Source: Hymenobacter cellulosilyticus
GTDB taxonomy: Bacteria > Bacteroidota > Bacteroidia > Cytophagales > Hymenobacteraceae
Direction of reading: 5' to 3'
DNA: 64,000 bases
Assembly: GCF_022919215.1 (NCBI RefSeq)
Contig: NZ_CP095046.1
Span: 2,842,501-2,906,500 of the forward strand
A model generated the notes under the pieces. It was not told the DNA's origin. It made no database searches and worked only from the letters and a program-made list of their open reading frames with translations. The translations under genes were made by a program, and so were the position numbers. Shown in pieces: positions 1-64,000 of this stretch. Every line of letters begins with the position of its first letter. Within the stretch, counting starts at the first letter, position 1.

Positions 1-24
1 TATAATCACATGATTATGTAGCAT

Positions 25-58
25 AAAAAAGCCCGCTCAGCTAGCGAGCGGGCTTTTT
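25..58 (-). terminator. Intrinsic terminator of sucC
   Basis: A perfect stem (AAAAAGCCCGCTC pairing with GAGCGGGCTTTTT) with a 7-nt loop lies just past the sucC stop codon. Read on the minus strand the stem ends in a T run. A and T runs on both sides mean it could work in both directions. A second perfect 11-bp hairpin (59-84, AGTTATTTCCG, loop GCAA) sits between it and the stop codon. Confidence 0.85.
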
Positions 59-88
59 AGTTATTTCCGGCAACGGAAATAACTGACC

Positions 89-1289
89 TTATACTCCTTG
101 CGAAGCCAGAACTTCTTTTACTTTCTGGGCAGCATCTTTCAGCAATACGGCCGAGAATACCTTCAGGCCGCTCTCGTCGATGATGCGGGCACCTTCCTCA
201 GCGTTGGTACCCTGCAGGCGCACGATGATTGGCACTTTGATGTCGCCAATGTTCTTGTAGGCTTCCACGACACCGTTGGCTACCCGGTCGCAACGCACGA
301 TACCGCCAAAGATGTTGATCAGAATGGCCTTCACGTTTGGGTCCTTCAGGATGATGCGGAAACCGGCTTCTACGGTTTGGGCATTGGCTCCGCCCCTACG
401 TCGAGGAAGTTGGCGGGCTCGCCACCGCTCAGCTTGATGATATCCATGGTAGCCATGGCCAGACCAGCGCCGTTCACCATGCAGCCCACGTTGCCGTCGA
501 GCTTCACATAGTTCAGGTTCGAAGCCGAAGCTTCTACTTCCAGCGGGTCTTCCTCGTTGGTGTCGCGCAGGGCTACGAAGTCTTTGTGACGATACAGGGC
601 GTTTTCGTCGAGGCTTACCTTGGCGTCTACGGCCAGGATCTTGTTGTCCGAGGTCTTCAACACGGGGTTGATTTCGAACATCGAGGAGTCGGTTTCGTCG
701 TAAGCCTTATAAAGAGCCGTTACGAACTTTACCATCTCCTTGAACGCCTCGCCTTCTACACCCAGGTTGAAGGCAATTTTGCGGGCCTGGAAGCCCTGCA
801 GACCCACGCGGGGTCAATTACTTCCTTGTGAATCTTCTCGGGATGCGCCTCGGCTACTTCCTCGATGTCCATGCCACCCTCGGTGGTGTAGATGATGACG
901 TTTTTGCCGGAAGTACGGTCGAGCAGTACGCTCATGTAGTATTCCTTGGGCTCGGAAGCACCAGGGTAGTACACGTCCTGGGCCACCAGTACTTTGTGCA
1001 CTTTGCGGCCTTCGGCACCGGTTTGCTTGGTTACGAGCTGCATGCCGATGATCTGGCCGGCAATGTCTTTTACCTGCTCCAGGTTTTTGGCGAGTTTCAC
1101 CCCGCCCCCTTTGCCGCGGCCACCCGCGTGGATCTGGGCCTTAATCACGTGCCAGCTGGTGCCGGTGTCGGCGGTCAGCTTCTTGGCCGCTTCTACAGCT
1201 TCTTCAGCAGTGTCGGCTACAATGCCTTCCTGCACGCGGACGCCGTAGCTTTTGAGGATTTCTTTACCCTGATACTCGTGAATGTTCAT
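89..1289 (-). CDS. sucC: Succinyl-CoA synthetase (ADP-forming) beta subunit; frame broken twice
   Basis: SucC joins succinate and CoA, coupled to ATP, in the TCA cycle as the beta subunit of a cytosolic SucCD complex. The N terminus [17 protein letters not shown] and the ATP-grasp sequence [16 protein letters not shown] are typical, as is the C-terminal [12 protein letters not shown] loop. The frame is lost twice: at the G run 810-813 (adding one C on the coding strand restores [13 protein letters not shown]) and at the run 393-396 (adding one G restores the DVGGGAN region). With both repaired the protein is 400 residues, close to the usual 390-400. I read both breaks as base-calling losses because the gene is normally essential. 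A near-consensus -7 element lies 49 bp upstream. sucD is not in the window. Confidence 0.93.
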
Positions 1290-1337
1290 AGAGGGTCAGT
1301 TCAATGGGGGTTGACGGGGTGGTGTTCTACTAGGCCA

Positions 1338-1345
1338 CGAAAGTA
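1338..1345 (-). promoter_or_regulatory. Candidate -7 element for sucC
   Basis: On the minus strand this reads TACTTTCG, one base from the Bacteroidota -7 consensus TAnnTTTG, 49 bp before the sucC start codon. I see no convincing -33 TTG at the right spacing. The rest of 1290-1496 holds no gene that I can support. Confidence 0.3.
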
Positions 1346-1496
1346 GGCATTATTCGCTGTCATTGCGAGCATGGCCAGGGAATCCAGCTAGCAGAAGCTG
1401 AAAAACGCCTTTTTAACCACCATTAGCCCGATTTGTTAGCCGGACAATCGGTTGTTCTCAGCCTCCTGCTGGCCCCAGGCTTAGACAGAAGTAGAA

Positions 1497-2632
1497 CTAC
1501 CGGCCGTACCACTGGGCCATAATCTGCTCGGCGGGCTTGTGCTGGGGCGTAAAGTCGGCGTGGCGGCGGGCGGGGCCGTCGGGCTGCAGGCCGGGGTACC
1601 ATTTCCAGATAAAGAGCCCCTTGAACCAGGGCTGGGGCCAGAAGGTCTCAAACAATGCCGCGTAGCAGGCGGCCTGGGTTTGCTCGTCCGCGGTGTAAAA
1701 CACGGCCGTCCGGTCGGGCCAGGTCCAGGGCTCGATGGCCGCGTCGGCGGTGTTGCGGTAGCCGGCCTCCGTGAAGACCACCGGCTTTTTGTATTTGCGC
1801 TGCACCCGCTCAATAGCCGCTTTGTGCGCCTGCCAGGCGGCCAGCAGCTCGGCCTGAGGCGGACTCGACGTTTTGCTCAACGGGAAATACGCCTGAATGC
1901 CGATGAAGTCCAGTGCATCCCAGAAGCGGACCTGTTCAAACTCCCCGCTCCAGTTAGCCGCGTACGTCAGCGGACCGTGGTACACATTGCGCACCTGTTT
2001 AATAAGAGTACGCCACTCTTTCTCGTGACTGACGGTTTTGCCCAACTCGGTACCAATGCAGAGCCCGGCAAAGTGGTTAGCCTCGGCTAGCTGGGCGTAG
2101 TGCAGCATAAATGTAGAGTAGGCGGCAAACCAGGCCTGCCAGTCGGCAGGTGTCTGCATCTCGATGCTGCCGGGCCAGGCGCCTTGCCCGCGCACCCAGA
2201 GGTGGGGCTTGAGCAGCGTCTGAATGCCGCGCTGCTGGGCCAGTTGCGCGGTATAGATGAGGCCAAAGTCGGTTTCGCCCCACAGGCCCCGGCGCCGCTG
2301 CTGCCCAGTGCGGGTGCCGGTGTGAAGCTGCACTGTGGGCTGGGTTGCGGCGGCCTGCCAGCCGAAGGGCATCTGGGCTATCCAGGTCACGTGAGCCCGC
2401 GTGAGAGGCTCCAGGTCGGCCCCGGTTACTGAGTCGCCCGCCACCCAGCTGACGCCCGGAAGCGGCCGTCGGCCAGCAGCTCCGCCAAGGGCCGGGCGGT
2501 GGCCGGGGAGGGCGGGAGCGGAGTGGGCGAGTGGGGCCAGTGCCACCAGGAAGCGGCCAGGGCCAGGAACAGACCCAGCATCAGAGCAGGACCGGCCCAC
2601 AGCCACTGGCGCGAAGCAAACAAAGCAACCAT
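1497..2632 (-). CDS. GH113-like TIM-barrel glycoside hydrolase, membrane-anchored; frame broken once
   Basis: The protein resembles Bacteroidota 'glycoside hydrolase TIM-barrel-like' proteins related to GH113 beta-mannanases. Visible landmarks are WGETDFGLIY, LLKPHLWV, IGTELGK (a probable catalytic acid Glu), LTYAANW, IGIQAYFPL, VFTEAGYR (a probable nucleophile Glu) and FIWKWYPG. The N terminus starting MVALFASRQWLW has one hydrophobic segment (about residues 9-28), suggesting a signal anchor. The N-terminal piece and the catalytic part are in different frames. Adding one G at the CCC run 2455-2457 (plus-strand coordinates) joins them as GRFRGVSWVAGD and gives 378 residues. The substrate is not known; mannan or another beta-glycan is an inference. 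Confidence 0.75.
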
Positions 2633-2775
2633 ACTGGGCTGAAGCGCGAAGTGAGCAAAAAAGAAATTAGGCCCGCAGGCAGCACTACCCACGTTTTATG
2701 CGTAGCAGGCCGGAGGAGCTGGTCGGTAACCCGTAGCTAATCTGCACTTGAAACCCGACAACTCCCTACATTCCG

Positions 2776-2783
2776 TAGATTTG
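2776..2783 (+). promoter_or_regulatory. Candidate -7 element for the ABC ATPase gene
   Basis: TAGATTTG matches the Bacteroidota -7 consensus TAnnTTTG exactly, 34 bp before the TTG start. The nearest upstream TTG (2748-2750) is 25 bp away, longer than the usual spacer, so only the -7 element is supported. Confidence 0.4.
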
Positions 2784-2817
2784 TTTTTAATACGCGCCCA
2801 TTCAATTCTGCTTTCCC

Positions 2818-3473
2818 TTGCTGCAGGCCATCAACGTTCGGAAGAAATACAACACGCTGGAAGTGCTCCGGGGCATTGATTTAACGATTGAAAAATCAGA
2901 AATCGTGTCGATTGTCGGCTCCTCGGGGCCGGAAAAAGTACGCTGCTGCACATTCTGGGCACCCTCGACAACCCCGATTCGGGCGAAGTGCTGTTTGATG
3001 GCACCTCGGTCAGCTCCCTGGGCCGGGCCAATCTGGCCAAGTTCCGCAACCGGCACATCGGCTTCATCTTCCAGTTTCACAACCTGCTGCCTGAGTTTAC
3101 GGCCCTGGAAAACGTGTGCCTGCCGGCGTATCTGGCCGGCCGCTCAGAAAAGGAAACCCGGGTGCGGGCCCGCGAGTTGCTCGGCATGCTCAACCTGGAG
3201 CGCCGCGCCGACCACAAGCCCTCGGAAATGAGCGGCGGGGAGCAGCAGCGCACGGCCGTAGCCCGGGCTCTGATCAACTCGCCCGAAATCATCTTTGCCG
3301 ATGAGCCCAGCGGTAACCTCGACTCCCAAAACGCCCAGGAGCTGCACCAGATTTTCTTTTTGCTGCGCAAAGAGCTCGGGCAAACCTTCGTAATTGTGAC
3401 CCACAACGACCAGCTGGCCGAAATGGCCGACCGTAAAATCACGATGAAGGACGGCAACATCTGGGAAGGCTAG
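2818..3473 (+). CDS. ABC transporter ATP-binding protein, LolD/MacB type; frame broken once
   Basis: This is the cytosolic ATPase of a lipoprotein-release or MacB-type ABC transporter. After repair the Walker A is GSSGAGKST, followed by the Q-loop region [12 protein letters not shown], signature [15 protein letters not shown], Walker [13 protein letters not shown] and H-loop VTHND. The Walker A is interrupted at the G run 2925-2928. One added G turns SSGPEKVRC into [14 protein letters not shown] and gives 218 residues, normal for LolD. The start is a TTG giving [11 protein letters not shown], and no better in-frame ATG is visible. No permease gene is adjacent, so its partner is unknown. A terminator follows closely. 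Confidence 0.88.
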
Positions 3474-3511
3474 CCCCAAGCTTTCGATAACCAGCTCAGA
3501 ATAAAATCGTT

Positions 3512-3550
3512 AAAAGCTCTGTTGGACTACTGGTCCGGCAGAGCTTTTTT
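3512..3550 (+). terminator. Intrinsic terminator after the ABC ATPase gene
   Basis: The stem AAAAGCTCTG pairs with CAGAGCTTTT and is followed by a T run. The rest of the gap to 3806 is unusually AT-rich for this window and probably holds the promoter of the next gene. A TACTTTAG (3760-3767) is one base from the -7 consensus, but I see no other element there. Confidence 0.8.
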
Positions 3551-3805
3551 GTTTGCCAGGCTAGTAAGCAACGTCTGTCAGGTTCTGACTAAAGAATTTA
3601 GCATATAGTTAGAAGACCGGGAACACATAGTATATGGCTTACGTTAGCTATTCTGCTAACATGGTTAGAAATGAGGTATTTGAAAATACTTTGCAAGTAG
3701 TTGATAATCAGTAATAAAAATTACTAAAAAAGTACTGGTTTTTTGCACCAAAAACCCCGTACTTTAGTTTACTAATAGAACAACAGAACGTACTACAGGA
3801 CACTT

Positions 3806-4618
3806 ATGGAAACCGCCATGAACGAAGCCACGAAAGCACCCAAGAACCAGGTCAACAAGACCAAAGTCGAGAGCTACGACATTGCTCGCTCCGACGAGAC
3901 GTTGCACTTGGCCACGGATTTGGCCAAGTTCATTAAAGAGAATAAGCTCAGCACTACGGTGCAGGGCAAGGAGTTTGTGAACGTGGAAGGCTGGCAGTAC
4001 GCCGGTTCGCGCCTGGGCATCGTGCCCATCGTGGACCACGTCATCAACGTGAGCACCGAGACGGAACTGAAATATCAGGCCAAAGTGACGCTGTTCGACT
4101 TGCGCAGCGGCCACACGGTAGGTGCGGGCTTCGCTATCTGCTCGAATAAGGAGCAGGGCAAGAAGTTCTACCAGGAGTTTGCCATCATGAGCATGGCCCA
4201 GACCCGGGCTATCGGCAAAGCCTACCGCAACATCCTGGCCTGGATTATCCGGGCGGCGGGCTACGAGCCCACCCCGGCTGAGGAAATGGATTACGGCGGA
4301 AACACGACCGATGCGAAGGTGGTTGCTGCTGTTCCGGCTCCTCAGGAAGCTCCCGCTGCCCAGGTAGCCGCGGCCATGAAGGCCGTACCCGCTGAGCCTG
4401 TGGCCGCTGAAGCTGCCGCTCCCGCAGTAGCCTATGCTACGGCGTCGCAGAAAGAGGAAATCATCCGCTTGCTCAACCATCCGGTGATTACCCGTCAGGA
4501 AAAGACCAAGATGCTCTTGAACATCAACCGTCTGGACGAAGAGCGCGCCACCTCGGCTATCAACAAGCTGAAGAAGGCCATCGACGACCGTGAGAACGGC
4601 GAGTCGGCTGCCGCTTAA
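3806..4618 (+). CDS. Conserved protein with SMAQTRAIGKAYR signature; possible ssDNA-annealing relative
   Basis: A 270-residue soluble protein with three parts. Residues about 20-165 form a conserved domain carrying SMAQTRAIGKAYR and AGYEPTPAEEM. Residues 170-212 are an Ala/Pro/Glu-rich linker. Residues 213-270 form a charged helical tail beginning SQKEEIIRLLN. From memory, proteins with a similar 'MAQTRA...KA(Y/L)R...AGYE.TPAEEM' block occur in phages and plasmids near recombination genes. The layout of annealing-like core, flexible linker and small C-terminal domain recalls ERF/Rad52-type annealing proteins. That function is inference. No phage genes surround it. It lies alone between two terminators. 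METAMN offers two starts (3806, 3818); the first is taken. Confidence 0.65.
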   Translation: METAMNEATKAPKNQVNKTKVESYDIARSDETLHLATDLAKFIKENKLSTTVQGKEFVNVEGWQYAGSRLGIVPIVDHVINVSTETELKYQAKVTLFDLRSGHTVGAGFAICSNKEQGKKFYQEFAIMSMAQTRAIGKAYRNILAWIIRAAGYEPTPAEEMDYGGNTTDAKVVAAVPAPQEAPAAQVAAAMKAVPAEPVAAEAAAPAVAYATASQKEEIIRLLNHPVITRQEKTKMLLNINRLDEERATSAINKLKKAIDDRENGESAAA

Positions 4619-4640
4619 GCTACAGGAGGATCTTATATCG

Positions 4641-4673
4641 AAAGCCCGGTTCCGTATGGAGCCGGGCTTTTTT
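4641..4673 (+). terminator. Intrinsic terminator after the 270-residue protein gene
   Basis: AAAGCCCGG pairs with CCGGGCTTT and is followed by a T run, 22 bp past the stop codon. Confidence 0.85.
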
Positions 4674-4766
4674 GTTTGCCTGCTTGGTAATCACAACAGG
4701 CGTCTTCCGTTTCCCGCCCGGCGGCCCTACCTTCGCTGTTCTATTCTACTCTCGTATTCTTAGGCC

Positions 4767-6688
4767 TTGTCACAGCTACCCACCGACGATATTCTGCTGG
4801 TTTTGCGCCAAACCTGGGGCCATTCGGCGTTTCGGCCCATGCAGGAGGATATTATCCGCTCGGTGCTGGCCGGGCAGGATACGCTGGCCTTGCTGCCGAC
4901 GGGTGGGGGCAAGAGCATCTGCTTTCAGGTGCCGGCTCTGGCCCGGCCGGGCTTGTGCGTAGTCGTGTCGCCGCTGATTGCGTTGATGAAAGACCAGGTA
5001 GAAAACCTGCGCAAGCGCGGCATCAAGGCCGAGGCGGTATATGCGGGCATGAGCCACACCGAAATTGACCAGACCCTGGACAACTGCGTGTACGGGCCGG
5101 TAAAGTTTCTCTACGTGAGTCCGGAGCGGCTTCTGACCGACATGTTTCAGGCCCGGGTCAAGAAGATGAAGGTGAGTCTGCTGGCCGTGGATGAGGCCCA
5201 CTGCCTCTCGCAGTGGGGCTACGATTTCCGGCCACCGTACCTGCGCATTGCCGAGCTACGGGAGTTGCTGCCGGGGGTACCCTGCATTGCGCTTACAGCC
5301 ACGGCCACCGAGCAAGTGCGCCAGGATATTGTGGAGAAGCTGCGCTTCGGGGCCAGCCACCGGGTGTTTCAGCAGAGCTTTGCCCGGCCCAACCTCTCGT
5401 ATTCGGTGCTGAGTACTGAGGATAAGCTGCGGCGGCTGGAAGAAGTGGTGCGCGGGGTAGGGGCCGACAAAACCAGCATCGTGTATGCCCGCACCCGCCG
5501 CCAAACCGAAGACACGGCTGCGTTTCTGCAGCAGGCCGGGATGAAGGCCGCGCCGTATCATGCGGGGCTACCTTCGGAACAGCGCACCCGTACCCAGCAG
5601 GACTGGATGCAGAACCGCATCCGCTGCATCGTGGCGACCAACGCTTTCGGAATGGGCATTGATAAGCCCGATGTGCGCCTGGTCGTGCACCTCGACGCGC
5701 CAGATAATCTGGAAGCCTACTACCAGGAAGCGGGCCGGGCCGGGCGAGACGAGAAGTATGCCTTTGCCGTGCTGCTGCAAGGTCCCAACGATGCCGACGA
5801 GCTGCGCCGCCGTACCCAGCAGGCCTTTCCACCCCTCGACACGGTGCGGCGGGTGTACCAGGCCCTGGCCAACTTCTCGCGTACGGCTGTAGGCGGCGGC
5901 GAGCTGGTAGCCTTCGACTTTGACCTGCAGCAATTCGCCGAAACCTACCGCATCAAGGCCTTGGACGCGCATAACAGCCTGCGGACCCTGGAGCGGGAAG
6001 GCTTCGTGCAGGTAAATGAGGCCGTGAATAACCCGGCCCGGGTGCACATTCCCATCGACCACACCGACCTGTACCGGTTCCAAGTAGCCAATGCCCAGCA
6101 CGACCAGCTTATTAAAAGCCTGCTGCGCTTCAACGGCGGGGAATTGTTTGTCGGCTTCCAGCGGATTTCGGAGAACAGCCTGGCCCAGCACCTGAAGAAA
6201 AGCGTGCTGGATGTGCGCAAAATGCTGGTATTCCTGCACCGCTCGGGCATTATTCAGTACCAGCCCAAGCACGAGTCGCCCCAGGCACTGTTTACCACCG
6301 GCCGCTACGATGCCGAGAAGCTGCCCTTGGACCAGAAGCGGCTCAACCAGGCCCGGGAACTGGCCGTGCACAAAACCGAGTCGGTGATTCGCTACGCCCA
6401 GGGTGGGCGCTGCCGCCAACAGCTGCTGCTGGAGTACTTCGGGGAGCTGGATGCGGCTGCCTGCAAGGTGTGCGACTATTGTCTGGCCCAGAAGAAAGCC
6501 AAGCAGGCTGCCACGCCGACCGCCGGGCTGCGGGAGCAGCTGGTGCAGCTGCTCAAGGCCACGCCCAGACGCCTCGGGAAGTACTGGCCCACTTTGCGCC
6601 GGGGCAGGCCACTGAGATTACCGAGCAACTGCGGGAGCTGGTGGAGCTGGGCCAGTTGCGCTATGCCCCGGACGGACGACTAGGGTAG
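4767..6688 (+). CDS. recQ: ATP-dependent DNA helicase RecQ; frame broken near the C terminus
   Basis: A superfamily 2, 3'-5' DNA helicase acting in recombination and replication repair. Visible motifs are the Q/0 region FRPMQEDII, motif I LLPTGGGKSICFQ (about residue 48), motif II AVDEAHCLSQWG, the RecQ-specific FRPPY, motif III ALTATAT, motif V ATNAFGMGIDKPD and motif VI EAGRAGRDE. The zinc-binding cysteines lie near GGRCRQQ, CKVCDYC. The frame is lost at the CCC run 6563-6565. One extra C joins LLKATP to QTPREVLAHFAPGQ and gives 640 residues, within the short RecQ range. It has the winged-helix region but no clear HRDC domain. The start is TTG. Confidence 0.9.
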
Positions 6689-6713
6689 AGCCACTTGGTC
6701 TTGCTATCCGGGT

Positions 6714-6721
6714 TAGCTTTG
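6714..6721 (+). promoter_or_regulatory. Candidate promoter of the T9SS type B protein gene
   Basis: TAGCTTTG is an exact match to TAnnTTTG, 37 bp before the ATG. A TTG at 6695-6697 lies 16 bp upstream and may be the -33 element. Confidence 0.5.
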
Positions 6722-6758
6722 CCTGGCTCTATCTATTTGGTTGACTTACATACTGCTG

Positions 6759-8769
6759 ATGAAAACAAAGTTACCCGGCTTCTTTATGGTTTGGCTTCCT
6801 CACTGGCTCCGCGGAGCAGTATGTGCCGTAGCGGCTAGTGTGGCCTGTATATCCACCGCAGCAGCCCAGAGTTGGGAACTGCTGGCTCGCACGGAGGCAG
6901 AGCAATACTGGGGCACTATCAACAGCTCTGCTCTGGCGGCCAATCAGGATGTAGTAGTAACCGGGTCTGTATCGGGTTCTATGCGGTTAGGACCCACGCT
7001 TCGGGTCGGAACTGAAGGCTACACCAATGCCTACGTAGCCAGACGGTCGGCCCAAACCAACCAGTGGCTGTGGAGCGCCACGGTGAAGAGTCCGCACAAT
7101 ACTTTGGCCACGCGCACCCTGGTGCTGCCGGATAATGACGTTATTGTCCTAGGGTCCTTTGTGGATGGCTATGGTGGGGCCACATTTGGCTCATTGACCA
7201 CCTTGTTTGGCCAGGGCACCTATGACGGCTACGTCGGGCGGCTGGATGGGGCCACTGGGCGCTGGCGCTGGGTGGCGCAGGTGGCCACCCGCGGAGCATT
7301 CATGCACGCGCAGCCCATGGCTATGGCCTTGCAAGGCTCCGGGAGCTGGTGGTGGCCGGCACGTTTAATGGTAATCTACAGCTTGGCTCGTTGCCGCTGC
7401 TGGCATCTGCTTTGCCCGGCGGCCCCGGCAGCTTTACGGTCAATTTCGACTTATTCGTTGCTCGTCTCAACTTGAATACCGGGCAATGGCTGCAAGCCCT
7501 GAGTGCCGGTGGGCCTGGAGCAGATGGCGTAACCGACATCGTATCCTTAGCCAATGGTGACCTGGCGGTGGCCGGAACGTTGCAAGCTCCCATCTCCTTA
7601 GGCAAGTTGCCCGCCATCAGTGGCTTGACCGTGCCTCGCGCTTTTGTAGCCCGCCTCGACCTTACCCGTGCCCAGTGGCACTGGGTACAGCAAGTTCAGT
7701 CCGATAGTTTGGCGCAAGGCCAGTGCCTGATAAAGCTGCCGAGCGGGGACTTGGCGGTGAGTGGAAGCTACATGGGCACTGCTCGGCTTGATGCCCTGAC
7801 GCTGCCGCGTGGACTAGGCCGTTACAGTTCCTTTGTGGGGCGGCTTCGCCCCGACGATGGGCAGTGGCAGTGGGCCGCGTCTGGTGGTGGAACGGGGCGG
7901 CCTCTAGGCCATGGCGGGCTGGCTGCAATGCCCAACGGCGACGTCGTTATCATGAATAACTATGCGGGCAGAAGCCGCTTCGGCACCTTGCCTGAGGTAA
8001 ATAGCACCAGCAAGAATCCGGATATATTCGTTGGTCAGCTCAGCGGAAAAGACGGTCAGTGGCAGTGGCTAACCACCGCTGGTGGTAACGGAAACGGTCG
8101 AGACTACGAGTTTGCCGGGGATGATTTTGCCGGGGGTATCCATGCCCTGGATAGTCGGCACTTGCTCGTAACGGGCACTTTCAGCAACGCTGCCTATCTG
8201 GGCTTTAATCTCGGGCCATTGGCTACCAAGATATACGACGGTTTTGTGGCCCGTATCACCTTGCCCGCCGCCTGTCCGGATGCCGTGGTCGAGGCGCCGG
8301 CGCCAGTGCGTATCGTCGTCGATTCGACCGTATGTGGCCCCGAGCGTACGCTGCGCGTCGTAGGAGCGGAGCCCGGCAGTTCGTTTGGGTGGAACACCGG
8401 GGCTACTGGCCCGGTCTTGACGGTTACCACCCCAGGCGTGTATACCGTGCAAATCAGTACGCTGGCTGGCTGCCGCTACCAAACACGCTACACGCAAACC
8501 GCCGCTGACCTGGCCCGGCCCACATCGTTGCCCAATGTTATAACTCCCAACGCCGACGGTATCAACGACCGGTGGGTGGTTCGGGCCCTGCCAGCCGAAA
8601 CGCGGCTGCGTATTTTCAACCGCTGGGGCCGGCTGGTTTACCAAACCCAGAGCTATACCAACGAGTGGGCCGCCGACGGATTAGCCGCCGATGTGTATTA
8701 CTACGTGCTCGAAAACCCCACGCTGTGCCCGAGCCCCAGGTTAAAGGCTGGGTTGAAGTAGTACGCTAA
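6759..8769 (+). CDS. Secreted repeat protein with T9SS type B (CHU_C) sorting domain; frame broken twice
   Basis: A signal peptide (MKTKLPGFF... ending about STAAAQS) is followed by repeated units of about 55-60 residues with the pattern 'GxWQW...GG...D....NGDVVVxGxF...xxLG', such as GQWQWAASGGG and GQWQWLTTAGG, probably a beta-propeller. A short region holds SFGWNTGATGPVLTVTTPGVYTV in overlapping pieces. The C-terminal CHU_C domain carries PNVITPNADGINDRW and RIFNRWGRLVYQT, the type B T9SS and gliding-associated signal. Two breaks, in the G run 7341-7343 and the C run 8734-8737, are each fixed by one base. The second restores the family ending VKGWVEVVR. The repaired length is 670 residues. 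The role of the surface-exposed product is unknown. Confidence 0.8.
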
Positions 8770-8814
8770 CGAAAGCGGGCTAGGTTTCCCACTAAGGCGG
8801 GTAGAACCCAAAGA

Positions 8815-8856
8815 GCCGCCCCGGCTGTGCCTGAAACTAGGACAGTGGGGCGCCCC
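8815..8856. repeat. Imperfect GC hairpin related to the one at 9701-9741
   Basis: Stem pieces CGCCCC and CTGT pair with ACAG and GGGGCG around the loop GCCTGAAACTAGG. The sequence is clearly similar to the hairpin at 9701-9741, so the two copies flank the gene between them. There is no T run, so terminator function for this copy is uncertain. Confidence 0.5.
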
Positions 8857-8906
8857 TTTGGGCCTATCGGGCTCTGACGAACTTGTGCCCAGCTAAGTTC
8901 AGGCTA

Positions 8907-9644
8907 CTATTTTGAGTCAGCCAGATGGCTCGTAACCTCGCCTTTGTCGTTGAGCGTTTCCAGGCGGGGCTTGCCGGCGGCGTCTACGTAGAGCTTCATT
9001 TTGGCCTTACCGTCGGGGCCGTATAAGTAAAGGCCGGAGCTATTGCTGGAGGTCCGGCCCAGAAACACCCGGCTTTTCGACCCTTCCTGCGCGAGCAGCT
9101 CGGTTATCTTCTGCTCTCGTACCGCCTTGTCCTGGATTTTTTCCAGGGCCTTAATCTTCTCCGTCCGCACGTCCACATTCGAGCCGACGGGGTAGTCGTT
9201 TATGCTGATACCGCGGCGGATGCTGCTTTTGCCATTGGCATACGACTCGGCATTGAGAATTTGAATCACTTGGTCGTCATGATACTGATCCATGGTGAAA
9301 GACATGCCCGAGTTGGTTTCGCCATTCTTGGTTTCGCCGGCATACACCAGGCCCCCGCATTCATCCCCCTCGTCGTTAAAGAAGATCAGGCCCGCTTGCC
9401 GCTCCCGCTTCGGATAATCTTTGCCATTCATGCGTCCCGGGTGCTGCCGCTCTTTGTTGCTGATTACCAGCTTCAAGCTGCCGTTTTCGCCCACCACATT
9501 GATTCGTTTGACGGTAAGCTCCTCCAGGGTCTGACTTGGGCCTTTACCCTGAAAAGAAGACAGCAGTAAAAAGCCGAAGGCCAGGGTGCTGACCAGGCAA
9601 TAAGCGGTTAGAAAATTCACCTTCTGTTCCAGGCTTGCTTTCAT
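8907..9644 (-). CDS. Conserved hypothetical protein with one N-terminal membrane segment
   Basis: I do not recognise the family by name. The start at MKASLEQK gives 245 residues, and the longer in-frame extension upstream looks untranslated. Residues about 8-28 form one hydrophobic helix (FLTAYCLVSTLAFGFLLLSS), suggesting a membrane anchor with the rest outside. The remaining sequence is hydrophilic, with short repeated strand-like phrases: LKLVISNKERQ, GLIFFNDEGDECGG, SRVFLGRTSSNSSGLYLYG and GKAKMKLYVDAAGKPRL. The pattern 'F-nDEG-GG-v' recurs in Bacteroidota hypothetical proteins. It lies alone on its strand with no functional clue from neighbours. Confidence 0.65.
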   Translation of the reverse strand: MKASLEQKVNFLTAYCLVSTLAFGFLLLSSFQGKGPSQTLEELTVKRINVVGENGSLKLVISNKERQHPGRMNGKDYPKRERQAGLIFFNDEGDECGGLVYAGETKNGETNSGMSFTMDQYHDDQVIQILNAESYANGKSSIRRGISINDYPVGSNVDVRTEKIKALEKIQDKAVREQKITELLAQEGSKSRVFLGRTSSNSSGLYLYGPDGKAKMKLYVDAAGKPRLETLNDKGEVTSHLADSK

Positions 9645-9693
9645 AATGGGAGGGTTAGGATGGATGATCAGGCGGTAAAATAGCAAGCCGGTA

Positions 9694-9741
9694 TAAAAAA
9701 ACCGCCCCGGCTGCGCCTGAAGTCAGGGCAGCCGGGGCGGC
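9694..9741 (-). terminator. Intrinsic terminator of the DJ-1/PfpI gene
   Basis: A 13-bp perfect stem (CCGCCCCGGCTGC with its complement) is followed on the minus strand by seven T residues. Confidence 0.85.
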
Positions 9742-9762
9742 TTAGGGGTAGCAGCGCTGCCG

Positions 9763-10442
9763 TTACTTCTGCAGCAGCTTGAGCAGCTCTTCGGCAGCCG
9801 GCTCGGAAGAGGCCGGGTTCTGGCCCGTTATCAGGTGGCCTTCCGTGACGACGTAGGGGTGCCAATCGGCAGCTTTGGAGTAGTTGGCCCCGGCCTGCAC
9901 CAGCATGTCTTCCACCAGGAAAGGCACGATGTCGGTGAGCTGCACGGCGGCTTCCTCGGTGTTGGTAAAGCCCGCTACCTGCTTGCCTTTCACCAGGAGC
10001 TTCCCGTTGGCGGCTTTCACGTGGCGGAGCACACCGGGCGCGTGGCACACGGCCGCTACGGGCTTGCCGGCGGCGTAAAAGCTCTCAATCAGTTCGATAG
10101 ACTTCTTGTCCTCGGCCAAATCCCAGAGCGGACCGTGGCCCCCGGGTAGAATACAGCGTCGTAGTCGGCGGCCGAAACCGTGCTGAGCTGCACCGTATTG
10201 GCCAGAACCTGCTGGGCAGCGGGGTCATTTTTGAAGCGCTTGGTGGCTTCGGTCTGGGCGCTGGGGTCGTCGCTCTTGGGGTCCAGCGGTGGCTGGCCGC
10301 CGGCCGGTGAAGCCAGGGTCAGGGTGGCGCCGGCGTCTTTGAAAACGTAGTAGGGCGCGGCAAACTCTTCCAGCCAGAAGCCGGTTTTGTGGCCCGTGTT
10401 TCCCAGCTGGTCGTGGGAAGTCAATACCATCAGAATGTTCAT
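9763..10442 (-). CDS. DJ-1/PfpI family protein (type 1 glutamine amidotransferase-like); frame broken once
   Basis: A cytosolic protein of the Hsp31/YajL/PfpI class, members of which are glyoxalases, deglycases or stress chaperones. The N terminus MNILMVLTSHDQ and GFWLEE (family acidic residue) come first, and AAVCHAPGVL carries the nucleophilic Cys. The two halves are in different frames. Adding one G in the run 10139-10143 restores the family loop YPGGHGPLWDL and gives 226 residues, the normal size. It heads a minus-strand run of stress-type genes. The exact substrate cannot be told from sequence. Confidence 0.88.
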
Positions 10443-10481
10443 GGTGCGTTTGTTACAGAGTGGAAAAGATGGGGCGCAGCG

Positions 10482-10790
10482 TTACAGCAGCAGCCGGTAG
10501 AAGGTGGTTTTGCGCTCGGCCAGCAGCGGCACAATCTGGCCCAGCACGATGCGCTTGAAGTCGGCCGTTTCGCGGTGCGCTAGCTGAGCCTCCTGGTTGA
10601 CGTACTGCTCGTAGATGAAGAAGCGCGCCGGCTCCTCGGCCGACTGGTGGGCCGTGTACACCAGGTTGCCGGGCTCGTTGGCTCGCACGGCCTGGGCGGC
10701 TTCCCGCAACAGGCGGCCTACCGTTTCTTCGTGGCCGGGCTGCACCAGCCACTCTGCCGCTACGCAATAGATATCTGCTGAATTCGTCAT
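10482..10790 (-). CDS. Antibiotic biosynthesis monooxygenase (ABM) domain protein
   Basis: A 102-residue single-domain protein with the ABM dimeric alpha-beta barrel pattern. It begins IYCVAAEWLVQPGHEETVGRL in overlapping pieces, has NEPGNLVYTAHQS, FFIYEQYVNQEAQLAH and the ending KTTFYRLLL. Relatives (YgiN-like quinol monooxygenases) act on quinones or reactive aromatics, or have no known substrate. The start MTNSADIY is preferred over an upstream in-frame ATG because only this part matches the family. It lies between the MDR oxidoreductase and the DJ-1 gene on the same strand, possibly one transcript. Confidence 0.82.
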   Translation of the reverse strand: MTNSADIYCVAAEWLVQPGHEETVGRLLREAAQAVRANEPGNLVYTAHQSAEEPARFFIYEQYVNQEAQLAHRETADFKRIVLGQIVPLLAERKTTFYRLLL

Positions 10791-10881
10791 GAAATGAGGT
10801 TTTGAAGGGGTAAGCTGGGTTTCGGAGTGTACAACCGCCGGGCTACCCCGCAGTTCGTTCGTCACCTTAATTGGAGCAGGG

Positions 10882-11879
10882 CTAGGCTGTTTTTACAATG
10901 GCTTTACCGGTGTTTTCGCCTTTGAATAGGCCCAGAAAAGCCGCCGGAATCTGGTCGAAGCCCTCGGTAATGGTTTCCTCAAACTGCAGCTTGCCCTGGC
11001 TGTACCATTCTGTGAGCTTCTGCATGCCTTCGGGCCAGCGGTTGTAGTAGTTGCCCACGATAAAGCCCTGCAACTTGGCGCTGGTCTTTAGCAGCTTGCC
11101 CTCGGGGCGCGGGCCCACGGGTGTTTCCGTGTCATTGTAGCTGGCAATCTGGCCGCAGAGGGCAATGCGGGCGTATTTGTTGAGCAAGTCGTAGACGGCG
11201 TCGGTAATGGGGCCGCCCACGTTGTCGAAGTAGCAGTCGACGCCATCCGGGGCTGCCGCGGCCAGGGCCTGGGCAATATCAGGTGTGGTTTTGTAGTTGA
11301 TGGCCTCGTCGAAGCCCAACTGCCGCAGGTAGGCTACTTTCTCGTCGGAGCCGGCCGTGCCAATCACCCGGGCGCCCTGAATCTTGGCCAGCTGGCCTAC
11401 GATCATGCCCACGGCCCCGGCCGCACCCGATACTACCACGGTTTCGCCAGCCTTGGGCTGGCAGATGTCGAGCAGGCCAAAGTAAGCCGTCAGCCCAGGC
11501 ATACCCAGCAGGCCCAGAAAGTAGCTGACCGGCGCCTGGTCGGTAGGTACCCGGTTCAGGCCCTTGCCATCGGAGAGACTATATTCCTGCCAGGGCAAGT
11601 TGCCTACCACTACGCTGCCCACGGGCAGGGCGTCGTTCTGACTTTCAATAACTTCAGCTACGGCGCCGCCCGCAATTGGCTCACCCACCTCGAAGGGCGC
11701 AATGTAGGACTTACCCTCGTTCATGCGGCCCCGCATGTAAGGGTCGACGGACACGTAGCGGGTTTTGAGCAGCACCTGGCCGGCAGTGGGAGCGGGCAGC
11801 TCCCGAGTTTCAAACTGGAACTGGGCGGCCGTGGGCAGGCCCTGGGGCGGCTGGCCAGCAAAATGGTTTGGGTCTTCAT
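10882..11879 (-). CDS. NADP-dependent oxidoreductase, MDR superfamily; frame broken near the N terminus
   Basis: A zinc-independent medium-chain dehydrogenase/reductase of the CurA / leukotriene B4 12-hydroxydehydrogenase type, reducing alpha,beta-unsaturated carbonyls with NADPH. Motifs are YVSVDPYMRGRM, the Rossmann GAAGAVGMIVGQLAK, GFDEAINYKT and YFDNVGG. The family start MKTQTILLASRP is out of frame with the rest. Adding one base in the run 11844-11847 joins it to QGLPTAAQFQ and gives 332 residues. Upstream lies an 86-bp imperfect inverted repeat (11912-11997). The neighbours suggest a role in reactive-carbonyl detoxification (inference). Confidence 0.88.
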
Positions 11880-11911
11880 AGCAGCAGAGTGGAGCGGATA
11901 GAAACAATAAA

Positions 11912-11997
11912 CTGTCATCCGGAGCGGTGAAAAGTCCTTCCTCAGCGCGGCACTAGGGCCCACGGCTTGGAAGACTCTCTTCAGCTCCGGATGACAG
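11912..11997. repeat. REP-like inverted repeat upstream of the MDR gene
   Basis: CTGTCATCCGGAGC (11912-11925) is the exact reverse complement of 11984-11997, and similarity continues imperfectly into the loop. GTCATCC-type palindromes are scattered in Cytophagales genomes. A related GTCATCCGGATG occurs at 16411-16422. Confidence 0.6.
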
Positions 11998-12016
11998 CTC
12001 GGTTTTTACGCCTGAA

Positions 12017-12450
12017 TTACGCGTTGGTCGTCGTATTCAGGGTCACTTCGATATTGCCTTTGGTAGCGCGCGAGTAGGGGCAAATGCCGTGGGCGGCTTC
12101 TACCAGCTGCTCGGCCTGGGCCTGCTCGACGCCGGGAATGTTCACGTGCAGGTCGGCCGAAATGCCGTAGCCGCCGTCTTCCGCCTTCCCAAAGCCAATG
12201 AAAGCTTCTACTGTTACGCCTTCCAGCTTCACCTTGGCCTGCCGGGCCGCTACGCCCAGGGCACCCTCAAAGCAGGCCGCGTAGCCGGCGGCAAACAGCT
12301 GCTCGGGTTGGTAGCGCCAGCCTTGCCGGGGCCGCCCATTTCCTTGGGCGTGCTCAGGTCTACATCCAGCACGTTGTTGTTGGTGGAAACATGACCGTCG
12401 CGGCCGCCTTTGGCCAGGGCTTGCGCAGTGAAGATTTTTTCGATTTTCAT
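12017..12450 (-). CDS. ohr: Organic hydroperoxide resistance protein (Ohr/OsmC); frame broken once
   Basis: A thiol peroxidase that reduces organic and fatty-acid hydroperoxides. The N terminus MKIEKIFTAQALAKGGRDGH and both catalytic cysteines are visible: AAGYAACFEGAL and GICPYSRATKGNIEV. The first 50 residues are in another frame. One base added in the run 12305-12307 restores GATNPEQLFAAGYAACF (within the 144-residue whole), the canonical Ohr sequence. It lies directly downstream of the OhrR-like MarR gene on the same strand, with a 42-bp gap. Confidence 0.92.
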
Positions 12451-12492
12451 CGGTACAGAGAAATGTGAGGTTAGGGAAAGAAAGCCGGAGGC

Positions 12493-12957
12493 TTAGGCCA
12501 GCCGGGTTAAAAGCGTGTGTAATTGGGTGCGCAGGGTTTCGAATTCCGGCTGCGACATACCCAGGTGCTGAAACAGCTGTTCGGGAATGTGGCAGGCCGG
12601 CTCGCGCAGGGCCCGCCCGGCCGGAAGCAGGGCAATAAGCACCGACCGTTCGTCGCGCGGGTCGCGGCGGCGGCTCAGCCACTGCTTCTGCTCCATGCGC
12701 TTGAGCAGGGGAGTAAGCGTGCCCGAGTCAAGCAAAAGCCGCTCGCCCAACTCCTTCACGGTCAATTCCTCGTGCTCCCACAGCAGCAAGAACACTAGGT
12801 ACTGCGGATACGTCAGGTCGAGGGCCTGCAGGTAGGGCTGGTACGCCTTGGTCAGCATCCGCGACACGGCGTAGAGCGGGAAGCACAGCTGATTATCAAG
12901 CTGCAGCAGGGCGTCGGCGGAAGGGGCGGAAGGGGCGTTGCTCATTGGGTTGTGCAA
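12493..12957 (-). CDS. MarR-family regulator, OhrR type
   Basis: A winged-helix repressor of 154 residues. The N-terminal LDNQLCFPLYAVSR carries the single reactive Cys (residue 25) typical of OhrR, which senses organic hydroperoxides by oxidation. The wing and recognition region reads LTVKELGERLLLDSGTLTPL and RRRDPRDERSV. A second ATG at residue 5 (MSNAPSAP) may be the true start. It is followed by ohr, the usual OhrR target, so autoregulation of both genes is likely. An AT-rich ATTGT-containing dyad stands just upstream (12971-12999). Confidence 0.88.
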   Translation of the reverse strand: MHNPMSNAPSAPSADALLQLDNQLCFPLYAVSRMLTKAYQPYLQALDLTYPQYLVFLLLWEHEELTVKELGERLLLDSGTLTPLLKRMEQKQWLSRRRDPRDERSVLIALLPAGRALREPACHIPEQLFQHLGMSQPEFETLRTQLHTLLTRLA

Positions 12958-12970
12958 GTATAACGGCTTT

Positions 12971-12999
12971 GATTGTATAATGTTTAATTGTGCGCAATC
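12971..12999. promoter_or_regulatory. Candidate OhrR operator
   Basis: GATTGT...ATTGTGCGCAATC contains inverted ATTG/CAAT arms and a repeated ATTGT in an AT-rich stretch 14 bp before the regulator gene. Known OhrR operators contain ACAATT/AATTGT dyads. This is a pattern match only. Confidence 0.35.
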
Positions 13000-13037
13000 T
13001 AATTTAGTTCAGTTTCGCAACTGCGTAAGCATGAGGC

Positions 13038-13073
13038 AAAAAAATGCCGGCCCCGCAAAAGCAGAGCCGGCAT
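13038..13073 (-). terminator. Intrinsic terminator of the rhodanese gene
   Basis: AATGCCGGC pairs with GCCGGCATT, followed on the minus strand by seven T residues. Confidence 0.85.
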
Positions 13074-13094
13074 TGGCAAGAATGGGTAGCTAAA

Positions 13095-13394
13095 CTACTG
13101 GGCCTTGTAGGCGCTGTAGCCACCGAGCAGGTTGCGCACGTGGCTGAAACCGTGCTGGGTGAGCAGGGCTTTGGCCGAGGCCGAGCGGCCGCCGCCTTTG
13201 CAATGCACGATGATTTCTTGGTCTTTAAGCTCTTCCAGGTCGGCAATTTTTTCGGGCAGGGAGCCCAGCGGGATATTCTGGCTGCCTTCGATGCGGCCTT
13301 CCTCATTTTCCCAGGTTTCGCGCACGTCCAGGATAATGGGGGTTTCGCCGGCGGCCTGCCGCTGCTTCAGCTCTTCGGGGGTGATGTCGTTCAT
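13095..13394 (-). CDS. Single-domain rhodanese-like protein
   Basis: A 99-residue cytosolic sulfurtransferase-type domain. It shows ILDVRETWENEEGRIEGSQN with the family Asp/Arg, and the active loop HCKGGGRS with catalytic Cys65 and the CxxxxxR pattern. The usual role is transfer of sulfane sulfur from thiosulfate or a persulfide carrier. The physiological acceptor is not evident. It lies alone between the ohr region and the T9SS protein with its own terminator. Confidence 0.9.
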   Translation of the reverse strand: MNDITPEELKQRQAAGETPIILDVRETWENEEGRIEGSQNIPLGSLPEKIADLEELKDQEIIVHCKGGGRSASAKALLTQHGFSHVRNLLGGYSAYKAQ

Positions 13395-13477
13395 AAAAAG
13401 AAAGGTAGATAAGGAACAAATGGCAACTGAGCGGCAACAATAGCCAATTCAACTGAAGAATACGTGAATTCCGCCGT

Positions 13478-15373
13478 CTAGCGGGCCAGTACCAAGCGTT
13501 TGTTCACCAAAAGTCCGTTGGGTAAGGTAAGCTGTACTACGTATATCCCGCCCGCCAGCTGCTCCAGATTCAGAGTTTCCTGACCGAGCTGGGCCGCGGG
13601 CTGGGTCCAGACGGTGCGGCCCATGGCATCGAGCACGGCGGCGCGCTGGTAATTGCCCTCCACTCGTACCAGGCCGGTGCTGGGGTTAGGGTAGAGTGAA
13701 AAGGCGGCGGCCGTCTGAGCATCGGCCGTAGCCGTTACGGTGGCATTATTGGTCATCACCGGGCGCATCATGATGGCTCCGGCCGGGGCGCCGCCCACGC
13801 TGGAAAAGTCAAATGAAGCGTTTTCCCACACGCCAAACGTGTTTTTGAGGAAGTAGCCGTCCGGAGGAGCGTTGTTCAGGTCCAGGCCGAAGGGTACCAC
13901 AGCATTGCCGAACTGTCCGTGCCCATAGCCCACGTAGAACGTGCCCGAAACCGGTACCGGGGCCGGGAAGTTGATTTCAACAAACCTCTGCCCGGCAGGC
14001 AGCGCGGCCGGAATCGTGAAGCTCTGGGTGGCCTTGGGCTGGGCCGTGGGCTTGCCGTTCTGGTCGTCCCACACGTTGATGGTAATCACCCGGCCGGCCG
14101 CCGCGGGCAGAATCGGGTATAGGCGCAGGCTGCGGACCTGGTCGGGCTTGTTCAGGTCGAAGCGGTAGGCCCGGTAGCGCAGACCGGTGGTCGAAAACCG
14201 CTCGATGCTAAGCGTAGCCTCCGGGGTGCCATCGTCGTAGGCGTAGTAGTTGCGCAGCTCGGTTACCCGCGAAATGGTGTCGTTGCGAACAGTTAGTGCC
14301 GTGGCTGCCTCGCCGGTAAGCAGATAAATGGAGTGGCGCAGCACTTTTTCCTCCGGCGTCAGCGGAATGGCCAGGGGCGGGCATCTACTACCACCGGCGT
14401 CTGCCGGCTGCCGGGGTCCAGGGAGCGGCCCGTCTTGACGGTAGTAGCTACGGCGCCGCCGGGCAGTACTTGCAGGGTACCCAGCCAGTCGACCGGGGTG
14501 CTAGCGGGCCCGGGGCCCAGGTTGTTGACCGTTGTGCTGATAACGTCGTTCAACTCATTGCTGGGGCCGAACTGGCGTTGTATTGCCAGACGGGCATGGC
14601 AGTGTAGCGCTTGAGCAGGCTGCCCAGCGGCCGACTGGTGGTAATGTCGCGGTTGGTGGAATCGGTGGCTGAGCGGTTGCGGTCCAGGCGCACGTAGTCG
14701 ATGCTCCAGGCGTCGTCGTTGTCCACGTTCGACTGGTTGCCGGAGGTGTGAAACCGGAACTTGAAGCCCGCGTGCAGAAAACGTGGGTCCGTAACCGGGA
14801 ACAGAAGCTGGCGGAAGCCGGTGCGCTGGCCCTGGCTGCGCTGGGTCCAGATAATGCGCCAGTCGGTGGGCCCCCATTGCCCAGAAATTCCAGCTGGATA
14901 AACACCGGGCGCGAGCTGCTGGCCGCAGTGGGGGCCGACACGATATTGCCGGCCTGCCAGAAAAAGCTCAGGTACACGTTGCTGGCCGCCGTCAGCCCGC
15001 TCAGGTCGATGGGCTGGGAGGTAAGCGTGTCGGTGTCGCTGAAAAAGCTGCCGCGGGGCAGGCCCTTGGCATTGAGCCCGTCGAAGGTAGCTGCGCCGCG
15101 GGACGGTGGGGCCAGCACGAAGCGGTTGTTGACCAGTACGCCCCCACCGGCCTCCCAACGCTGGGTGCTAGGTGCGCCTTCGGGCTGGGTCGAAAAGTCG
15201 TCGAAGAAGGGCAGGCTGAGAGCCGCCCGCCGGTTGGCCGCCCCCGCGCTAGCCGGAGCCGGGGTGCGGCTGGGGTCGGCGGACAGGGCACCGGGCACCT
15301 GGGCATGAGCCAGCAGGGGCAGCAGGCCGGCGCCGAATAATAGCGAGGATACAAGACGTAAGGAACGGGTCAT
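13478..15373 (-). CDS. Secreted T9SS type A sorting-domain protein; frame broken three times
   Basis: A signal peptide (MTRSLRLVSSLLFGAGLLPL, cleavage near AHA-QV) is followed by a jelly-roll-like region (LPFFDDFST, DLSGLTAASNVYLSFFWQAG, DDAWSIDYVRLDR), common in Cytophagales secreted proteins of unknown function. A second beta-rich region (EATLSIERFSTTGLRYRAYR, FYVGYGHGQFG) comes next. The C-terminal sorting domain reads FSLYPNPSTGLVRVEG...GGIYVVQL...KRLVLAR. Breaks at runs 14868-14875, 14563-14566 and 14374-14377 are each closed by one C on the coding strand, giving one continuous 632-residue protein. Before repair it looks like four unrelated fragments. Confidence 0.82.
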
Positions 15374-15475
15374 ATAGGCAAGTTACGTAAGCCAAACGAG
15401 GGCAAGGGCCCGAATATTTCAAGTCAGTGAAACAGCTCCAGCCGGTGGGGCCGGGCAGGTACTGAGCCTACAAGC

Positions 15476-15510
15476 AAAAGACCTTTCCGGTTGTTCCGAA
15501 AAGGTCTTTT
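15476..15510 (-). terminator. Intrinsic terminator of the PASTA protein gene
   Basis: AAAAGACCTTTCCGG pairs with CCGAAAAGGTCTTTT with one mismatch. T runs on both strands allow bidirectional use. It lies 26 bp past the PASTA gene stop. Confidence 0.8.
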
Positions 15511-15536
15511 CTAGAGGGTGAATCTGAAGCCGGTGG

Positions 15537-16322
15537 TTACTGAACCGATTTGATAGGGGCGTCGCCGGCAATCCAGAGGTCCACAAGCTGGCCCATGCGG
15601 ATGGTAGCACCGGGCGAGGGTACGGGGCGCTGTTTCACCACGGTGCCTTCGAGCTGGCCTTCCTCGGCGGGCTGATAGAAGATTTCGCCCACCTGCAGGC
15701 CCTGGCCCACAAGCAGCGTAGCAGCTTCATCCTGGGGCATGTTTACCACGTTAGGCACCGGGAATTCCTGGTTGCCCTGCCCGTCGCCCACCACCAAGTC
15801 CACGCTGGTGCCTTTGGCAATGGGGGCGCCGGGGGCAATTTCCTTTCCGTTCACCATCTGCTTGAGCACGGCATTCTGGGCCAGATCGGGCACCTTGATG
15901 ATTTTGCCCACCATCAGACCGTAGCTGCTCAGAATCATCTGGGCATTTTTCTGGGAGCCGTCTACCAGCTTAGGCATCTTTATCACCGGTGGGTTTTTCA
16001 TGCTCACCGAGATGTAGATTTTGCGGTCTTCTTTCACCCGCTCACCCGGCGCGGGATCCTGGGTTAGTACCGTAAAGGGCTGAATATTAGGGTTGTAGCT
16101 GCTGTCGTCCACGAAGTAGCGCAGGTTTCGCTCGTCGAGGTAGTCTTCCAGGGCTTCCTGCTTCATGCCCGTAATCTTGGGCACCACGATGGTTTCGCCG
16201 TGGTTGGTAGTAATAGGCAGGTAGACGAAAAAGAAGCCGAACAGCAGCAACGCCCCGGCGGCCCCAATCACCAGCAGGTGCTTGACGACGTCGATGGGCG
16301 TATCTGATTTTAGAAATGACAT
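15537..16322 (-). CDS. Membrane-anchored protein with three PASTA domains
   Basis: A 261-residue protein. A short cytosolic N terminus (MSFLKSDTPIDVVKH) precedes one transmembrane helix (about residues 17-35). Three PASTA domains follow (about 44-112, 114-185, 188-256), recognisable by VVPKITGMKQEALEDYL, VIKMPKLVDGSQKNAQMIL and FPVPNVVNMPQDEAATLL. PASTA domains bind muropeptide or beta-lactam-like ligands in Ser/Thr kinases and PBPs. Here there is no kinase or transpeptidase domain. It lies downstream of the D-Ala-D-Ala ligase on the same strand, which fits a cell-wall role. A 32-bp perfect inverted repeat separates the two genes. Confidence 0.85.
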   Translation of the reverse strand: MSFLKSDTPIDVVKHLLVIGAAGALLLFGFFFVYLPITTNHGETIVVPKITGMKQEALEDYLDERNLRYFVDDSSYNPNIQPFTVLTQDPAPGERVKEDRKIYISVSMKNPPVIKMPKLVDGSQKNAQMILSSYGLMVGKIIKVPDLAQNAVLKQMVNGKEIAPGAPIAKGTSVDLVVGDGQGNQEFPVPNVVNMPQDEAATLLVGQGLQVGEIFYQPAEEGQLEGTVVKQRPVPSPGATIRMGQLVDLWIAGDAPIKSVQ

Positions 16323-16425
16323 TGGAGGAAAACTAAAGCGAAGCGCCGAAATAGAGGCGGAAAAGTAGGGGTAAAAGCCGAAACGACGATAATGCCTTTT
16401 TATTTAGCACGTCATCCGGATGAAC

Positions 16426-16519
16426 GTCATGTCGAGCAAAGCGAGACATCTCGCGTGCAATGGTGACTAAATACTACTGCGAATAAACACGCGAGATGTC
16501 TCGCTTTGCTCGACATGAC
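16426..16519. repeat. 32-bp perfect inverted repeat (REP/MITE-like)
   Basis: Left arm 16426-16457 (starts GTCATGTCGAGCAAAGCGAG) is the exact reverse complement of right arm 16488-16519, with a 30-bp AT-richer loop. It sits in the 220-bp gap between the ddl fusion and the PASTA gene. The size and perfection suggest a recent palindromic mobile repeat rather than a plain terminator. Confidence 0.75.
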
Positions 16520-16542
16520 CTACTAATAAGGATTTGGTATTC

Positions 16543-19245
16543 CTAGCCGGCGGTGGTCAGCTTGGCGTTGCGCTCCTTGCCAAATTCCAGAATCCGGTCG
16601 ATGAAGTCGTAGGGCGTGTAGCCGTTGAGGGCCGTCTGGTGGAAGATGCAGGTGGCGGGCGTCATGCCGGGTAGGGAGTTGACCTCGATGATGATGACTT
16701 CCACGGCACCGGTTTCGCGCACCCGCACGAAGGCGTCGATGCGGGCGTAGCCCTGGATGTTGAGCACCTCGGCCACGCGCTTGAGCTCGGCTTTCACTTC
16801 CTCCGAAATGCGCTGCCGTTCCTGCACGTCCGGGGCGTAGCGGGCCGGGGTAATATTCTGACCTTCGCCGGCCAGGAATTTCTCCTCCAGGCTCAGCACT
16901 TCGCCGTTGGCCAGGGCTTCGGAGGCTTCGAATACCTCAATTTCCAGCGTGCCATCAGCTTTCCAGTGGGTAAGCAGGCCGCCGGTTACTTCCAGGAAGT
17001 GCTTGGCGCCGTCGCGCGAAATCAGGGTTTCGACCAGGAAGGCGTCCTTCTGCGGGAATTCTTCCTTGAAGCCCAAGTTCAGCACGGTGGCGGGAGCGGG
17101 CATGAGGTCTTCCTGGTCGCGGAAGATGAGCTGGCAGAAGGCTTCGAGCTCCGCGCGGTTCTTGATTTTCTTCACGGCCGAGGAACAGCCGTCGTCGGCG
17201 GGCTTGGCAATGAAGGGGTAAGCAAACTGGGTTTCCAGGCTGCGGTAGAAGCTTTCGGCGTCGGCTTCCCACTCCAGGCGGGCAGCCATGCGGTGCTCGG
17301 CTACGCGCAAACCAGCCTCGCGCAGGCGGCGGTTCGTCTCAAACTTGTTGATGGTAATGCTGCTGCTTTCCACGCCCGAGCCGTTGTAGGGCAAGCCGAA
17401 TTGCTCCAGTTGCTTCTGCAGGGCCCCATCCTCGCCGGGGCGGCCGTGCAGAGCAATAAAGACCTCATCCACCTCGTGGGCCAGCTCCTCGAAGGAAAGG
17501 CGGCGGGGCTGAGCCGTAGCCTGCCCGGCGTAGGTACTGGTAATGGCGCTGGCCTCCTCGCGAATCCGCTCGAGCACGGGGTGCAGCGAGTGGCCGGCCT
17601 CGGCGTACTCGATTTTCTCCCGTATGTCGTCGGCGTTGTCCTTGAGCATCACGTTGATGGGCAGCACGTAGAGGCGGAATTCCTGGCTGTTGCCGGTCAA
17701 AAACACGGGCACGGGCTCGTACTTGACCGAGGAGCTGAGCTTCTCGTAGATGTTGCGGCCACTTTCCACCGAAATGTGGCGCTCCGAGGAGTAACCACCC
17801 ATAATCACGGCCACCTTGGTGCGCTGCTTTTCCTCGTGCTGGCGCGACGCCACGGCCTCGTCCAATTGCGTGAGCAGGCCCCCGAGGTGCACCGGCTTCA
17901 TGCCGGCCCGGCGGCGGGCCGCTAGCGAGGTGCGGATCAGGTAGGTGAGGAACTGGGAAGGGTTCAGGCCGATTTCGGCAGCCTGGTGGAAGAAGAACGA
18001 GGCCGGCAGCATGCCCGATGTGGTATTCGGGTCGTTCAGGAACAGCTGGTTGTCTTTGCCCAAGAACCCGTCGATGCGGGCGTAGACCTGGAAGCCAAAG
18101 GTGCGGAACATTTCCTCGCAGGCCTCCCGGATGCGTTGAATCTCCGCTTCGGGCAAGTCAATCGGGGTGATTTTGCGGGAGAGGCCGGGCAGGTACTTCG
18201 AGCGGTAGTCGAACATTTCCTCGCCCTTCACAATTTCCGTCGGCGGCAAGGCCAGCGGGTTGCCGTAGGGGTCTTCCACTACGATGCACGAAAACTCCCG
18301 GCCCGCCACGAAGGACTCGACCAGCACCTGGGCCTCGCCGTCCACGTTAGTCAGCCGCACTGCTTCGGCCGTTTGCAGCCGCTCATTGAGCGTATTCAGC
18401 AGGGTTTCGGGGTGGTAGATAACCTCGGTTTCGGCATCCAAAACTACCGGCAGGCCGATACCGTCGCGGATGTCGACCAAGTGCTGAACCCAGGCAATCT
18501 TGTCTTGCTCGCCCAGGCGGTTCCACTCCTCGCGGGTTACGGTTTTGCGGAACAGGCTGCGCTCCACGGCGCGGGCAAATTGCTCGGCATTGGCCTCGCG
18601 AAGAATGGAAATACCGATGCTGGAGCCCTGGCGGGGCGCTTTGAACACCAGCGGCAAGCCCAGCTCGCGCACCAGGTAGTCCAGAATAGCTGGCTGGCTG
18701 GCAGCCGTGTCCCACTCCTCGGCAGTTAGCACGCGGTAGTCGGGCGTGGGGCGGTTCAGAGCCTTGAGCAGCTTTTTCTGGGCAATCTTATCAATCCCGA
18801 ACGCCGAAGGCAGCACGCCGGAGCCGGAGTAGGGGATGCCGTACCATTCGAGCAGGCCCTGAATGGCGCCATCCTCACCGCCGGGACCGTGTAGAGCCAG
18901 GAAGGCAAAGTCCATGAGCTCACGCAGCTCATTGGGCAGCACGCGCCGGCCTACTTCGCTGATAATCGTATCCTGCTCCTCCGAGCTCAGCTCACCCAGG
19001 CTTTCCAGGTACACCTGCAGCTTGTGCTGGGACTCGGGCAGGGCCGACACGGGCGGGTAAAAGTCGCGGATGGTGCCCTTGTAGATGTAGTGCCAGTCGA
19101 GCAAGATGAAGTTGCCGCGGCTGTCCACAAAGATGGGAACGGCCTGGAACAAGGCCTTGTCCAGGTTATCGTATACCGTGCGGCCGCCCGCAAAGGAAAT
19201 TTCCCGCTCACGCGACGGGCCGCCGAAGAAGATGCCTATTTTCAT
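16543..19245 (-). CDS. ddl: Double-length D-alanine--D-alanine ligase (tandem Ddl fusion)
   Basis: A 900-residue protein holding two complete Ddl-type ATP-grasp units; a normal Ddl is about 300-370. Unit 1 (about 1-460) starts MKIGIFFGGPSREREIS and has ALHGPGGEDG and FKAPRQGSSIGIS. Its metal-binding segment reads LFLNDPNTTSGMLPAS instead of the usual LEVNTxPGMT. Unit 2 (about 470-900) starts VAVIMGGYSSERHIS and has ALHGRPGEDG, AKPADDGCSS and the canonical IIEVNSLPGMTPAT. It makes the D-Ala-D-Ala dipeptide for peptidoglycan. Unit 2 looks fully active, while unit 1 may be altered. The frame is intact over 2.7 kb. An exact TAnnTTTG element lies 8 bp upstream. Confidence 0.9.
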   Translation of the reverse strand: MKIGIFFGGPSREREISFAGGRTVYDNLDKALFQAVPIFVDSRGNFILLDWHYIYKGTIRDFYPPVSALPESQHKLQVYLESLGELSSEEQDTIISEVGRRVLPNELRELMDFAFLALHGPGGEDGAIQGLLEWYGIPYSGSGVLPSAFGIDKIAQKKLLKALNRPTPDYRVLTAEEWDTAASQPAILDYLVRELGLPLVFKAPRQGSSIGISILREANAEQFARAVERSLFRKTVTREEWNRLGEQDKIAWVQHLVDIRDGIGLPVVLDAETEVIYHPETLLNTLNERLQTAEAVRLTNVDGEAQVLVESFVAGREFSCIVVEDPYGNPLALPPTEIVKGEEMFDYRSKYLPGLSRKITPIDLPEAEIQRIREACEEMFRTFGFQVYARIDGFLGKDNQLFLNDPNTTSGMLPASFFFHQAAEIGLNPSQFLTYLIRTSLAARRRAGMKPVHLGGLLTQLDEAVASRQHEEKQRTKVAVIMGGYSSERHISVESGRNIYEKLSSSVKYEPVPVFLTGNSQEFRLYVLPINVMLKDNADDIREKIEYAEAGHSLHPVLERIREEASAITSTYAGQATAQPRRLSFEELAHEVDEVFIALHGRPGEDGALQKQLEQFGLPYNGSGVESSSITINKFETNRRLREAGLRVAEHRMAARLEWEADAESFYRSLETQFAYPFIAKPADDGCSSAVKKIKNRAELEAFCQLIFRDQEDLMPAPATVLNLGFKEEFPQKDAFLVETLISRDGAKHFLEVTGGLLTHWKADGTLEIEVFEASEALANGEVLSLEEKFLAGEGQNITPARYAPDVQERQRISEEVKAELKRVAEVLNIQGYARIDAFVRVRETGAVEVIIIEVNSLPGMTPATCIFHQTALNGYTPYDFIDRILEFGKERNAKLTTAG

Positions 19246-19253
19246 ACGTAGGG

Positions 19254-19261
19254 CAAAGGTA
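19254..19261 (-). promoter_or_regulatory. Candidate -7 element for the ddl fusion
   Basis: On the minus strand TACCTTTG matches the -7 consensus exactly, 8 bp before the ATG. If used, the transcript would have a very short or no leader. Confidence 0.45.
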
Positions 19262-19310
19262 CGAGTGATTGGGGGATTGACGACGCGCCAGCAGCGCCCC
19301 GCCCCGGCCA

Positions 19311-19392
19311 GTAGCGCGAACTTTGTAGTTCGTGCCCCGGAACGGCCACCGTTGGAACGGCGCAGATGCGCGAACTACAAAGTTCGCGCTAC
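19311..19392. repeat. 22-bp perfect inverted repeat upstream of pgk
   Basis: GTAGCGCGAACTTTGTAGTT and the next two bases (19311-19332) are the exact reverse complement of 19371-19392, separated by a 38-bp GC-rich loop. The gap 19246-19598 otherwise holds only the ddl and pgk promoter regions. I see no gene in it. Confidence 0.7.
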
Positions 19393-19598
19393 TATCGTCC
19401 CCGGAGCATTTTTGACAGGCGAAAGCAAGATGACGAACCCCAAAAACCAGTTTTGGCAGGCCAAATTTGCTTTGTAGAACCTATCAAAGCCGTTTTTTCC
19501 TGGGAAAGCGGTGTTGGACGACCTGCCCGCATGCTACCAATTGCCGTACCTGCTTACATTCGCTCCGTAGTAAGACCTCTTCCAACCTATTCTTTTCC

Positions 19599-20795
19599 AT
19601 GAAAACTCTGGATCAGTACAACTTTGCCGGCAAGCGGGCCGTGGTGCGCGTCGATTTCAACGTGCCCCTCGACGCCGACCTGCGCATCACCGACGACACC
19701 CGCATCCGGATGGCCACCCCGACCATCAAGAAAATTTTGGCTGACGGCGGCTCCGTGGTGCTGCTCTCGCACATGGGCCGGCCCAAGGGCGGACCCGACA
19801 CCAAGAACTCCCTGCGCAACCTCGTGGCCCGCTTGGAGCAGGAGTACGGCACGAGCGTACGCTTCGGCGGCGACGTCATCGGTCAGGAAGCGGCCCAACT
19901 GGCCGCTGGTTTGCAGCCCGGCGAAATCCTGCTGCTGGATAACGTGCGCTTCTACGCCGAAGAGGAGAAAGGCGACGCGGCTTTTGCCGAGAAGCTCAGC
20001 AAACTCGGCGACGTGTACGTAAACGACGCCTTCGGCGCGGCCCACCGCAAGCACGCCTCCACGGCCGTTATGGCCCAGTACTTCACGCCCGAAAACCGCA
20101 TTGCCGGCTACCTCATGCAGAGCGAGCTGGACAACGCCCGCAAGGTGCTGACCAACCCCGAGCACCCCTTCACGGCCATCATGGGCGGGGCTAAAATTTC
20201 CGACAAAATCCTCATTATCGAGCAGCTGCTGGATAAAGTCGACTACTTGCTCATCGGCGGCGGCATGGCCTACACCTTTGCCGTGGCCCAGGGAGGCTCT
20301 ATCGGCAACTCCCTGCTCGAAGCCGACAAGGTAGAGCTGGCTGCCAGCCTGATTGAGAAAGCCAAAGCCAAGGGCGTGCAGCTGGTATTGCCCGTGGACA
20401 GCATGATTTCCGACCGGTTTGCTAACGACTCCGACGTGGACGTGGCCGGCAACCTCGATATTCCCGCCGGCTGGATGGGCCTCGACATCGGTCCTGAGTC
20501 GCGCGAGTCGTTTGCCGCCATCATCCGTCAGTCGAAAACCATCCTCTGGAACGGCCCGATGGGCGTATTCGAAATGTCAAACTTCGCCGTGGGCACCGAG
20601 TTTGTGGCCCGCGCCATTGCCGAAGCTACTGCCAATGGTGCCTTCAGCCTCATTGGCGGCGGCGACTCGGCCGCGGCCGTCAACCAGCTCGGCTTTGCCG
20701 ACCAGGTATCCTACATTTCGACCGGTGGCGGTGCGCTGCTCGAGTACATGGAAGGCAAGGAGCTGCCCGGCGTAGCAGCCCTGGAAGGCCGCTAG
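19599..20795 (+). CDS. pgk: Phosphoglycerate kinase
   Basis: A cytosolic glycolytic enzyme transferring phosphate from 1,3-bisphosphoglycerate to ADP. It has 398 residues, the usual length. Motifs are RVDFNVPLD (substrate loop), LLSHMGRPKG, DNVRFYAEEEKGD, NDAFGAAHRKHAS, MGGAKISDKI (nucleotide domain), WNGPMGVFE and the C-terminal LIGGGDSAAAV. The ATG at 19599 is chosen because family homology starts at MKTLDQYNFAGKRAVVRVDF; an in-frame upstream extension has no such homology. It is monocistronic, with a strong terminator directly downstream. Confidence 0.97.
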   Translation: MKTLDQYNFAGKRAVVRVDFNVPLDADLRITDDTRIRMATPTIKKILADGGSVVLLSHMGRPKGGPDTKNSLRNLVARLEQEYGTSVRFGGDVIGQEAAQLAAGLQPGEILLLDNVRFYAEEEKGDAAFAEKLSKLGDVYVNDAFGAAHRKHASTAVMAQYFTPENRIAGYLMQSELDNARKVLTNPEHPFTAIMGGAKISDKILIIEQLLDKVDYLLIGGGMAYTFAVAQGGSIGNSLLEADKVELAASLIEKAKAKGVQLVLPVDSMISDRFANDSDVDVAGNLDIPAGWMGLDIGPESRESFAAIIRQSKTILWNGPMGVFEMSNFAVGTEFVARAIAEATANGAFSLIGGGDSAAAVNQLGFADQVSYISTGGGALLEYMEGKELPGVAALEGR

Positions 20796-20823
20796 AACCG
20801 CTAACCAGCATGTCTTAGCAAGC

Positions 20824-20857
20824 AAAAAGCCACCGGCATTGCGCCGGTGGCTTTTTG
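20824..20857 (+). terminator. Intrinsic terminator of pgk
   Basis: AAAAAGCCACCGGC pairs perfectly with GCCGGTGGCTTTTT. A and T runs on both sides suggest it also ends the convergent membrane-protein gene at 20881. Confidence 0.9.
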
Positions 20858-20880
20858 TATTTATAGGGCTGGAGTAGGCG

Positions 20881-21537
20881 CTAGTTGACGGAGGGAGCCA
20901 AGCCAAATTCGTTGCCGGGTACGCTCTGGGAACCGTAGAATTTGCCTAGGAGCCGGGTTTTTCGTTGCTCTACCTGCGTTTTGTTTAGCACGCCCACTTG
21001 CTGCAGCCAGTCCAGGCGGGCCAGCTGGGACTCGGCGGGCTGCGTGGGGTCTACCTCGGCGTACTGCTCGCGCAAGTAAAGAATGGTATGGTCGCGCACC
21101 AGGTTGGCAAAATCGTACAGCGCCGACCGGTTGCGCCGACTATCAAACAGGGCAATATTGCCGCGGGCAGTGGTCAGCACAAAGTCGTGGCGCCACTGGC
21201 GCAGCGCGAAGGCAACAATGGCCAGTAGCAGGCCTCCCAGAATCAGCAGCAGCCACAGGGCCGACTCGCGCTGCCCGGCCAGCGTCACGACCATGTAGGC
21301 GGCTTTGGCGCACCCAAAGGTGAGAAACAGCGCCGCCAGCGTCAGGCGAAACGGAAAGCTGTGCTGCCGGGCCACCCCGATGGGCATCAGGTCTTCGTAG
21401 GATATCAGTATCTCGGTGCGGTTGAAAAAGCGCTTCTCTTCCACTTGCAGCCCCGTTTCCTGCAGCGTGAGTTGGGTGTAGCCCAGGGGAGGATACACCT
21501 GGCGAATAGTGGGTGGCGGCGAGGGCAAAGCGGGCAT
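20881..21537 (-). CDS. Hypothetical membrane protein, paralogue of the next gene
   Basis: A 218-residue protein with no named family that I recognise. An N-terminal soluble part (YTQLTLQETGLQVEEKRFF) is followed by two transmembrane helices (about 64-85 and 93-114). A cytosolic C-terminal part contains RGNIALFDSRRNRSALYDFA, YLREQYAEVDP and a SHOCT-like end (QLARLDWLQQVGVLNKTQVE). The plan and spacing match the 211-residue protein encoded just upstream, so the two are tandem duplicates that have diverged. They are 20 bp apart and probably cotranscribed. Confidence 0.7.
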   Translation of the reverse strand: MPALPSPPPTIRQVYPPLGYTQLTLQETGLQVEEKRFFNRTEILISYEDLMPIGVARQHSFPFRLTLAALFLTFGCAKAAYMVVTLAGQRESALWLLLILGGLLLAIVAFALRQWRHDFVLTTARGNIALFDSRRNRSALYDFANLVRDHTILYLREQYAEVDPTQPAESQLARLDWLQQVGVLNKTQVEQRKTRLLGKFYGSQSVPGNEFGLAPSVN

Positions 21538-21557
21538 CGGATGATAAGAAAAGAGAA

Positions 21558-22193
21558 CTAATTCACGTAGGGCGCATCCAGCACCTGGCCCATGCTGACC
21601 AGGGGAGCCGTCGGGACCTGACCGGTGAGGCGGGTGGCCAGGGCACGGGCCTCGGCTTCACTGACGACGTTGAGATGCTTGAGCCAGTGCAGGCGCTGCA
21701 GCTGGGGCTCGATAATGCCCAGAGGATTGACGGCCGCGTAGTGCTCCTTGAGGTAGGCCTTGGTGCGCTGGTCGAGGGCGTGGGCAAAGTGGTCGAGGGC
21801 GTGGCGCTGACCGGGCCGGTCGAGCAAGTTGATGGTGGCCCGGGCTGTGCCCAGGGTGAAGTGCTTCCACCAGTTATTCCGCCCGTAAAGGTACCCTCCA
21901 ATCAGCAGCAAACCGGCTCCGAAAGCGGCGGCCCATTCTACATTGGTGAGGCCGCCCGGGCGCTTGGCCGCGTGCTGCAACACCGACGAGGTCACCCAGA
22001 ACAGGGCAAAGGGCAGCCATTTCAGCTGGGGCGTCGTGCTGGTGCGCTCCACCCGCACGGGCAGCACTTCCTCGTAGGGCATCTCAAATTCCAGAATGGT
22101 GCGGCCTTGGCCGTTGCGCTCACACACGTACAAGCCGTGGGGTCGCAGAGCCAGCTGCATGGTGCGCGTAAGCTGACGTTGTTCGAAAAACAT
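21558..22193 (-). CDS. Hypothetical membrane protein, paralogue of the gene at 20881
   Basis: A 211-residue protein with the same plan as its downstream neighbour. The N-terminal domain reads MQLALRPHGLYVCERNG. Two hydrophobic helices lie at about 66-82 and 90-108. The C-terminal domain contains RATINLLDRPGQRHALDHFA, YLKEHYAAVNP and QLQRLHWLKHLNVVSEAEA. The 'YL(R/K)E(Q/H)YA(E/A)V(D/N)P' block is shared by both. No catalytic residues are obvious. The gene lies just upstream of its paralogue and 26 bp downstream of the M50 protease stop codon, so all may be one transcript. Confidence 0.7.
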   Translation of the reverse strand: MFFEQRQLTRTMQLALRPHGLYVCERNGQGRTILEFEMPYEEVLPVRVERTSTTPQLKWLPFALFWVTSSVLQHAAKRPGGLTNVEWAAAFGAGLLLIGGYLYGRNNWWKHFTLGTARATINLLDRPGQRHALDHFAHALDQRTKAYLKEHYAAVNPLGIIEPQLQRLHWLKHLNVVSEAEARALATRLTGQVPTAPLVSMGQVLDAPYVN

Positions 22194-22219
22194 AGGTTGA
22201 ACTACCAGCCGTAGCCGGA

Positions 22220-23425
22220 TTAAAGAAACGCAAAGGGCGAAGGCGAGAAACAGAGAACGAAAATAGCGAGCATAACCCAGCCTAACACCTTGCGGCCCAA
22301 ACTTAAAGCCCGCTCATCGGGTGCCGGAGGGTGAAAAATGCCCGTGAAGCGGCCCAGCAACAGACCAAATACCAGCCAGCCCGGGTTGCCCTCAATGCCC
22401 GGCACCGCCAGCGTGAGGGCCAGCTGCCCGGCCAGCACACTTAGCAGCAGCAGCACCGTGCGCCGCACCGTAGGCACGGTGCTGCGAAATACCAGGTAGA
22501 GGTACAGCAGGTAGGGCACCCCGCCGTAAAGCCAGAAGTCGACGCTGCGGTTGAAGCTGAAAATGCCCAGCCCGGCGTAGAAGATAAAGCCCACGAAGAA
22601 AACCACCGACAGCCGGTTGAACCGCCGGAAGCCCAGCAGTCCGTACAGAATATGCCCGCCGTCGAGCTGACCGATGGGCAGCAGGTTGAGAGCAGTGAAA
22701 AACAAGGCCAGAGAACCGGCCAGCAGTACCGGGTACTGGGGCAGGTCGACGAGGGCCGGCAGGCGGGTCGGGTCGGCAAACCAAGACTCCAGCAGCCGGT
22801 AGAGCAAGGGCCGGCTCAGGGTAATACCGTACTCCAAACCGCTGTGTTCGAGGAGTTGCTCGGACACCGGCGGAGGGAGCGCCGGCAGGTGAGTAAAGCC
22901 GTAAATTAGCACGGGCACTGCCACCAGAAAGCCCGCCAGCGGCCCGGCCAGCCCGATATCGAAAAATTCCTTGCGGGAGAATATCCGGTCCTTAATGCGG
23001 ATGACGGCGCCAAACGTGCCAATGGTGCTGAAGGCACCGGTAAAAAACGGAATATAGTAGGGCAGGGAGGCCCGCACCCGGTAGTAGCGGGCCGTGAAGT
23101 AGTGGCCAAACTCGTGCACGGTCAGCACGCCCAGAAACGGCACTGAAAACCAGAGTCCGCGCAGCACTTGCTGCTGGCTGAGCCACCCGCTCAGCCGGAA
23201 AGCAGCCCGCGGGTCATCAATGGAGAACTGGGTGAAGAAGTAAGTATTGGTCATCCACTCGGCCCCAGCCAGCGTGGTAGTAAGCAGCGTGAGCAGAAAC
23301 AGCAACAGGTGCCATGAGTAAACGCGCCAGCGCGGAGGCTCAGGCCGCTCGTAGCGGTCAAACTCCGGTTCGGACGCCGGCAGCGACTCGGGAGCGGGTG
23401 CGTCAGGCAGAGGCAGGGAAGGCAC
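22220..23425 (-). CDS. Site-2-protease-type intramembrane metalloprotease (M50 family)
   Basis: A 401-residue integral membrane protein with many helices. The zinc motif HEFGH is at about residues 104-108. The second metal-site motif is LLPIGQLDGGHILYG at about residue 240. The stretch FFDIGLAGPLAGFLVAVP is also typical of M50. Relatives cut membrane proteins within the bilayer, often releasing anti-sigma factors. The N terminus (about 1-33) is Pro-rich and cytosolic. Its start overlaps the end of the HAD gene by 23 bp, so the two are translationally linked. No anti-sigma partner is adjacent, and the substrate is unknown. Confidence 0.88.
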   Translation of the reverse strand: MPSLPLPDAPAPESLPASEPEFDRYERPEPPRWRVYSWHLLLFLLTLLTTTLAGAEWMTNTYFFTQFSIDDPRAAFRLSGWLSQQQVLRGLWFSVPFLGVLTVHEFGHYFTARYYRVRASLPYYIPFFTGAFSTIGTFGAVIRIKDRIFSRKEFFDIGLAGPLAGFLVAVPVLIYGFTHLPALPPPVSEQLLEHSGLEYGITLSRPLLYRLLESWFADPTRLPALVDLPQYPVLLAGSLALFFTALNLLPIGQLDGGHILYGLLGFRRFNRLSVVFFVGFIFYAGLGIFSFNRSVDFWLYGGVPYLLYLYLVFRSTVPTVRRTVLLLLSVLAGQLALTLAVPGIEGNPGWLVFGLLLGRFTGIFHPPAPDERALSLGRKVLGWVMLAIFVLCFSPSPFAFL

Positions 23426-24056
23426 GGATGGCAGCGGGAAGGGCGTCGGTGAGGGTGAGGGGAGGAGCTAAAAACAGCGTGGGCAGCCCCAGGCGCTGGG
23501 CCGTTTCGATATGCTGAAAACTGTCCTCGATGAAAAGAGTTTCGGCCGCCTTCCAGTTCATTTCCCGCAGCGCATGCTCAAATATCTCGGGGCCGGGCTT
23601 GCGCAAGCCCACCTGCTGGGAGTAAAATACCCGGTCGAGGCAATCGGCAATGCCGTGGGCAAAGCCGTACTGCGTTTGAAGCCGCCGATTGATTTCCTCG
23701 ATGTGAATCTGGTTGGTATTGCTGAGCAACGCCATCTGGTGGCCCTGGGCGCGCAGCTCGGCAATAAAAGCCAGACGCTCGGCTGGCACGTCGAGCAGCA
23801 TGGCGTTCCAGGCCTCGTCAAGCTGCTCGTCGGTGCCCTCTAGGTCGTAGTGGTGGCGCAGCCCGGCCCGAAACTCCTGCGGCGTCAGGCGCCCGGTTTC
23901 CATCCGGTCAAACAATTCCGACTGGCTTTGCTGATTAAACTCAATGGTGCTGCTGGCCCGGCTTAGCCTGCGCATGGCGTCCACCGTAAGCTGGTAGTTG
24001 ATATTGATGATAACTCCGCCGAAATCAAAAAGCAGATTTGGTTTTTTTCCTGACAT
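23403..24056 (-). CDS. HAD-superfamily hydrolase, subfamily IA-like
   Basis: A 217-residue cytosolic phosphatase-like protein. Motif I is FDFGGVI, with the nucleophilic Asp and Gly in place of the second Asp, as in YihX-type proteins. Motif II is LLSNTNQIH, motif III the Lys in GLRKPGPEIFEHAL, motif IV LFIEDSFQHIETA. The cap contains FRAGLRHHYDL. Likely substrates are sugar phosphates or nucleotides. The start MSGKKPNLLFDFGG is chosen because homology begins there, although the frame is open further upstream. A 22-bp perfect palindrome lies 80 bp upstream. Confidence 0.85.
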   Translation of the reverse strand: MSGKKPNLLFDFGGVIININYQLTVDAMRRLSRASSTIEFNQQSQSELFDRMETGRLTPQEFRAGLRHHYDLEGTDEQLDEAWNAMLLDVPAERLAFIAELRAQGHQMALLSNTNQIHIEEINRRLQTQYGFAHGIADCLDRVFYSQQVGLRKPGPEIFEHALREMNWKAAETLFIEDSFQHIETAQRLGLPTLFLAPPLTLTDALPAAIRAFPASA

Positions 24057-24136
24057 ACAGATGCTGCGTGAGCAAGACCAGCGCCGGCAAAAGCTGCCGC
24101 CCGCGACCTTACCAGATTTAAGAATTGGAAATACGG

Positions 24137-24158
24137 CTGCAAACTTCGAAGTTTGCAG
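24137..24158. repeat. 22-bp perfect palindrome
   Basis: CTGCAAACTTCGAAGTTTGC followed by AG is its own reverse complement over 22 bp. It lies between the HAD gene and the tRNA gene. It could be a divergent operator or a short dispersed palindrome. Confidence 0.6.
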
Positions 24159-24188
24159 TGCCGAAACCAACTCCGGGAGGTTTTAGCC

Positions 24189-24262
24189 GGGCCTATAGCT
24201 CAATCGGTTAGAGCAGCTGACTCATAATCAGCAGGTCACTGGTTCGATTCCAGTTGGGCCCA
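24189..24262 (+). tRNA. tRNA with CAU anticodon (Ile2 or elongator Met)
   Basis: The cloverleaf folds fully. The acceptor GGGCCTA pairs with TGGGCCC, with discriminator A. The D arm contains GCTCAATCGGTTAGAGC. The anticodon stem GCTGA/TCAGC encloses the loop CTCATAA with anticodon CAU. The T arm has GGTTCGATTCC. The CCA end is not encoded. It is not an initiator tRNA, since the acceptor starts with a paired G. CAU can mean elongator Met or lysidine-modified Ile2. I lean slightly to Ile2, but sequence alone does not settle it. Confidence 0.95.
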
Positions 24263-24274
24263 CGAACATTATGC

Positions 24275-24309
24275 AAAAGCCTCCCTGTAGTACATAGGGA
24301 GGCTTTTTT
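24275..24309 (+). terminator. Intrinsic terminator of the tRNA gene
   Basis: AAAAGCCTCCCT pairs perfectly with AGGGAGGCTTTT around a 9-nt loop, with a T run. Confidence 0.9.
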
Positions 24310-24312
24310 GGT

Positions 24313-24670
24313 TTATTTAATAAACCATAAGTGAAACGGAGGAAAAGAGCTGACTCTTTCATGCCCTGGAAACCGTGTCCGCCATGCAGCGCAAGAGGCA
24401 CTGGGCTCTGAGGGCACGAGCAAGCTTAATGCTGAGCTAACGGATGAGGCCTGGTCGAACGAGTGCGCGCGGGAAATGAACTTTGGCCATAACCACGCGA
24501 GCCAAGCAGAGCTGAGCAGATGACCGTTTCGTACGGATGGCCCCTGCAGCAGGTCAAAAGGGTGTGGTGGGAAAGCCATCAATAAGAAGGTGGCCGAGAA
24601 CAAGTCATCGGGCGATGTTTCCCTCAAGAAAGTGCCGTACTGCTTTTTGCCTGGCATTCTACTAGTACGA
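24313..24670. other. Unexplained 360-bp segment, possibly a decayed gene
   Basis: A 114-codon minus-strand frame (24313-24657) is open, but its composition (many Ser, Pro, Trp) does not look like a real protein. Read on the plus strand, one frame gives plausible protein-like text (SKLNAELTDEAWSNECAREM, then KKVAENKSSGDVSLKKVPY) interrupted by one TGA. GC content appears lower than in the neighbours. It directly follows a tRNA gene, a common integration site, but I find no duplicated tRNA end. No family is recognised on either strand. Confidence 0.3.
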
Positions 24671-24700
24671 AATGCACTTCACTGGAAAGTTTAGCGGCCG

Positions 24701-24708
24701 TAGCTTTG
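24701..24708 (+). promoter_or_regulatory. Candidate -7 element for the metalloprotease gene
   Basis: TAGCTTTG matches TAnnTTTG exactly, 53 bp before the ATG. No clear -33 TTG is present. Confidence 0.4.
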
Positions 24709-24761
24709 TAGGGCGCAAGCGTTGCTGGTGGTAGCCGGCTTTTCTATTTTCATCCTTACCT

Positions 24762-27224
24762 ATGAAGCAATTCCTACTCCTGTTGGGGCTGATGGCCCTG
24801 TTGCGCTCGGCTGCCGGGCAAGCCTTCGTACCAGTGCCGGCCCAAGGAAGCCACCCCATTCTTTGTCCTGTTGGCCTGCCGGCACATACGCGGGTGGTTG
24901 CCCCTGCCAACTTTCGGCCTGGCTCTGCCCAGCGCCCGATGGCTGCCAACTTCGTAGTGACATATTCGTCCAACTTCCCCGCCGCCGCCCGCGCGGCCTT
25001 CGACTACGCCACGGGCATCTGGGCGGCACAAATCAACTCGCCGGTGCCCATTCGGGTGCAGGCCTCCTGGCAAAGCCTGGGTCCCGGACCGCTGGGCGGC
25101 TCGTATCCCACCACCAAGTTCATGGCCGTCAACGGCGGGCACCGGCGCAACGTGCTGTACCCGGCGCCCCTGGCCGAAAAGCTGGCTGGCCGCGAGCTAA
25201 ATCCGACCACTGACCCAGACATCCTGCTGGCTTTTAATAGCAACCAAACGTGGTATTTTGGTACCGATGCCAATCCCGGAGACACGCAGCTGGACTTCGT
25301 CTCGGTGGTGCTGCACGAACTTGGTCACGGCCTAGGCTTCGACGCGCAATTCAAGGCTTTCCCCGAATTTCCCGCCACGCCCCAGGGCATCCCACTTACC
25401 CTCTTCACCACTCATCTTGAAAACCAGGCCGGGCAGCAGTTGGCCAACCCGGCCCTATTTGCCAACCCTTCGGCTGCGCTGACGGCCCAGCTGATTAGTG
25501 GGCAGCTGTACTTCAATAGCCCGCTGGCAGCGGCCGCCAACGGCGGGCAGCTGCCGCGCATTTATGCTCCCAGTACCTTTGCCGACGGCTCCAGCCTCAG
25601 TCACTTCGATGAAAACGCCTACCCCGCCGGCAACGCCAACTCGCTGATGACCCCATTTCGCGGCGCCGGCGAGGCCGTACATAATCCAGGCCCGCTGATG
25701 CTGAATATGCTGTACGAAATGGGCTGGGCGGGCACCGCCATTCGTCACCGGCCGCTCCGCAGCACCGAAACGGCGCAGAACTTCCCCGTCACGGCTACCA
25801 TCGTGAGCGACGGCACGCTCACGCCCGGGTCGTTGCAGCTGAACTACCAGGTTGACAACGCCGCTCCGGTATCATTGCCGCTGACGGCTACAGGCTCGGC
25901 CAACGAATACACGGCCACGATTCCCAACCCGGGGGGCGGCAAAACGGTGCGCTACTACCTAGCCGCCGCCGACAACCAAACCAGCCGCCTGTACACCGCC
26001 CCAGCCGCTTCCTTGCCGGGGGCAGTGCAGCCCTGGTACGAGTTCTTCGTGGGCCCCGATGTGGTGCCGCCCCTTATTCAGCACCAGCCGCTCACCCAAC
26101 TTTTCACCGAGCAGCTGCCCCTGACCCTTACAGCGCAGGTGGTGGACAGCGTGGGCATGGGCACCGTCGCGCTGGAGTACAGCATCAATGGCATAGCCCG
26201 GCCGGCCCTGACGCTGGCACAGCAAGGCAGCAGTTCGGTGTATACGGCTACGCTAGGCACTGCTGCCGGTCCCCTCGAGCCAGGCGACGTGCTAACCTAC
26301 CGTCTCGTAGCACGCGACGGGGCCAGCACGCCCAACCAAGCCACGGCCCCGGCCAGCGGCGTGTACACCGTGAACATCGTCGGCTACAAAACCCCGCAGG
26401 TCAGCTACGCCAACGATTTTGACACGCCCACGCCACTCGACTTCACCGGTAATGGTTTCACGGTAACCCAGCCGGCGGGCTTCGCCAATTCCGCCCTGCA
26501 CAGCACTCATCCGTACGGAAACAACGCCAGTTTCACCTACCTGCTGCTGCAGCCCATCGTCGTGCGCGCCACGGCCGCCACGCTCAGCTTCGACCACATT
26601 GCCTTCGTCGGGCCCGACATTCCGAACTCGATTAGCTTCAGCGACGACATGGTGCGCGTGGAAGGCAGCAAGGACGACGGAACCACCTGGAGGTCTTTGG
26701 GTTTTTACCAGTCTAGTGCGGTTAATGCCTGGGCGACGCTTTACAATCCGCGCGACGCGAGCAACAACTCCACCGGGGTGCCTACCGAAAGTCTGTACCG
26801 CCGGGCTACCATTAACCTCCGGCAGACTTACGCCACCGGCGACGTGGTGCGGCTGCGCTTCACGCTTTCCTCCAATGCCAGCATTCACGGCTGGGGATGG
26901 GCCATCGACAACCTCGTCATTCAGCCCATCACGGCCAGCGCCGTTGCCGGCCGCCGCGGGCAGGTAGCTGCCGCTTACCCGAATCCTACCAGCGGCAGCT
27001 TTACGCTGGCCCTGCCCACGGGCTTTGTCAGCGGCAGCCGCCGGGCCGAGCTGCTGGTGCGAAATGTGCTGGGCCAGCAGGTACGCCGCCAGCAGGTGGT
27101 GCTGGCGGCGGATCAATCGATGCTGCTCGTCGCGCTCAGGACGGTACCGGCCGGCCTCTATCAGGTAAGCCTGCGCACGGCAGAGGGCACGACGCTCACC
27201 AGCAAGGTGCAGGTGCAGCCCTGA
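24762..27224 (+). CDS. Secreted HELGH zinc metalloprotease-like protein with T9SS type A sorting domain
   Basis: An 820-residue exported protein. The signal peptide is MKQFLLLLGLMALLRSAAGQ. A metallopeptidase-like domain (about 60-330) carries VVLHELGHGLGFDAQF, a metzincin-like HExxHxxGF zinc site (HELGHGLGF), and SLMTPFRGAGEAVHNPG after it. A middle part has two beta-sandwich-like repeats with SLQLNYQVDNAAPVSLPLTA and GTVALEYSINGIA, each of the 'D...V..V.L.Y.v' type. Next is a jelly-roll region (LSFDHIAFVGPDIPN, WGWAIDNLVIQ). The last 80 residues (AAYPNPTSGSFTLALP...GLYQVSL) are the type A T9SS signal. It is probably a cell-surface or released protease. The frame is intact. Confidence 0.85.
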   Translation: MKQFLLLLGLMALLRSAAGQAFVPVPAQGSHPILCPVGLPAHTRVVAPANFRPGSAQRPMAANFVVTYSSNFPAAARAAFDYATGIWAAQINSPVPIRVQASWQSLGPGPLGGSYPTTKFMAVNGGHRRNVLYPAPLAEKLAGRELNPTTDPDILLAFNSNQTWYFGTDANPGDTQLDFVSVVLHELGHGLGFDAQFKAFPEFPATPQGIPLTLFTTHLENQAGQQLANPALFANPSAALTAQLISGQLYFNSPLAAAANGGQLPRIYAPSTFADGSSLSHFDENAYPAGNANSLMTPFRGAGEAVHNPGPLMLNMLYEMGWAGTAIRHRPLRSTETAQNFPVTATIVSDGTLTPGSLQLNYQVDNAAPVSLPLTATGSANEYTATIPNPGGGKTVRYYLAAADNQTSRLYTAPAASLPGAVQPWYEFFVGPDVVPPLIQHQPLTQLFTEQLPLTLTAQVVDSVGMGTVALEYSINGIARPALTLAQQGSSSVYTATLGTAAGPLEPGDVLTYRLVARDGASTPNQATAPASGVYTVNIVGYKTPQVSYANDFDTPTPLDFTGNGFTVTQPAGFANSALHSTHPYGNNASFTYLLLQPIVVRATAATLSFDHIAFVGPDIPNSISFSDDMVRVEGSKDDGTTWRSLGFYQSSAVNAWATLYNPRDASNNSTGVPTESLYRRATINLRQTYATGDVVRLRFTLSSNASIHGWGWAIDNLVIQPITASAVAGRRGQVAAAYPNPTSGSFTLALPTGFVSGSRRAELLVRNVLGQQVRRQQVVLAADQSMLLVALRTVPAGLYQVSLRTAEGTTLTSKVQVQP

Positions 27225-27263
27225 ATAAACAAGTAGTAGAACTGGTCGTAGGGGTATCCTGTA

Positions 27264-27295
27264 ACAGCCGCTGCATCATTGCAGCGGCTGTTTTT
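27264..27295 (+). terminator. Intrinsic terminator after the metalloprotease gene
   Basis: ACAGCCGCTGCA pairs perfectly with TGCAGCGGCTGT around TCAT and is followed by a T run. The remainder to 27518 holds no gene I can support. Confidence 0.9.
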
Positions 27296-27518
27296 GCAAA
27301 GGCGGCGCCTATGGCTACCTCAGAAATGAGCCACGCCCCGATAAATCTGTCCAGCGAAAAGCGGATGCTTATGCAGCCTCGTCGCCTTTGTATGTATTTC
27401 TGCCCTAGTGTATTCGCCTGGTTACTGCCTTCTCCGCTAAAAGCCTGGCACTCGGCAGATTTGCACCTTCGTAAATGGGGATTTAAAACCGTTAAGTCCC
27501 GGCCGGATATTCCTTCAC

Positions 27519-30017
27519 TTAATTACTGAGGTAAACAGAAAACACAGTGCCTACCCCAGGCTGGCTGCGGACGGTAATACTGCCCCCAACGTTGTCGACA
27601 ATGCGCTTAACCATGTACAGGCCGATGCCGGAACCTTCCACGTCGTGGTGCAGGCGCTGAAACAGGCCAAATAACTTAGTTTGTTGAGTTGCATCCAGTC
27701 CCAAGCCGTTGTCTTGCACTTCCAGCAATACTTTATCGGCCACCCGGAAACAGCGCAGCGCTATAACCGGGCGCCGGGCAGGGTCCCGGTACTTTACGGC
27801 GTTGCTGAGCAGATTGTAGAGGATGCTGCGCAGATGTTTGGGTGCAAACGAGATGGCCAGCCCTGTTGTTATAGCCACGGATAGCAAGGCATCGGCAGCT
27901 GCCAGGCGAGGCGCCAGATCCAAGCGGATGGACTCAACCAGGGCCGCCACATCAACTGCCTCAGGGGGCTGCAGCTGGGCCTGCTGCAACTGGGCCAGGT
28001 CGGTGAGCTGCGCGATGGTCAGCTGGAAGCGGGCTACGGCCTCGTGAATCATCGTCAGCAGTGAGGACACGAGCGGGACCTGGAAGGATGACGCCGGCAG
28101 CTCTTCCTGCAGGGCCTCAATCAGGCCTTCGAGGTTGGTGATGGGCTCCCGCAAATCGTGCGAGGCCGTGTAAATGAAGTTGTCCAGGTCCACATTGATG
28201 CGGGTGAGCTGCTGGTTGCTCTCGCCCAGTTCCTCATTGGTGGCCTGCAGCTCCTCGTTGATGGCGGCCAGCTCCTGGTTGAGGTCCTGCACCTGCCGGC
28301 GGGCCAGCACCTGCTCCGTTACGTCCGTGGCCACGCACACAATGCCCATCACGTGGTCGTCGGCCGTGAGCAGGGGCTGGTACACGAAGTTGAAGTAGCC
28401 CGGGGCTCCGGGCTGGTGGCGGGCCAGCTGAATTTCCTGCTCCTGGGCCACATAGGGAATGGCGGTGCGGCGCACGGTAGCCAGCAGCTCGGCGAGTCCC
28501 TGGCTGCGTAATTCAGGTAGCGCGTCAAAAAAAGGCTGCCCTATCAGGGCCGGATAGGGCTGGCCCAGCATTTCGCACATAGGCGGATTGACAAGGTCAA
28601 GCGTGTAGTCTTGGCCCTGAAAGACGCACACGGCAACGGGAGCCTGCGTAAAGACGGCCTGTAGTTGCTGGCGCTCTTCCTCACGCGCCTGGCGGGCCAG
28701 GACTTGCTCGGTGACATCGAAAGCAAAGATGGAGACGCCGGCAATTTCGCCTTTCTCGCGGTAGGCCTGGTAAGTGAAGTTGAAGTAGCGGGCACGAGGC
28801 AACTCGCCCTCTTTAGGAGGTGGCGCAAAGGGAAGTTCCTGGCCAAAGTACGTTTCCCCGGTTTGGTACACGTGGTCGATGAGCTTGCCAAAGCCTTGTT
28901 CCACCAGTTCGGGGGCTGCCACTGCCAAATTGAGCCCCAGCAGCGGCCGGTCGGGAAAGAAGGCCTGATAAGTGGGGTTTACGTACTCGTAGCGGTGGCT
29001 CGGGGCCCGCAGCAACGCAATCAGGGCCGGAGTTTGCTCAAACACCTGATAAAAGGTTTCGCGCTCCTGTGCCTGCCGCTGGGTAGCGGCCAGCAGATCG
29101 GCCTGCAGGGCCAGTGCCGCCTGCGTACGCTCCTGCACCCGGGCTTCAAGCTCCTGGTTGAGCTGCTGCACTTGCTGGCGGGCCACTACCTGGTCTGTTA
29201 CATCAGTGGCCACTACCAGCACGCCGGTGGTTACGCCCTGCTCATTTTGCTGGGGCTGATAAACAAAGTTAAAGTAGATGGTATCCAGGCGGCCGTACCG
29301 GAACATCCGGAATGGCAGCTCAGTGCCAATAAACGGCTCACCGGAATACAGCACGCCGTTGAGCAGCTCACTGACGCCCTGACCCTGCAATTCGGGCAGG
29401 GCCTCCAGCAGCGGAACGCCGAGCAACTGCTCTTCTGGGCGGCCCCAAATCTGGCAGACGGAAGGGTTGGCCAGCGAAATACGGTACTCGGGGCCGTCGA
29501 GTACGGCAATGGCTACCGGGGCCTGGTAAAAGACCTGCTGAAGCTGCTGCCGCTGCCGCTCTACCTGGGCCCGGGCCGTTTGCTCGGCGACCTGACTTTC
29601 GCGCAAGGCTACTTCCACCGCCGTGCGGGGCTGGTCGGCCGTATCGGTGAAGCTCACCAGCAGGCCGGCCCCGGAGCGGCGGGCCGCCAGTCGGTAGAAG
29701 TTGTCGTAGCCGTCGGCCTGGTAGTTGATGTTGTATTCGCGGGGCTCGCCGGTCACGAAGGCCTCCACGTGAAAGTCGAAGGTGCCGTGCTGCTTGCTGT
29801 GGGGCCACTGCTCGTTGTGGGTGAGCGTGGGGCGCTCCGGCATGCGCATCATCCGCTGGGCCGCCGGGTTGAGGTATTCGAAGGTAAAATCAACCAGCTC
29901 CCCGGCCGCATTGTAGAGCGGCATATAAAAAATGACGCCGGTCAGGGACACGGCAAGCAAATTATCGAACAGCTCTTCGAGGGGCGAAAAAGCAGTTAAA
30001 AGAGAGGCAGGCTTCAT
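27519..30017 (-). CDS. Multi-PAS sensor histidine kinase (four PAS domains)
   Basis: An 832-residue protein with no clear membrane segment, so probably cytosolic. PAS1 lies at about 8-125. Three PAS4-like modules follow (about 155-275, 310-440, 445-575), each with 'QAPxAIAxL...VNPxYQ...LPEL...GEPF/GETYFGxELPF...YFNFxYQP...DVTEQVxAR' and joined by coiled coils. The kinase core has the phospho-acceptor segment FIYTASHDLREPITN, N box LLSNAVKYRDP, G1 DNGLGLD and G2 GSGIGLYMVKRIVDN. The chemical signal is unknown. The start at MKPASLLT is chosen because homology begins there. It is the last gene of a long same-strand series that includes the CZB-like, PAS-only and SpoIIAA-like genes. Confidence 0.9.
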   Translation of the reverse strand: MKPASLLTAFSPLEELFDNLLAVSLTGVIFYMPLYNAAGELVDFTFEYLNPAAQRMMRMPERPTLTHNEQWPHSKQHGTFDFHVEAFVTGEPREYNINYQADGYDNFYRLAARRSGAGLLVSFTDTADQPRTAVEVALRESQVAEQTARAQVERQRQQLQQVFYQAPVAIAVLDGPEYRISLANPSVCQIWGRPEEQLLGVPLLEALPELQGQGVSELLNGVLYSGEPFIGTELPFRMFRYGRLDTIYFNFVYQPQQNEQGVTTGVLVVATDVTDQVVARQQVQQLNQELEARVQERTQAALALQADLLAATQRQAQERETFYQVFEQTPALIALLRAPSHRYEYVNPTYQAFFPDRPLLGLNLAVAAPELVEQGFGKLIDHVYQTGETYFGQELPFAPPPKEGELPRARYFNFTYQAYREKGEIAGVSIFAFDVTEQVLARQAREEERQQLQAVFTQAPVAVCVFQGQDYTLDLVNPPMCEMLGQPYPALIGQPFFDALPELRSQGLAELLATVRRTAIPYVAQEQEIQLARHQPGAPGYFNFVYQPLLTADDHVMGIVCVATDVTEQVLARRQVQDLNQELAAINEELQATNEELGESNQQLTRINVDLDNFIYTASHDLREPITNLEGLIEALQEELPASSFQVPLVSSLLTMIHEAVARFQLTIAQLTDLAQLQQAQLQPPEAVDVAALVESIRLDLAPRLAAADALLSVAITTGLAISFAPKHLRSILYNLLSNAVKYRDPARRPVIALRCFRVADKVLLEVQDNGLGLDATQQTKLFGLFQRLHHDVEGSGIGLYMVKRIVDNVGGSITVRSQPGVGTVFSVYLSN

Positions 30018-30124
30018 GGAGGGCAACGGCAAAAGCAAGTATAGGCCAGAATGCCCCGGAACGAAACATGTGCCTACCGGCTCAAAAGCCGGCGGATGAT
30101 GAATACGGCAAAGGCCATAGCCGC

Positions 30125-30481
30125 TTACGCTGCGTTGCGCCGTTCCAGCTGTTGCAGCTGTTGGTCGATTTCGGCCGCATAGCCCTCGATCTGCTCGAGG
30201 CCGGCCCGGGCTTTCTCAATCTGGCCGCGCTGGTAGAGTGTCACGAGCTCCTGGCCGTGCACCAGCATCTGCTGCAGGGTCCGCTCGATGCTGCGCACTT
30301 CCGTGGCCATGCCAAAGCGCGGCATCAGCGTAGAGCGAAGCCATTCCCCAAACGGATTGTCCCGCAGCGAGAACAGGGCCGGGTCGGGCTCGCGCACGCC
30401 GTACAGCACCGAACGCAGCCGGGACTTAAACACAACCTGCTTGATGCGGGCCTGCTGAAACTCCAGGCTATCGATATCCAT
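30125..30481 (-). CDS. CZB-like helical protein lacking most zinc ligands
   Basis: A 118-residue cytosolic, all-helical protein. Its order of segments matches the chemoreceptor zinc-binding (CZB) domain: ARIKQVVFKSRLRSVLYG, then NPFGEWLRS, then MLVHGQELVTLYQRGQIEKA. CZB domains normally bind zinc through His, Cys, His, His and sense hypochlorite or zinc. By alignment from memory, only the last His (in LVHGQEL) is kept, and the other three positions hold Gln, an uncharged position near Asn-Pro, and Gln. It is therefore probably not a zinc sensor of the usual kind. It lies 41 bp after the PAS-only gene and 107 bp before the kinase, which fits a partner role in signalling. Confidence 0.6.
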   Translation of the reverse strand: MDIDSLEFQQARIKQVVFKSRLRSVLYGVREPDPALFSLRDNPFGEWLRSTLMPRFGMATEVRSIERTLQQMLVHGQELVTLYQRGQIEKARAGLEQIEGYAAEIDQQLQQLERRNAA

Positions 30482-30522
30482 GCGCGTCGTGCTGTAAAGA
30501 GGAATGAAACAAGGCCGGGCGC

Positions 30523-31818
30523 TTACGCATGAGCTGGGTCGTTAGTGCCCGACAACCGGTCAAGCTGCTGGCGCATACGTTCCCGCTCGGTCACGTCGAA
30601 GGCAAAGCTGAAGATGCCCACAATCTGGCCGTTCTCCCGGAAGGGCTGGTAGGCGAAGTCGAAGTAGCGCTCCTCAATGACGCCGGTAGCGCGCCGGTGC
30701 AGCTGCAAGGGCATGGCCGTGCCGTAGAAAGGCTCCCCGGTTTGGTACACGTTGTCCAGCAGGGCAATAAAACCTTGCTCGGCAGCCTCGGGCACCACGT
30801 CGAGCACCGTGCGGCCCAGCAGCTCGGCGGAGGCAAACAGCTCCTGATACGGCGGGTTGGCAAACTCAAACACGTACTGCGGGCCGCGCACAATGGCAAT
30901 AAGGGCCGGGGCCTGCATAAACAGGTTGTAGAACGTTTCGCGCTGACTTTGCGCTAGCTTGGCCGCCTGGTAGGCCTGGTCCGACAGGAGCAACTGCTGC
31001 TCGTTGGCCTCGGTCAGCTCCTGCACCAGCTGCTTTTGCTCGTGAATATCCACGCCGCTGCCCACCCAGAGCCCAACGCTGCCATCGGGCTGCTGCTGGG
31101 GCACGGTGCGGGCCAATACCCAGCGGTAGAGCCCATCGTGGCGGCGCATGCGGAACTCCACTTCGTAGGGGCGCCGCTCGGCAATGGCCTGGCCCCAGTC
31201 GCGGGACAGGCGTGGCAGGTCGTCGGGGTGAATAACCGACTGCCAGCTCTGGGTGGTGTCCTCGGCCGGTTTTATGCCGGTGAAGCTCAGCCAGCGCTGG
31301 TTGAAATAGTCGATAATACCATCGGGCTGAGCCGTCCAGACCATCATCGGCAGGGCCTCGAGCGTGAACAGGGCCCGTTGCTGGGCCAGCAGCAAAGCCT
31401 GCTCCGCCACCCGCCGCTGCTCATCGGCCACGTGCTGGGCCGTTACATCCTCGGGGTGCTGCAGAATATAGAGCAGCTCGCCGTTGCCATCCAGCACCGG
31501 GTAGTGCGTAATGCGCCAGTAGCGCTGCTCAAACCCGCCGCCTTCCGCTTCCGGCCGCAGCAGGTCGTAGCGCGTCAGGGGCATGGTGTGGGGCTGCTTG
31601 TGCTGGCGCACGTATTCGTGCGACTCGTTCAGGTCCCGCTGGCTTTCCGGCGCCGAGGGGTAGGCATCGAAAATATTGCGGCCCACCGCCTGCTCACGCC
31701 CCAGCATCGACACGCCTACATGCTTATCGGAGTTGTCGACGATGGTCCCATCCGGCTGGAGCAACAGGTAGTTGTGGGGCAGCAGACGAAACAGGTGCAG
31801 ATAGTCGGGAGTAGGCAT
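30523..31818 (-). CDS. PAS-domain protein without a kinase domain
   Basis: A 431-residue cytosolic protein with three PAS domains and nothing after them. PAS1 (about 1-135) begins YLHLFRLLPHNYLLLQPDGT. PAS2 is PAS_3-like (about 155-275), with MVWTAQPDGIIDYFNQRW and YRWVLARTVPQQQ ending in DIHEQK. PAS3 (about 300-425) is the same PAS4-like module found in the two kinases of this region (QAPALIAIVRGPQYVFEFAN, YQTGEPFYGTAMPL, FAFDVTERER). The start MPTPDYLHLF is supported by homology. With no output domain it may act as a sensory partner of the kinase two genes downstream (inference). Confidence 0.85.
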   Translation of the reverse strand: MPTPDYLHLFRLLPHNYLLLQPDGTIVDNSDKHVGVSMLGREQAVGRNIFDAYPSAPESQRDLNESHEYVRQHKQPHTMPLTRYDLLRPEAEGGGFEQRYWRITHYPVLDGNGELLYILQHPEDVTAQHVADEQRRVAEQALLLAQQRALFTLEALPMMVWTAQPDGIIDYFNQRWLSFTGIKPAEDTTQSWQSVIHPDDLPRLSRDWGQAIAERRPYEVEFRMRRHDGLYRWVLARTVPQQQPDGSVGLWVGSGVDIHEQKQLVQELTEANEQQLLLSDQAYQAAKLAQSQRETFYNLFMQAPALIAIVRGPQYVFEFANPPYQELFASAELLGRTVLDVVPEAAEQGFIALLDNVYQTGEPFYGTAMPLQLHRRATGVIEERYFDFAYQPFRENGQIVGIFSFAFDVTERERMRQQLDRLSGTNDPAHA

Positions 31819-31899
31819 GCAAAGAACAGTGGGGAGAAGGCCAAAGGTAGGGTTAAGCGCGCATAGTTGTTTTAGTTGAGCTTGGCAGTGCAACCCGAT

Positions 31900-32313
31900 T
31901 TAGCGTTGCAACAGCCAAGTAGCGGCTTGGTTTTCGTCGGCAAACATGCGGAATACAAGGCCGGGCCGGTGAGCGTCCTGCTCTACGTGCTCGGCGGGCA
32001 TGCGGGCCACCTGCTCGGCGGGAAAAACGCCGGCCCCGGTAATGACCCCACCACCCTCCGTCTGCCGGCTAAGCCAGTAGCTTAGAATCCAGGCGCTTTC
32101 ATCCGGAGTAAAGGGCCGCATCACCCGGTGGTCGGAGAGCAGGCGGTGCCAGCCCCGTAGCTGCATAAGCTGGCCGGTGTGGGTCAGGAAGGCCTGCAGC
32201 AGCGGCATTTCCCGCGGCCCACTGTGGTACTGAATCAGGGCATAGCCATCGGGGTGCTCCAGCACCCGCCCCACGGCATTCTCAAAATACAGGCGAATTC
32301 CAGGTACCAGCAT
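31900..32313 (-). CDS. Small SpoIIAA-like (STAS/SEC14 fold) protein A
   Basis: A 137-residue soluble protein and the most divergent of five tandem relatives. It starts MLVPGIRLYFENAVGRVLEH, has HRLLSDHRVMRPFTPDESAW in place of the LND block, and ends with the shared VFRMFADENQAATWLLQR. The terminal 'F.D...A..WL' element is the best mark of the SpoIIAA-like (STAS/SEC14) family as I remember it. Function unknown; related folds bind lipids or partner proteins. It starts 5 bp after gene B stops and stands 81 bp before the PAS-only gene. Confidence 0.6.
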   Translation of the reverse strand: MLVPGIRLYFENAVGRVLEHPDGYALIQYHSGPREMPLLQAFLTHTGQLMQLRGWHRLLSDHRVMRPFTPDESAWILSYWLSRQTEGGGVITGAGVFPAEQVARMPAEHVEQDAHRPGLVFRMFADENQAATWLLQR

Positions 32314-32318
32314 GCGCA

Positions 32319-32753
32319 CTAAGATGGGTCGGTGGGGAGAATGGTGCGCTGGGCCTCGCGCAGCCAGCGCTGGGCCTCGGTGAAATCGTGAAACAGCACC
32401 ATCTGAAACCGGTTTTTGACTTGCTGCAGCATCTGTTCGGCCGACGTTTGCCCGAACACGCCCGGGGCCAGTACGTGGGCAAAGCGGCGCAGGTCCAGGG
32501 CCAGGGCGCGGGGCATCCATTCCTGCGCTATCCAGTCGTTGGCCTGGTTCCAGGAGCCGGTCACCTCCCGGTTGTCGTTGAGCAGGTACACGCACTTGGT
32601 TTGCTGCATCAGGGCCAGCACCTGCTCACAGCCTTTTATCACATTCTCGGTTGAGAGCAGGCCCTGCCAGCGGTTATATATCCAGCCATTGGCTTGGTCC
32701 CACTCCAGGGACAGGTAGGGCTTATCAAAGGAGTTGGTAAGAGTTGTAATCAT
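32319..32753 (-). CDS. Small SpoIIAA-like protein B
   Basis: A 144-residue soluble protein. It shows the family plan clearly: YLSLEWDQANGWIYNRWQG (first strands), a helix, then VYLLNDNREVTGSW, NDWIAQEWMPRALALDLRRF and the ending VLFHDFTEAQRWL. No phospho-acceptor Ser of the SpoIIAA anti-anti-sigma type can be identified. There are no membrane segments. It lies in the middle of the five-gene array, 48 bp after gene C and 5 bp before gene A. Confidence 0.7.
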   Translation of the reverse strand: MITTLTNSFDKPYLSLEWDQANGWIYNRWQGLLSTENVIKGCEQVLALMQQTKCVYLLNDNREVTGSWNQANDWIAQEWMPRALALDLRRFAHVLAPGVFGQTSAEQMLQQVKNRFQMVLFHDFTEAQRWLREAQRTILPTDPS

Positions 32754-32801
32754 GCCGTGCGAATAAGAAAAGACGAATACCGCTACTGTCCCAGCGGGTG
32801 C

Positions 32802-33199
32802 CTACATGCGCTGCAGCCACTCACGGGCCGTGGCCGGGTCGCGGAAGGTCAGGAACACGATGCCGGCCGAGGTGTGCTGAAGGGCCAGCTCGGCGGAAAG
32901 CTGGCTGTAGCGCTCGGGGAGTGAATCCAGGCAAAGTAGCGGCAGCCGGCGTCGTAGAGCTGGGGAAAAAATACTTCCCCGCCCCAGCGGGCCGCGTCGG
33001 CCCAGAGGCCGTGGATGTGGGTGTTGTCGTTCAGCACCTTCGTGCAGCGCTCCTGGCGCAGCAGGTCCAGCAGCGTCAGGGCACCGGCCATAACTTCCTC
33101 GTCATTGGGGCTGCCATGCCAGTCGAGCTGCAGCCAGTTCTCCACATAGTCATGTGAAATCGTCAGGGTCGGGGTATCGGAGAGGATGCGCAGGGCCAT
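32802..33199 (-). CDS. Small SpoIIAA-like protein C; frame broken once
   Basis: A 132-residue soluble protein after repair. The first part has NWLQLDWHGSPNDEEVMAGA, TKVLNDNTHIHGLWADAARW and CRYFAWIHSP. The frame is then lost at the run 32916-32919. Adding one C on the coding strand continues it as ERYSQLSAELALQHTSAGIV and ends LTFRDPATAREWLQRM, which matches the 'F.D...A..WL' ending of its neighbours. The start is MALRILSD. Gaps are 44 bp upstream to gene D and 48 bp downstream to gene B. Confidence 0.7.
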
Positions 33200-33243
33200 A
33201 GGAGGGGGAGAGGAAAAGCGGAAAAGTGTCGGCGGCCGCTGGG

Positions 33244-33645
33244 CTAGCAGATGGAGAGAAGCCAGTGTTGGGCATCTTCCAGATTGTCGAAAACCCGGGC
33301 CTGAAAAGCCGTTAGCTGGGAATAGAAAGCATCGGCCGAGCCCTCGGCCAGGGTTGCCGGGGTGGTAATCATGGCAAAGTGCCGCAGCCCGGCCGCCGCC
33401 GCGTTGGGCGCCCACTCGTTGATGACCCAGTCCATGGAATGGTCCCAGGGGCCGCGCACCAGCCGCGTATCATTCAGCACGCACGAAAATCCGGCCTTGG
33501 CCAGAGCGGCGGTGTAGGCCTGGGCACCTTCCTGAATGTTGGCCGCCGTCAGGTAGCCTTGCCAGGTAACCCAGATCCAGCGGTTGTCAAGGTCGGTTTC
33601 GATTGTCAGAAAAACCTTGCCTAATGACGATTTCAATTCTTGCAT
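33244..33645 (-). CDS. Small SpoIIAA-like protein D
   Basis: A 133-residue soluble protein with all the array's landmarks: LDNRWIWVTWQGYLTAANIQ, SCVLNDTRLVRGPWDHSMDW, VINEWAPNAAAAGLRHFAMI and VFDNLEDAQHWLLSIC. It is closest in pattern to proteins B and C. The start MQELKSSLGK is chosen because the upstream open frame has no such pattern. No enzyme motif is visible. Confidence 0.7.
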   Translation of the reverse strand: MQELKSSLGKVFLTIETDLDNRWIWVTWQGYLTAANIQEGAQAYTAALAKAGFSCVLNDTRLVRGPWDHSMDWVINEWAPNAAAAGLRHFAMITTPATLAEGSADAFYSQLTAFQARVFDNLEDAQHWLLSIC

Positions 33646-33718
33646 GAGTGTGGTATACGTAGTAGGGGCTGCAGTAGCCTCCTGGTGCTCAATTAAACCT
33701 CTTGCCCTCCGAGCAGCC

Positions 33719-34126
33719 TTAGCTGAGGGCCCACGTGCGGGCCTCGTCCACATCGGTAAACATGCGGGTCTGGAAGGGCAGCCCGGGAGTGGTGTCCTGG
33801 TACAGGTTGCCGATGAGCATTCGGTTGAGCGTTTGCTCGGCCTCCAGGCGGGCAAAGCGGACAACTCCAAGCTCCACCAGCGCGGGCAATACGGTTTGGC
33901 CAATCCAGGTCAGGTCTTTAGGCCGCACGGCGCCCAGCAGCCGGTCGTTGGCTATCCAGGCAGTGGCGTGGTGCTCCCGGGCCAGGGCAATAGCCTCGGT
34001 AATATAGCGGCGGAAGTCGGCGCTACTCACGTAGCCAAGCCATTCGGTTTCAAGAGCATTGTGGGTGCCCTGGTGCAGGTGTAGCACCAGGGCCGGGTGG
34101 GAGGCAAGAACAGGCATAAACGACAC
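33719..34126 (-). CDS. Small SpoIIAA-like protein E, first gene of the array
   Basis: A 135-residue soluble protein. It keeps the plan in diverged form: ALETEWLGYVSSADFRRYIT, AWIANDRLLGAVRPKDLTWI (the LND block has become AND), PALVELGVVRFARLE and RMFTDVDEARTWALS. MSFMPVLAS offers two starts, and either is possible. It is the first gene of the same-strand series reaching down to the kinase at 27519. A consensus -7 element lies about 100 bp upstream. Confidence 0.65.
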   Translation of the reverse strand: MSFMPVLASHPALVLHLHQGTHNALETEWLGYVSSADFRRYITEAIALAREHHATAWIANDRLLGAVRPKDLTWIGQTVLPALVELGVVRFARLEAEQTLNRMLIGNLYQDTTPGLPFQTRMFTDVDEARTWALS

Positions 34127-34226
34127 GGATTGGAATGCTACAACGCAGGCGGCCGAACAGGGTTACTAAGTAGAAACCCGCCGGTTTACCTGGTCCCGCC
34201 ATGCACGCGGCGTAAACGAAGGGCGG

Positions 34227-34234
34227 CAAAGCTA
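34227..34234 (-). promoter_or_regulatory. Candidate promoter (-7 element) of the SpoIIAA-like/PAS gene series
   Basis: On the minus strand TAGCTTTG matches TAnnTTTG exactly, about 100 bp before the first small gene. No clear -33 TTG is present. The gap 34127-34391 is shared with a divergent plus-strand gene. Confidence 0.45.
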
Positions 34235-34391
34235 CTAGACTTTGCCTGATTACCTCCACCGGCTGCTCACCAGCCATTGAGTAGCCGCGCGGGAAGTAGA
34301 TGGGCTGATTTTCTGGCCGGTAAAAGCCACTAAAACGCTGCCGGTAGAACCTGCTGGCCGGCTAAAGCGTAGGGGAGGCCAATAATTAGCT

Positions 34392-34745
34392 ATGATGAAC
34401 ACACCGTTCTATACCCGACTAACCCAACTGCGCCGGGAACTTGAGGCCAGTGACTCTTCCGACACCTTTGGCCTGAGCGTACTGCTGGCTATTCGCCGGG
34501 AGCTGACTCGCCTGATGCAGAGCATTCCCGACAAGCAGGTGCAAAAGCTGCCCAAAGACTTGCAGCATGCCTTTTCGCAGAGCTTCCGCAAGCTCATTGC
34601 CCGGGTGCCTTTTCCCGCGCCCAGCTGGGAGCAGCAGTATCAGGAAACGGAGCAGGCCCTGGCCGTGATAGAGCAGATTGCCCAGCAGCTGCCCTTGCAG
34701 CTGCCCGCCATACCGACCCTGAGCCGTCTGACCGAGGGCGAGTAG
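34392..34745 (+). CDS. Hypothetical 117-residue helical protein
   Basis: Family not recognised. The start MMNTPFYTRLTQLRREL is at one of two adjacent ATGs. The sequence is rich in Leu, Gln, Arg and Glu and looks fully alpha-helical: LSVLLAIRRELTRLMQSI, KDLQHAFSQSFRKLIA and QQYQETEQALAVIEQIAQQL. No signal peptide or membrane segment. It is the only plus-strand gene inside the signalling island and is divergent from the SpoIIAA-like array. A partner role in signalling is only a guess from position. Confidence 0.55.
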   Translation: MMNTPFYTRLTQLRRELEASDSSDTFGLSVLLAIRRELTRLMQSIPDKQVQKLPKDLQHAFSQSFRKLIARVPFPAPSWEQQYQETEQALAVIEQIAQQLPLQLPAIPTLSRLTEGE

Positions 34746-34773
34746 CCGGGTTTAGCGCCGGCCTTGGGGTCGA

Positions 34774-35523
34774 CTAGTGGGTAACTTCCGGCTCAGCCGG
34801 AGGGCGCAAGGCGGCCAGCGCGTCGGCTGTGTGTTGTTCCAGCAGCCAGATAACCACTTCCGCTTCCTCGTCGATGGAGTGCTGGGAGGCTGGTCCGGCC
34901 GGGCTGTTGGCTCCTGCTTCCCCGCGTGCCAGCTTCGTCAGCGTGCCGATACGGGTCAGCAAGTCATCCAACTCGCCGTAGAGCAGGGTCCAGATGGCTT
35001 GGGCCTGCTCCGGGCGCTGCTGCAGCAGCTGGCGCAAATCCAGGATTTTCATGACCAGCCCGGCCAGGGCCTGCAGCCGCCGCTGTTCCACAGCCGAAAG
35101 GGTGCGGGGCTGCCGGTCGATAACGCACAGGGCGCCAATCTGGTGGCCTTCTTCGGTGCGCAGCGGGTGGCCGGCGTAAAACCGCAGCTCAAGCGCCTCG
35201 GCCACCTTGGGGTCGGTCAGGTGGCAGGGCTCCCGCTGCAGATCTTCGTACACCGTCGTGTCTTCGTGCAGCACGGCCACCGAGCAGATGCTTTGCTCAC
35301 GGTTTACCCGCACGGCCCCGGGCAAGCCAAAGTTGGCCTTAAACCAGACACTGCCTTCTTCTACCAGCGAAACCAACGCAATAGGCACCTGAAACAGCTT
35401 GGCCGTCAGGCGCACGATTTCGTCGAAGACGGCATCGGGCTCCGTACCCAGCGACAGATAGGGCAGCAGGGCCTGCAGGCGCTGGGGGTCGTTCGCGGGA
35501 ATAAGCGAGGTGGGTGTAGGCAT
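34774..35523 (-). CDS. GAF-domain protein
   Basis: A 249-residue cytosolic protein. One GAF domain (about 20-165) carries FDEIVRLTAKLFQVPIALVS, VWFKANFGLP, REQSICSVAVLHEDTTVYED and FYAGHPLRTEEGHQIGALCV, the common 'sensor GAF' pattern of Bacteroidota. A helical C-terminal part (about 165-249) has no kinase or cyclase motif, so output must be through a partner. It follows the response regulator gene on the same strand at a 228-bp gap. The ligand is unknown. Confidence 0.85.
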   Translation of the reverse strand: MPTPTSLIPANDPQRLQALLPYLSLGTEPDAVFDEIVRLTAKLFQVPIALVSLVEEGSVWFKANFGLPGAVRVNREQSICSVAVLHEDTTVYEDLQREPCHLTDPKVAEALELRFYAGHPLRTEEGHQIGALCVIDRQPRTLSAVEQRRLQALAGLVMKILDLRQLLQQRPEQAQAIWTLLYGELDDLLTRIGTLTKLARGEAGANSPAGPASQHSIDEEAEVVIWLLEQHTADALAALRPPAEPEVTH

Positions 35524-35751
35524 AAATTACGCGGTAGCGGGGCCTGCTACCAGAAGAAACCGGTGCAATAAGGCAGTGCCTTCCCTGCTTTTCCTCCTGG
35601 TCTGACCTCCTGCTGCGGGTAAAGATAACAACATCCCCGATACAGGAGCGGCCCGTGCTGCGCCAAGGGCCCCGCCCGGATGCTGCCTGTTTTTTCCTCC
35701 AAGCAGGTATAAGCTGCGGCGGGCAACTCAGCGTATTACTCCGGCCTTGGA

Positions 35752-36177
35752 CTACTGCGCCGCGGGTGGCGAGGAAAAGTGCTCTTGCAGAATCTGGTCG
35801 ACCTTATCCCGGGTCAGGGGCTTGGTCAGGTAGCCGGCAATGGGCAGGTTCTGCATGTTGGCCACGTCCAGCGGGTTCAGGGAAGTGGTGAGCATGATAA
35901 TGACCACGGCCGGGTTGTCGGTCGAAAGGCGCTGGGTGTAGGCCTGCAGGAATTCTACCCCGTTCATGCGCGGCATTTTCATGTCCAGCAGAATCAGGGC
36001 TGGGCAAGTAGCAGAAGCCACCGGCTCGCAGTGCGTGTGCAGTAAGTCCAGCGCCTCCTGACCGTTGGTGGCTACCAGCACGGTGTCCGTAATGGCCATG
36101 CGCCGCAGCAGCCTCTGGTTGAGGTAGTTAGTCGTCTCATCATCGTCGACGAGCAGGGTGCAGGAAATGGCAGCCAT
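35752..36177 (-). CDS. Single-domain response regulator (CheY-like)
   Basis: A 141-residue receiver domain with no output domain. The acidic pair is in LLVDDDETTNYLNQRLL, the phospho-acceptor Asp in ALILLDMKMPRMNGVEF, the switch Thr in IIMLTTSLNP, and the conserved Lys in YLTKPLTRDKV. A stand-alone receiver of this kind usually works by protein contact or phosphorelay. It starts 23 bp after the multi-PAS kinase at 36201 stops, so it is the likely phosphorylation partner of that kinase. Confidence 0.92.
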   Translation of the reverse strand: MAAISCTLLVDDDETTNYLNQRLLRRMAITDTVLVATNGQEALDLLHTHCEPVASATCPALILLDMKMPRMNGVEFLQAYTQRLSTDNPAVVIIMLTTSLNPLDVANMQNLPIAGYLTKPLTRDKVDQILQEHFSSPPAAQ

Positions 36178-36200
36178 AAAGCAGGACAGAAAGGAGTGGG

Positions 36201-39154
36201 TCAGGCAGTAGTACCCGACACCTGGAGCAGGTGTACGAAAAACGTGGTGCCGGCGCCGGGTTGGCTGTGCACCTCGATGTGGCCCCCGGCATTCTCTACC
36301 ATGCGCTTGACCATGTAGAGCCCAATGCCGGAGCCCTCGACGTGGGTATGAAAGCGCTGAAACATGTGAAACAGGCGCGGCCGGTACGTCGGCTCAATGC
36401 CCAGGCCGTTGTCGTGGACCTCCAGCACGGTATAGCCCGGCTTAACGTGGGCTCGCACATCTACCCGGGGCGGCCGGTCGGGGAATGGTACTTCAGGGCG
36501 TTGCTGAGCAGGTTATATACCACCGAGCGCAGGTTTTTTTCCGAGAACTGAATCGGCGGCCGGGCTGCTACATCGATGAACAGCTTGGCGCTGGTGGCCT
36601 GGATCAAGGGCAGCAAGTCCTGCCGTACATTTTCGATAATGGCGGCCAGATCGATGGACGTGGCCGGGGTGTCGTGCTCTTTCTGGAGCTTGGAAACCTC
36701 CGTCAGATGGTCAATGGTGCGCTTGAAGCGCTCCACCGAGCCCAGCATCCGCGTCAGGGTAGGGGCCACGTGCTGGCCTTGCTCACCGTCGGCGGGCAGC
36801 TCTTCCTGCAACAGGTAGAGCAGGCCCTCAATGTTGCTGATAGGCGCTTTCAGGTCGTGGGAGGCGGTGTAGATGAAGTTGTCTAGGTCCACGTTGGTGC
36901 GCACCAGCTGCTCGTTGGCGGCCCGGAGTTCTTCGGCCAGGGCCCGGGCCTGCTGCCCGCCTTCCTCCACCACGCGCCGGGCCTGCACCTGGTCGGTTAC
37001 TTCGTGGGCAAACACCAGCACCCCATCAACCTCGCCCTGGGCATTGCGGCGGGCCTGATAGGTGAAGGTCCAGTAGATTTCCTCCAGCGGACCTCCTTCG
37101 GTGCGGGCCAGCTGCAAGGGCAGCTCCTGAGCCACGAGCGTTTCGCCCGTTTCGTATACCCGTCGCAGCTGCTGATAGATAGGCGCCCTGGCAATTTCGG
37201 GCATGGCTGCCAGCAATGGTTTGCCCAGCAGCGTGCGGCCGGGAAAAATGCGCTGGTAGGCCGGGTTGACGAGCTGGTACACCAGCTCAGGACCGTCGAG
37301 GATAACGATGGGGGCCGGGGCTTCCATAAACAGCGTGTGCAGCTGCTGGCGCTCGGCTTCGCGCTGCCGGCGGGTGCGCACCTGCTCCGTGACGTCGAAG
37401 GCAAAGATGGAGATGCCCGCAATCTGGTCGTTTTCGCGGTAGGCCTGGTAGGTAAAGGTATAGTACACCTCCTGGCCCGGGCCTTCCTGGGTTGGCTCCA
37501 AACGCATGGGCAGTTCCGTGCCGAAGAACGTTTCGCCGGTACGAAACACGGTGTCCAGGGCTTGCAGAAAGCCAGCCGACTCAGTTTCGGGCAGGACCTC
37601 GGCTACCGGACGTCCCGTGAGTTGGCGCTCGGGAAAAAGTTGCTGATAAGCGGCATTGACGTACTCGAAGCGGTGCTGGGGGCCCCGCAGCAAGGCCACG
37701 GCGGCGGGGGTATCGGCCAGGATATGAAACAAGGCCTCGCGCTCCTGGGCCCGGCGCTGGGCGGCGGCCAGCACCTGAGCCTGCAGCGCTTCGTTCTGCT
37801 GGCGGGCCCGCACCCGCTCCGTAACGTTGACGGCAAAGCTCATCACACCCTCGATCTGGCCAGTGGCGTCGAACATAGGCTGGAAGGTAATGTCGAAATA
37901 CTCGTCGTGCATCTGCCCGTCGCGGTAGCGGTCCAGGCGGCGAAGCGTTTCGAGCATGTGCACGGGCTCCCCGGTGCGGTACACCCGGTCCAGGGGCTCA
38001 TGCTGCTCTTCGGGCAACTCGGGCAAGGCCTGGCGGCGGGGCAGGCCCAGCAGGGAGCGGTGTTGCAGCAACTCGCGGGTGCCTGGGTGCACCAAGGTCC
38101 AGACGTGGTCGGGGCCGGTAAAGAGGTTGATCAGCGCTGGGGCCTGACCGAATAAGCGCAGCAGGCGGTTGCGCTGCTCCTCGGCTTCGGCCCGGGCCAT
38201 TTCCGCTTCCCGAGTGCGCTCCTGCACGCGGGCCTCAAGCTCCTGATTGAGATGCTGCACCAGCTGGCGGGCCTCCACCTGCTCGGTCACGTCGTAGGAA
38301 AAGTTCAAGAGGCCATCCACAGTACCGGTGACATCCCGCAAGGCCTGAAAAAACATGTTGAAGTAGCGGCGCTTGAGTTGGCCCGTGCCGGCAAAGTCCA
38401 CCCAGGCTTCTACCTCGGTGCCATAATACGGCACGCCGGTCTGGTACACCTGGTTCATGTAGGTCAGATGCGGCTGATCTATCAGCTCGGGCAAGGCCTC
38501 CCGGATGGACCGGCCCTGCAGGATGCGGGCGGGAAAAAGCTGCTGGTAACCGGGGCTGACGAGGGAATACACCATGTCGGGGCCGTGAAAGGTGGCTACG
38601 CTGGTTGGCAGCTCCATCAAAATCTGGTGCAGGCGCTGGCGCTGGGCCTCTGCTTCGGCCAGCAGCTGTTCCTGGGCCTGCTGGCTAGCCAGGAGCAGCT
38701 GCTGGCTCACCACAGTTTCGGTAACATCCGTGGCGACGTGCAGAATATGGCTTATCCGTCCGTGCTCGTCAAACACGGGGGCATTGCGCGGTTGCCAGTA
38801 GCGCACCACAAACTGGCCCGGCCGGTTGGGGTCGGGCACGTCGTAGCGCTGCTGGGCCATCTGGTGAGCCTGCCCGGTTTCGAGCACGCGGAGCAGGGAA
38901 GCGCGCAGGTTGTGAACGGAATTGGCTTCGGGCGTGGCGGGGTTGTCGGGAAAGACCTCAAACATCGTTCGGCCCAGCAGGAGCTCCCGGCGGGTCAGCG
39001 TGGCCGTCAGGTAGGTGTCGCTGGCCGCCTCGATGTGCAGCTCCGCGGATAGCAGCAGGGTCGGGTCGGGCAGCGCCTGGATAAGGGAAAACAGCGAAGT
39101 AGGGGAGAGCAAGCAGAAGACAGCCGTGAAGCCAAATAAGGTAATCGTATACAC
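36201..39154 (-). CDS. Multi-PAS sensor histidine kinase (five PAS domains); frame broken once
   Basis: A 984-residue cytosolic kinase after repair. PAS1 begins LFSLIQALPDPTLLLSAELH. Four PAS4-like modules follow, each ending in a 'DVTEQVxAR' linker and separated by coiled coils. The kinase core has FIYTASHDLKAPISNIEG (phospho-acceptor His), N box LLSNALKYHSPTGRP, G1 DNGLGIE and G2 GSGIGLYMVKRMVENAGG. The frame breaks between the N box and G1 at the run 36467-36470; one added C restores RPRVDVRAHVKPGY. Unrepaired, the gene would encode a kinase without the G boxes. The receiver protein gene follows after 23 bp. The modules resemble those of the kinase at 27519. Confidence 0.9.
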
Positions 39155-39428
39155 CAGGGCTGCCCGGTTGGCTGGGGCCAGGGCAACACGCGGAAAAAGA
39201 TAGCGAAGCCGGATAAGTACTTAACGACCAGGAAGGCCGCCAGCGCGTCGGGGCCCACCACGGCAAACAGCTCGTGTTGGGATACGTTCAGGACGAGGGC
39301 TGGTTTTTACCCGCTACCCCAGCACCGGGGCAAATCCACCGTTTGGCAGGTTCAAAACACGGCCTGCTTTGTAAGGCTTCACCACGCTTCCGCACCTGCC
39401 GGGTTTTGCGGCCACTTAGCCGTAGAGC

Positions 39429-39974
39429 TCAGGCGTTCCGGGCGGCCCAGGTGGGCTTGGTTATCTCAAATACGAAGTTGAGCTTGGGCTGCTCGCCGTA
39501 ATAAGCCAGCTCCTGCTCGGCTACTTTGGTGGCCCCCAGCCGCTGAATGGCAATTTGCGACCGTACGTTGCCGGCCCCGATGTGAAAGCGCACCGTGTCC
39601 ACGAACTCAAACAGATAGTCGAGCAGCAAGGCTTTCACCGCCAGGTTGATGCCCCGGCCCCAGTACTTGGTGCCGTAAAACGTGTAGCCGATCAGAATGC
39701 TGCTGTCCTCCGGGCTGTAGTCGTACAGGCGGGTGCTGCCCATGGTAGCGCCGGTTTCCTTGTCCACGATTTTAAAGGCGCCTCCGCTTTGCACGGCTCC
39801 CTCGAAAAAGGTGGCAAATACTTCCCTGCGCCACCGGTCCTTGTTGGGGTGCTGCTCCCAGATTTTGGGGTCGGCGGCCACGGCGTATAGTTCGTCAAAA
39901 TCGGCCTCCTGCAGGGGCACAAGCCGGATGGTGCTGGTTTCCAGGCTGGGTTGTAAGCTAAGCCAAGCGGGCAT
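39429..39974 (-). CDS. GNAT-family N-acetyltransferase (RimJ/RimL type)
   Basis: A 181-residue cytosolic acetyl-CoA-dependent transferase. It starts with the family pattern TSTIRLVPLQEADFDELYAV. The acetyl-CoA site lies around YTFYGTKYWGRGINLAVKAL (the Q/RxxGxG/A loop appears as YWGRGINLAV), followed by VRFHIGAGNVRSQIAIQRLG, typical of RimL-like enzymes ('N.rS..a..klG'). The substrate (protein N terminus, amino acid or small amine) cannot be told. It is monocistronic. Confidence 0.88.
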   Translation of the reverse strand: MPAWLSLQPSLETSTIRLVPLQEADFDELYAVAADPKIWEQHPNKDRWRREVFATFFEGAVQSGGAFKIVDKETGATMGSTRLYDYSPEDSSILIGYTFYGTKYWGRGINLAVKALLLDYLFEFVDTVRFHIGAGNVRSQIAIQRLGATKVAEQELAYYGEQPKLNFVFEITKPTWAARNA

Positions 39975-40165
39975 ACGAAGAACGGCTAGGTAGTAGAAGG
40001 GAAGGAGCCTGCGGGCACGCCAAAGTTGGGGGCCAGAAGTGGGTTTACCGTCGGCAGCTATAAAATCTTTGTACGGGCGCGGGTTTCCGGTTTCCGCGAA
40101 GACAATTATTCATCAGGAGCCGCCTTCTGGCTCCGCGCGGGTAGTGTTCCATAACGCTGTTCATC

Positions 40166-40173
40166 TACCTTTG
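40166..40173 (+). promoter_or_regulatory. Candidate -7 element for the NHL/IPT protein gene
   Basis: TACCTTTG matches TAnnTTTG exactly, 102 bp before the ATG. The rest of 39975-40275 shows no gene. Confidence 0.4.
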
Positions 40174-40275
40174 CCGGCAGGTATTACTGAGGCTGGCAGA
40201 GCCTGCTTCCGGTAGCTGCCCCGTGGTGGCCTGGCTTATCTGCGTGACTCCTATGACATTCATTAACAGCTTCGA

Positions 40276-43200
40276 ATGAGAAAACTTCTACTGCTATCCT
40301 GTTTGCTGGCAACCTTTACCTCGGCTTCCGCCCAGCTCCGCAGCTTCCGGCTCGACCGCATGCTTGGCACCCCGGTCGACTTTCCCCAGGACCTCCAGGT
40401 CAGCTCCACCGGCGTCATCCACATGCTGGACCGGGCGGGGCTGGTAAAGCTTGATTCGACGGGCCGCTATTTGCAAACCATTCCCCTGCGTTCGGCCACG
40501 CGCACCCCCGACTACCGTTCCCTGGCCCTGGATGGGCAAAGCAATGTATATGTAGTCAACCGGGCGGCCTCCTTTGTGCGCAAGTACAGCCCGCAGGGCG
40601 ACTCGCTCCTGCAAATTGGCCGGGCCGGCACAGCCTCGGGGCAGTTTCAGCAGCCCGAAGGAGTGACGGCAGATGCGGACGGCAACATCTACGTGGCCGA
40701 TACCGGCAATAACCGCCTCCAAAAGCTAAATGCCAGCGGGCAGGTACAGTGGGTGTACGCCCCCACCGGAGCTCAGGCCCTAGTGCAGCCCTCAGACGTC
40801 AAGCTTGCGCCCGACGGCAGCGTGTACGTGTTGAATAAAAACTATACGGCCGTCCGGCTAAGCGCCGCCGGACAGCTGCTGGGCACGTTGTCGTTGCGCT
40901 TCACCGGCTCGCTCAACGACCAAACGATTGGGCTGGAAATTGACGCGGCCGGAAACCTCTACGTCGTTAGCTCGCGGCTGAATGCCGTGCAGCGCTACAA
41001 CGCACAGGGTGCGCACTTGGGCGCTTTTGGGGCCAGCAGTGGCTCCTTCAACGGCACCCACGCGGCCCTGGCCCTCGATGGCAAAGGCAACGTGTACGCC
41101 CTTGATGCCTCCGACCGGGAGCAGAGCATCAGTTCGATCCGCAAGCTGAGTCCTACTGGCGCGTTGCTCAAGAAGTGGGGCAACGAAAGACTCTTTGGCG
41201 GCCGCATGCGGCAGGATGAGGCGGGCAATATCTATTATATGGATCAACAGCAGCCCCGCATCGTCAAGATAAACCCCGCCGGACAGCAGCTGCTCACAAT
41301 CGGTAGTTCGGGTCAGGCCGACGGTCAATTCGGCGTGCTAACCAGCTTTACCGTCGACTCGCGCGGATTTATTTATGCCTTGGAAGGCCAGAGCTTTCCT
41401 CCCCGCGTGCAGAAGTTTGACCCACAGGGCCGGTTTATCAGTAAAATCTCCCTGCCCAACCCCCAAACCAATCCGAACGGCTATTCTCCCTCCGACCTTG
41501 CTGCGGATGCTGCCGGCAACGTCTTCGTGCTCGACTACTGGAGCGGGGTTCGCAAGTATAATTCGCAGGGGCAGATGGTGCAGATGATTGGGGCGGGCGG
41601 CAGTGGCAGCGCGCCCGGCGGCCCCGGCGCCGGAAAGTTCTACGCGCCGCGTGGGGTAGTATTGGATTACCGGGGCAACATCTACGTATCGGACGGGGCT
41701 GGCCACCGCGTACAGAAGTTCAGCCCCAACGGGCAGGTGTTGCGCGAGTTTGTTTCCGTGTTTCCGCCTACTTTTCAAGGCTCTCCTTCCTTATCGGCCG
41801 GCGACGCGGGCCTGGCCGTGGACGGAGCCGGCAACGTCTACGCCAGCATCGGTAAGAACGACTACATCACCATGTTTGAGGGCTATGGCAACCGGCAGGC
41901 AAAGCTGGTTGTGGGGGCCAATCCGGCGGTTATTACCATCAATCAGAATGGTACCCGGCTGACCAGTGCCATGTGGGGCAATGATGTGCTGCGCTTTTAC
42001 GTGCCCACCAACCGCCCGCCCGAGAACCTGATCAGTGGCAAAGTATTCCATGATCTGAACAGCGACTGCAAGCAGCAGGCCAACGAGCCGGCCCTGCCAA
42101 ACATGCTCGTGGTGGCCGAGCCGGGTGGCTATTACGGCCTTACCGATGAAAACGGCAGCTATACCGTAGCCGTAGATACCGGAGCCTATACCGTGCAGCA
42201 AATTCTTCCTGAGCCCCAGCCCGGCCGGGTGGTGCAGGAGCTATGCGCCGGCCCAACGGCGGTTTCATTTCGCTCCTACGGTAACGTGGCCAGCGGGCCC
42301 GATTTTGGAAACCAGGTCAGCGACGCGCCTCATCTGACGGTGAGCGTGACGTCGAACCGCCGGCGCCGTTGCTTCCGCAACATCACGGCCGTGAGCTACG
42401 CTAACATCGGCTTCGCGGCCTCACCAAGTGCTACCGTAACGGTGGCCCTGCCCCCGGAAGTCGTGCTGGTGAAAGCCGATGCGCCCTTCACCAGGAACGA
42501 GGCTGGGCACTACCTGTTTCAGGTGGGGGCGCTGCAGCCAAATCAGCGAGGCACTATCACCATTCAGGATTCGGTGGTATGCGGCAATCCCGCCCTGCGC
42601 GGCCTTACCGTGTGCACCCGCGCCTGGATTCGCACAACCGCTGTCTACACCGGGCCTGCGGGCTGGAATGGGGCGTCGATGGTCGTCAGTGGCACGGTAG
42701 TGGGCAATCAGGCGCGCTTTGCCGTGCGTAACCGGGGCCAGGCCGCTACCACGGATAGTCTGGGGCTCCGCATTTTTCAGGATGCGCAGCTGGCGCTGAA
42801 CCGCAACTTTTCCCTGGCCGCCGGCGACAGTCTGGTCTTACGCTGGAATCCGGCCGGACCGGTAGTGCGGGTAGAAGTCGACCAGCCTGCTACCCATCCC
42901 TATGGGCCAACGGCGGGTGCCACCGTAGAGCTGCCCACGCTGCGTACGACCACCCTGCCCAGCGCGGCCATGCTGGCCATGTCGCCCGGTGGGCCCCACC
43001 CCGATGAATCCCAGGACTGCCAGCCGATTCTCGATTCCTACGATCCAAACGACAAGCAGGTGGTGCCCCAGGGCGTCACGGCCCAGCGCTACACGCCCAC
43101 CAAGGAAGTGCTGCGGTATCAGGTCCGGTTCCAGAATACGGGCAACGACGTGGCCTACCGGGTGGCGGTAGTCGATACGCTGTCTGCCGATCTGGACATC

Positions 43201-44772
43201 AGCACGCTGCGGGTAGGGGCCGTGTCGCACCCGTACCGCCTGACCGTATCCGGCCAGCAGCGGCCGGTGCTAACCTTCACCTTCGACAACATCCTGCTGC
43301 CGGATAGTGCCAGCAATCCGGCGGGCAGCAACGGCTTCGTGCAGTTCAGCATCAAGCCCAAAGCTTCCTTGGCTGCCCGCACCCGCATCGACAACTTCGC
43401 CGACATTTTCTTTGATTACAACGAGGCTGTCCGAACCGATACGACGACTAACCGCATCTATGATATGCCCCGGAGCGTGGTGCCGGCCCTGGCCCTGCAG
43501 TACCCCGACGTGCTGGCCTCGCCCAGCATCACGGCTATGGCGCCGGTTCAGGGCCGCTTGGGCACCCTGGTAACGCTCACGGGACGTAAATTTTCCCCAG
43601 TCGCCGCCACTAACCGCGTCGCCTTCAACGGTGTAGCGGCCCAGGTGCAGAGTGCAACCGCTACTACCCTCACCGTGCGGGTGCCGGCCGGCGCTACCAC
43701 CGGTGCAGTGACCCTGACCACGGCCGACGGCGGCACGCGCAGCACCAGCTTCACGGTGTTTCAGCCCCCTACGCTCAGCGCTGTGACCCCGGGCGAAGGC
43801 AAGCCCGGCACCGTGGTAGTCTTAACCGGAACGCACTTTTCGGCGGTAGCCGGGCAAGATACGGTTACCTTTAATGGAGTTCCGGCCCGGGTGCTGCAGG
43901 CCACTACTGGTAGTTTGCAGGTAGAAGTGCCAGCCGGCGCCACGCTGGGCAAAATCAAGGTTCGGACCTTGGGTGGGCCCGTGGAAAGCGCGCAGCCTTT
44001 CATGGTCTGGTATCCGCCAACCATAAGCAACACCCAGCCCGGCCGGGCCCGTACCGGCGCCTCAGTGGCCCTGACGGGTACCAACTTTGCCGATGCTCCT
44101 GCCCGTAACGTGGTTACGTTTGGGGGTGGGCAAGCTGGGCAAGTGCTGCAGGCCTCCGCTACGAGCGTCATCGTGAAGGTGCCGGCCGCCGCCCAAACCG
44201 GCCTTATTCAGGTACAGACGCCCGGTGGGCAAACCACGACGGTGGCGAGCTTGGTCGTTATTCCGGCCCCGGTTATCACCAGTTTCAGTCCTGCGCAAGG
44301 GCCGGTGGGCACGTCCGTTATCCTTACTGGGCGCAATTTCCGCGAGGAAGGCTTGAATGACACCATTCTTTTTGGCGGCCTGGCTGCCCGCGTGCTACGG
44401 GCTACGGCCACGAGCGTGGAAGTAGTAGTGCCCCGCGGGGCCAGCACGGGAACATTGACGGCGGCCGGTGCCGGAGGCCAGGGTAAGTCTGGGGAAGCCT
44501 TCAGCGTCAATGCCTTGCCGCTCAACGAGGCCGTTACGGTTTTCCCAACGCCCACCTACGATAAAGTTACCGTCAGCTGGCGGCAGGCCGACTTTGTTGT
44601 TCAGCAGGTGCGCATTTACAACTCTATTGGCGGTTTGATTGCTACTGAGATGGTACCGGCGGCTACTGCCGATGAGCTGACCGTATCGTTGGCCCACTGC
44701 CGGTCCGGTCTGTACATAGCAGTCATCGAGACGCCGGCCGGCCGGGTCGTAAAACGCATCACGTTGCTGTAA
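40276..44772 (+). CDS. Large secreted NHL-propeller / IPT-TIG protein with T9SS type A sorting domain
   Basis: A 1498-residue exported protein. Signal peptide MRKLLLLSCLLATFTSASAQ. Residues about 30-560 carry NHL-type propeller repeats ('G.V.xxxxGNIYVADTGNNRLQKL'-like units, e.g. GNIYVSDGAGHRVQKFSPNG). Around 585-660 is a Cna B/SdrD-like segment (ISGKVFHDLNSDCKQQANEP, YGLTDENGSYTVAVD). Around 915-1060 is a SYDPNDKQV... domain common in T9SS proteins. Four IPT/TIG domains follow (about 1080-1410; 'P..G..GT.VTLTG.nF'). The C-terminal sorting signal begins near VFPTPTYDKVTVSW. It is probably a cell-surface adhesin or carbohydrate-related protein; no catalytic domain is seen. The frame is intact across 4.5 kb. 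Confidence 0.87.
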   Translation: MRKLLLLSCLLATFTSASAQLRSFRLDRMLGTPVDFPQDLQVSSTGVIHMLDRAGLVKLDSTGRYLQTIPLRSATRTPDYRSLALDGQSNVYVVNRAASFVRKYSPQGDSLLQIGRAGTASGQFQQPEGVTADADGNIYVADTGNNRLQKLNASGQVQWVYAPTGAQALVQPSDVKLAPDGSVYVLNKNYTAVRLSAAGQLLGTLSLRFTGSLNDQTIGLEIDAAGNLYVVSSRLNAVQRYNAQGAHLGAFGASSGSFNGTHAALALDGKGNVYALDASDREQSISSIRKLSPTGALLKKWGNERLFGGRMRQDEAGNIYYMDQQQPRIVKINPAGQQLLTIGSSGQADGQFGVLTSFTVDSRGFIYALEGQSFPPRVQKFDPQGRFISKISLPNPQTNPNGYSPSDLAADAAGNVFVLDYWSGVRKYNSQGQMVQMIGAGGSGSAPGGPGAGKFYAPRGVVLDYRGNIYVSDGAGHRVQKFSPNGQVLREFVSVFPPTFQGSPSLSAGDAGLAVDGAGNVYASIGKNDYITMFEGYGNRQAKLVVGANPAVITINQNGTRLTSAMWGNDVLRFYVPTNRPPENLISGKVFHDLNSDCKQQANEPALPNMLVVAEPGGYYGLTDENGSYTVAVDTGAYTVQQILPEPQPGRVVQELCAGPTAVSFRSYGNVASGPDFGNQVSDAPHLTVSVTSNRRRRCFRNITAVSYANIGFAASPSATVTVALPPEVVLVKADAPFTRNEAGHYLFQVGALQPNQRGTITIQDSVVCGNPALRGLTVCTRAWIRTTAVYTGPAGWNGASMVVSGTVVGNQARFAVRNRGQAATTDSLGLRIFQDAQLALNRNFSLAAGDSLVLRWNPAGPVVRVEVDQPATHPYGPTAGATVELPTLRTTTLPSAAMLAMSPGGPHPDESQDCQPILDSYDPNDKQVVPQGVTAQRYTPTKEVLRYQVRFQNTGNDVAYRVAVVDTLSADLDISTLRVGAVSHPYRLTVSGQQRPVLTFTFDNILLPDSASNPAGSNGFVQFSIKPKASLAARTRIDNFADIFFDYNEAVRTDTTTNRIYDMPRSVVPALALQYPDVLASPSITAMAPVQGRLGTLVTLTGRKFSPVAATNRVAFNGVAAQVQSATATTLTVRVPAGATTGAVTLTTADGGTRSTSFTVFQPPTLSAVTPGEGKPGTVVVLTGTHFSAVAGQDTVTFNGVPARVLQATTGSLQVEVPAGATLGKIKVRTLGGPVESAQPFMVWYPPTISNTQPGRARTGASVALTGTNFADAPARNVVTFGGGQAGQVLQASATSVIVKVPAAAQTGLIQVQTPGGQTTTVASLVVIPAPVITSFSPAQGPVGTSVILTGRNFREEGLNDTILFGGLAARVLRATATSVEVVVPRGASTGTLTAAGAGGQGKSGEAFSVNALPLNEAVTVFPTPTYDKVTVSWRQADFVVQQVRIYNSIGGLIATEMVPAATADELTVSLAHCRSGLYIAVIETPAGRVVKRITLL

Positions 44773-44810
44773 AAACCAGCGTCATTTTAAGAGGTGAATA
44801 CACACGTAAA

Positions 44811-44844
44811 CCGAGCGGGCTCCAGGGCCCGCTCGTTGTGTTTT
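44811..44844 (+). terminator. Intrinsic terminator after the NHL/IPT gene
   Basis: CGAGCGGGC pairs with GCCCGCTCG, followed by TTGTGTTTT. The T run is interrupted, so termination may be only partial. Confidence 0.6.
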
Positions 44845-45035
44845 AGCGGTTTGGGTCGCTAGGTTGCTCGCCTTTTACTCTGCCCACAGGGGTATCGGCT
44901 GCTTATGTCTTGCTCCTTAACTTGTAAAGAGCTTGGCGTACGCCGCCGGCCGGCCTTATGGCCGAAGCAAGGGGTTGGCTCGTATGTCGGCGTATTCACC
45001 TTTCCAACCGGAAAGCCATTCTTCTTGCCCGATCT

Positions 45036-45575
45036 ATGTCCAATACTCCCCTAACTGATCTAAAAACCATTCTTACGGCCAGTGCTGAGCCGGCCCAGGC
45101 CTTGCAAAGCGCCTTGGACCTGGTGGGCTCTCATCTGCGCGTCGACCGATGCTTTTTGTACGTGCGCAACCCGGCCCGGGGGCGGGGCCGCATTGCCTTC
45201 GTGTGGCGGCGGCACGAGGCGGTGCCCGACCCCCGACACGACTGGCAGAATGATACCGGGGAGCTACCCAAAGAGGATCCGCTGTTTCGGGCGGCTCTGG
45301 CGGCCCGGCCTTCCGTATTCGTTGACGACGTGCATGAGGCCGGGCCTGAGGTGCTCAACCAGGACTTTGAGCGCCGCACCTTTGGTCACCGGGCCCTGGT
45401 GCACGCCCACATCACTGAGCAGGGCCAGCTGTGGGGTATTCTGCAGCCCTGCGTTTTTGACCACCCCCGCCATTGGACACCGGCCGAGCACGAGTATCTG
45501 GCCGAAGCCGTGCTACTGTTTTTGCCGGTAGTGCAGCGCTACATGCGCGAGCTGGGCCCCGACCTGGGAGCCTGA
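45036..45575 (+). CDS. GAF-like domain protein
   Basis: A 179-residue cytosolic protein covering one GAF-like domain: QSALDLVGSHLRVDRCFLYV, RIAFVWRRHEAVPDPRH, RRTFGHRALVHAHITEQGQL, WGILQPCVFDHPRHWTPAE and YLAEAVLLFLPVVQRYM. The pattern of cofactor-binding GAF domains in light or redox sensors is similar, but no chromophore Cys can be assigned. The start MSNTPLTDLK is chosen since homology begins there. No output domain. It stands alone, convergent with the T1SS operon. Confidence 0.78.
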   Translation: MSNTPLTDLKTILTASAEPAQALQSALDLVGSHLRVDRCFLYVRNPARGRGRIAFVWRRHEAVPDPRHDWQNDTGELPKEDPLFRAALAARPSVFVDDVHEAGPEVLNQDFERRTFGHRALVHAHITEQGQLWGILQPCVFDHPRHWTPAEHEYLAEAVLLFLPVVQRYMRELGPDLGA

Positions 45576-45603
45576 AGTTGAAGGGCCGCAGGCGGCGGGA
45601 GGG

Positions 45604-47085
45604 TTAGTTTAGCCCACCGGCCGCCCAGCGCAGGGTAGCCTGGGTCTGGGCGTACTTGGCCTGCAGTTCTGCCAGCTTCACCCGGGCCGATACCAGGGAG
45701 GCTTCCCGGGTGTTGAGCAGAAACACCGAGCTTTCACCGTTTTCAAAGCGAATTTGCTCGCCCTGCCGCAAGCGTTCGGCATTCTGTACCACCTGCTGCT
45801 GCAAAGCCAGCTGCGCGCGCAGGCCTTCCCACTCATTGACTACGGCCCGCACACCCACCTGCACCTGGCGGGTATCCTGCTGGAGCTGTAGTTCCGTGTC
45901 GGTCAGTTTCAGGCGGTTGAGCTGCAGCTTGGCTCGTTCCTGGCGCAGCAGCAGCGGGTAGGCAAAGCTGACGCCCAGCTTGTAGTTGTTTTGCAGGTAA
46001 GAACTGCTCAGCGTGCCCCCGGCTTCGGGCCGAAACGGTTTGCCAGCCTGCAGCAGGTTGTAGTCTACACTGAGCTTGGGCAGTAGCTTGTTGTTGAGCA
46101 GGCGGCGCTCCACGCCTAGTTGAGCCAGCTTGGCCCGGCTTTTCTGCAGATCAGGGTGAATCTGCTGGGCCAGCTCCGCCACTGCGGCCAGTGAATCTGC
46201 GGGCAGGGCGCGCCAAGCGGTGGGGCCCGGCAGTAACTGCGGGCGCACGTTCAAAGGTAATTCCCGGGGCTGCTGCTGTTCGTCCCAGAGGTAGGCACTC
46301 AGCTGTAGCGTGGCGTTCTGCCACTGCACCTGAGCCTGAGCCAGGGCCGCCTGCCGGTTCTGAAGCTCCGTAAGGGCCTCTACCGAGTCGATGGCGGCCA
46401 GGTCGCCCAGGCGCACCCGCTCCCGCACGGCCTGAAAGCGCACCTGGGCCAGTTCCGTGTTTTGGCGGAGCAGTTCCAGGCGCTGGTAGCTCAGGGTCCA
46501 TTCCCAGTAGTCTTTGGAGGCCTGCAGCTGCAGCTTGTTCAGGGCCGAGCGCCGCTCGGCTTCGGCCAGCCCCTGCAGGGCCTGGGCCTGGCGCACGGCC
46601 GCCCGCCGCTCGTCGATGAGCAAGCCCTGGGCCAGGGGCACCGACACGCCCAGGTAGCTAAGGCCGGCCGGGCTGGTCGAATTCTCGGGGTTGACGTACT
46701 GTCCCACGCCCCGCTCGAAGCCGGCCTTAATATCGGCCCCAAACCAAAGCGGAACGCGCAACTGGGTGTCCCAGTCGTGGAAATACTCCTTCCCCCCAAG
46801 CTGCTTGCCGTAGTACTTGCTGGTGGCCGTGGGGTCAAACTGGCCCCGGGCCAGGCGAATCTCCTGCTGGGCCCGCTCGGGCAGCAGGGAGGCCTGTCGG
46901 GCCACAGGGTGGCGTAGCGTTACGTAAGTCAGCAGATCGGCCAGCCCGAAGACCCGGCTGGTATCGGCCCACTGTGCCGGTTGGGGCTCCCCTAAAGGTC
47001 GGGCGCTACCGGTGCATGGGCGCAAGGCCAAGGCCAGCCCGAGCAGGCAGACCCAGGCCAGCCGGAAAAGAACTAGGTACTTCAT
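45604..47085 (-). CDS. TolC-family outer-membrane channel of a type I secretion-like operon
   Basis: A 493-residue exported protein. Signal peptide within MKYLVLFRLAWVCLLGLALA. Two long coiled-coil repeats of the outer-membrane efflux (OEP) type follow: LLPERAQQEIRLARGQFDPT, RRSALNKLQLQASKDYWEW, QELRNRQ-like helices and LVSARVKLAELQAKYAQTQA. It forms the outer-membrane duct for the HlyD/ABC pair encoded upstream. Its start codon overlaps the hlyD stop by 4 bp (47082-47085), so the two are translationally coupled. Confidence 0.88.
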   Translation of the reverse strand: MKYLVLFRLAWVCLLGLALALRPCTGSARPLGEPQPAQWADTSRVFGLADLLTYVTLRHPVARQASLLPERAQQEIRLARGQFDPTATSKYYGKQLGGKEYFHDWDTQLRVPLWFGADIKAGFERGVGQYVNPENSTSPAGLSYLGVSVPLAQGLLIDERRAAVRQAQALQGLAEAERRSALNKLQLQASKDYWEWTLSYQRLELLRQNTELAQVRFQAVRERVRLGDLAAIDSVEALTELQNRQAALAQAQVQWQNATLQLSAYLWDEQQQPRELPLNVRPQLLPGPTAWRALPADSLAAVAELAQQIHPDLQKSRAKLAQLGVERRLLNNKLLPKLSVDYNLLQAGKPFRPEAGGTLSSSYLQNNYKLGVSFAYPLLLRQERAKLQLNRLKLTDTELQLQQDTRQVQVGVRAVVNEWEGLRAQLALQQQVVQNAERLRQGEQIRFENGESSVFLLNTREASLVSARVKLAELQAKYAQTQATLRWAAGGLN

Positions 47086-48473
47086 TTGGCCTCTTCTTCG
47101 TCACTGCCGGCGGCGCTGGCCTTCTTGTCCTGCTTGCCGGCTTTGCTCACGTCTTGCTTGCCCACGTAGTTAGGGGGGAAGCCATTGATCTGGCGCCATA
47201 ATTCATACCAGATGGGCACATCGTCGAGCAGGGCCCAGCCGTATACCCCGCTGCCCACCCGCAAGGGCTCGGGCCAGGGCTCCAAGGCTGGGTCGGGCGT
47301 CACCAGAATGCGGTATTGTCCCTGCGAGTCGATGTTGTCGATGACGGCCACTACGCCGCCAAACGTGCCGAAGCTCGTGCCCGGCCAGCCGCTAAAGACC
47401 AGCGCCGGCCACCCGTCGAACTGCAGGCGTACTTTGCGGCCCACGGAAAGCAGGGGCATGTCCATGGGCTTGACGTAGAGCTCGGCGGCCAGCTGGGGGG
47501 CATTGGGCATCACGGTTACCACCGGCTCGCCTTCCTTCACTATTTCACCCAGGCCTTGCTTCAGGGCCCGCACCACGTAGCCGTCCTGGGGGGCCGTAAT
47601 CTGGTAGTAGCCGGCCCGGATGCTGAGGTTGGCCAGCTCATTGCGCATCTTGGCAATCTGGCCTTCCGTGTCGAACTGGTAGGCCAGCACGGAGCGCCGG
47701 TCCGACTCGGACTTGGCTAGCTTATCCTGGTACTCGGCCTGCAGCGAAGACAACTCCAGCTGGGCATTGGTCAGGGCCTGGCGACTGGCGTCCAGCTTAT
47801 TACTGGCCGATTGTAGCTTGGCCGTGGCTTCCTGAAACTTCAGGCGCCGCTGCTCCAGCTCGGTCAGTGACTTGAGCCCCTGCTTGTACAGCTCCTCCTG
47901 GCGCTCAAGCTGGCGCTGGGCAATGGTGTAGTCATTGCGCACGGCCACGAGGTCGGCCTGGTCGGAGCTTACCTTGAGGCGGCTCTGCTCTACGTAGTTG
48001 CGGGCCTTGCTCAGGCTCACCTGCAGGCCGGCGCGCAAGGCTTGCTGCTGGCTGCCCAGGGCCTCAGCCTTTGCGCGGTTTTCGTCGAGCGCGCCTCTCT
48101 TCGCTTCAAGCTGCTCGCTGGTGCGCTGCACCAGCTGGGGGTCGAAGTACTTCTCTTTTACTTCGGCAATGTCCACGAGCGTATCGCCCTGGCGTACGCG
48201 CTGACCCTCGCTCACGCGCCAGCGCGCAATGCGGCCGGCAATGGTACTAGGCACCGTTTGGGGCCGGTCCTGGGGGCGAAGAGTGGTCAGCGTACCGGTC
48301 GAGCGGATGTTCTGGGTCCAGGGCAGAAAGCCGGCCACGAGCACCAGGAGCGCCAGTCCCGCCGTCCAGCGCGCCAGCGTGCGGCCCGCCTTGGGAGTCT
48401 GCACCCGCGCAAACGAGCGAAAATGCCCCGTCAGCGGGTTGGATTCGGCTAAGGGATGTTCAGCGAAAGACAT
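47082..48473 (-). CDS. HlyD-family membrane fusion protein
   Basis: A 463-residue inner-membrane periplasmic adaptor. One transmembrane helix (about 38-54, GLALLVLVAGFLPW). A biotinyl-lipoyl half is near TVPSTIAGRIARWRVSEGQR. A long coiled coil spans about 125-275, and the second half-barrel is around YQITAPQDGYVVRALKQGLG. The tail is Lys/Glu-rich (SKAGKQDKKASAAGSDEEEA). It links the ABC transporter to the TolC channel. It lies 55 bp after the ABC gene and overlaps tolC. The cargo is not encoded nearby. Confidence 0.9.
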   Translation of the reverse strand: MSFAEHPLAESNPLTGHFRSFARVQTPKAGRTLARWTAGLALLVLVAGFLPWTQNIRSTGTLTTLRPQDRPQTVPSTIAGRIARWRVSEGQRVRQGDTLVDIAEVKEKYFDPQLVQRTSEQLEAKRGALDENRAKAEALGSQQQALRAGLQVSLSKARNYVEQSRLKVSSDQADLVAVRNDYTIAQRQLERQEELYKQGLKSLTELEQRRLKFQEATAKLQSASNKLDASRQALTNAQLELSSLQAEYQDKLAKSESDRRSVLAYQFDTEGQIAKMRNELANLSIRAGYYQITAPQDGYVVRALKQGLGEIVKEGEPVVTVMPNAPQLAAELYVKPMDMPLLSVGRKVRLQFDGWPALVFSGWPGTSFGTFGGVVAVIDNIDSQGQYRILVTPDPALEPWPEPLRVGSGVYGWALLDDVPIWYELWRQINGFPPNYVGKQDVSKAGKQDKKASAAGSDEEEAK

Positions 48474-48528
48474 CGGAAAGGAATAGGCAGTTACAAGGAA
48501 AAAGGGAGAAAGGGGCAGGGGCAGCAGG

Positions 48529-50259
48529 CTAAGCCAGCAGCTCCTGCATCTCAGGCTGGGCCGTGACGACGCTAAAGGCTCCGTCGGCCACTAGGCGCCC
48601 TTCCCGCAGCACGGCCAGGCGCGGGCACAAACTCAGCACGCGCAGGTCGTTAGAAGCCAACACCAGCGTCCAGGGAAGTTCCGGAGCCAGCAGGCGCTGC
48701 AGAATCCGCAGGCGCTCGGCTGGCTCTACATTGGGCAGAAAACCATCCAGCAGCAGCAGACGCGGCCGCCGTACCAGGGCGCGGGCCAGCAGCAACTTCT
48801 GCCGGGTGCTGTCGGCCAGGGGAGTACCAATGCCCAGGGGCGTGTGCAAACCAAGCGGGCGGGCATAGAGGTCGTCGCGCAGACCTACCAGCTCCAGGGC
48901 CCAGGTCACGTCGTCGGCCCCGATGCTGGCCTGGCCCAGGGTCAGGTTGTCGAGCACGGTGCCGTCGAAGAGGTGCTGGTGGGAAATATTGTCGCCCACG
49001 TGTTCCCCCAGCGAAGATGGCGCCAGGTCCTGCAGGGCCAATCCGTCGTAAGCCACCACACCGGTATAGCCCGTGAGCAGGCCGGCCAGGATGCGCAGCA
49101 GGGTGGTTTTGCCCGACCCGCCGTAGCCGGCCAGGCCCAGGTGCTCACCGGCGGCAATGGTCAGGCTGAGCTCGTGCAGGGGGTGGCGGCCGGTAACGGG
49201 GTAGGAGTAGCTGAGCTGGCGCAGTTCGGCCCGCAGCCCGGTCTGCCGGGCTGGCAGGGGCAGGTTGGTGGTGCCGCCGTCGCCCACGGTAGGCAGGTCG
49301 AGCACGTGCCCAATCTTGTCGAGCGAGGTCAGCGCATCGTACACCACGTCCAGCTTCAGCAGTACCTTTTCCACTGCGTTGATGGTCAGAATGATAATAA
49401 TCTCGGCGGCCACAAACTGCCCGATGTTGATCTGGCGGCTAATCAGCAGCCAGCAGCCAATAATGAGCAGCATGGCCGTAATCAGGGTCTTGAAGATTAC
49501 GAAGCCCCAGTACTGGGTAACCAGGACCCGGAAGTGACTCTGGCGGGCTGTCAGGTAGCCTTCTACCAGCCCATCGGTCCGGTCCAGAGCCAGCTGCTGC
49601 CGGGGCGGGTGGCGGAAGGTCTGCACGGTTCGGGCTACGTCTTCGAGCCAGGCCACGACCTTATACTTATACTTGGATTCGAGCAAGCTGGTGCTCAACC
49701 CTTTGGGGCCCGTTACCCGAATCATCAGGGCCAGCAGAACCACCAGCAGCAGGCCGAAGGCAATGAAGATGGGGTGGTACAAGGACAGCAGCAGCAAGCC
49801 GAAGATAATCTGCAGGGCGGCGGCCGAAAACTCAATCAGAATGGTGGCCAGCCCTTTCTGCAGCGTGGGCGTGTCGAGCAGGCGGTTCATGAGTTCAGGC
49901 AGGTACTGTCCGTTCAGGGCTTCGGCCTGTACCCGGGGCAGGCGCAGGGCAAAGTCGAGACTGATGCGGGCAAACAGCCGCTGCTGCATAAACTCGACCA
50001 GGTACACCTGCATTACCTGCAGGCCACCTACCAGCAGCGTACCGAGCACGATAAAGGCGATGAGCACGACCAGCGAGGTGCTGATGGCTCCGCTGCTGAC
50101 AAAGCCAATAACGGACTGCACTCCCAGCGGCAGCGAGAGGTTGATCAGCCCGGCCAGGGCAGCATACACATAGAGGTAGGTAATGTCGCGCCGCTCGGAA
50201 GTGAGCAGCCGCCACAAACGCTGGCCAGGGGTGAGCGAAGAAGCAGAAGAATCAGCCAT
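48529..50259 (-). CDS. ABC exporter, fused permease-ATPase with degenerate ATPase motifs
   Basis: A 576-residue type I secretion-like ABC half-transporter. The N-terminal permease has about six helices (residues 25-300). It has no peptidase (C39) domain. The ATPase domain keeps Walker A GYGGSGKTTLL (about 380). However the signature is LADSTRQKLLLARAL (LSGGQ replaced by LADST, about 481), Walker B is LLLLDGFLPNVEP (catalytic Glu replaced by Gly at 506) and the H-loop His is Asn (LASND, about 537). It may hydrolyse ATP poorly or pair with another subunit. It heads the three-gene operon, downstream of the TetR gene. Confidence 0.88.
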   Translation of the reverse strand: MADSSASSLTPGQRLWRLLTSERRDITYLYVYAALAGLINLSLPLGVQSVIGFVSSGAISTSLVVLIAFIVLGTLLVGGLQVMQVYLVEFMQQRLFARISLDFALRLPRVQAEALNGQYLPELMNRLLDTPTLQKGLATILIEFSAAALQIIFGLLLLSLYHPIFIAFGLLLVVLLALMIRVTGPKGLSTSLLESKYKYKVVAWLEDVARTVQTFRHPPRQQLALDRTDGLVEGYLTARQSHFRVLVTQYWGFVIFKTLITAMLLIIGCWLLISRQINIGQFVAAEIIIILTINAVEKVLLKLDVVYDALTSLDKIGHVLDLPTVGDGGTTNLPLPARQTGLRAELRQLSYSYPVTGRHPLHELSLTIAAGEHLGLAGYGGSGKTTLLRILAGLLTGYTGVVAYDGLALQDLAPSSLGEHVGDNISHQHLFDGTVLDNLTLGQASIGADDVTWALELVGLRDDLYARPLGLHTPLGIGTPLADSTRQKLLLARALVRRPRLLLLDGFLPNVEPAERLRILQRLLAPELPWTLVLASNDLRVLSLCPRLAVLREGRLVADGAFSVVTAQPEMQELLA

Positions 50260-50321
50260 GATAAACGGGTATGAAAGAAAAGGAGCCGGCGGGACTATGG
50301 TCCGCAGCCGACCCGGCGGCC

Positions 50322-50996
50322 TTACGCCAGTGCGGCAAAGGCCAAATGCTCGAGAAAGGCGTGAATGGAATTTTCGGGCGCCCCAGCGGCGCCGGCGTCG
50401 GCAAGTGAGGGCAGGTGCTGGGCGAAAAACTGCTGCTTGCGGGCCGATTCCAGCAGCGTGCTGACCAAGGCGTGGGGGAAGGGGTAGGCGGGGTTGATTT
50501 CCTGCACCACCTCCACGATACCCGCGGCCAGGCGCTTGTACTCCCGGAATAGCCCGGCCCGGTTGTCGTCGTCCACATCCTTGGTCAAGTAGGCTTTGGA
50601 GGCCTCGCTGACCACAATCCGGTAGAGGGCAGCCTCATCGAGCTGGGCCGTGGACGGGTCGTCGTGGTGGGCTCGGGTCAGAATGCTCAGAATCAGGCGC
50701 AACCGCTCCCGGGCACTGGCTACGTTGTGGGTATGAAACCGAATCTGGTAGCTAAGCCAGGCCCAGTGCCACGATACCAGGTACACCAGCAGGCGGTGCT
50801 TGTTCTCGAAATACCGGTACAGGGAGGCCTCCGTCGATTCAATACGCTGGGCCAGTTTCTTGAAGGTAAAGTGCTCAAAGCCAATTTCATCAATCAGACG
50901 GATGCTCTCGGCTATCAAGCGGCGGCCCAGGTCCGTGTCCTGCGGGTTACGGAGGTAAAGCTTTTCGTTGAGGTCAATACGGAGGACGGCGTGCAT
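50322..50996 (-). CDS. TetR-family transcriptional regulator
   Basis: A 224-residue DNA-binding protein. The N-terminal helix-turn-helix reads IAESIRLIDEIGFEHFTFKK, LAQRIESTEASLYRYFENKH, the classic TetR pattern 'T...IA...G.s...lYrYF..K..L'. The C-terminal effector domain is not recognised. The start MHAVLRIDLN is preferred as homology begins shortly after. The gene is 62 bp upstream of the T1SS-like operon on the same strand, so it probably regulates that operon and may be cotranscribed with it. Confidence 0.9.
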   Translation of the reverse strand: MHAVLRIDLNEKLYLRNPQDTDLGRRLIAESIRLIDEIGFEHFTFKKLAQRIESTEASLYRYFENKHRLLVYLVSWHWAWLSYQIRFHTHNVASARERLRLILSILTRAHHDDPSTAQLDEAALYRIVVSEASKAYLTKDVDDDNRAGLFREYKRLAAGIVEVVQEINPAYPFPHALVSTLLESARKQQFFAQHLPSLADAGAAGAPENSIHAFLEHLAFAALA

Positions 50997-51042
50997 AGCA
51001 GTTCTTGTTTCGCTAAAAGGAATACTATCACAAATAAACGAA

Positions 51043-51480
51043 CTACTTTCCATCGGACAGAGGCTGGTTGGAGTGCTTATACTCCCTTCCCGGGTCTGGG
51101 AAAAAAGCCTGCTTTCCGCTCGTCCGGTACAGGTGCTCAGTTTTAATGACGTAGACCTGCTCCTCGGCCAGGCGCTGCAGCAGCGCCAATACATCGGCAA
51201 AGTGAAGGCCGGGCTCCGGCGACGCCAGCACCGGGGCCCGAACCGCAACAGACACAAAACGACAGCGCCAGTAAGGGGAAAGGCCGGTTAACTCCCCGCC
51301 GGCGTGCGCACTTGCCACTGGGCTAGTAATAAGCCTGAAGTGCAGGTGGGGGCCGGCCAGGGCCGCCAACTGCTGCGTGAGCTGCCGGGCTGGCCGTTCA
51401 TCCCGGCGCACTAGTACATCTACGCCCACGAGGGCTTGGTCCAGCAAGGACGACTCTTGGGCACTATGCTCCTCAGTCAA
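51043..51480 (-). CDS. Stand-alone protein resembling the C-terminal domain of Bacteroidota NADP isocitrate dehydrogenase
   Basis: A 145-residue soluble protein. Its order of motifs matches what I remember of the extra C-terminal domain of Cytophagales NADP-dependent isocitrate dehydrogenase: VGVDVLVRRDERPARQLTQQ, LHFRLITSPVAS, YWRCRFVSVAV and VIKTEHLYRTSGK (in the enzyme about VGVDVF.., L.mvTNRG, HWRCRFM, FIKTENLY). No catalytic part is present, and no icd gene is in the window. The function could be regulatory or a relic; unknown. It lies upstream of the TetR gene on the same strand, 46 bp from it. Confidence 0.55.
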   Translation of the reverse strand: MTEEHSAQESSLLDQALVGVDVLVRRDERPARQLTQQLAALAGPHLHFRLITSPVASAHAGGELTGLSPYWRCRFVSVAVRAPVLASPEPGLHFADVLALLQRLAEEQVYVIKTEHLYRTSGKQAFFPDPGREYKHSNQPLSDGK

Positions 51481-51958
51481 GTTCCGCCCGCGGCGGACCA
51501 GGGAAGCGGGGCATACATATAGGAGTGAACAGAAGTCATGACCGGTCAGCGTGAAAACCTTAACGCTGCAAAATTAGACAAACCTTCTGGATGGTAGTAT
51601 TACTATTGCATTAAAAAGTAATTAAATCGTAGGTAGTCGTTTTACTAATATTTCAAGGCATTTTCCGGGCTGAATCAGTCAGCAGGGCCGATTTTTAGAA
51701 CAGTAGGCTCTAATCTTTCAAATCAATGCTGGGCGCTGGTGCTAGGTGGGTTTTGCCCGGGCAAGGCTATTCCTGCCAAAGCCGCAGGACTATCACGTCC
51801 TGAAAAAGATAGGCGTTTGAGGTGTGCGGGGGTAGGCAGCAGCTTCTACTGGAAAACCAGTAATTTTCGTGTCCAGAGCGGGTTTTGCTGGGTATTTGTA
51901 GCTGCTTGCTGGGTTTATGGAGTAAGTTGCAGCCTCTCTCCGGGCAATACGGGACTCT
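51481..51958. other. 478-bp intergenic region without a gene
   Basis: This divergent gap is AT-rich near 51580-51670 and probably contains promoters for both flanking genes. It contains the palindrome listed at 51847-51862. Short open frames here show no protein-like pattern. Confidence 0.5.
51847..51862. promoter_or_regulatory. Palindrome TACTGGAAAACCAGTA, copy 1
   Basis: An inverted repeat with TACTGG and CCAGTA arms around AAAA, 97 bp before the exported hypothetical protein gene. The same palindrome and its flanks (21 identical bases, 51846-51866) recur in the divergent gap at 55339-55354. Confidence 0.4.
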
Positions 51959-52617
51959 ATGCTGCTTTCTACTCTTTTGCTTGCGGGCAGCCACTTGGTG
52001 TGTAGCCCGGCCTCTCTGCCCGCCAGCGACACGACGCGTCTGGTACGGGGCTTTATGAACCAGTCCTTTGCCTGGGGCACACTGGTGCTGCGGGATGGCC
52101 GCCGGCTGCAAGCCTATTTGCCGGCCACGGCTTCCGGGGTAGATACCATGGTGCCGTACTACATGCAGCCGCCCGATGCCCAGCCCAAGACTAAGCCAAA
52201 GCTGCTGGCAATTACCAAAGTGAAGTGCATGCGGGTGCAAGGCCAGTATTCCGAGCTATTGCCCCGGCAAACAAGGGTGAACTGCCCCGGCTGGCGGCCC
52301 GGCGCCAGGTGGGAGCCGTGGACCTGTTTCTGGTGCAAGCAAACATGCCCGCGCTGGTTACCACGTACCTGGGCTCGGCTCCGGTGCTGAGCTCCCCGGC
52401 AACCAGCGCACCCGGCACGAGCGTGGTGTCGTGGTACCTGCGGCGCGGCACCGGGGTGCCATTGCTCATAACGCCCGAGAATTTTGCCGTTCAGGTTGCC
52501 GCTTTCCTGGCCGATGATAAAGAGCTGGCGGCCAAGGTAGCTGCCGGGGCACCGGGCCACCGCTTTGCCGAGCTCGAAGACCTTATTCAGCGCTACAACC
52601 ACCGCGCCCGGCGCTAA
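51959..52617 (+). CDS. Exported hypothetical protein; frame broken once
   Basis: Family not recognised. A signal peptide (MLLSTLLLAGSHLVCSPASL) is followed by a mature part with GFMNQSFAWGTLVLRDGRRL, VDTMVPYYMQPPD and ITKVKCMRVQGQYSELL. The frame is lost at the C run 52262-52265; one base restores PPANKGELPRLAARRQVGAV and gives 219 residues. The C-terminal half has VDLFLVQANMPALV, WYLRRGTGVPLLIT and a helical end (FAELEDLIQRYNH). I have no function. It is convergent with the response regulator gene at 52614, overlapping its stop codon by 4 bp. Confidence 0.6.
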
Positions 52618-53240
52618 AGCAGCTGGTACTCGGCCGCCAGGCGGATGAGCATGGCCGTGTTGTGCACCCCGAACTTGGTGAGCAGGTTCCGGCGGTGCGT
52701 TTCAATGGTCAGAGCACTAACAAAGAGCTTCTCGGCCATTTCCTGGCTGGTCAGCCCGCCCGCAATCAGGGCCAGCACTTCCCGCTCGCGGCGGGTGAGC
52801 AGGGGCCGTGCCACCGGGGTGGGCTCCGGCTGCAGCAGCAGCTCCTGAATTTCGTCGCTGAAGTACTTTTTGCCGGCGTGCACCCGGGTAATAGCTTCGG
52901 CCAGCACTTCGGGCGAGGCATTTTTTAGCACGTAGCCCGCGGCCCCTTCCTGCATCATGCGCGTCACGTAGCTTTTCTCTTGCAGCGTGGTAAGCGCCAG
53001 TACTTTCAGGCCCGGCTGAGCCTGGGTGAGCTGCCGGCAAACGTCCACCCCGCTTTGGTCGGGCAGGTTAATGTCGAGAAGCACCACGTCGGGGTGGTGC
53101 TGGGCCACAATGGCATAGGCCTCGGCCGCACAGGTAGCCGTACCCACCACCGAAATAAAGTCGAGCGGCTGCAGCAGCATTTGCAGGCCGGCCAGCAGCA
53201 TACGGTGGTCATCAACGAGTACTACCCGGATTGGCGTCAT
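52614..53240 (-). CDS. NarL/FixJ-type response regulator
   Basis: A 208-residue DNA-binding response regulator. The receiver (about 1-125) has VVLVDDHRMLLAGL, the phospho-acceptor in VVLLDINLPDQSGVDV and the Lys in GYVLKNASPEVL. The C-terminal LuxR-type helix-turn-helix reads LTRREREVLALIAGGLTSQE, then LFVSALTIETHRRNLLTKFG. It overlaps the upstream kinase gene by 4 bp (ATGA), so the two form one translationally coupled two-component system. Confidence 0.95.
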   Translation of the reverse strand: MTPIRVVLVDDHRMLLAGLQMLLQPLDFISVVGTATCAAEAYAIVAQHHPDVVLLDINLPDQSGVDVCRQLTQAQPGLKVLALTTLQEKSYVTRMMQEGAAGYVLKNASPEVLAEAITRVHAGKKYFSDEIQELLLQPEPTPVARPLLTRREREVLALIAGGLTSQEMAEKLFVSALTIETHRRNLLTKFGVHNTAMLIRLAAEYQLL

Positions 53241-55285
53241 GAGTTGGAGGGAGTAAGAGGATGAGAAGCAACTGGCGCTGGAACGGCAGCCGGCAGCCGC
53301 AGTTCCAGGCTGACGGAGGTGCCCTGGCCCGGCTGCGACTGTATCTGCAGGTTGCCGCCCAGGTATTGGGCCCGGGCCTGCACGCTGCGCAAACCTACGC
53401 CCGGCTTGCTGGTACTGGCGTCAAAACCCTGGCCGTCGTCTTCCACAACCAGATGCAGCTCGTCGTCGTGGCGCATGAGCTGCACCAGAATCTGTCCGGC
53501 ACGGGCGTAGCGCAACGAGTTGGTCAGCAGTTCCTGCACGATGCGGTAAAGCTCTATTTCGGTGGCTGGTGCCAGGCGGGGCGTCAGGCCGTGAGTGGTG
53601 AGCTGTACCGGTACTGCGCCCGCCTGCTGCACGGCCTGGCACAGGTCGTGCAGGGCCGGGGCCAGGCCAAAGGTAAGCAGCGCCTCGGGCATGAGGTTGC
53701 GCGCTACCCGGCGCAACTCGGCAATGGAACTGTCCAGGTGGTCAATGGACTGGTCGAACAGCGGGGCCGATTCGGCCGGCAGCCCGCCCCGGGTGCGGAT
53801 AGAGCTCAGGTAAAGCTTTACGGCCGAGAGCATGCCGCCCAGCCCGTCGTGCAAGTCGCGGGCCACGCGGCGGCGCTCTTCGTCCTGGCCCTGCAGCATG
53901 GCCCGGGTGGTTAGCAGAGTTTGTTCCTGCGCCCGGACCCGGCGGGCCAGGCGCTGGCGGTAGCGCAGCAGCAGCAGCCCCAGAATGCCGCCCACGGTTA
54001 GCACGCCCAGCAGCACTAGGTAGATGGTATTGAGCTGGCGCTGCTGGGTTAGGGCTACTTGCTGCGCGTGTTGCAGCTGGCGGCCGGCCTGTAGCTGCTG
54101 GGCCTGCTGGCGGGTCCGGTAGCGGGTTTCCAGCTGGTTGATCTGCTCCCGCACCGCTGTGCCGGCAAGCGTGTCGCGCAGGCGCTGGCTGCGCTGCAGG
54201 TAGCCTAGCGCCGCCTGCCACTGGCCCGCCGCTTCTTCAACGCGCGTCAGCACATCCAGGTTTTCGAGCATCTGTTGGGGGTCGGCCAGCTGCTCGCTCA
54301 GCACCAGGCTGCGCTGTAGCCGGGAGCGGGCCTGGGCTAGGTCACCGGCCTGCGCATCCAGCTGGCCCAGCCCCAACAATACCTTAGCCTGGTAGCTCAA
54401 AGCGCCTTTGCTGGCCAGGTAGGGCATGGCTTGGTCGAAGGCCTGCCGGGCCGCAGGCAGCTGCTTGCCGGCCAGATAGTATTGGGCCAGCGTACCGTAA
54501 TACTCCCCGGTATACAAACTGCCGGGCCGGGCTAACGGCCGGGCCGCCTGCAGCGCCAGGCCGGCGCTGTCGGTTCGGCCTTTGGCTAAGTGCCAGCTGG
54601 CCAGCTGCAGATACACAGGCAGCAGCTCGGCGGCAGCGGGAGGGCCTGCTCCCAGTGCTACAGCTTGCCGCCAATAGCGCACGGCCTGGGCGGGCTGCCC
54701 CAGCACCTGGAAGCTGTTGCCCAAGTTGCAGTACACCGTAAGCAAGGTGCGGGAGTCGCCGAGCTGGAGGAGCAAATCGGCGGCCTGCAGGTAGTAGCGG
54801 GTGGAAGCTTCGTACTGGCCCAGGTGGTCGGCCACGTTGCCACGGTTATTGGCAATGGAAGCCCGCAGGCGGCGCAGGCGTGGGGCGGCCGGGGCGCGCC
54901 GCTGCAGCGCATCGGCTACTGCCTGGGCCTGCGCTCCGTAATAGGCCGCAGCCGCGTTGTCGTGGCGAATGATGGCCAGGGTGCAGAGCTGCAGCCAGCT
55001 GAAAGCCGCGCCGTACTGATATCCAACTCGGCGGCTGAGTGCCAGCGCCTGGTGGGCATACTGGCTGGCCTGAGCCGTATCGGTGGCAACCAGAGCGGCC
55101 GACAGGCGCAGCGTCGTCTTGACCCGGTCCGTGTCGGAGGAGGCGGTGCGCAGGGCCTGCCGCAGGCTGTCGGAGGGTAGGGGAGCGGCACTGGCAGGCA
55201 GGCTCAGCAGCCCCAGCAGCAGTACCTGAGCCAGGCTGCGGCAGGTTTGTCGGGGCGCGCAAAGAAGGGAAAGCAGCAAAGCCAT
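53237..55285 (-). CDS. TPR-containing sensor histidine kinase (HisKA_3 type)
   Basis: A 682-residue membrane kinase. Signal peptide at the N terminus (MALLLSLLCAPRQ... ending near PASAAPLPS). A periplasmic set of TPR-like repeats (about 50-395; e.g. YYGTLAQYYLAGKQLPAARQ) and a coiled coil follow. One transmembrane helix (about 400-420, YLVLLGVLTVGGILGLLLL) precedes the HisKA_3 dimerisation segment with EERRRVARDLHDGLGGMLSA (phospho-acceptor His). The HATPase_c has ELLTNSLRYARAG, EDDGQGFD and GVGLRSVQARAQYLGG. Pairing with the NarL-type regulator is canonical. The inducing signal is unknown. Confidence 0.92.
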   Translation of the reverse strand: MALLLSLLCAPRQTCRSLAQVLLLGLLSLPASAAPLPSDSLRQALRTASSDTDRVKTTLRLSAALVATDTAQASQYAHQALALSRRVGYQYGAAFSWLQLCTLAIIRHDNAAAAYYGAQAQAVADALQRRAPAAPRLRRLRASIANNRGNVADHLGQYEASTRYYLQAADLLLQLGDSRTLLTVYCNLGNSFQVLGQPAQAVRYWRQAVALGAGPPAAAELLPVYLQLASWHLAKGRTDSAGLALQAARPLARPGSLYTGEYYGTLAQYYLAGKQLPAARQAFDQAMPYLASKGALSYQAKVLLGLGQLDAQAGDLAQARSRLQRSLVLSEQLADPQQMLENLDVLTRVEEAAGQWQAALGYLQRSQRLRDTLAGTAVREQINQLETRYRTRQQAQQLQAGRQLQHAQQVALTQQRQLNTIYLVLLGVLTVGGILGLLLLRYRQRLARRVRAQEQTLLTTRAMLQGQDEERRRVARDLHDGLGGMLSAVKLYLSSIRTRGGLPAESAPLFDQSIDHLDSSIAELRRVARNLMPEALLTFGLAPALHDLCQAVQQAGAVPVQLTTHGLTPRLAPATEIELYRIVQELLTNSLRYARAGQILVQLMRHDDELHLVVEDDGQGFDASTSKPGVGLRSVQARAQYLGGNLQIQSQPGQGTSVSLELRLPAAVPAPVASHPLTPSNS

Positions 55286-55338
55286 GCGGCGGCAAACTTG
55301 GGAGCTATTAGGCGAAAAACCTGGGCTTGGGATGAAAT

Positions 55339-55354
55339 TACTGGTTTTCCAGTA
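55339..55354. promoter_or_regulatory. Palindrome TACTGGTTTTCCAGTA, copy 2
   Basis: The same palindrome as at 51847-51862, placed between the divergent kinase (start 55285) and outer-membrane protein (start 55448) genes. It could be a shared operator, perhaps of the NarL-type regulator (inference). Confidence 0.4.
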
Positions 55355-55447
55355 GAGCAAAATCCTGCTTTCCGGCGATTTCAGGAGTGGGCTGGGCCCC
55401 AGACCTTTGTGTCAGTCCTCCTTCCTTCTCCTTTCCCGATTTGTCCT

Positions 55448-56422
55448 ATGAAAAACCTGCACTCCTTCTCCGTTTCTCATTTTTGCCGGCGCGGTGCCCG
55501 GCTGCTGAGCCTGGCATTTCTGCTGAGCCTGACCAACCAGGCGCAGGCGCAGAACGGGCCGCGCCTGGGGCTGAAAGCCGGTTTGAACCTGGCTACTTAC
55601 ACCGGTGGAAGCACCCTGGCCCGCCAGGCCGGCTGGCAGCCGGGTATAGCAGCCGGCGCCTTGCTGACCTACCCCCTGTCGAATAAAAGCGGGCTGCAAA
55701 TGGAGGCGCTTTACTCCCAGAAAGGCATGCGGCAGTCCCGCTACAACCATCTGTACCGTGACCCCGCGTTTTATTCCGCCGATAATATCTACCGGGTCTC
55801 CCTGGCTTACCTCGATATGCCGGTGCTCTATACCTACGGACCGGGCAGCAGCGGGAGCGGCTTTTTCGTCGCGGCCGGCCCGCAGCTGAGCCTGGCGTTG
55901 AGCAAGCGTGAGTTTGTGCGGCCCCGGGGCGAGGCAGTGGGTGGGCCGCACGAGGAAATGATTAGTGCTGACCGCCGCCTTGCTCCCGTAGCGGCGGGCT
56001 ACGTGGCCGGCCTGGGCTACCAGCTCACCAATGGCCTGGGTGCGGAAGTGCGCTACACGGGCGACTTCACCCGCGTATTCAGCCCAAGCTCCAAAGCCGG
56101 CAGCGTGTACAACGGCGTACTGCAGTTGCAGCTACGCTTCCTGCTCGGCGCAAAAAACTGCCCGGGCACCCCGGCTGAGCCCCGGCCCCGCCCGGTAAGC
56201 CCCGCCCCGCAGCCGTATCCGGCCACCCGCTCGACCGCCTACCTCGACTCGCTTTCCCGCGACCCGAAAGTGCGCCGGGTGGTGGAAGTTCTTTCTATCC
56301 TGTCCTGGCTTGATTTCCACGTTGGGTCGCGGCCGGTGTACCGGTCGGGCCCGGGCGTGCCGCCACCCACGCGCCGGCAGCCCGCCCCCCGGACTCGGGC
56401 GGAGCACCCGGTTGCGTATTAG
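55448..56422 (+). CDS. Outer-membrane beta-barrel (porin-family) protein
   Basis: A 324-residue exported protein. Signal peptide within MKNLHSFSVSHFCRRGARLL, cleaved near QAQAQNG. The barrel has alternating strands: RLGLKAGLNLATYTGGS, SGLQMEALYSQKGMRQS, SLAYLDMPVLYTYGPG, FFVAAGPQLSLALS and GLGAEVRYTGDFTRVF, typical of the Bacteroidota 'outer membrane protein beta-barrel' family. The last 60 residues are Pro/Arg-rich and extend past the barrel. Function unknown. It is divergent from the two-component system and may be its target. A GACCTTTG (55402-55409) near the start resembles a -7 element. Confidence 0.82.
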   Translation: MKNLHSFSVSHFCRRGARLLSLAFLLSLTNQAQAQNGPRLGLKAGLNLATYTGGSTLARQAGWQPGIAAGALLTYPLSNKSGLQMEALYSQKGMRQSRYNHLYRDPAFYSADNIYRVSLAYLDMPVLYTYGPGSSGSGFFVAAGPQLSLALSKREFVRPRGEAVGGPHEEMISADRRLAPVAAGYVAGLGYQLTNGLGAEVRYTGDFTRVFSPSSKAGSVYNGVLQLQLRFLLGAKNCPGTPAEPRPRPVSPAPQPYPATRSTAYLDSLSRDPKVRRVVEVLSILSWLDFHVGSRPVYRSGPGVPPPTRRQPAPRTRAEHPVAY

Positions 56423-56528
56423 CACCGGGGCGCTGCAAGCCAGCTGCCCTGAATAAACCGAAACAAAGGTTTCGACCAGCCGGAATTTGATGTGACCTTT
56501 GCAGCTCATGTTCCAAGAGCCGTACGGG

Positions 56529-58574
56529 ATGAACGCAACGCAGCAAGAAGAGAAAGAATACCTGGAAGAAATCAAGGAGAAGCTGACGCTGGCCGTGCGG
56601 CGAATTGATGACGCCGTTAAGCAGTTTTCCACGGAGCTCCGGCAGAAAAAGCAGTATATCCACGAAAACCAGTCGGGGATGGACGAGGCCGATATGGTGG
56701 CCGCCGACCAGTCCATCAACCGCATGGCCTTTACGGGCGAAGCCGCCGTGGCTCGGAAGCGCAAGCTGCTCAAGCTAAGTCAGTCCCCGTATTTTGGTCG
56801 CATCGATTTCGCTACTGCCAAGACTGCCGCCGCCCCGGTCTACATCGGCGTGCACGCCTTTCTGGACGAGACGCAGCGCAAGAATCTGATCTACGACTGG
56901 CGGGCGCCCATTGCCTCCATGTTCTACGACTTCGAGCTGGGAGAAGCTTTCTACACCACTCCGTCGGGCCGGATTCAGGGCCAGATCGAGCGCAAGCGGC
57001 AGTACAAAATCCGGGACGGCCGCCTGGAGTTTATGATCGAAAACGACGTGAACATTCACGACGACGTGCTGCAGCGGGAACTGGCCAAGTCCTCTGACGA
57101 CAAGATGAAAAACATTGTCGCCACCATTCAGCGGGACCAGAATGCGGTAATCCGCAACGAAACGGCGTCGGTGATGGTCATTCAGGGCGTGGCCGGCTCG
57201 GGCAAAACCTCAATTGCCCTGCACCGCATTGCCTTCCTGCTCTACCGCTTCCGCGACACCATTGCGGCCAAGGACATTCTCATTATCTCGCCCAACAAGG
57301 TCTTTGCTGACTATATCTCCAACGTCTTGCCCGAGCTGGGAGAGGAGCACATTCCGGAGATGGGCATGGAAGAGCTGGCCGCCGACCTGCTCGAAAACCG
57401 CTACCCGTTCCAGACGTTTTTCGAGCAGGTTACGGCCTTGCTAGAGCACCATGATGCGGCCTTTATTGAGCGGATTCGGTTTAAATCCTCGTTCGAGTTT
57501 CTGAGCAAGCTGAATCAGTACCTGCTTTATATCGAGAACAACTATTTCGCCGTCACCGAGCTGCGGGTTGGCCGAACGTTGGTACCGGGTGCCTTTATCC
57601 AGCAAAAATTCAAGGCCTACCACCGGGTGCCAATGCTGAAGCGGTTTGCGCTGGTGGCCCAGGACGTGCGAAACTTCGTGCGCGACGCGGTTAACCGTAA
57701 GCTGACGGGGCAGGAGAAGGGCACCATCGGCGAAGCCATTCCCCGCATGTTCAAGTTTCACAACGTGCTGGACCTCTACCGGGACTTCTACCGCTGGATG
57801 GGTCGGCCCGAGCTCTGCCGCATCGACCACGGGCAGCGCCTGGAGTACGCAGACGTCTTTGCCCTGCTGTATCTGCGCCTGCGTCTGGAGGGCCTGCCCG
57901 GCTACGACCAGGTAAAGCACCTGCTCGTGGACGAAATGCAGGATTATACCCCCGTGCAGTATGCCGTCTTGTCGCGCCTGTTTCAGTGCCGAAAAACCAT
58001 TCTGGGCGACGTCAGCCAGACGGTGAATCCGTACAGCGCCTCTTCGGCCGAAACCATTGAGCGCGTTTTTCCGCAGGCTGATGTGGTTAAGCTTTTCCGC
58101 AGCTACCGTTCCACCATCGAGATTACCAGCTTTGCCCAGCGCATCACGCCCAACCCCGACATCATCCCGCTGGAACGGCATGGGCCCGAACCCGCGGTGG
58201 TACGCTGCGGTAGCCCCGCCGAGGAGCTGGAAACCATCCGGCAGCTGATGACGGCCTTTCACCGCTCCGGCAATCATTCGCTGGGCATTATCTGCAAAAC
58301 CCTCCGGCAGGCCGAACGGGCGTACGAGGCGCTGCAGGGGCCCGGTGTGCACCTGCTCACGGCCGAGTCGTCGTCCTTCCAGGAAGGCGTCATCATCACC
58401 TCGGCTCACTTGGCCAAAGGGCTTGAATTTGATGAAGTGCTGGTACCTTTTGCCTCGGCCCGCTTCTACAAAACCGAAGTCGACAAGAGCATGTTGTACG
58501 TGGCCTGCACCCGGGCTATGCACCAGCTCACGCTGACGTATTCTGGGGAGCTTACCAGCTTTTTGTCGGCTTAA
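56529..58574 (+). CDS. HelD-like superfamily 1 helicase/ATPase
   Basis: A 681-residue cytosolic protein. The N-terminal coiled coil (about 1-60, EEKEYLEEIKEKLTLAVRRI) and the UvrD-like core are typical of HelD, which removes stalled RNA polymerase from DNA. Walker A is GVAGSGKTSIALHRIAFLLY (about 219). The next motifs are LLVDEMQDYTPVQY (Walker B), LGDVSQTVNPY, KLFRSYRSTIEIT and VIITSAHLAKGLEFDEVLVP, ending VACTRAMHQLTLTY. The start is uncertain: an ATG at 56508 is also in frame, and a GACCTTTG stands just before it. It is monocistronic. Confidence 0.88.
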   Translation: MNATQQEEKEYLEEIKEKLTLAVRRIDDAVKQFSTELRQKKQYIHENQSGMDEADMVAADQSINRMAFTGEAAVARKRKLLKLSQSPYFGRIDFATAKTAAAPVYIGVHAFLDETQRKNLIYDWRAPIASMFYDFELGEAFYTTPSGRIQGQIERKRQYKIRDGRLEFMIENDVNIHDDVLQRELAKSSDDKMKNIVATIQRDQNAVIRNETASVMVIQGVAGSGKTSIALHRIAFLLYRFRDTIAAKDILIISPNKVFADYISNVLPELGEEHIPEMGMEELAADLLENRYPFQTFFEQVTALLEHHDAAFIERIRFKSSFEFLSKLNQYLLYIENNYFAVTELRVGRTLVPGAFIQQKFKAYHRVPMLKRFALVAQDVRNFVRDAVNRKLTGQEKGTIGEAIPRMFKFHNVLDLYRDFYRWMGRPELCRIDHGQRLEYADVFALLYLRLRLEGLPGYDQVKHLLVDEMQDYTPVQYAVLSRLFQCRKTILGDVSQTVNPYSASSAETIERVFPQADVVKLFRSYRSTIEITSFAQRITPNPDIIPLERHGPEPAVVRCGSPAEELETIRQLMTAFHRSGNHSLGIICKTLRQAERAYEALQGPGVHLLTAESSSFQEGVIITSAHLAKGLEFDEVLVPFASARFYKTEVDKSMLYVACTRAMHQLTLTYSGELTSFLSA

Positions 58575-58677
58575 ACAGCAGTTGCCCCGCATGTCTTGCA
58601 GTGCTTCAAAAGGGGAGAAGGACAAGCTTGCTACCAGGTAGTACAACTCAAGGACCTTGCTCCGCAGGGAATAACAC

Positions 58678-58722
58678 GGCCTTACTTACGCTCCGAGAAC
58701 TTCCCGGAGCGTAAGTAAGGCC
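58678..58722. repeat. 18-bp perfect hairpin
   Basis: GGCCTTACTTACGCTCCG (58678-58695) is the exact reverse complement of 58705-58722, with a 9-nt loop. No T run follows on either strand, so it is not a standard terminator. It may be a Rho-type end of the helD-like transcript or a dispersed repeat. Confidence 0.6.
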
Positions 58723-59083
58723 GCTGCTTTGGGTGCACTTGGTACCGATTAGAGGTTAACGAAAGTTTATTTATCAGCCCCGGCGGCAGAAACCGGCTGG
58801 CTGCTTGCAAGGGCCGCCAGTAGTTTCGGCTCTTCTATTAGTGCATCATTATTCGATAAAGATTATTGCCTGCTGTTTGAGTTAGAAGGGTTGAGTTTAT
58901 ATGTAAATAATTGTTAGTCAACAACAAGTATCTGATTGGCTAGGTGGTGCAGTCTGTTCCGCTTGGAAACGGGCATTTAGCGCAGGCCGGTGGAATGTAC
59001 CAAAATGGGTTTGGCCAAGACCATCCGAGACGGGGCAAATTGGCGGCGGGCTGGGTTAATAAATTGCTTGCTAGCCGTGGAGT

Positions 59084-59124
59084 AATCTTCATGAAGATTT
59101 ACTTCATATCGACTTCATGTCGAT
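59084..59124. promoter_or_regulatory. Two adjacent palindromes upstream of the RND efflux operon
   Basis: AATCTTCATGAAGATT (59084-59099) is a perfect 16-bp palindrome. ATCGAC-TTCAT-GTCGAT (59108-59124) is a second dyad. CTTCAT occurs three times at 12-16 bp spacing. They lie about 250 bp before the adaptor gene. Binding of an efflux regulator is a guess, since no regulator gene is adjacent. Confidence 0.35.
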
Positions 59125-59357
59125 GCAAGTGCTTTGTGTCATTCAATACCCGACACCCGCTCTGCAGCCTTGGCTTCTCTTCTCGATTTTCTTTGCCCAG
59201 CCTGGGTCCATCGGCCCGGCCGCCGTTGGTTTGGGCGAGCTAAAACTACGCTAACCAGTGGCTTGGCTCAGTCCCACGCTCCGCCCCGGCTGGTCCTGCC
59301 CAGCAACCCCTGCCTACTACCATATTCCAGGATTACCAACCGTCTGTTCCGGTACTG

Positions 59358-60446
59358 ATGAAACGAATGTACATGCTCATGCTGATGAGCTGGAGTGTCT
59401 TGTGTCTTTCTACAAGCTGCTCAAAACACGAAGAAGAAAAAGAAGAATCGGTCAAGTTCCTGGTCACCAGTCCGCTGCAAAAGGATACGACCATCACCAA
59501 GGAGTACGTCTCGCAGATTCACTCCATCCAGCACATCGAGGTGCGGGCCCTGGAAAAAGGCTATCTGCAGAAGATTTTCGTGGATGAAGGCCAGCAGATT
59601 GAGAAGGGGCAACTGATGTTTCAGATCATGCCGTTGCTCTACCAGGCCGAGCTGAAAAAAGCCGAGGCCGAGGCCAAGTTTGTAAACATCGAGTACCAGA
59701 ACACTAAGAAGCTGGCCGATGGCAACATTGTGTCGCCCAACGAGTTGGCCCTGTCGCAGGCCAAGCTCGAAAAAGCCAAAGCGGAGGTGTCACTGGCGCA
59801 GACGCACCTGGGATTTACCACCATCCGGGCCCCGTTCAGCGGCATCATGGACCACTTCCAGGCCCGACTAGGCTCCCTCGTCGACGAAGGCGACCTGCTC
59901 ACCACGCTGTCGGACAACAGCAAGATGTGGGTGTACTACAACGTGCCGGAAGCCGAATACCTGGCCTATAAAAGCCACGTGCAGGCCGACGCTAAGCCCC
60001 AGGTGAAGCTGAAGATGGCCAACAACGAGGAGTTCGAGTATCCCGGCATTGTGCAAACCATCGAGGCTGACTTCAACAACGAAACCGGCAACATTGCCTT
60101 CCGGGCCACTTTCCCCAACCCCAAGGGCCTGCTGCGCAACGGCGAAACCGGCTCGGTGCTGATGACGGTGCCGCTAAAAAACGCCCTGATTGTGCCCCAG
60201 AAAGCCACTTTCGAGGTGCTGGAAAAGAAATTCATGTACGTCGTCGACAGCAAGAACGTGGTGCACCAGCGGGAAGTAACCGTGGGCGCCGAAATGCCCG
60301 ACCTCTACATCATCACCAGCGGCCTGAAGGCGGGCGACAAAATCATGCTCGAAGGCATCCGCAAAGTGAAAGACGGCGACAAAATCCGCTTCGAATACCA
60401 GGAGCCGAAGTCGGTCATTGCTCACCTGAAAGTGTACTCCGAGTAG
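59358..60446 (+). CDS. RND efflux periplasmic adaptor (AcrA/MexA type lipoprotein)
   Basis: A 362-residue lipoprotein. The signal ends at the lipobox LSTSC (Cys about residue 21). A biotinyl-lipoyl domain (EVRALEKGYLQKIFVDEGQQ, IRAPFSGIMDHFQARLGSLV) is split by an alpha-hairpin (LYQAELKKAEAEAKFVNIEY). The beta-barrel (WVYYNVPEAEYLAY) and the membrane-proximal domain (ALIVPQKATFEVLEKKFMYV, GLKAGDKIMLEGIRKVKDGD) follow. It bridges the RND pump and the outer-membrane factor. First gene of the operon adaptor, pump, channel; the pump starts 83 bp later. Confidence 0.93.
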   Translation: MKRMYMLMLMSWSVLCLSTSCSKHEEEKEESVKFLVTSPLQKDTTITKEYVSQIHSIQHIEVRALEKGYLQKIFVDEGQQIEKGQLMFQIMPLLYQAELKKAEAEAKFVNIEYQNTKKLADGNIVSPNELALSQAKLEKAKAEVSLAQTHLGFTTIRAPFSGIMDHFQARLGSLVDEGDLLTTLSDNSKMWVYYNVPEAEYLAYKSHVQADAKPQVKLKMANNEEFEYPGIVQTIEADFNNETGNIAFRATFPNPKGLLRNGETGSVLMTVPLKNALIVPQKATFEVLEKKFMYVVDSKNVVHQREVTVGAEMPDLYIITSGLKAGDKIMLEGIRKVKDGDKIRFEYQEPKSVIAHLKVYSE

Positions 60447-60529
60447 AGTCAGCCAACTCTGCCTAAACCGAACGTCATGCCGGGCTTTGCGCCCGGCCCG
60501 GCACTTCTTTGGCTCTATTAGCCCATTAT

Positions 60530-63500
60530 ATGTTTAGTAGATTCCTTCGTCGACCCGTGTTTGCCATCGTTATATCGGTGGTAATCATGTTCCTGGGCAT
60601 GCTGGCCATCAAAACGCTGCCCACGTCCCAGTTCCCGGAGATTTCGCCGCCCATGGTGATGGTAAGCACGGCCTACCCCGGTGCCAGCGCTAAGGTGCTG
60701 ACCGAATCGGTACTCATCCCATTAGAGCAGGCCATTAATGGCGTGCCGGGTATGAAGTACATGACCTCCGACGCCGTGTCGGCCGGGGAAGCCAACATCC
60801 AGATTGTCTTCAACCTGGGCACCGACCCCGAGCAGGCGGTAGTAAACGTCAATACCCGCATTGCCCAGATCCTGAACCGCTTGCCGGTGCTGGTGCAGCG
60901 CGAGGGCGTGGTCGTAAACCGCGTGGTGCCCAACATGCTGATGTACGTGAACCTCTACAGCAAGGACAAGAATACCGACATGCGGTACCTCTTCAACTTT
61001 GCCGGGGTGAACATGCTGCCCGAAATTCAGCGTATCGACGGTATCGGCCGGGCCAGCATCCTGGGTTCCCGGCAGTACGCCATGCGCGTGTGGCTCAAGC
61101 CCGACCGGATGCGGGCTTATAATCTGTCGGTGGACGACGTGATGGAGGCGCTCAACGACCAGAGCGTAATTGGCTCCCCGGGCCGGATCGGCCGAAGTGA
61201 CGGCAAGGAAGCCTCGGCCCTGGAATACGTGCTGACCTACAAGGGCCGCTTCAACGACGTAGAGGAGTATAAGAACGTCATTATCAAGGCCAACTCCAAC
61301 GGTGAAACCCTGCGCCTCAAGGACGTGGCCAACGTGGAGCTGGGCTCGGAATTCTATGACATCTACTCCAACCTCGACGGCTACCCTTCGGCGGCCATCA
61401 TGCTGAAGCAAACCTACGGCTCCAACGCCTCTGACGTCATCAAAAGCGTAAAGGCTAAGCTGGAAGAGCTGAAGAAAACCATGCCCCCCGGCATGGATTA
61501 TAAGATCAGCTATGACGTGTCGAGCTTCCTCGACGCCTCCACTGAAAACGTAATTCACACCCTGCGCGACGCCTTTATCCTGGTGGCCATTGTGGTGTTC
61601 CTCTTCCTGGGCGACTGGCGCTCCACGCTGATTCCCATTATTGCCGTGCCGGTGTCATTGGTCGGCGCCTTCATTGCCATGCAGGCCTTTGGGATGACCA
61701 TCAACATGATTACCCTGTTTGCCCTGGTGCTGGCCATCGGTATCGTGGTCGACGACGCCATTGTGGTGGTGGAAGCGGTGCACGCCAAGATGGAGGAAAA
61801 GCACCTCTCGCCCTACGGGGCGGTGCGCGAAGTGGTGGGCGAAATCAGTGGGGCCATCATTGCCATTACCATCCTGATGACGGCCGTATTCGTGCCGGTG
61901 GCCTTCATGAGCGGTCCGGTGGGTATTTTCTACCGGCAATTCTCCATCACCATGGCTTCGTCCATCGTGATTTCCGGCATCGTGGCTTTGACCCTGACGC
62001 CGGTGCTCTGCGCCATGATCTTGAAGAACACCCACGGCCAGCCCCGCAAGAAGACGCCCATCAACCGCTTCATCGACTGGTTTAACCGCGGCTTTGAGCG
62101 CCTGACCGGCCGCTACACCAACTTCCTGGAAAAGGTAGTAGACCGCCGCATACTCACCTTCGCCATTTTGATTGCCTTTGGCCTGGGCATTTTCGGCATC
62201 TCGTCCACGCTGCCCTCGGGCTTTATTCCGGCCGAAGACCAGGGCATGCTCTACGCCATTATCCAAACGCCGCCCGGCTCGACGCTGGAGCGCACCAATG
62301 CCCTGTCGCAGCAGCTCTCCAAGCTGGCCGAAAAGGTGCCGGGCATCGAAAGTGTTTCGTCGTTGGCCGGCTACGAGGTACTCACTGAAGGCCGCGGCTC
62401 CAACGCCGGTACCCTGCTGATCAGCCTCAAGCCCTGGGAGGAGCGCAAGCAGTCCGTCCACGATATCGTGATGAGCCTGGAGGAAAAAGCCAAGGAAATT
62501 CCCGGCGCGACCATTGAGTTCTTCGAGCCGCCGGCAGTGCCGGGCTATGGCGCGGCGGGTGGTTTCCAGCTACAGCTGCTCGACAAAACCTCCACCGGCG
62601 ACTACCAGGCCCTGGAAAAGGTGAACGAGGACTTTATGCGGGAGCTCAAAAAACGCAAGGAGTTGGCCGGCCTGTTTACCTTCTTCTCGGCCAACTATCC
62701 GCAGTACGAGCTGCAGATTGACAACCAGCTGGCCATGCAGAAGGGCGTGAGCATCGGCAACGCCATGAATACGCTGAGCATCATGATTGGCTCGACCTAC
62801 GAGCTGGGCTTTATCAAGTATCAGCGCTTTTTCAAGGTGTTCGTGCAGGCCTCGCCCGAGTACCGCCGCCTGCCCAAGGACGTGCTGGATATGTGGGTGA
62901 AAAACGACAAGGGCGAAATGGTACCGCTGTCGGCCTTCATGAAAATTGTGAAAAGCCAGGGCGCCAACGAAATCAACCGCTACAACATGTACCCCACGGC
63001 CTCCATCCGCGGCGACGCGGCCCCGGGCTTCAGTTCGGGCGAGGCCATCAAAGCGGTGCAGGAAGTAGCCAAGAAAACCCTACCCCGCGGCTACGACATC
63101 GACTGGGGCGGCTTGTCGAAAGACGAGGTGAGCCGCGGCAACGAGGCCATCTACATCTTCCTCATTGTGCTGGGTTTCGTGTATCTGGTGCTGGCTGCCC
63201 AGTACGAAAGCTTCCTGCTGCCGCTGGCCGTTATCTTCTCCCTGCCGGCGGGCATCTTCGGCTCCTTTTTGCTGATCAAGATGCTGGGTTTGGCCAACAA
63301 CATCTACGCCCAGGTAGGCTTGGTCATGCTGGTGGGGCTGCTGGGCAAAAACGCGGTGCTTATCGTCGAATTCGCGGTGCAGAAGCACGAGGAGGGCATG
63401 ACGGTGCGTGATGCGGCCATTGAAGGCGCCAAGGTCCGCTTCCGCCCGATTCTGATGACTTCCTTCGCCTTCATTGCCGGCCTGATCCCGCTGGTACTGG

Positions 63501-63718
63501 CCCACGGCGCGGGCGCCATCGGCAACCGGACCATTGGTACTTCGGCTTTGGGCGGGATGCTCTTCGGTACCATTTTCGGGGTCATCATCGTGCCGGGCCT
63601 GTACTACATTTTTGGCTCGCTGGCCGCCGGCCGCAAGCTTATCGGGGATGAGAACGAGCACCCCTTGTCCGAATTCGAGCCCCACGTTTTAGTTGAAGAA
63701 GTTGAGTCTCATGCTTAA
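60530..63718 (+). CDS. RND multidrug efflux permease (HAE1/AcrB family)
   Basis: A 1062-residue inner-membrane pump. The N terminus MFSRFLRRPVFAIVISVVIM starts transmembrane helix 1. The proton-relay helix 4 has ALVLAIGIVVDDAIVVVEAV with the paired Asp residues. The porter domains have PGASAKVLTESVLIPLEQAI and FFEPPAVPGYGAAGGFQ. A late helix has GLLGKNAVLIVEFAVQ with the conserved Lys. The start MFSRFLRR is chosen over an upstream in-frame TTG because the family begins there. Its stop overlaps the next gene by 8 bp. Substrates cannot be predicted. Confidence 0.95.
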   Translation: MFSRFLRRPVFAIVISVVIMFLGMLAIKTLPTSQFPEISPPMVMVSTAYPGASAKVLTESVLIPLEQAINGVPGMKYMTSDAVSAGEANIQIVFNLGTDPEQAVVNVNTRIAQILNRLPVLVQREGVVVNRVVPNMLMYVNLYSKDKNTDMRYLFNFAGVNMLPEIQRIDGIGRASILGSRQYAMRVWLKPDRMRAYNLSVDDVMEALNDQSVIGSPGRIGRSDGKEASALEYVLTYKGRFNDVEEYKNVIIKANSNGETLRLKDVANVELGSEFYDIYSNLDGYPSAAIMLKQTYGSNASDVIKSVKAKLEELKKTMPPGMDYKISYDVSSFLDASTENVIHTLRDAFILVAIVVFLFLGDWRSTLIPIIAVPVSLVGAFIAMQAFGMTINMITLFALVLAIGIVVDDAIVVVEAVHAKMEEKHLSPYGAVREVVGEISGAIIAITILMTAVFVPVAFMSGPVGIFYRQFSITMASSIVISGIVALTLTPVLCAMILKNTHGQPRKKTPINRFIDWFNRGFERLTGRYTNFLEKVVDRRILTFAILIAFGLGIFGISSTLPSGFIPAEDQGMLYAIIQTPPGSTLERTNALSQQLSKLAEKVPGIESVSSLAGYEVLTEGRGSNAGTLLISLKPWEERKQSVHDIVMSLEEKAKEIPGATIEFFEPPAVPGYGAAGGFQLQLLDKTSTGDYQALEKVNEDFMRELKKRKELAGLFTFFSANYPQYELQIDNQLAMQKGVSIGNAMNTLSIMIGSTYELGFIKYQRFFKVFVQASPEYRRLPKDVLDMWVKNDKGEMVPLSAFMKIVKSQGANEINRYNMYPTASIRGDAAPGFSSGEAIKAVQEVAKKTLPRGYDIDWGGLSKDEVSRGNEAIYIFLIVLGFVYLVLAAQYESFLLPLAVIFSLPAGIFGSFLLIKMLGLANNIYAQVGLVMLVGLLGKNAVLIVEFAVQKHEEGMTVRDAAIEGAKVRFRPILMTSFAFIAGLIPLVLAHGAGAIGNRTIGTSALGGMLFGTIFGVIIVPGLYYIFGSLAAGRKLIGDENEHPLSEFEPHVLVEEVESHA

Positions 63719-64000
63719 AAAACGCATTTATCAAAGCCTGAGCGCGGCCTGTCTGGCCCTGGCCATGGGCGCGTGCAAAACGCCGACCCTGGTGCAGAAA
63801 AATGAAAATCGCACCGTGCCGGCCAGCTTCACCGGCAGCTCGTCGGACTCGACCAACGTGACCCGGGTGCCCTGGCAGGAGTTCTTCACCGACCCCAATC
63901 TGGTAGCCCTCATCGACACGGCCCTGCAGCGCAACCAGGAGCTGAACATCACGCTCCAGGAAATTGAAATTGCCCGCCAGGAAGTCCGGGCCCGCAAGGG
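63711..64000 (+). CDS. RND outer-membrane factor (TolC/OprM type), partial at window end
   Basis: Only the first 96 residues are in the window. MLKKRIYQSLSAACLALAMG leads to a lipobox (AMGAC, Cys22), as in OprM-type lipoproteins. Next come VPWQEFFTDPNLVALIDTAL and RNQELNITLQEIEIARQEVR, the classic start of the outer-membrane efflux protein repeat ('W..ff.D..L..LI..AL..N.dl..a...i..Ar'). It overlaps the pump's stop codon by 8 bp, which implies translational coupling. Confidence 0.92.
   Translation, partial: MLKKRIYQSLSAACLALAMGACKTPTLVQKNENRTVPASFTGSSSDSTNVTRVPWQEFFTDPNLVALIDTALQRNQELNITLQEIEIARQEVRARK

Follow-up and report, generated by a model that had tools for sequence, protein, structure and literature searches.

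CZB domains are described in PMC8262984 as ubiquitously carrying a zinc motif of three histidines and one cysteine, the cysteine being universally conserved. In Cytophaga and other Bacteroidota, a CZB-type domain may be joined to PAS domains in a single protein; among 38 such fusions collected here, PF13682 is found in 35 and HisKA together with HATPase_c in 32, and six (for example, P0180) have neither kinase domain. SpoIIAA-like proteins of Shewanella have been proposed to carry nonpolar ligands or to act as interfacial enzymes (PMC2954212). No split CZB/PAS system was found in the mainly open, partly accessible literature on CZB, SpoIIAA-like and DosC proteins, and no literature on CZB in Hymenobacter was found.

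The locus described here lies in a 64,000-nucleotide stretch of the Hymenobacter cellulosilyticus genome (the window), and encodes five small STAS/SpoIIAA-like proteins, a PAS-only protein, a CZB-like helical protein and a multi-PAS histidine kinase. The best reading, which we hold with about even confidence, is that of a CZB-PAS-kinase system split into separate proteins, one of them a docking subunit free of zinc, with STAS-fold proteins as optional adaptors.

Organization of the locus

All eight genes are encoded on the minus strand between 27519 and 34126, separated, from the gene at 33719 to that at 27519, by coordinate-derived gaps of 73, 44, 48, 5, 81, 41 and 107 bp, as initially annotated. 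The small genes come first: g1 (33719..34117, 132 residues, 81% identical to the copy in a related genome, G066), g2 (33244..33645, 133 residues), g3 (32802..33199), g4 (32319..32753, 144 residues) and g5 (31900..32313, 137 residues), the most diverged. They are followed by the PAS-only gene (30523..31818, 431 residues), whose product has PAS_4 in three stretches and PAS_3 in one and no output domain detected in the domain search, by the CZB-like gene (30125..30481, 118 residues), and by the kinase gene (27519..30017, 832 residues). The kinase (P0008) scores above the Pfam cut-offs for both HisKA (28.8 bits) and HATPase_c (79.3 bits), and contains the stretches SHDLREP, NLLSNAVKY, DNGLGL and GSGIGL.

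The gene at 32802 is where it had been placed and on the same strand, but it is not a single open frame. A one-base frameshift inside a short C run breaks it, with the frame running from 33199 to 32849 and the native tail lying in a different frame at 32921-32802; g3 is open in the G066 relative. Values of dN/dS against relatives of 0.06-0.21 show purifying selection on g1 (0.14), g2 (0.10), codons 1-94 of g3, g4 (0.06), and the PAS-only, CZB-like and kinase genes.

A Bacteroidetes-type promoter-like motif, TAGCTTTG, is located ahead of the array on the minus strand at 34227..34234. The TAnnTTTG noted there by the initial annotation is present, although the motif count in the window is at chance (18, against 17.9 expected) and significance from the count alone was dismissed. 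The motif is, however, the core of a 17-bp block with 15 of 17 positions identical upstream of the G066 array, a score equalled by nine of 500 shuffles. A second promoter-like motif, TACCTTTG, initially overlooked, occurs on the minus strand at 31842..31849, between g5 and the PAS-only gene; the aligned place in another relative, G106, reads TAACTTTG. Across loci, such a motif precedes the PAS gene far more often than expected (41 of 122, where 4.3 were expected), and its loss there could not be tied to small-gene linkage (2/11 versus 39/111, Fisher 0.33). The two motifs suggest two transcripts, which counts against a split sensor with adaptors.

A near-obligate PAS-only/CZB-like pair

Within one genus, 106 of 120 genomes carry the CZB-like family. 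A PAS gene is located directly upstream at 131 of the 133 loci read in that genus (125/127 and 6/6), a count outside which 12 further pair loci fall. The exceptions are a locus at a contig end (L243) and one in which response-regulator-like and kinase-like frames lie upstream of the CZB-like gene (L229). The two genes form a near-obligate unit. Their trees also co-vary (112 pairs, Mantel r 0.57, matched by none of 999 permutations) when three mis-cut PAS sequences (L241, L237 and L246) are left out; with these included, r is 0.13 (3 of 999), which weighs against the favoured reading.

Loss of the zinc site

The label CZB for the gene at 30125 needs correcting, as no zinc ligand is left in its product: all four are replaced, by Q15, N42, L69 and L73. 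Among 128 aligned sequences, one of them a canonical paralogue, these residues occur in 117, 121, 92 and 119, respectively. The His-Cys-His-His set is found in none of 132 PAS-paired copies (surveyed at loci of more than 5 kb only), in 35 of the 38 fusions, and in four of seven CZB genes that stand alone with no PAS gene beside them. Ligand loss tracks the PAS neighbour and not the standalone state, an observation counted against the split-sensor model.

Membership of the CZB class is accordingly to be worded with care. The window protein reads N-P-F-G-E-W-L at the CX(L/F)GXW(Y/L) motif, the cysteine alone missing, and the 3His/1Cys zinc core is absent. No PF13682 match was reported at E 1 for this protein (P0006), and the CZB-like protein P0074 reaches 13.4 bits (E 0.1) against a cut-off of 29.4. 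The sequence link to CZB is provided by a paralogue in the same genome, which is a canonical CZB. The protein is modelled as a helical bundle, which may resemble the four-helix one of 3T9O; Foldseek returned no match to the model at E 0.001 and aligner scores fell inside the helical-bundle background, which again argues against the favoured reading. With the CZB-like profile as query, solved-structure sequences yielded 12 chains, of which the best was a designed helical protein and none bore the name CZB; the single NCBIfam match is far under its cut-off. Judging from the ligand positions, the PAS-paired form is probably zinc-free.

The small STAS-fold proteins

In pairwise comparisons, g1 to g5 are homologous, most clearly g2 and g4 (35% identity, E 3e-21), followed by g1-g2 (E 2e-4) and g1-g5 (E 0.004). 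The homology of g5 is the weakest, the g2-g5 score being equalled by five of 300 shuffles. The Pfam check proposed for the SpoIIAA-like assignment gave a divided answer: g2 exceeds the PF11964 cut-off of 25 with 29.1 bits, g4 stays under it at 19.4, and no match was reported for g1, g3 or g5. At E 0.01, PF11964 is found in seven of 39 family members. The NCBIfam search assigned no family to the small genes, and solved-structure sequences gave nothing at E 10 against the small-protein profile. The model of g4 has a confident STAS/SpoIIAA-like fold, closest to a Dyadobacter STAS protein, RsbS and SpoIIAA, and the common fold expected of all five holds as far as homology among them and a model for g4 alone can take it.

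The window genome contains 29 copies of this family at 24 places, so the small proteins are not dedicated to the window kinase. These places are no closer to PAS or kinase domains, at 3-6 kb, than chance, which also counts against the favoured reading. A dedicated kinase set, as implied by the initial annotation, was rejected in view of this pool, of the chance-level proximity and of the G066 array, which has no kinase; the G106 locus agrees, and in relatives the family as a whole is scattered and independent of the kinase. Across the order, SpoIIAA-like/STAS small proteins are found in 128 of 241 genomes, with copy numbers per genome being lower bounds, since no more than 17-18 candidates were scored in each.

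Mosaic composition in relatives

In G106, the PAS-CZB-kinase triple is kept, with protein identities of 82%, 80% and 72%, and the small-gene array is absent; DNA homology runs to 31888, 12 bp short of g5. In G066, the array is present without the PAS-only gene, an intact CZB-like gene or the kinase. Since each part occurs alone, the series is a mosaic made up of two units, each of which may have its own promoter. G066 retains an apparent scar of a lost g5-to-CZB stretch, which implies that array and triple were formerly joined there too.

Same-family small genes occur beside the pair at 13 of 127 loci, the window included, and the remaining 114 have none nearby on the same strand, which tells against the adaptor part of the model. 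One of the 13, L075 in G005, carries its g3-type gene next to a pair whose PAS frame is broken, and was left out of the trees. The g3 subtype recurs adjoining PAS-only/CZB-like pairs, and at several loci its stop precedes the PAS start by some 50 bp; the g5 subtype adjoins pairs in G004, G008, G064, G067, G087, G102 and G108. The linked pairs are not independent, because nine of the 12 in the trees belong to a single clade. All 12 fall on the 15-tip side of a split (0.946) in the PAS tree, and the CZB-like tree shows no such grouping (75 tips); both results count against the favoured reading. A GAF-domain gene, like that upstream of the array (34774..35523, minus strand), lies within 6 kb of six of the 13 small-gene-linked pairs, versus one of the 114 others. 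The whole composition recurs, in another order, in a sister genus (L288 in G330), where a kinase, two small genes, a CZB-like gene, a PAS-only gene, a second CZB-like gene and two more small genes share one strand; each small gene matches at E 4e-20 or better, and a GAF gene is close by.

It may be that the window joins two unrelated units with separate promoters and no functional link: a general-purpose STAS/SEC14-like array, perhaps of small-molecule or lipid binders, and the PAS-only/CZB-like/kinase set. We consider this a tentative alternative of some substance. The separate occurrence of array and triple in G066 and G106, the presence of the 31842 motif in G106, the small-gene copies away from kinases, and the ligand-carrying role proposed for the Shewanella proteins are all in its favour. 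The recurrence of g3 and g5 subtypes at pairs with the regular g3-to-PAS spacing, the full composition in the sister genus, and the earlier joining implied by the apparent G066 scar count against it.

Association with the kinase

A kinase follows the pair immediately in only three cases, the window, G106 and G087 (the last with a different kinase, 40% identical in the core), and at just seven of 127 pairs does one lie within 5 kb downstream on the same strand; both observations count against the split-sensor model. In G105 (L255), a kinase with a core 55% identical to that of the window is found about 0.8 kb upstream of the pair. These data bear on another explanation, in which the PAS-only and CZB-like proteins are a free-standing sensor acting in trans on several kinases or other outputs, and the window kinase is a chance neighbour. 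The 120 pairs lacking such a kinase would fit this, as would a second pair in the window genome at 5.09 Mb, near which no same-strand kinase was found; however, the kinase domains in 32 of the 38 fusions and the related kinases beside the pairs in G106 and G105 weigh against it, and we regard it as a tentative alternative. A partner-switching or stressosome-like system, with the small proteins as phosphorylated anti-anti-sigma-type switches, is highly improbable despite the structures nearest to the g4 model, given that, by sequence position, the residue after the conserved D60, which we take to be the Ser/Thr position of STAS switches, is not a phosphorylatable one but Asn in 36 of 39 family members, and that HATPase_c_2, presumably the RsbW-type family, appears in Pfam among the eight genes only within the histidine kinase, under its cut-off.

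Proposed model

The domain content of the fusions suggests that a single sensor has been divided into the PAS-only protein, the CZB-like protein and the kinase. These three are best read as one complex because their domains are fused in other Bacteroidota, the pair is almost always adjacent, and the kinase is kept in G106. The single sensory complex first proposed for all eight genes is thus retained for three of them; the small genes recur near the pair without being specific to the kinase. In the split-sensor model, the CZB-like and PAS-only proteins would form a soluble two-subunit sensor related to, and probably derived from, the fused proteins, with the CZB part serving as a zinc-free helical subunit for docking and dimerisation. 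The adjoining multi-PAS kinase would be the output in the window genome, modulated through helical contacts or contacts between PAS domains. The small STAS-fold proteins may be interchangeable adaptors from the large genome-wide pool, of which the g3 and g5 subtypes would plug into the sensor. By analogy with PAS and CZB precedents, the signal could be guessed to be intracellular redox or energy state. A broader proposal, that a zinc-sensing CZB-PAS-kinase was split in Hymenobacteraceae and lost its CZB metal site, with up to about 29 pooled STAS-fold proteins supplying swappable plug-ins that choose the kinase's signals, is doubtful.

The CZB-like family, which lacks the metal site in all PAS-paired copies surveyed, can naturally be compared with its fused and some unpaired relatives, which keep the site, to learn what part zinc plays in CZB signalling and what the fold is capable of in its absence. 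The locus is also a place to test the roles of SpoIIAA-like/STAS proteins in this order. A split kinase with a formerly zinc-sensing subunit would suggest that bacteria can rewire a sensor by disassembly.

Comparison with known systems

The CZB-like protein resembles the CZB domains of DgcZ and TlpD (PF13682) in its modelled helical bundle and retained x(L/F)GxW(L) motif; unlike them, it has no His or Cys ligand, is encoded by a separate gene, and is not attached to a chemoreceptor or cyclase. The DosC CZB-like middle domain (PF21118) differs in being part of a globin-cyclase, and matches 11 of 64 CZB-like members weakly (best E 0.0066), the window protein not among them. In Campylobacter CetA/CetB, the transducer is a chemoreceptor, and we know of no CZB-like or STAS-fold partner. 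The likeness there is that of a bipartite energy taxis system (PMC9665402) with a PAS-only subunit and a separate transducer. The Shewanella SpoIIAA-like proteins (2OOK, 2Q3L) share the fold of the small proteins and, through g2, the Pfam family PF11964, although no kinase link is described for them in the accessible text of PMC2954212. The CZB-PAS(-histidine kinase) fusions (P0166, P0180) differ in being one polypeptide, with the CZB part N-terminal in those read and the zinc ligands mostly kept, and are alike in combining a CZB-type helical domain, an FKSRLRS-LYG-like stretch and PAS.

Gene content of the locus

The eight genes lie on the minus strand from 34117 to 27519, with the intergenic gaps given in the initial annotation, and comprise five genes for small, probably STAS-fold proteins (g1 to g5) followed by genes for a PAS-only protein, a CZB-like protein (118 aa) and, last, a multi-PAS histidine kinase (832 aa). 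The genome is 6.09 Mb in three contigs, and most of the nearest named relatives of the window's proteins come from Hymenobacter. The g3 gene, open in one relative, is frameshifted in a short C run, with its first 94 residues in one frame and its tail in another. Upstream of GAF and response-regulator genes, a second multi-PAS histidine kinase on the minus strand is also split (36461-39154, with the ATPase part in a separate open frame at 36201-36458); next after it is a receiver-only response regulator (35752-36177, minus strand). A further small-gene copy (C1:3089653-3090050) is likewise broken, so assembly slips are a likely cause. The interval from the GAF gene to the array contains a 117-aa frame on the opposite strand (34392-34745, plus), which gives a DUF4404 match below the cut-off and falls within a stretch that aligns to genome G066 at 81% DNA identity.

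Conservation of the PAS-only/CZB-like pair

Of 120 genomes from the genus, 106 carry the CZB-like gene (E 1e-20). A PAS gene is directly upstream on the same strand at 125 of the 127 loci read, and at all six further CZB-like loci. One exception, L243, is at a contig end; at the other (L229:7011-10520), LuxR-type response-regulator-like and kinase-like frames, as judged by eye, precede the CZB-like gene instead. PAS and CZB-like tree distances are correlated across 112 pairs (r 0.57, a value reached in 0 of 999 permutations) once three mis-cut PAS sequences are removed; with them, r is 0.13, reached by 3 of 999. The two proteins most probably form one complex. At L241:4438, L249:7759 and L255:3440, the CZB-like gene and a PAS sequence share one open frame, and these are possible PAS-CZB fusions or lost stops.

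Fusion of otherwise separate proteins is a classic indication of joint action. A CZB-PAS protein from another family of the order (L026) has a CZB part that matches 38 proteins, with named sources including Cytophaga, Sphingobacteriaceae, Ferruginibacter and Chitinophagaceae. All 38 contain PAS domains, 35 match PF13682 and 32 carry both HisKA and HATPase_c; the other six, such as P0180 (448 aa), have neither, and some may be fragments. The His-Cys-His-His zinc ligands are intact in 35; the other three have Ser in place of Cys, and from one of these the last His is missing as well. These fusions support the PAS-only/CZB-like partnership most strongly, and that with the kinase by extension.

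Canonical CZB genes were seen as well. One with all four ligands, at 5.41 Mb in the window's own genome (L064:8921-11352), is followed by frames resembling a split kinase and a receiver protein. Standalone canonical genes in three genomes of a sister genus (L290, L292 and L293) share a neighbourhood with a gene that by eye is dehydrogenase-like, and no PAS gene was found beside them.

Mosaic composition in relatives

In G106, the PAS-only, CZB-like and kinase proteins (82%, 80% and 72% identical to those of the window) occur without small genes, and DNA homology stops at 31888, 12 bp before the g5 gene. G066 has a GAF gene, a sixth small gene, g1 to g4 and a broken g5, and no kinase was detected in its 17.5-kb locus. 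There, the g5 frame passes into the final eight residues of CZB-like (QLERRNAA) and its stop codon, and CAGCTG-type repeats are present at the junction (L155:8843-9020); this is likely the scar of a deletion that took PAS-only, most of g5 and most of CZB-like. In G067, a g5-like gene accompanies PAS-only and CZB-like.

A same-strand small gene is near 13 of the 127 pairs, the window included, and a GAF gene lies within 6 kb of six of these 13, compared with one of the other 114. A g3-type gene neighbours the pair at nine loci of other species, six of which also have a g5-type gene; these nine and one unlinked pair form one clade (support 1.0 for PAS, 0.98 for CZB-like). At L288, in the sister-genus genome G330, one strand carries a PAS kinase (over the cut-off for HATPase_c, under it for HisKA), two small genes, a CZB-like gene, a PAS-only gene, a second CZB-like gene and a further two small genes. 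Each of the four small genes reaches E 4e-20 or better against the family profile, one is 59% identical to g2, and a nearby GAF gene is 41% identical to that of the window. The association of small genes, pair and kinase is real but loose, with composition and order differing between loci. Tandem pairs of small STAS-fold genes are seen repeatedly in further genomes of the genus, and close to a contig end in G015 (L129:3809-6760) five such genes form two opposite groups.

A promoter-like motif precedes g1, with a 15/17 match ahead of the G066 array, a score that 9 of 500 shuffles reach; a second, ahead of the PAS-only gene, is present in G106 too. The two motifs make it plausible that the array is on one transcript and PAS-only, CZB-like and kinase on another.

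A possible model and its relation to known systems

On the preferred reading, the eight-gene set may be a split CZB-PAS-kinase, in which the PAS-only protein would sense and the histidine kinase would report. The CZB-like bundle would hold the assembly together in the place where a canonical CZB domain senses zinc or redox state, and the small STAS-fold proteins could be optional docking adaptors. As a whole, this model seems to us evenly poised between right and wrong. Its single parts are of known kinds; a split arrangement that combines conserved loss of the metal site with STAS-fold neighbours was not found in the portions of the CZB and SpoIIAA-like/STAS literature searched. For a PAS-only subunit, CetA/CetB offers a precedent. 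In this Campylobacter energy taxis system, a PAS-only subunit works with a separate transducer (PMC9665402).
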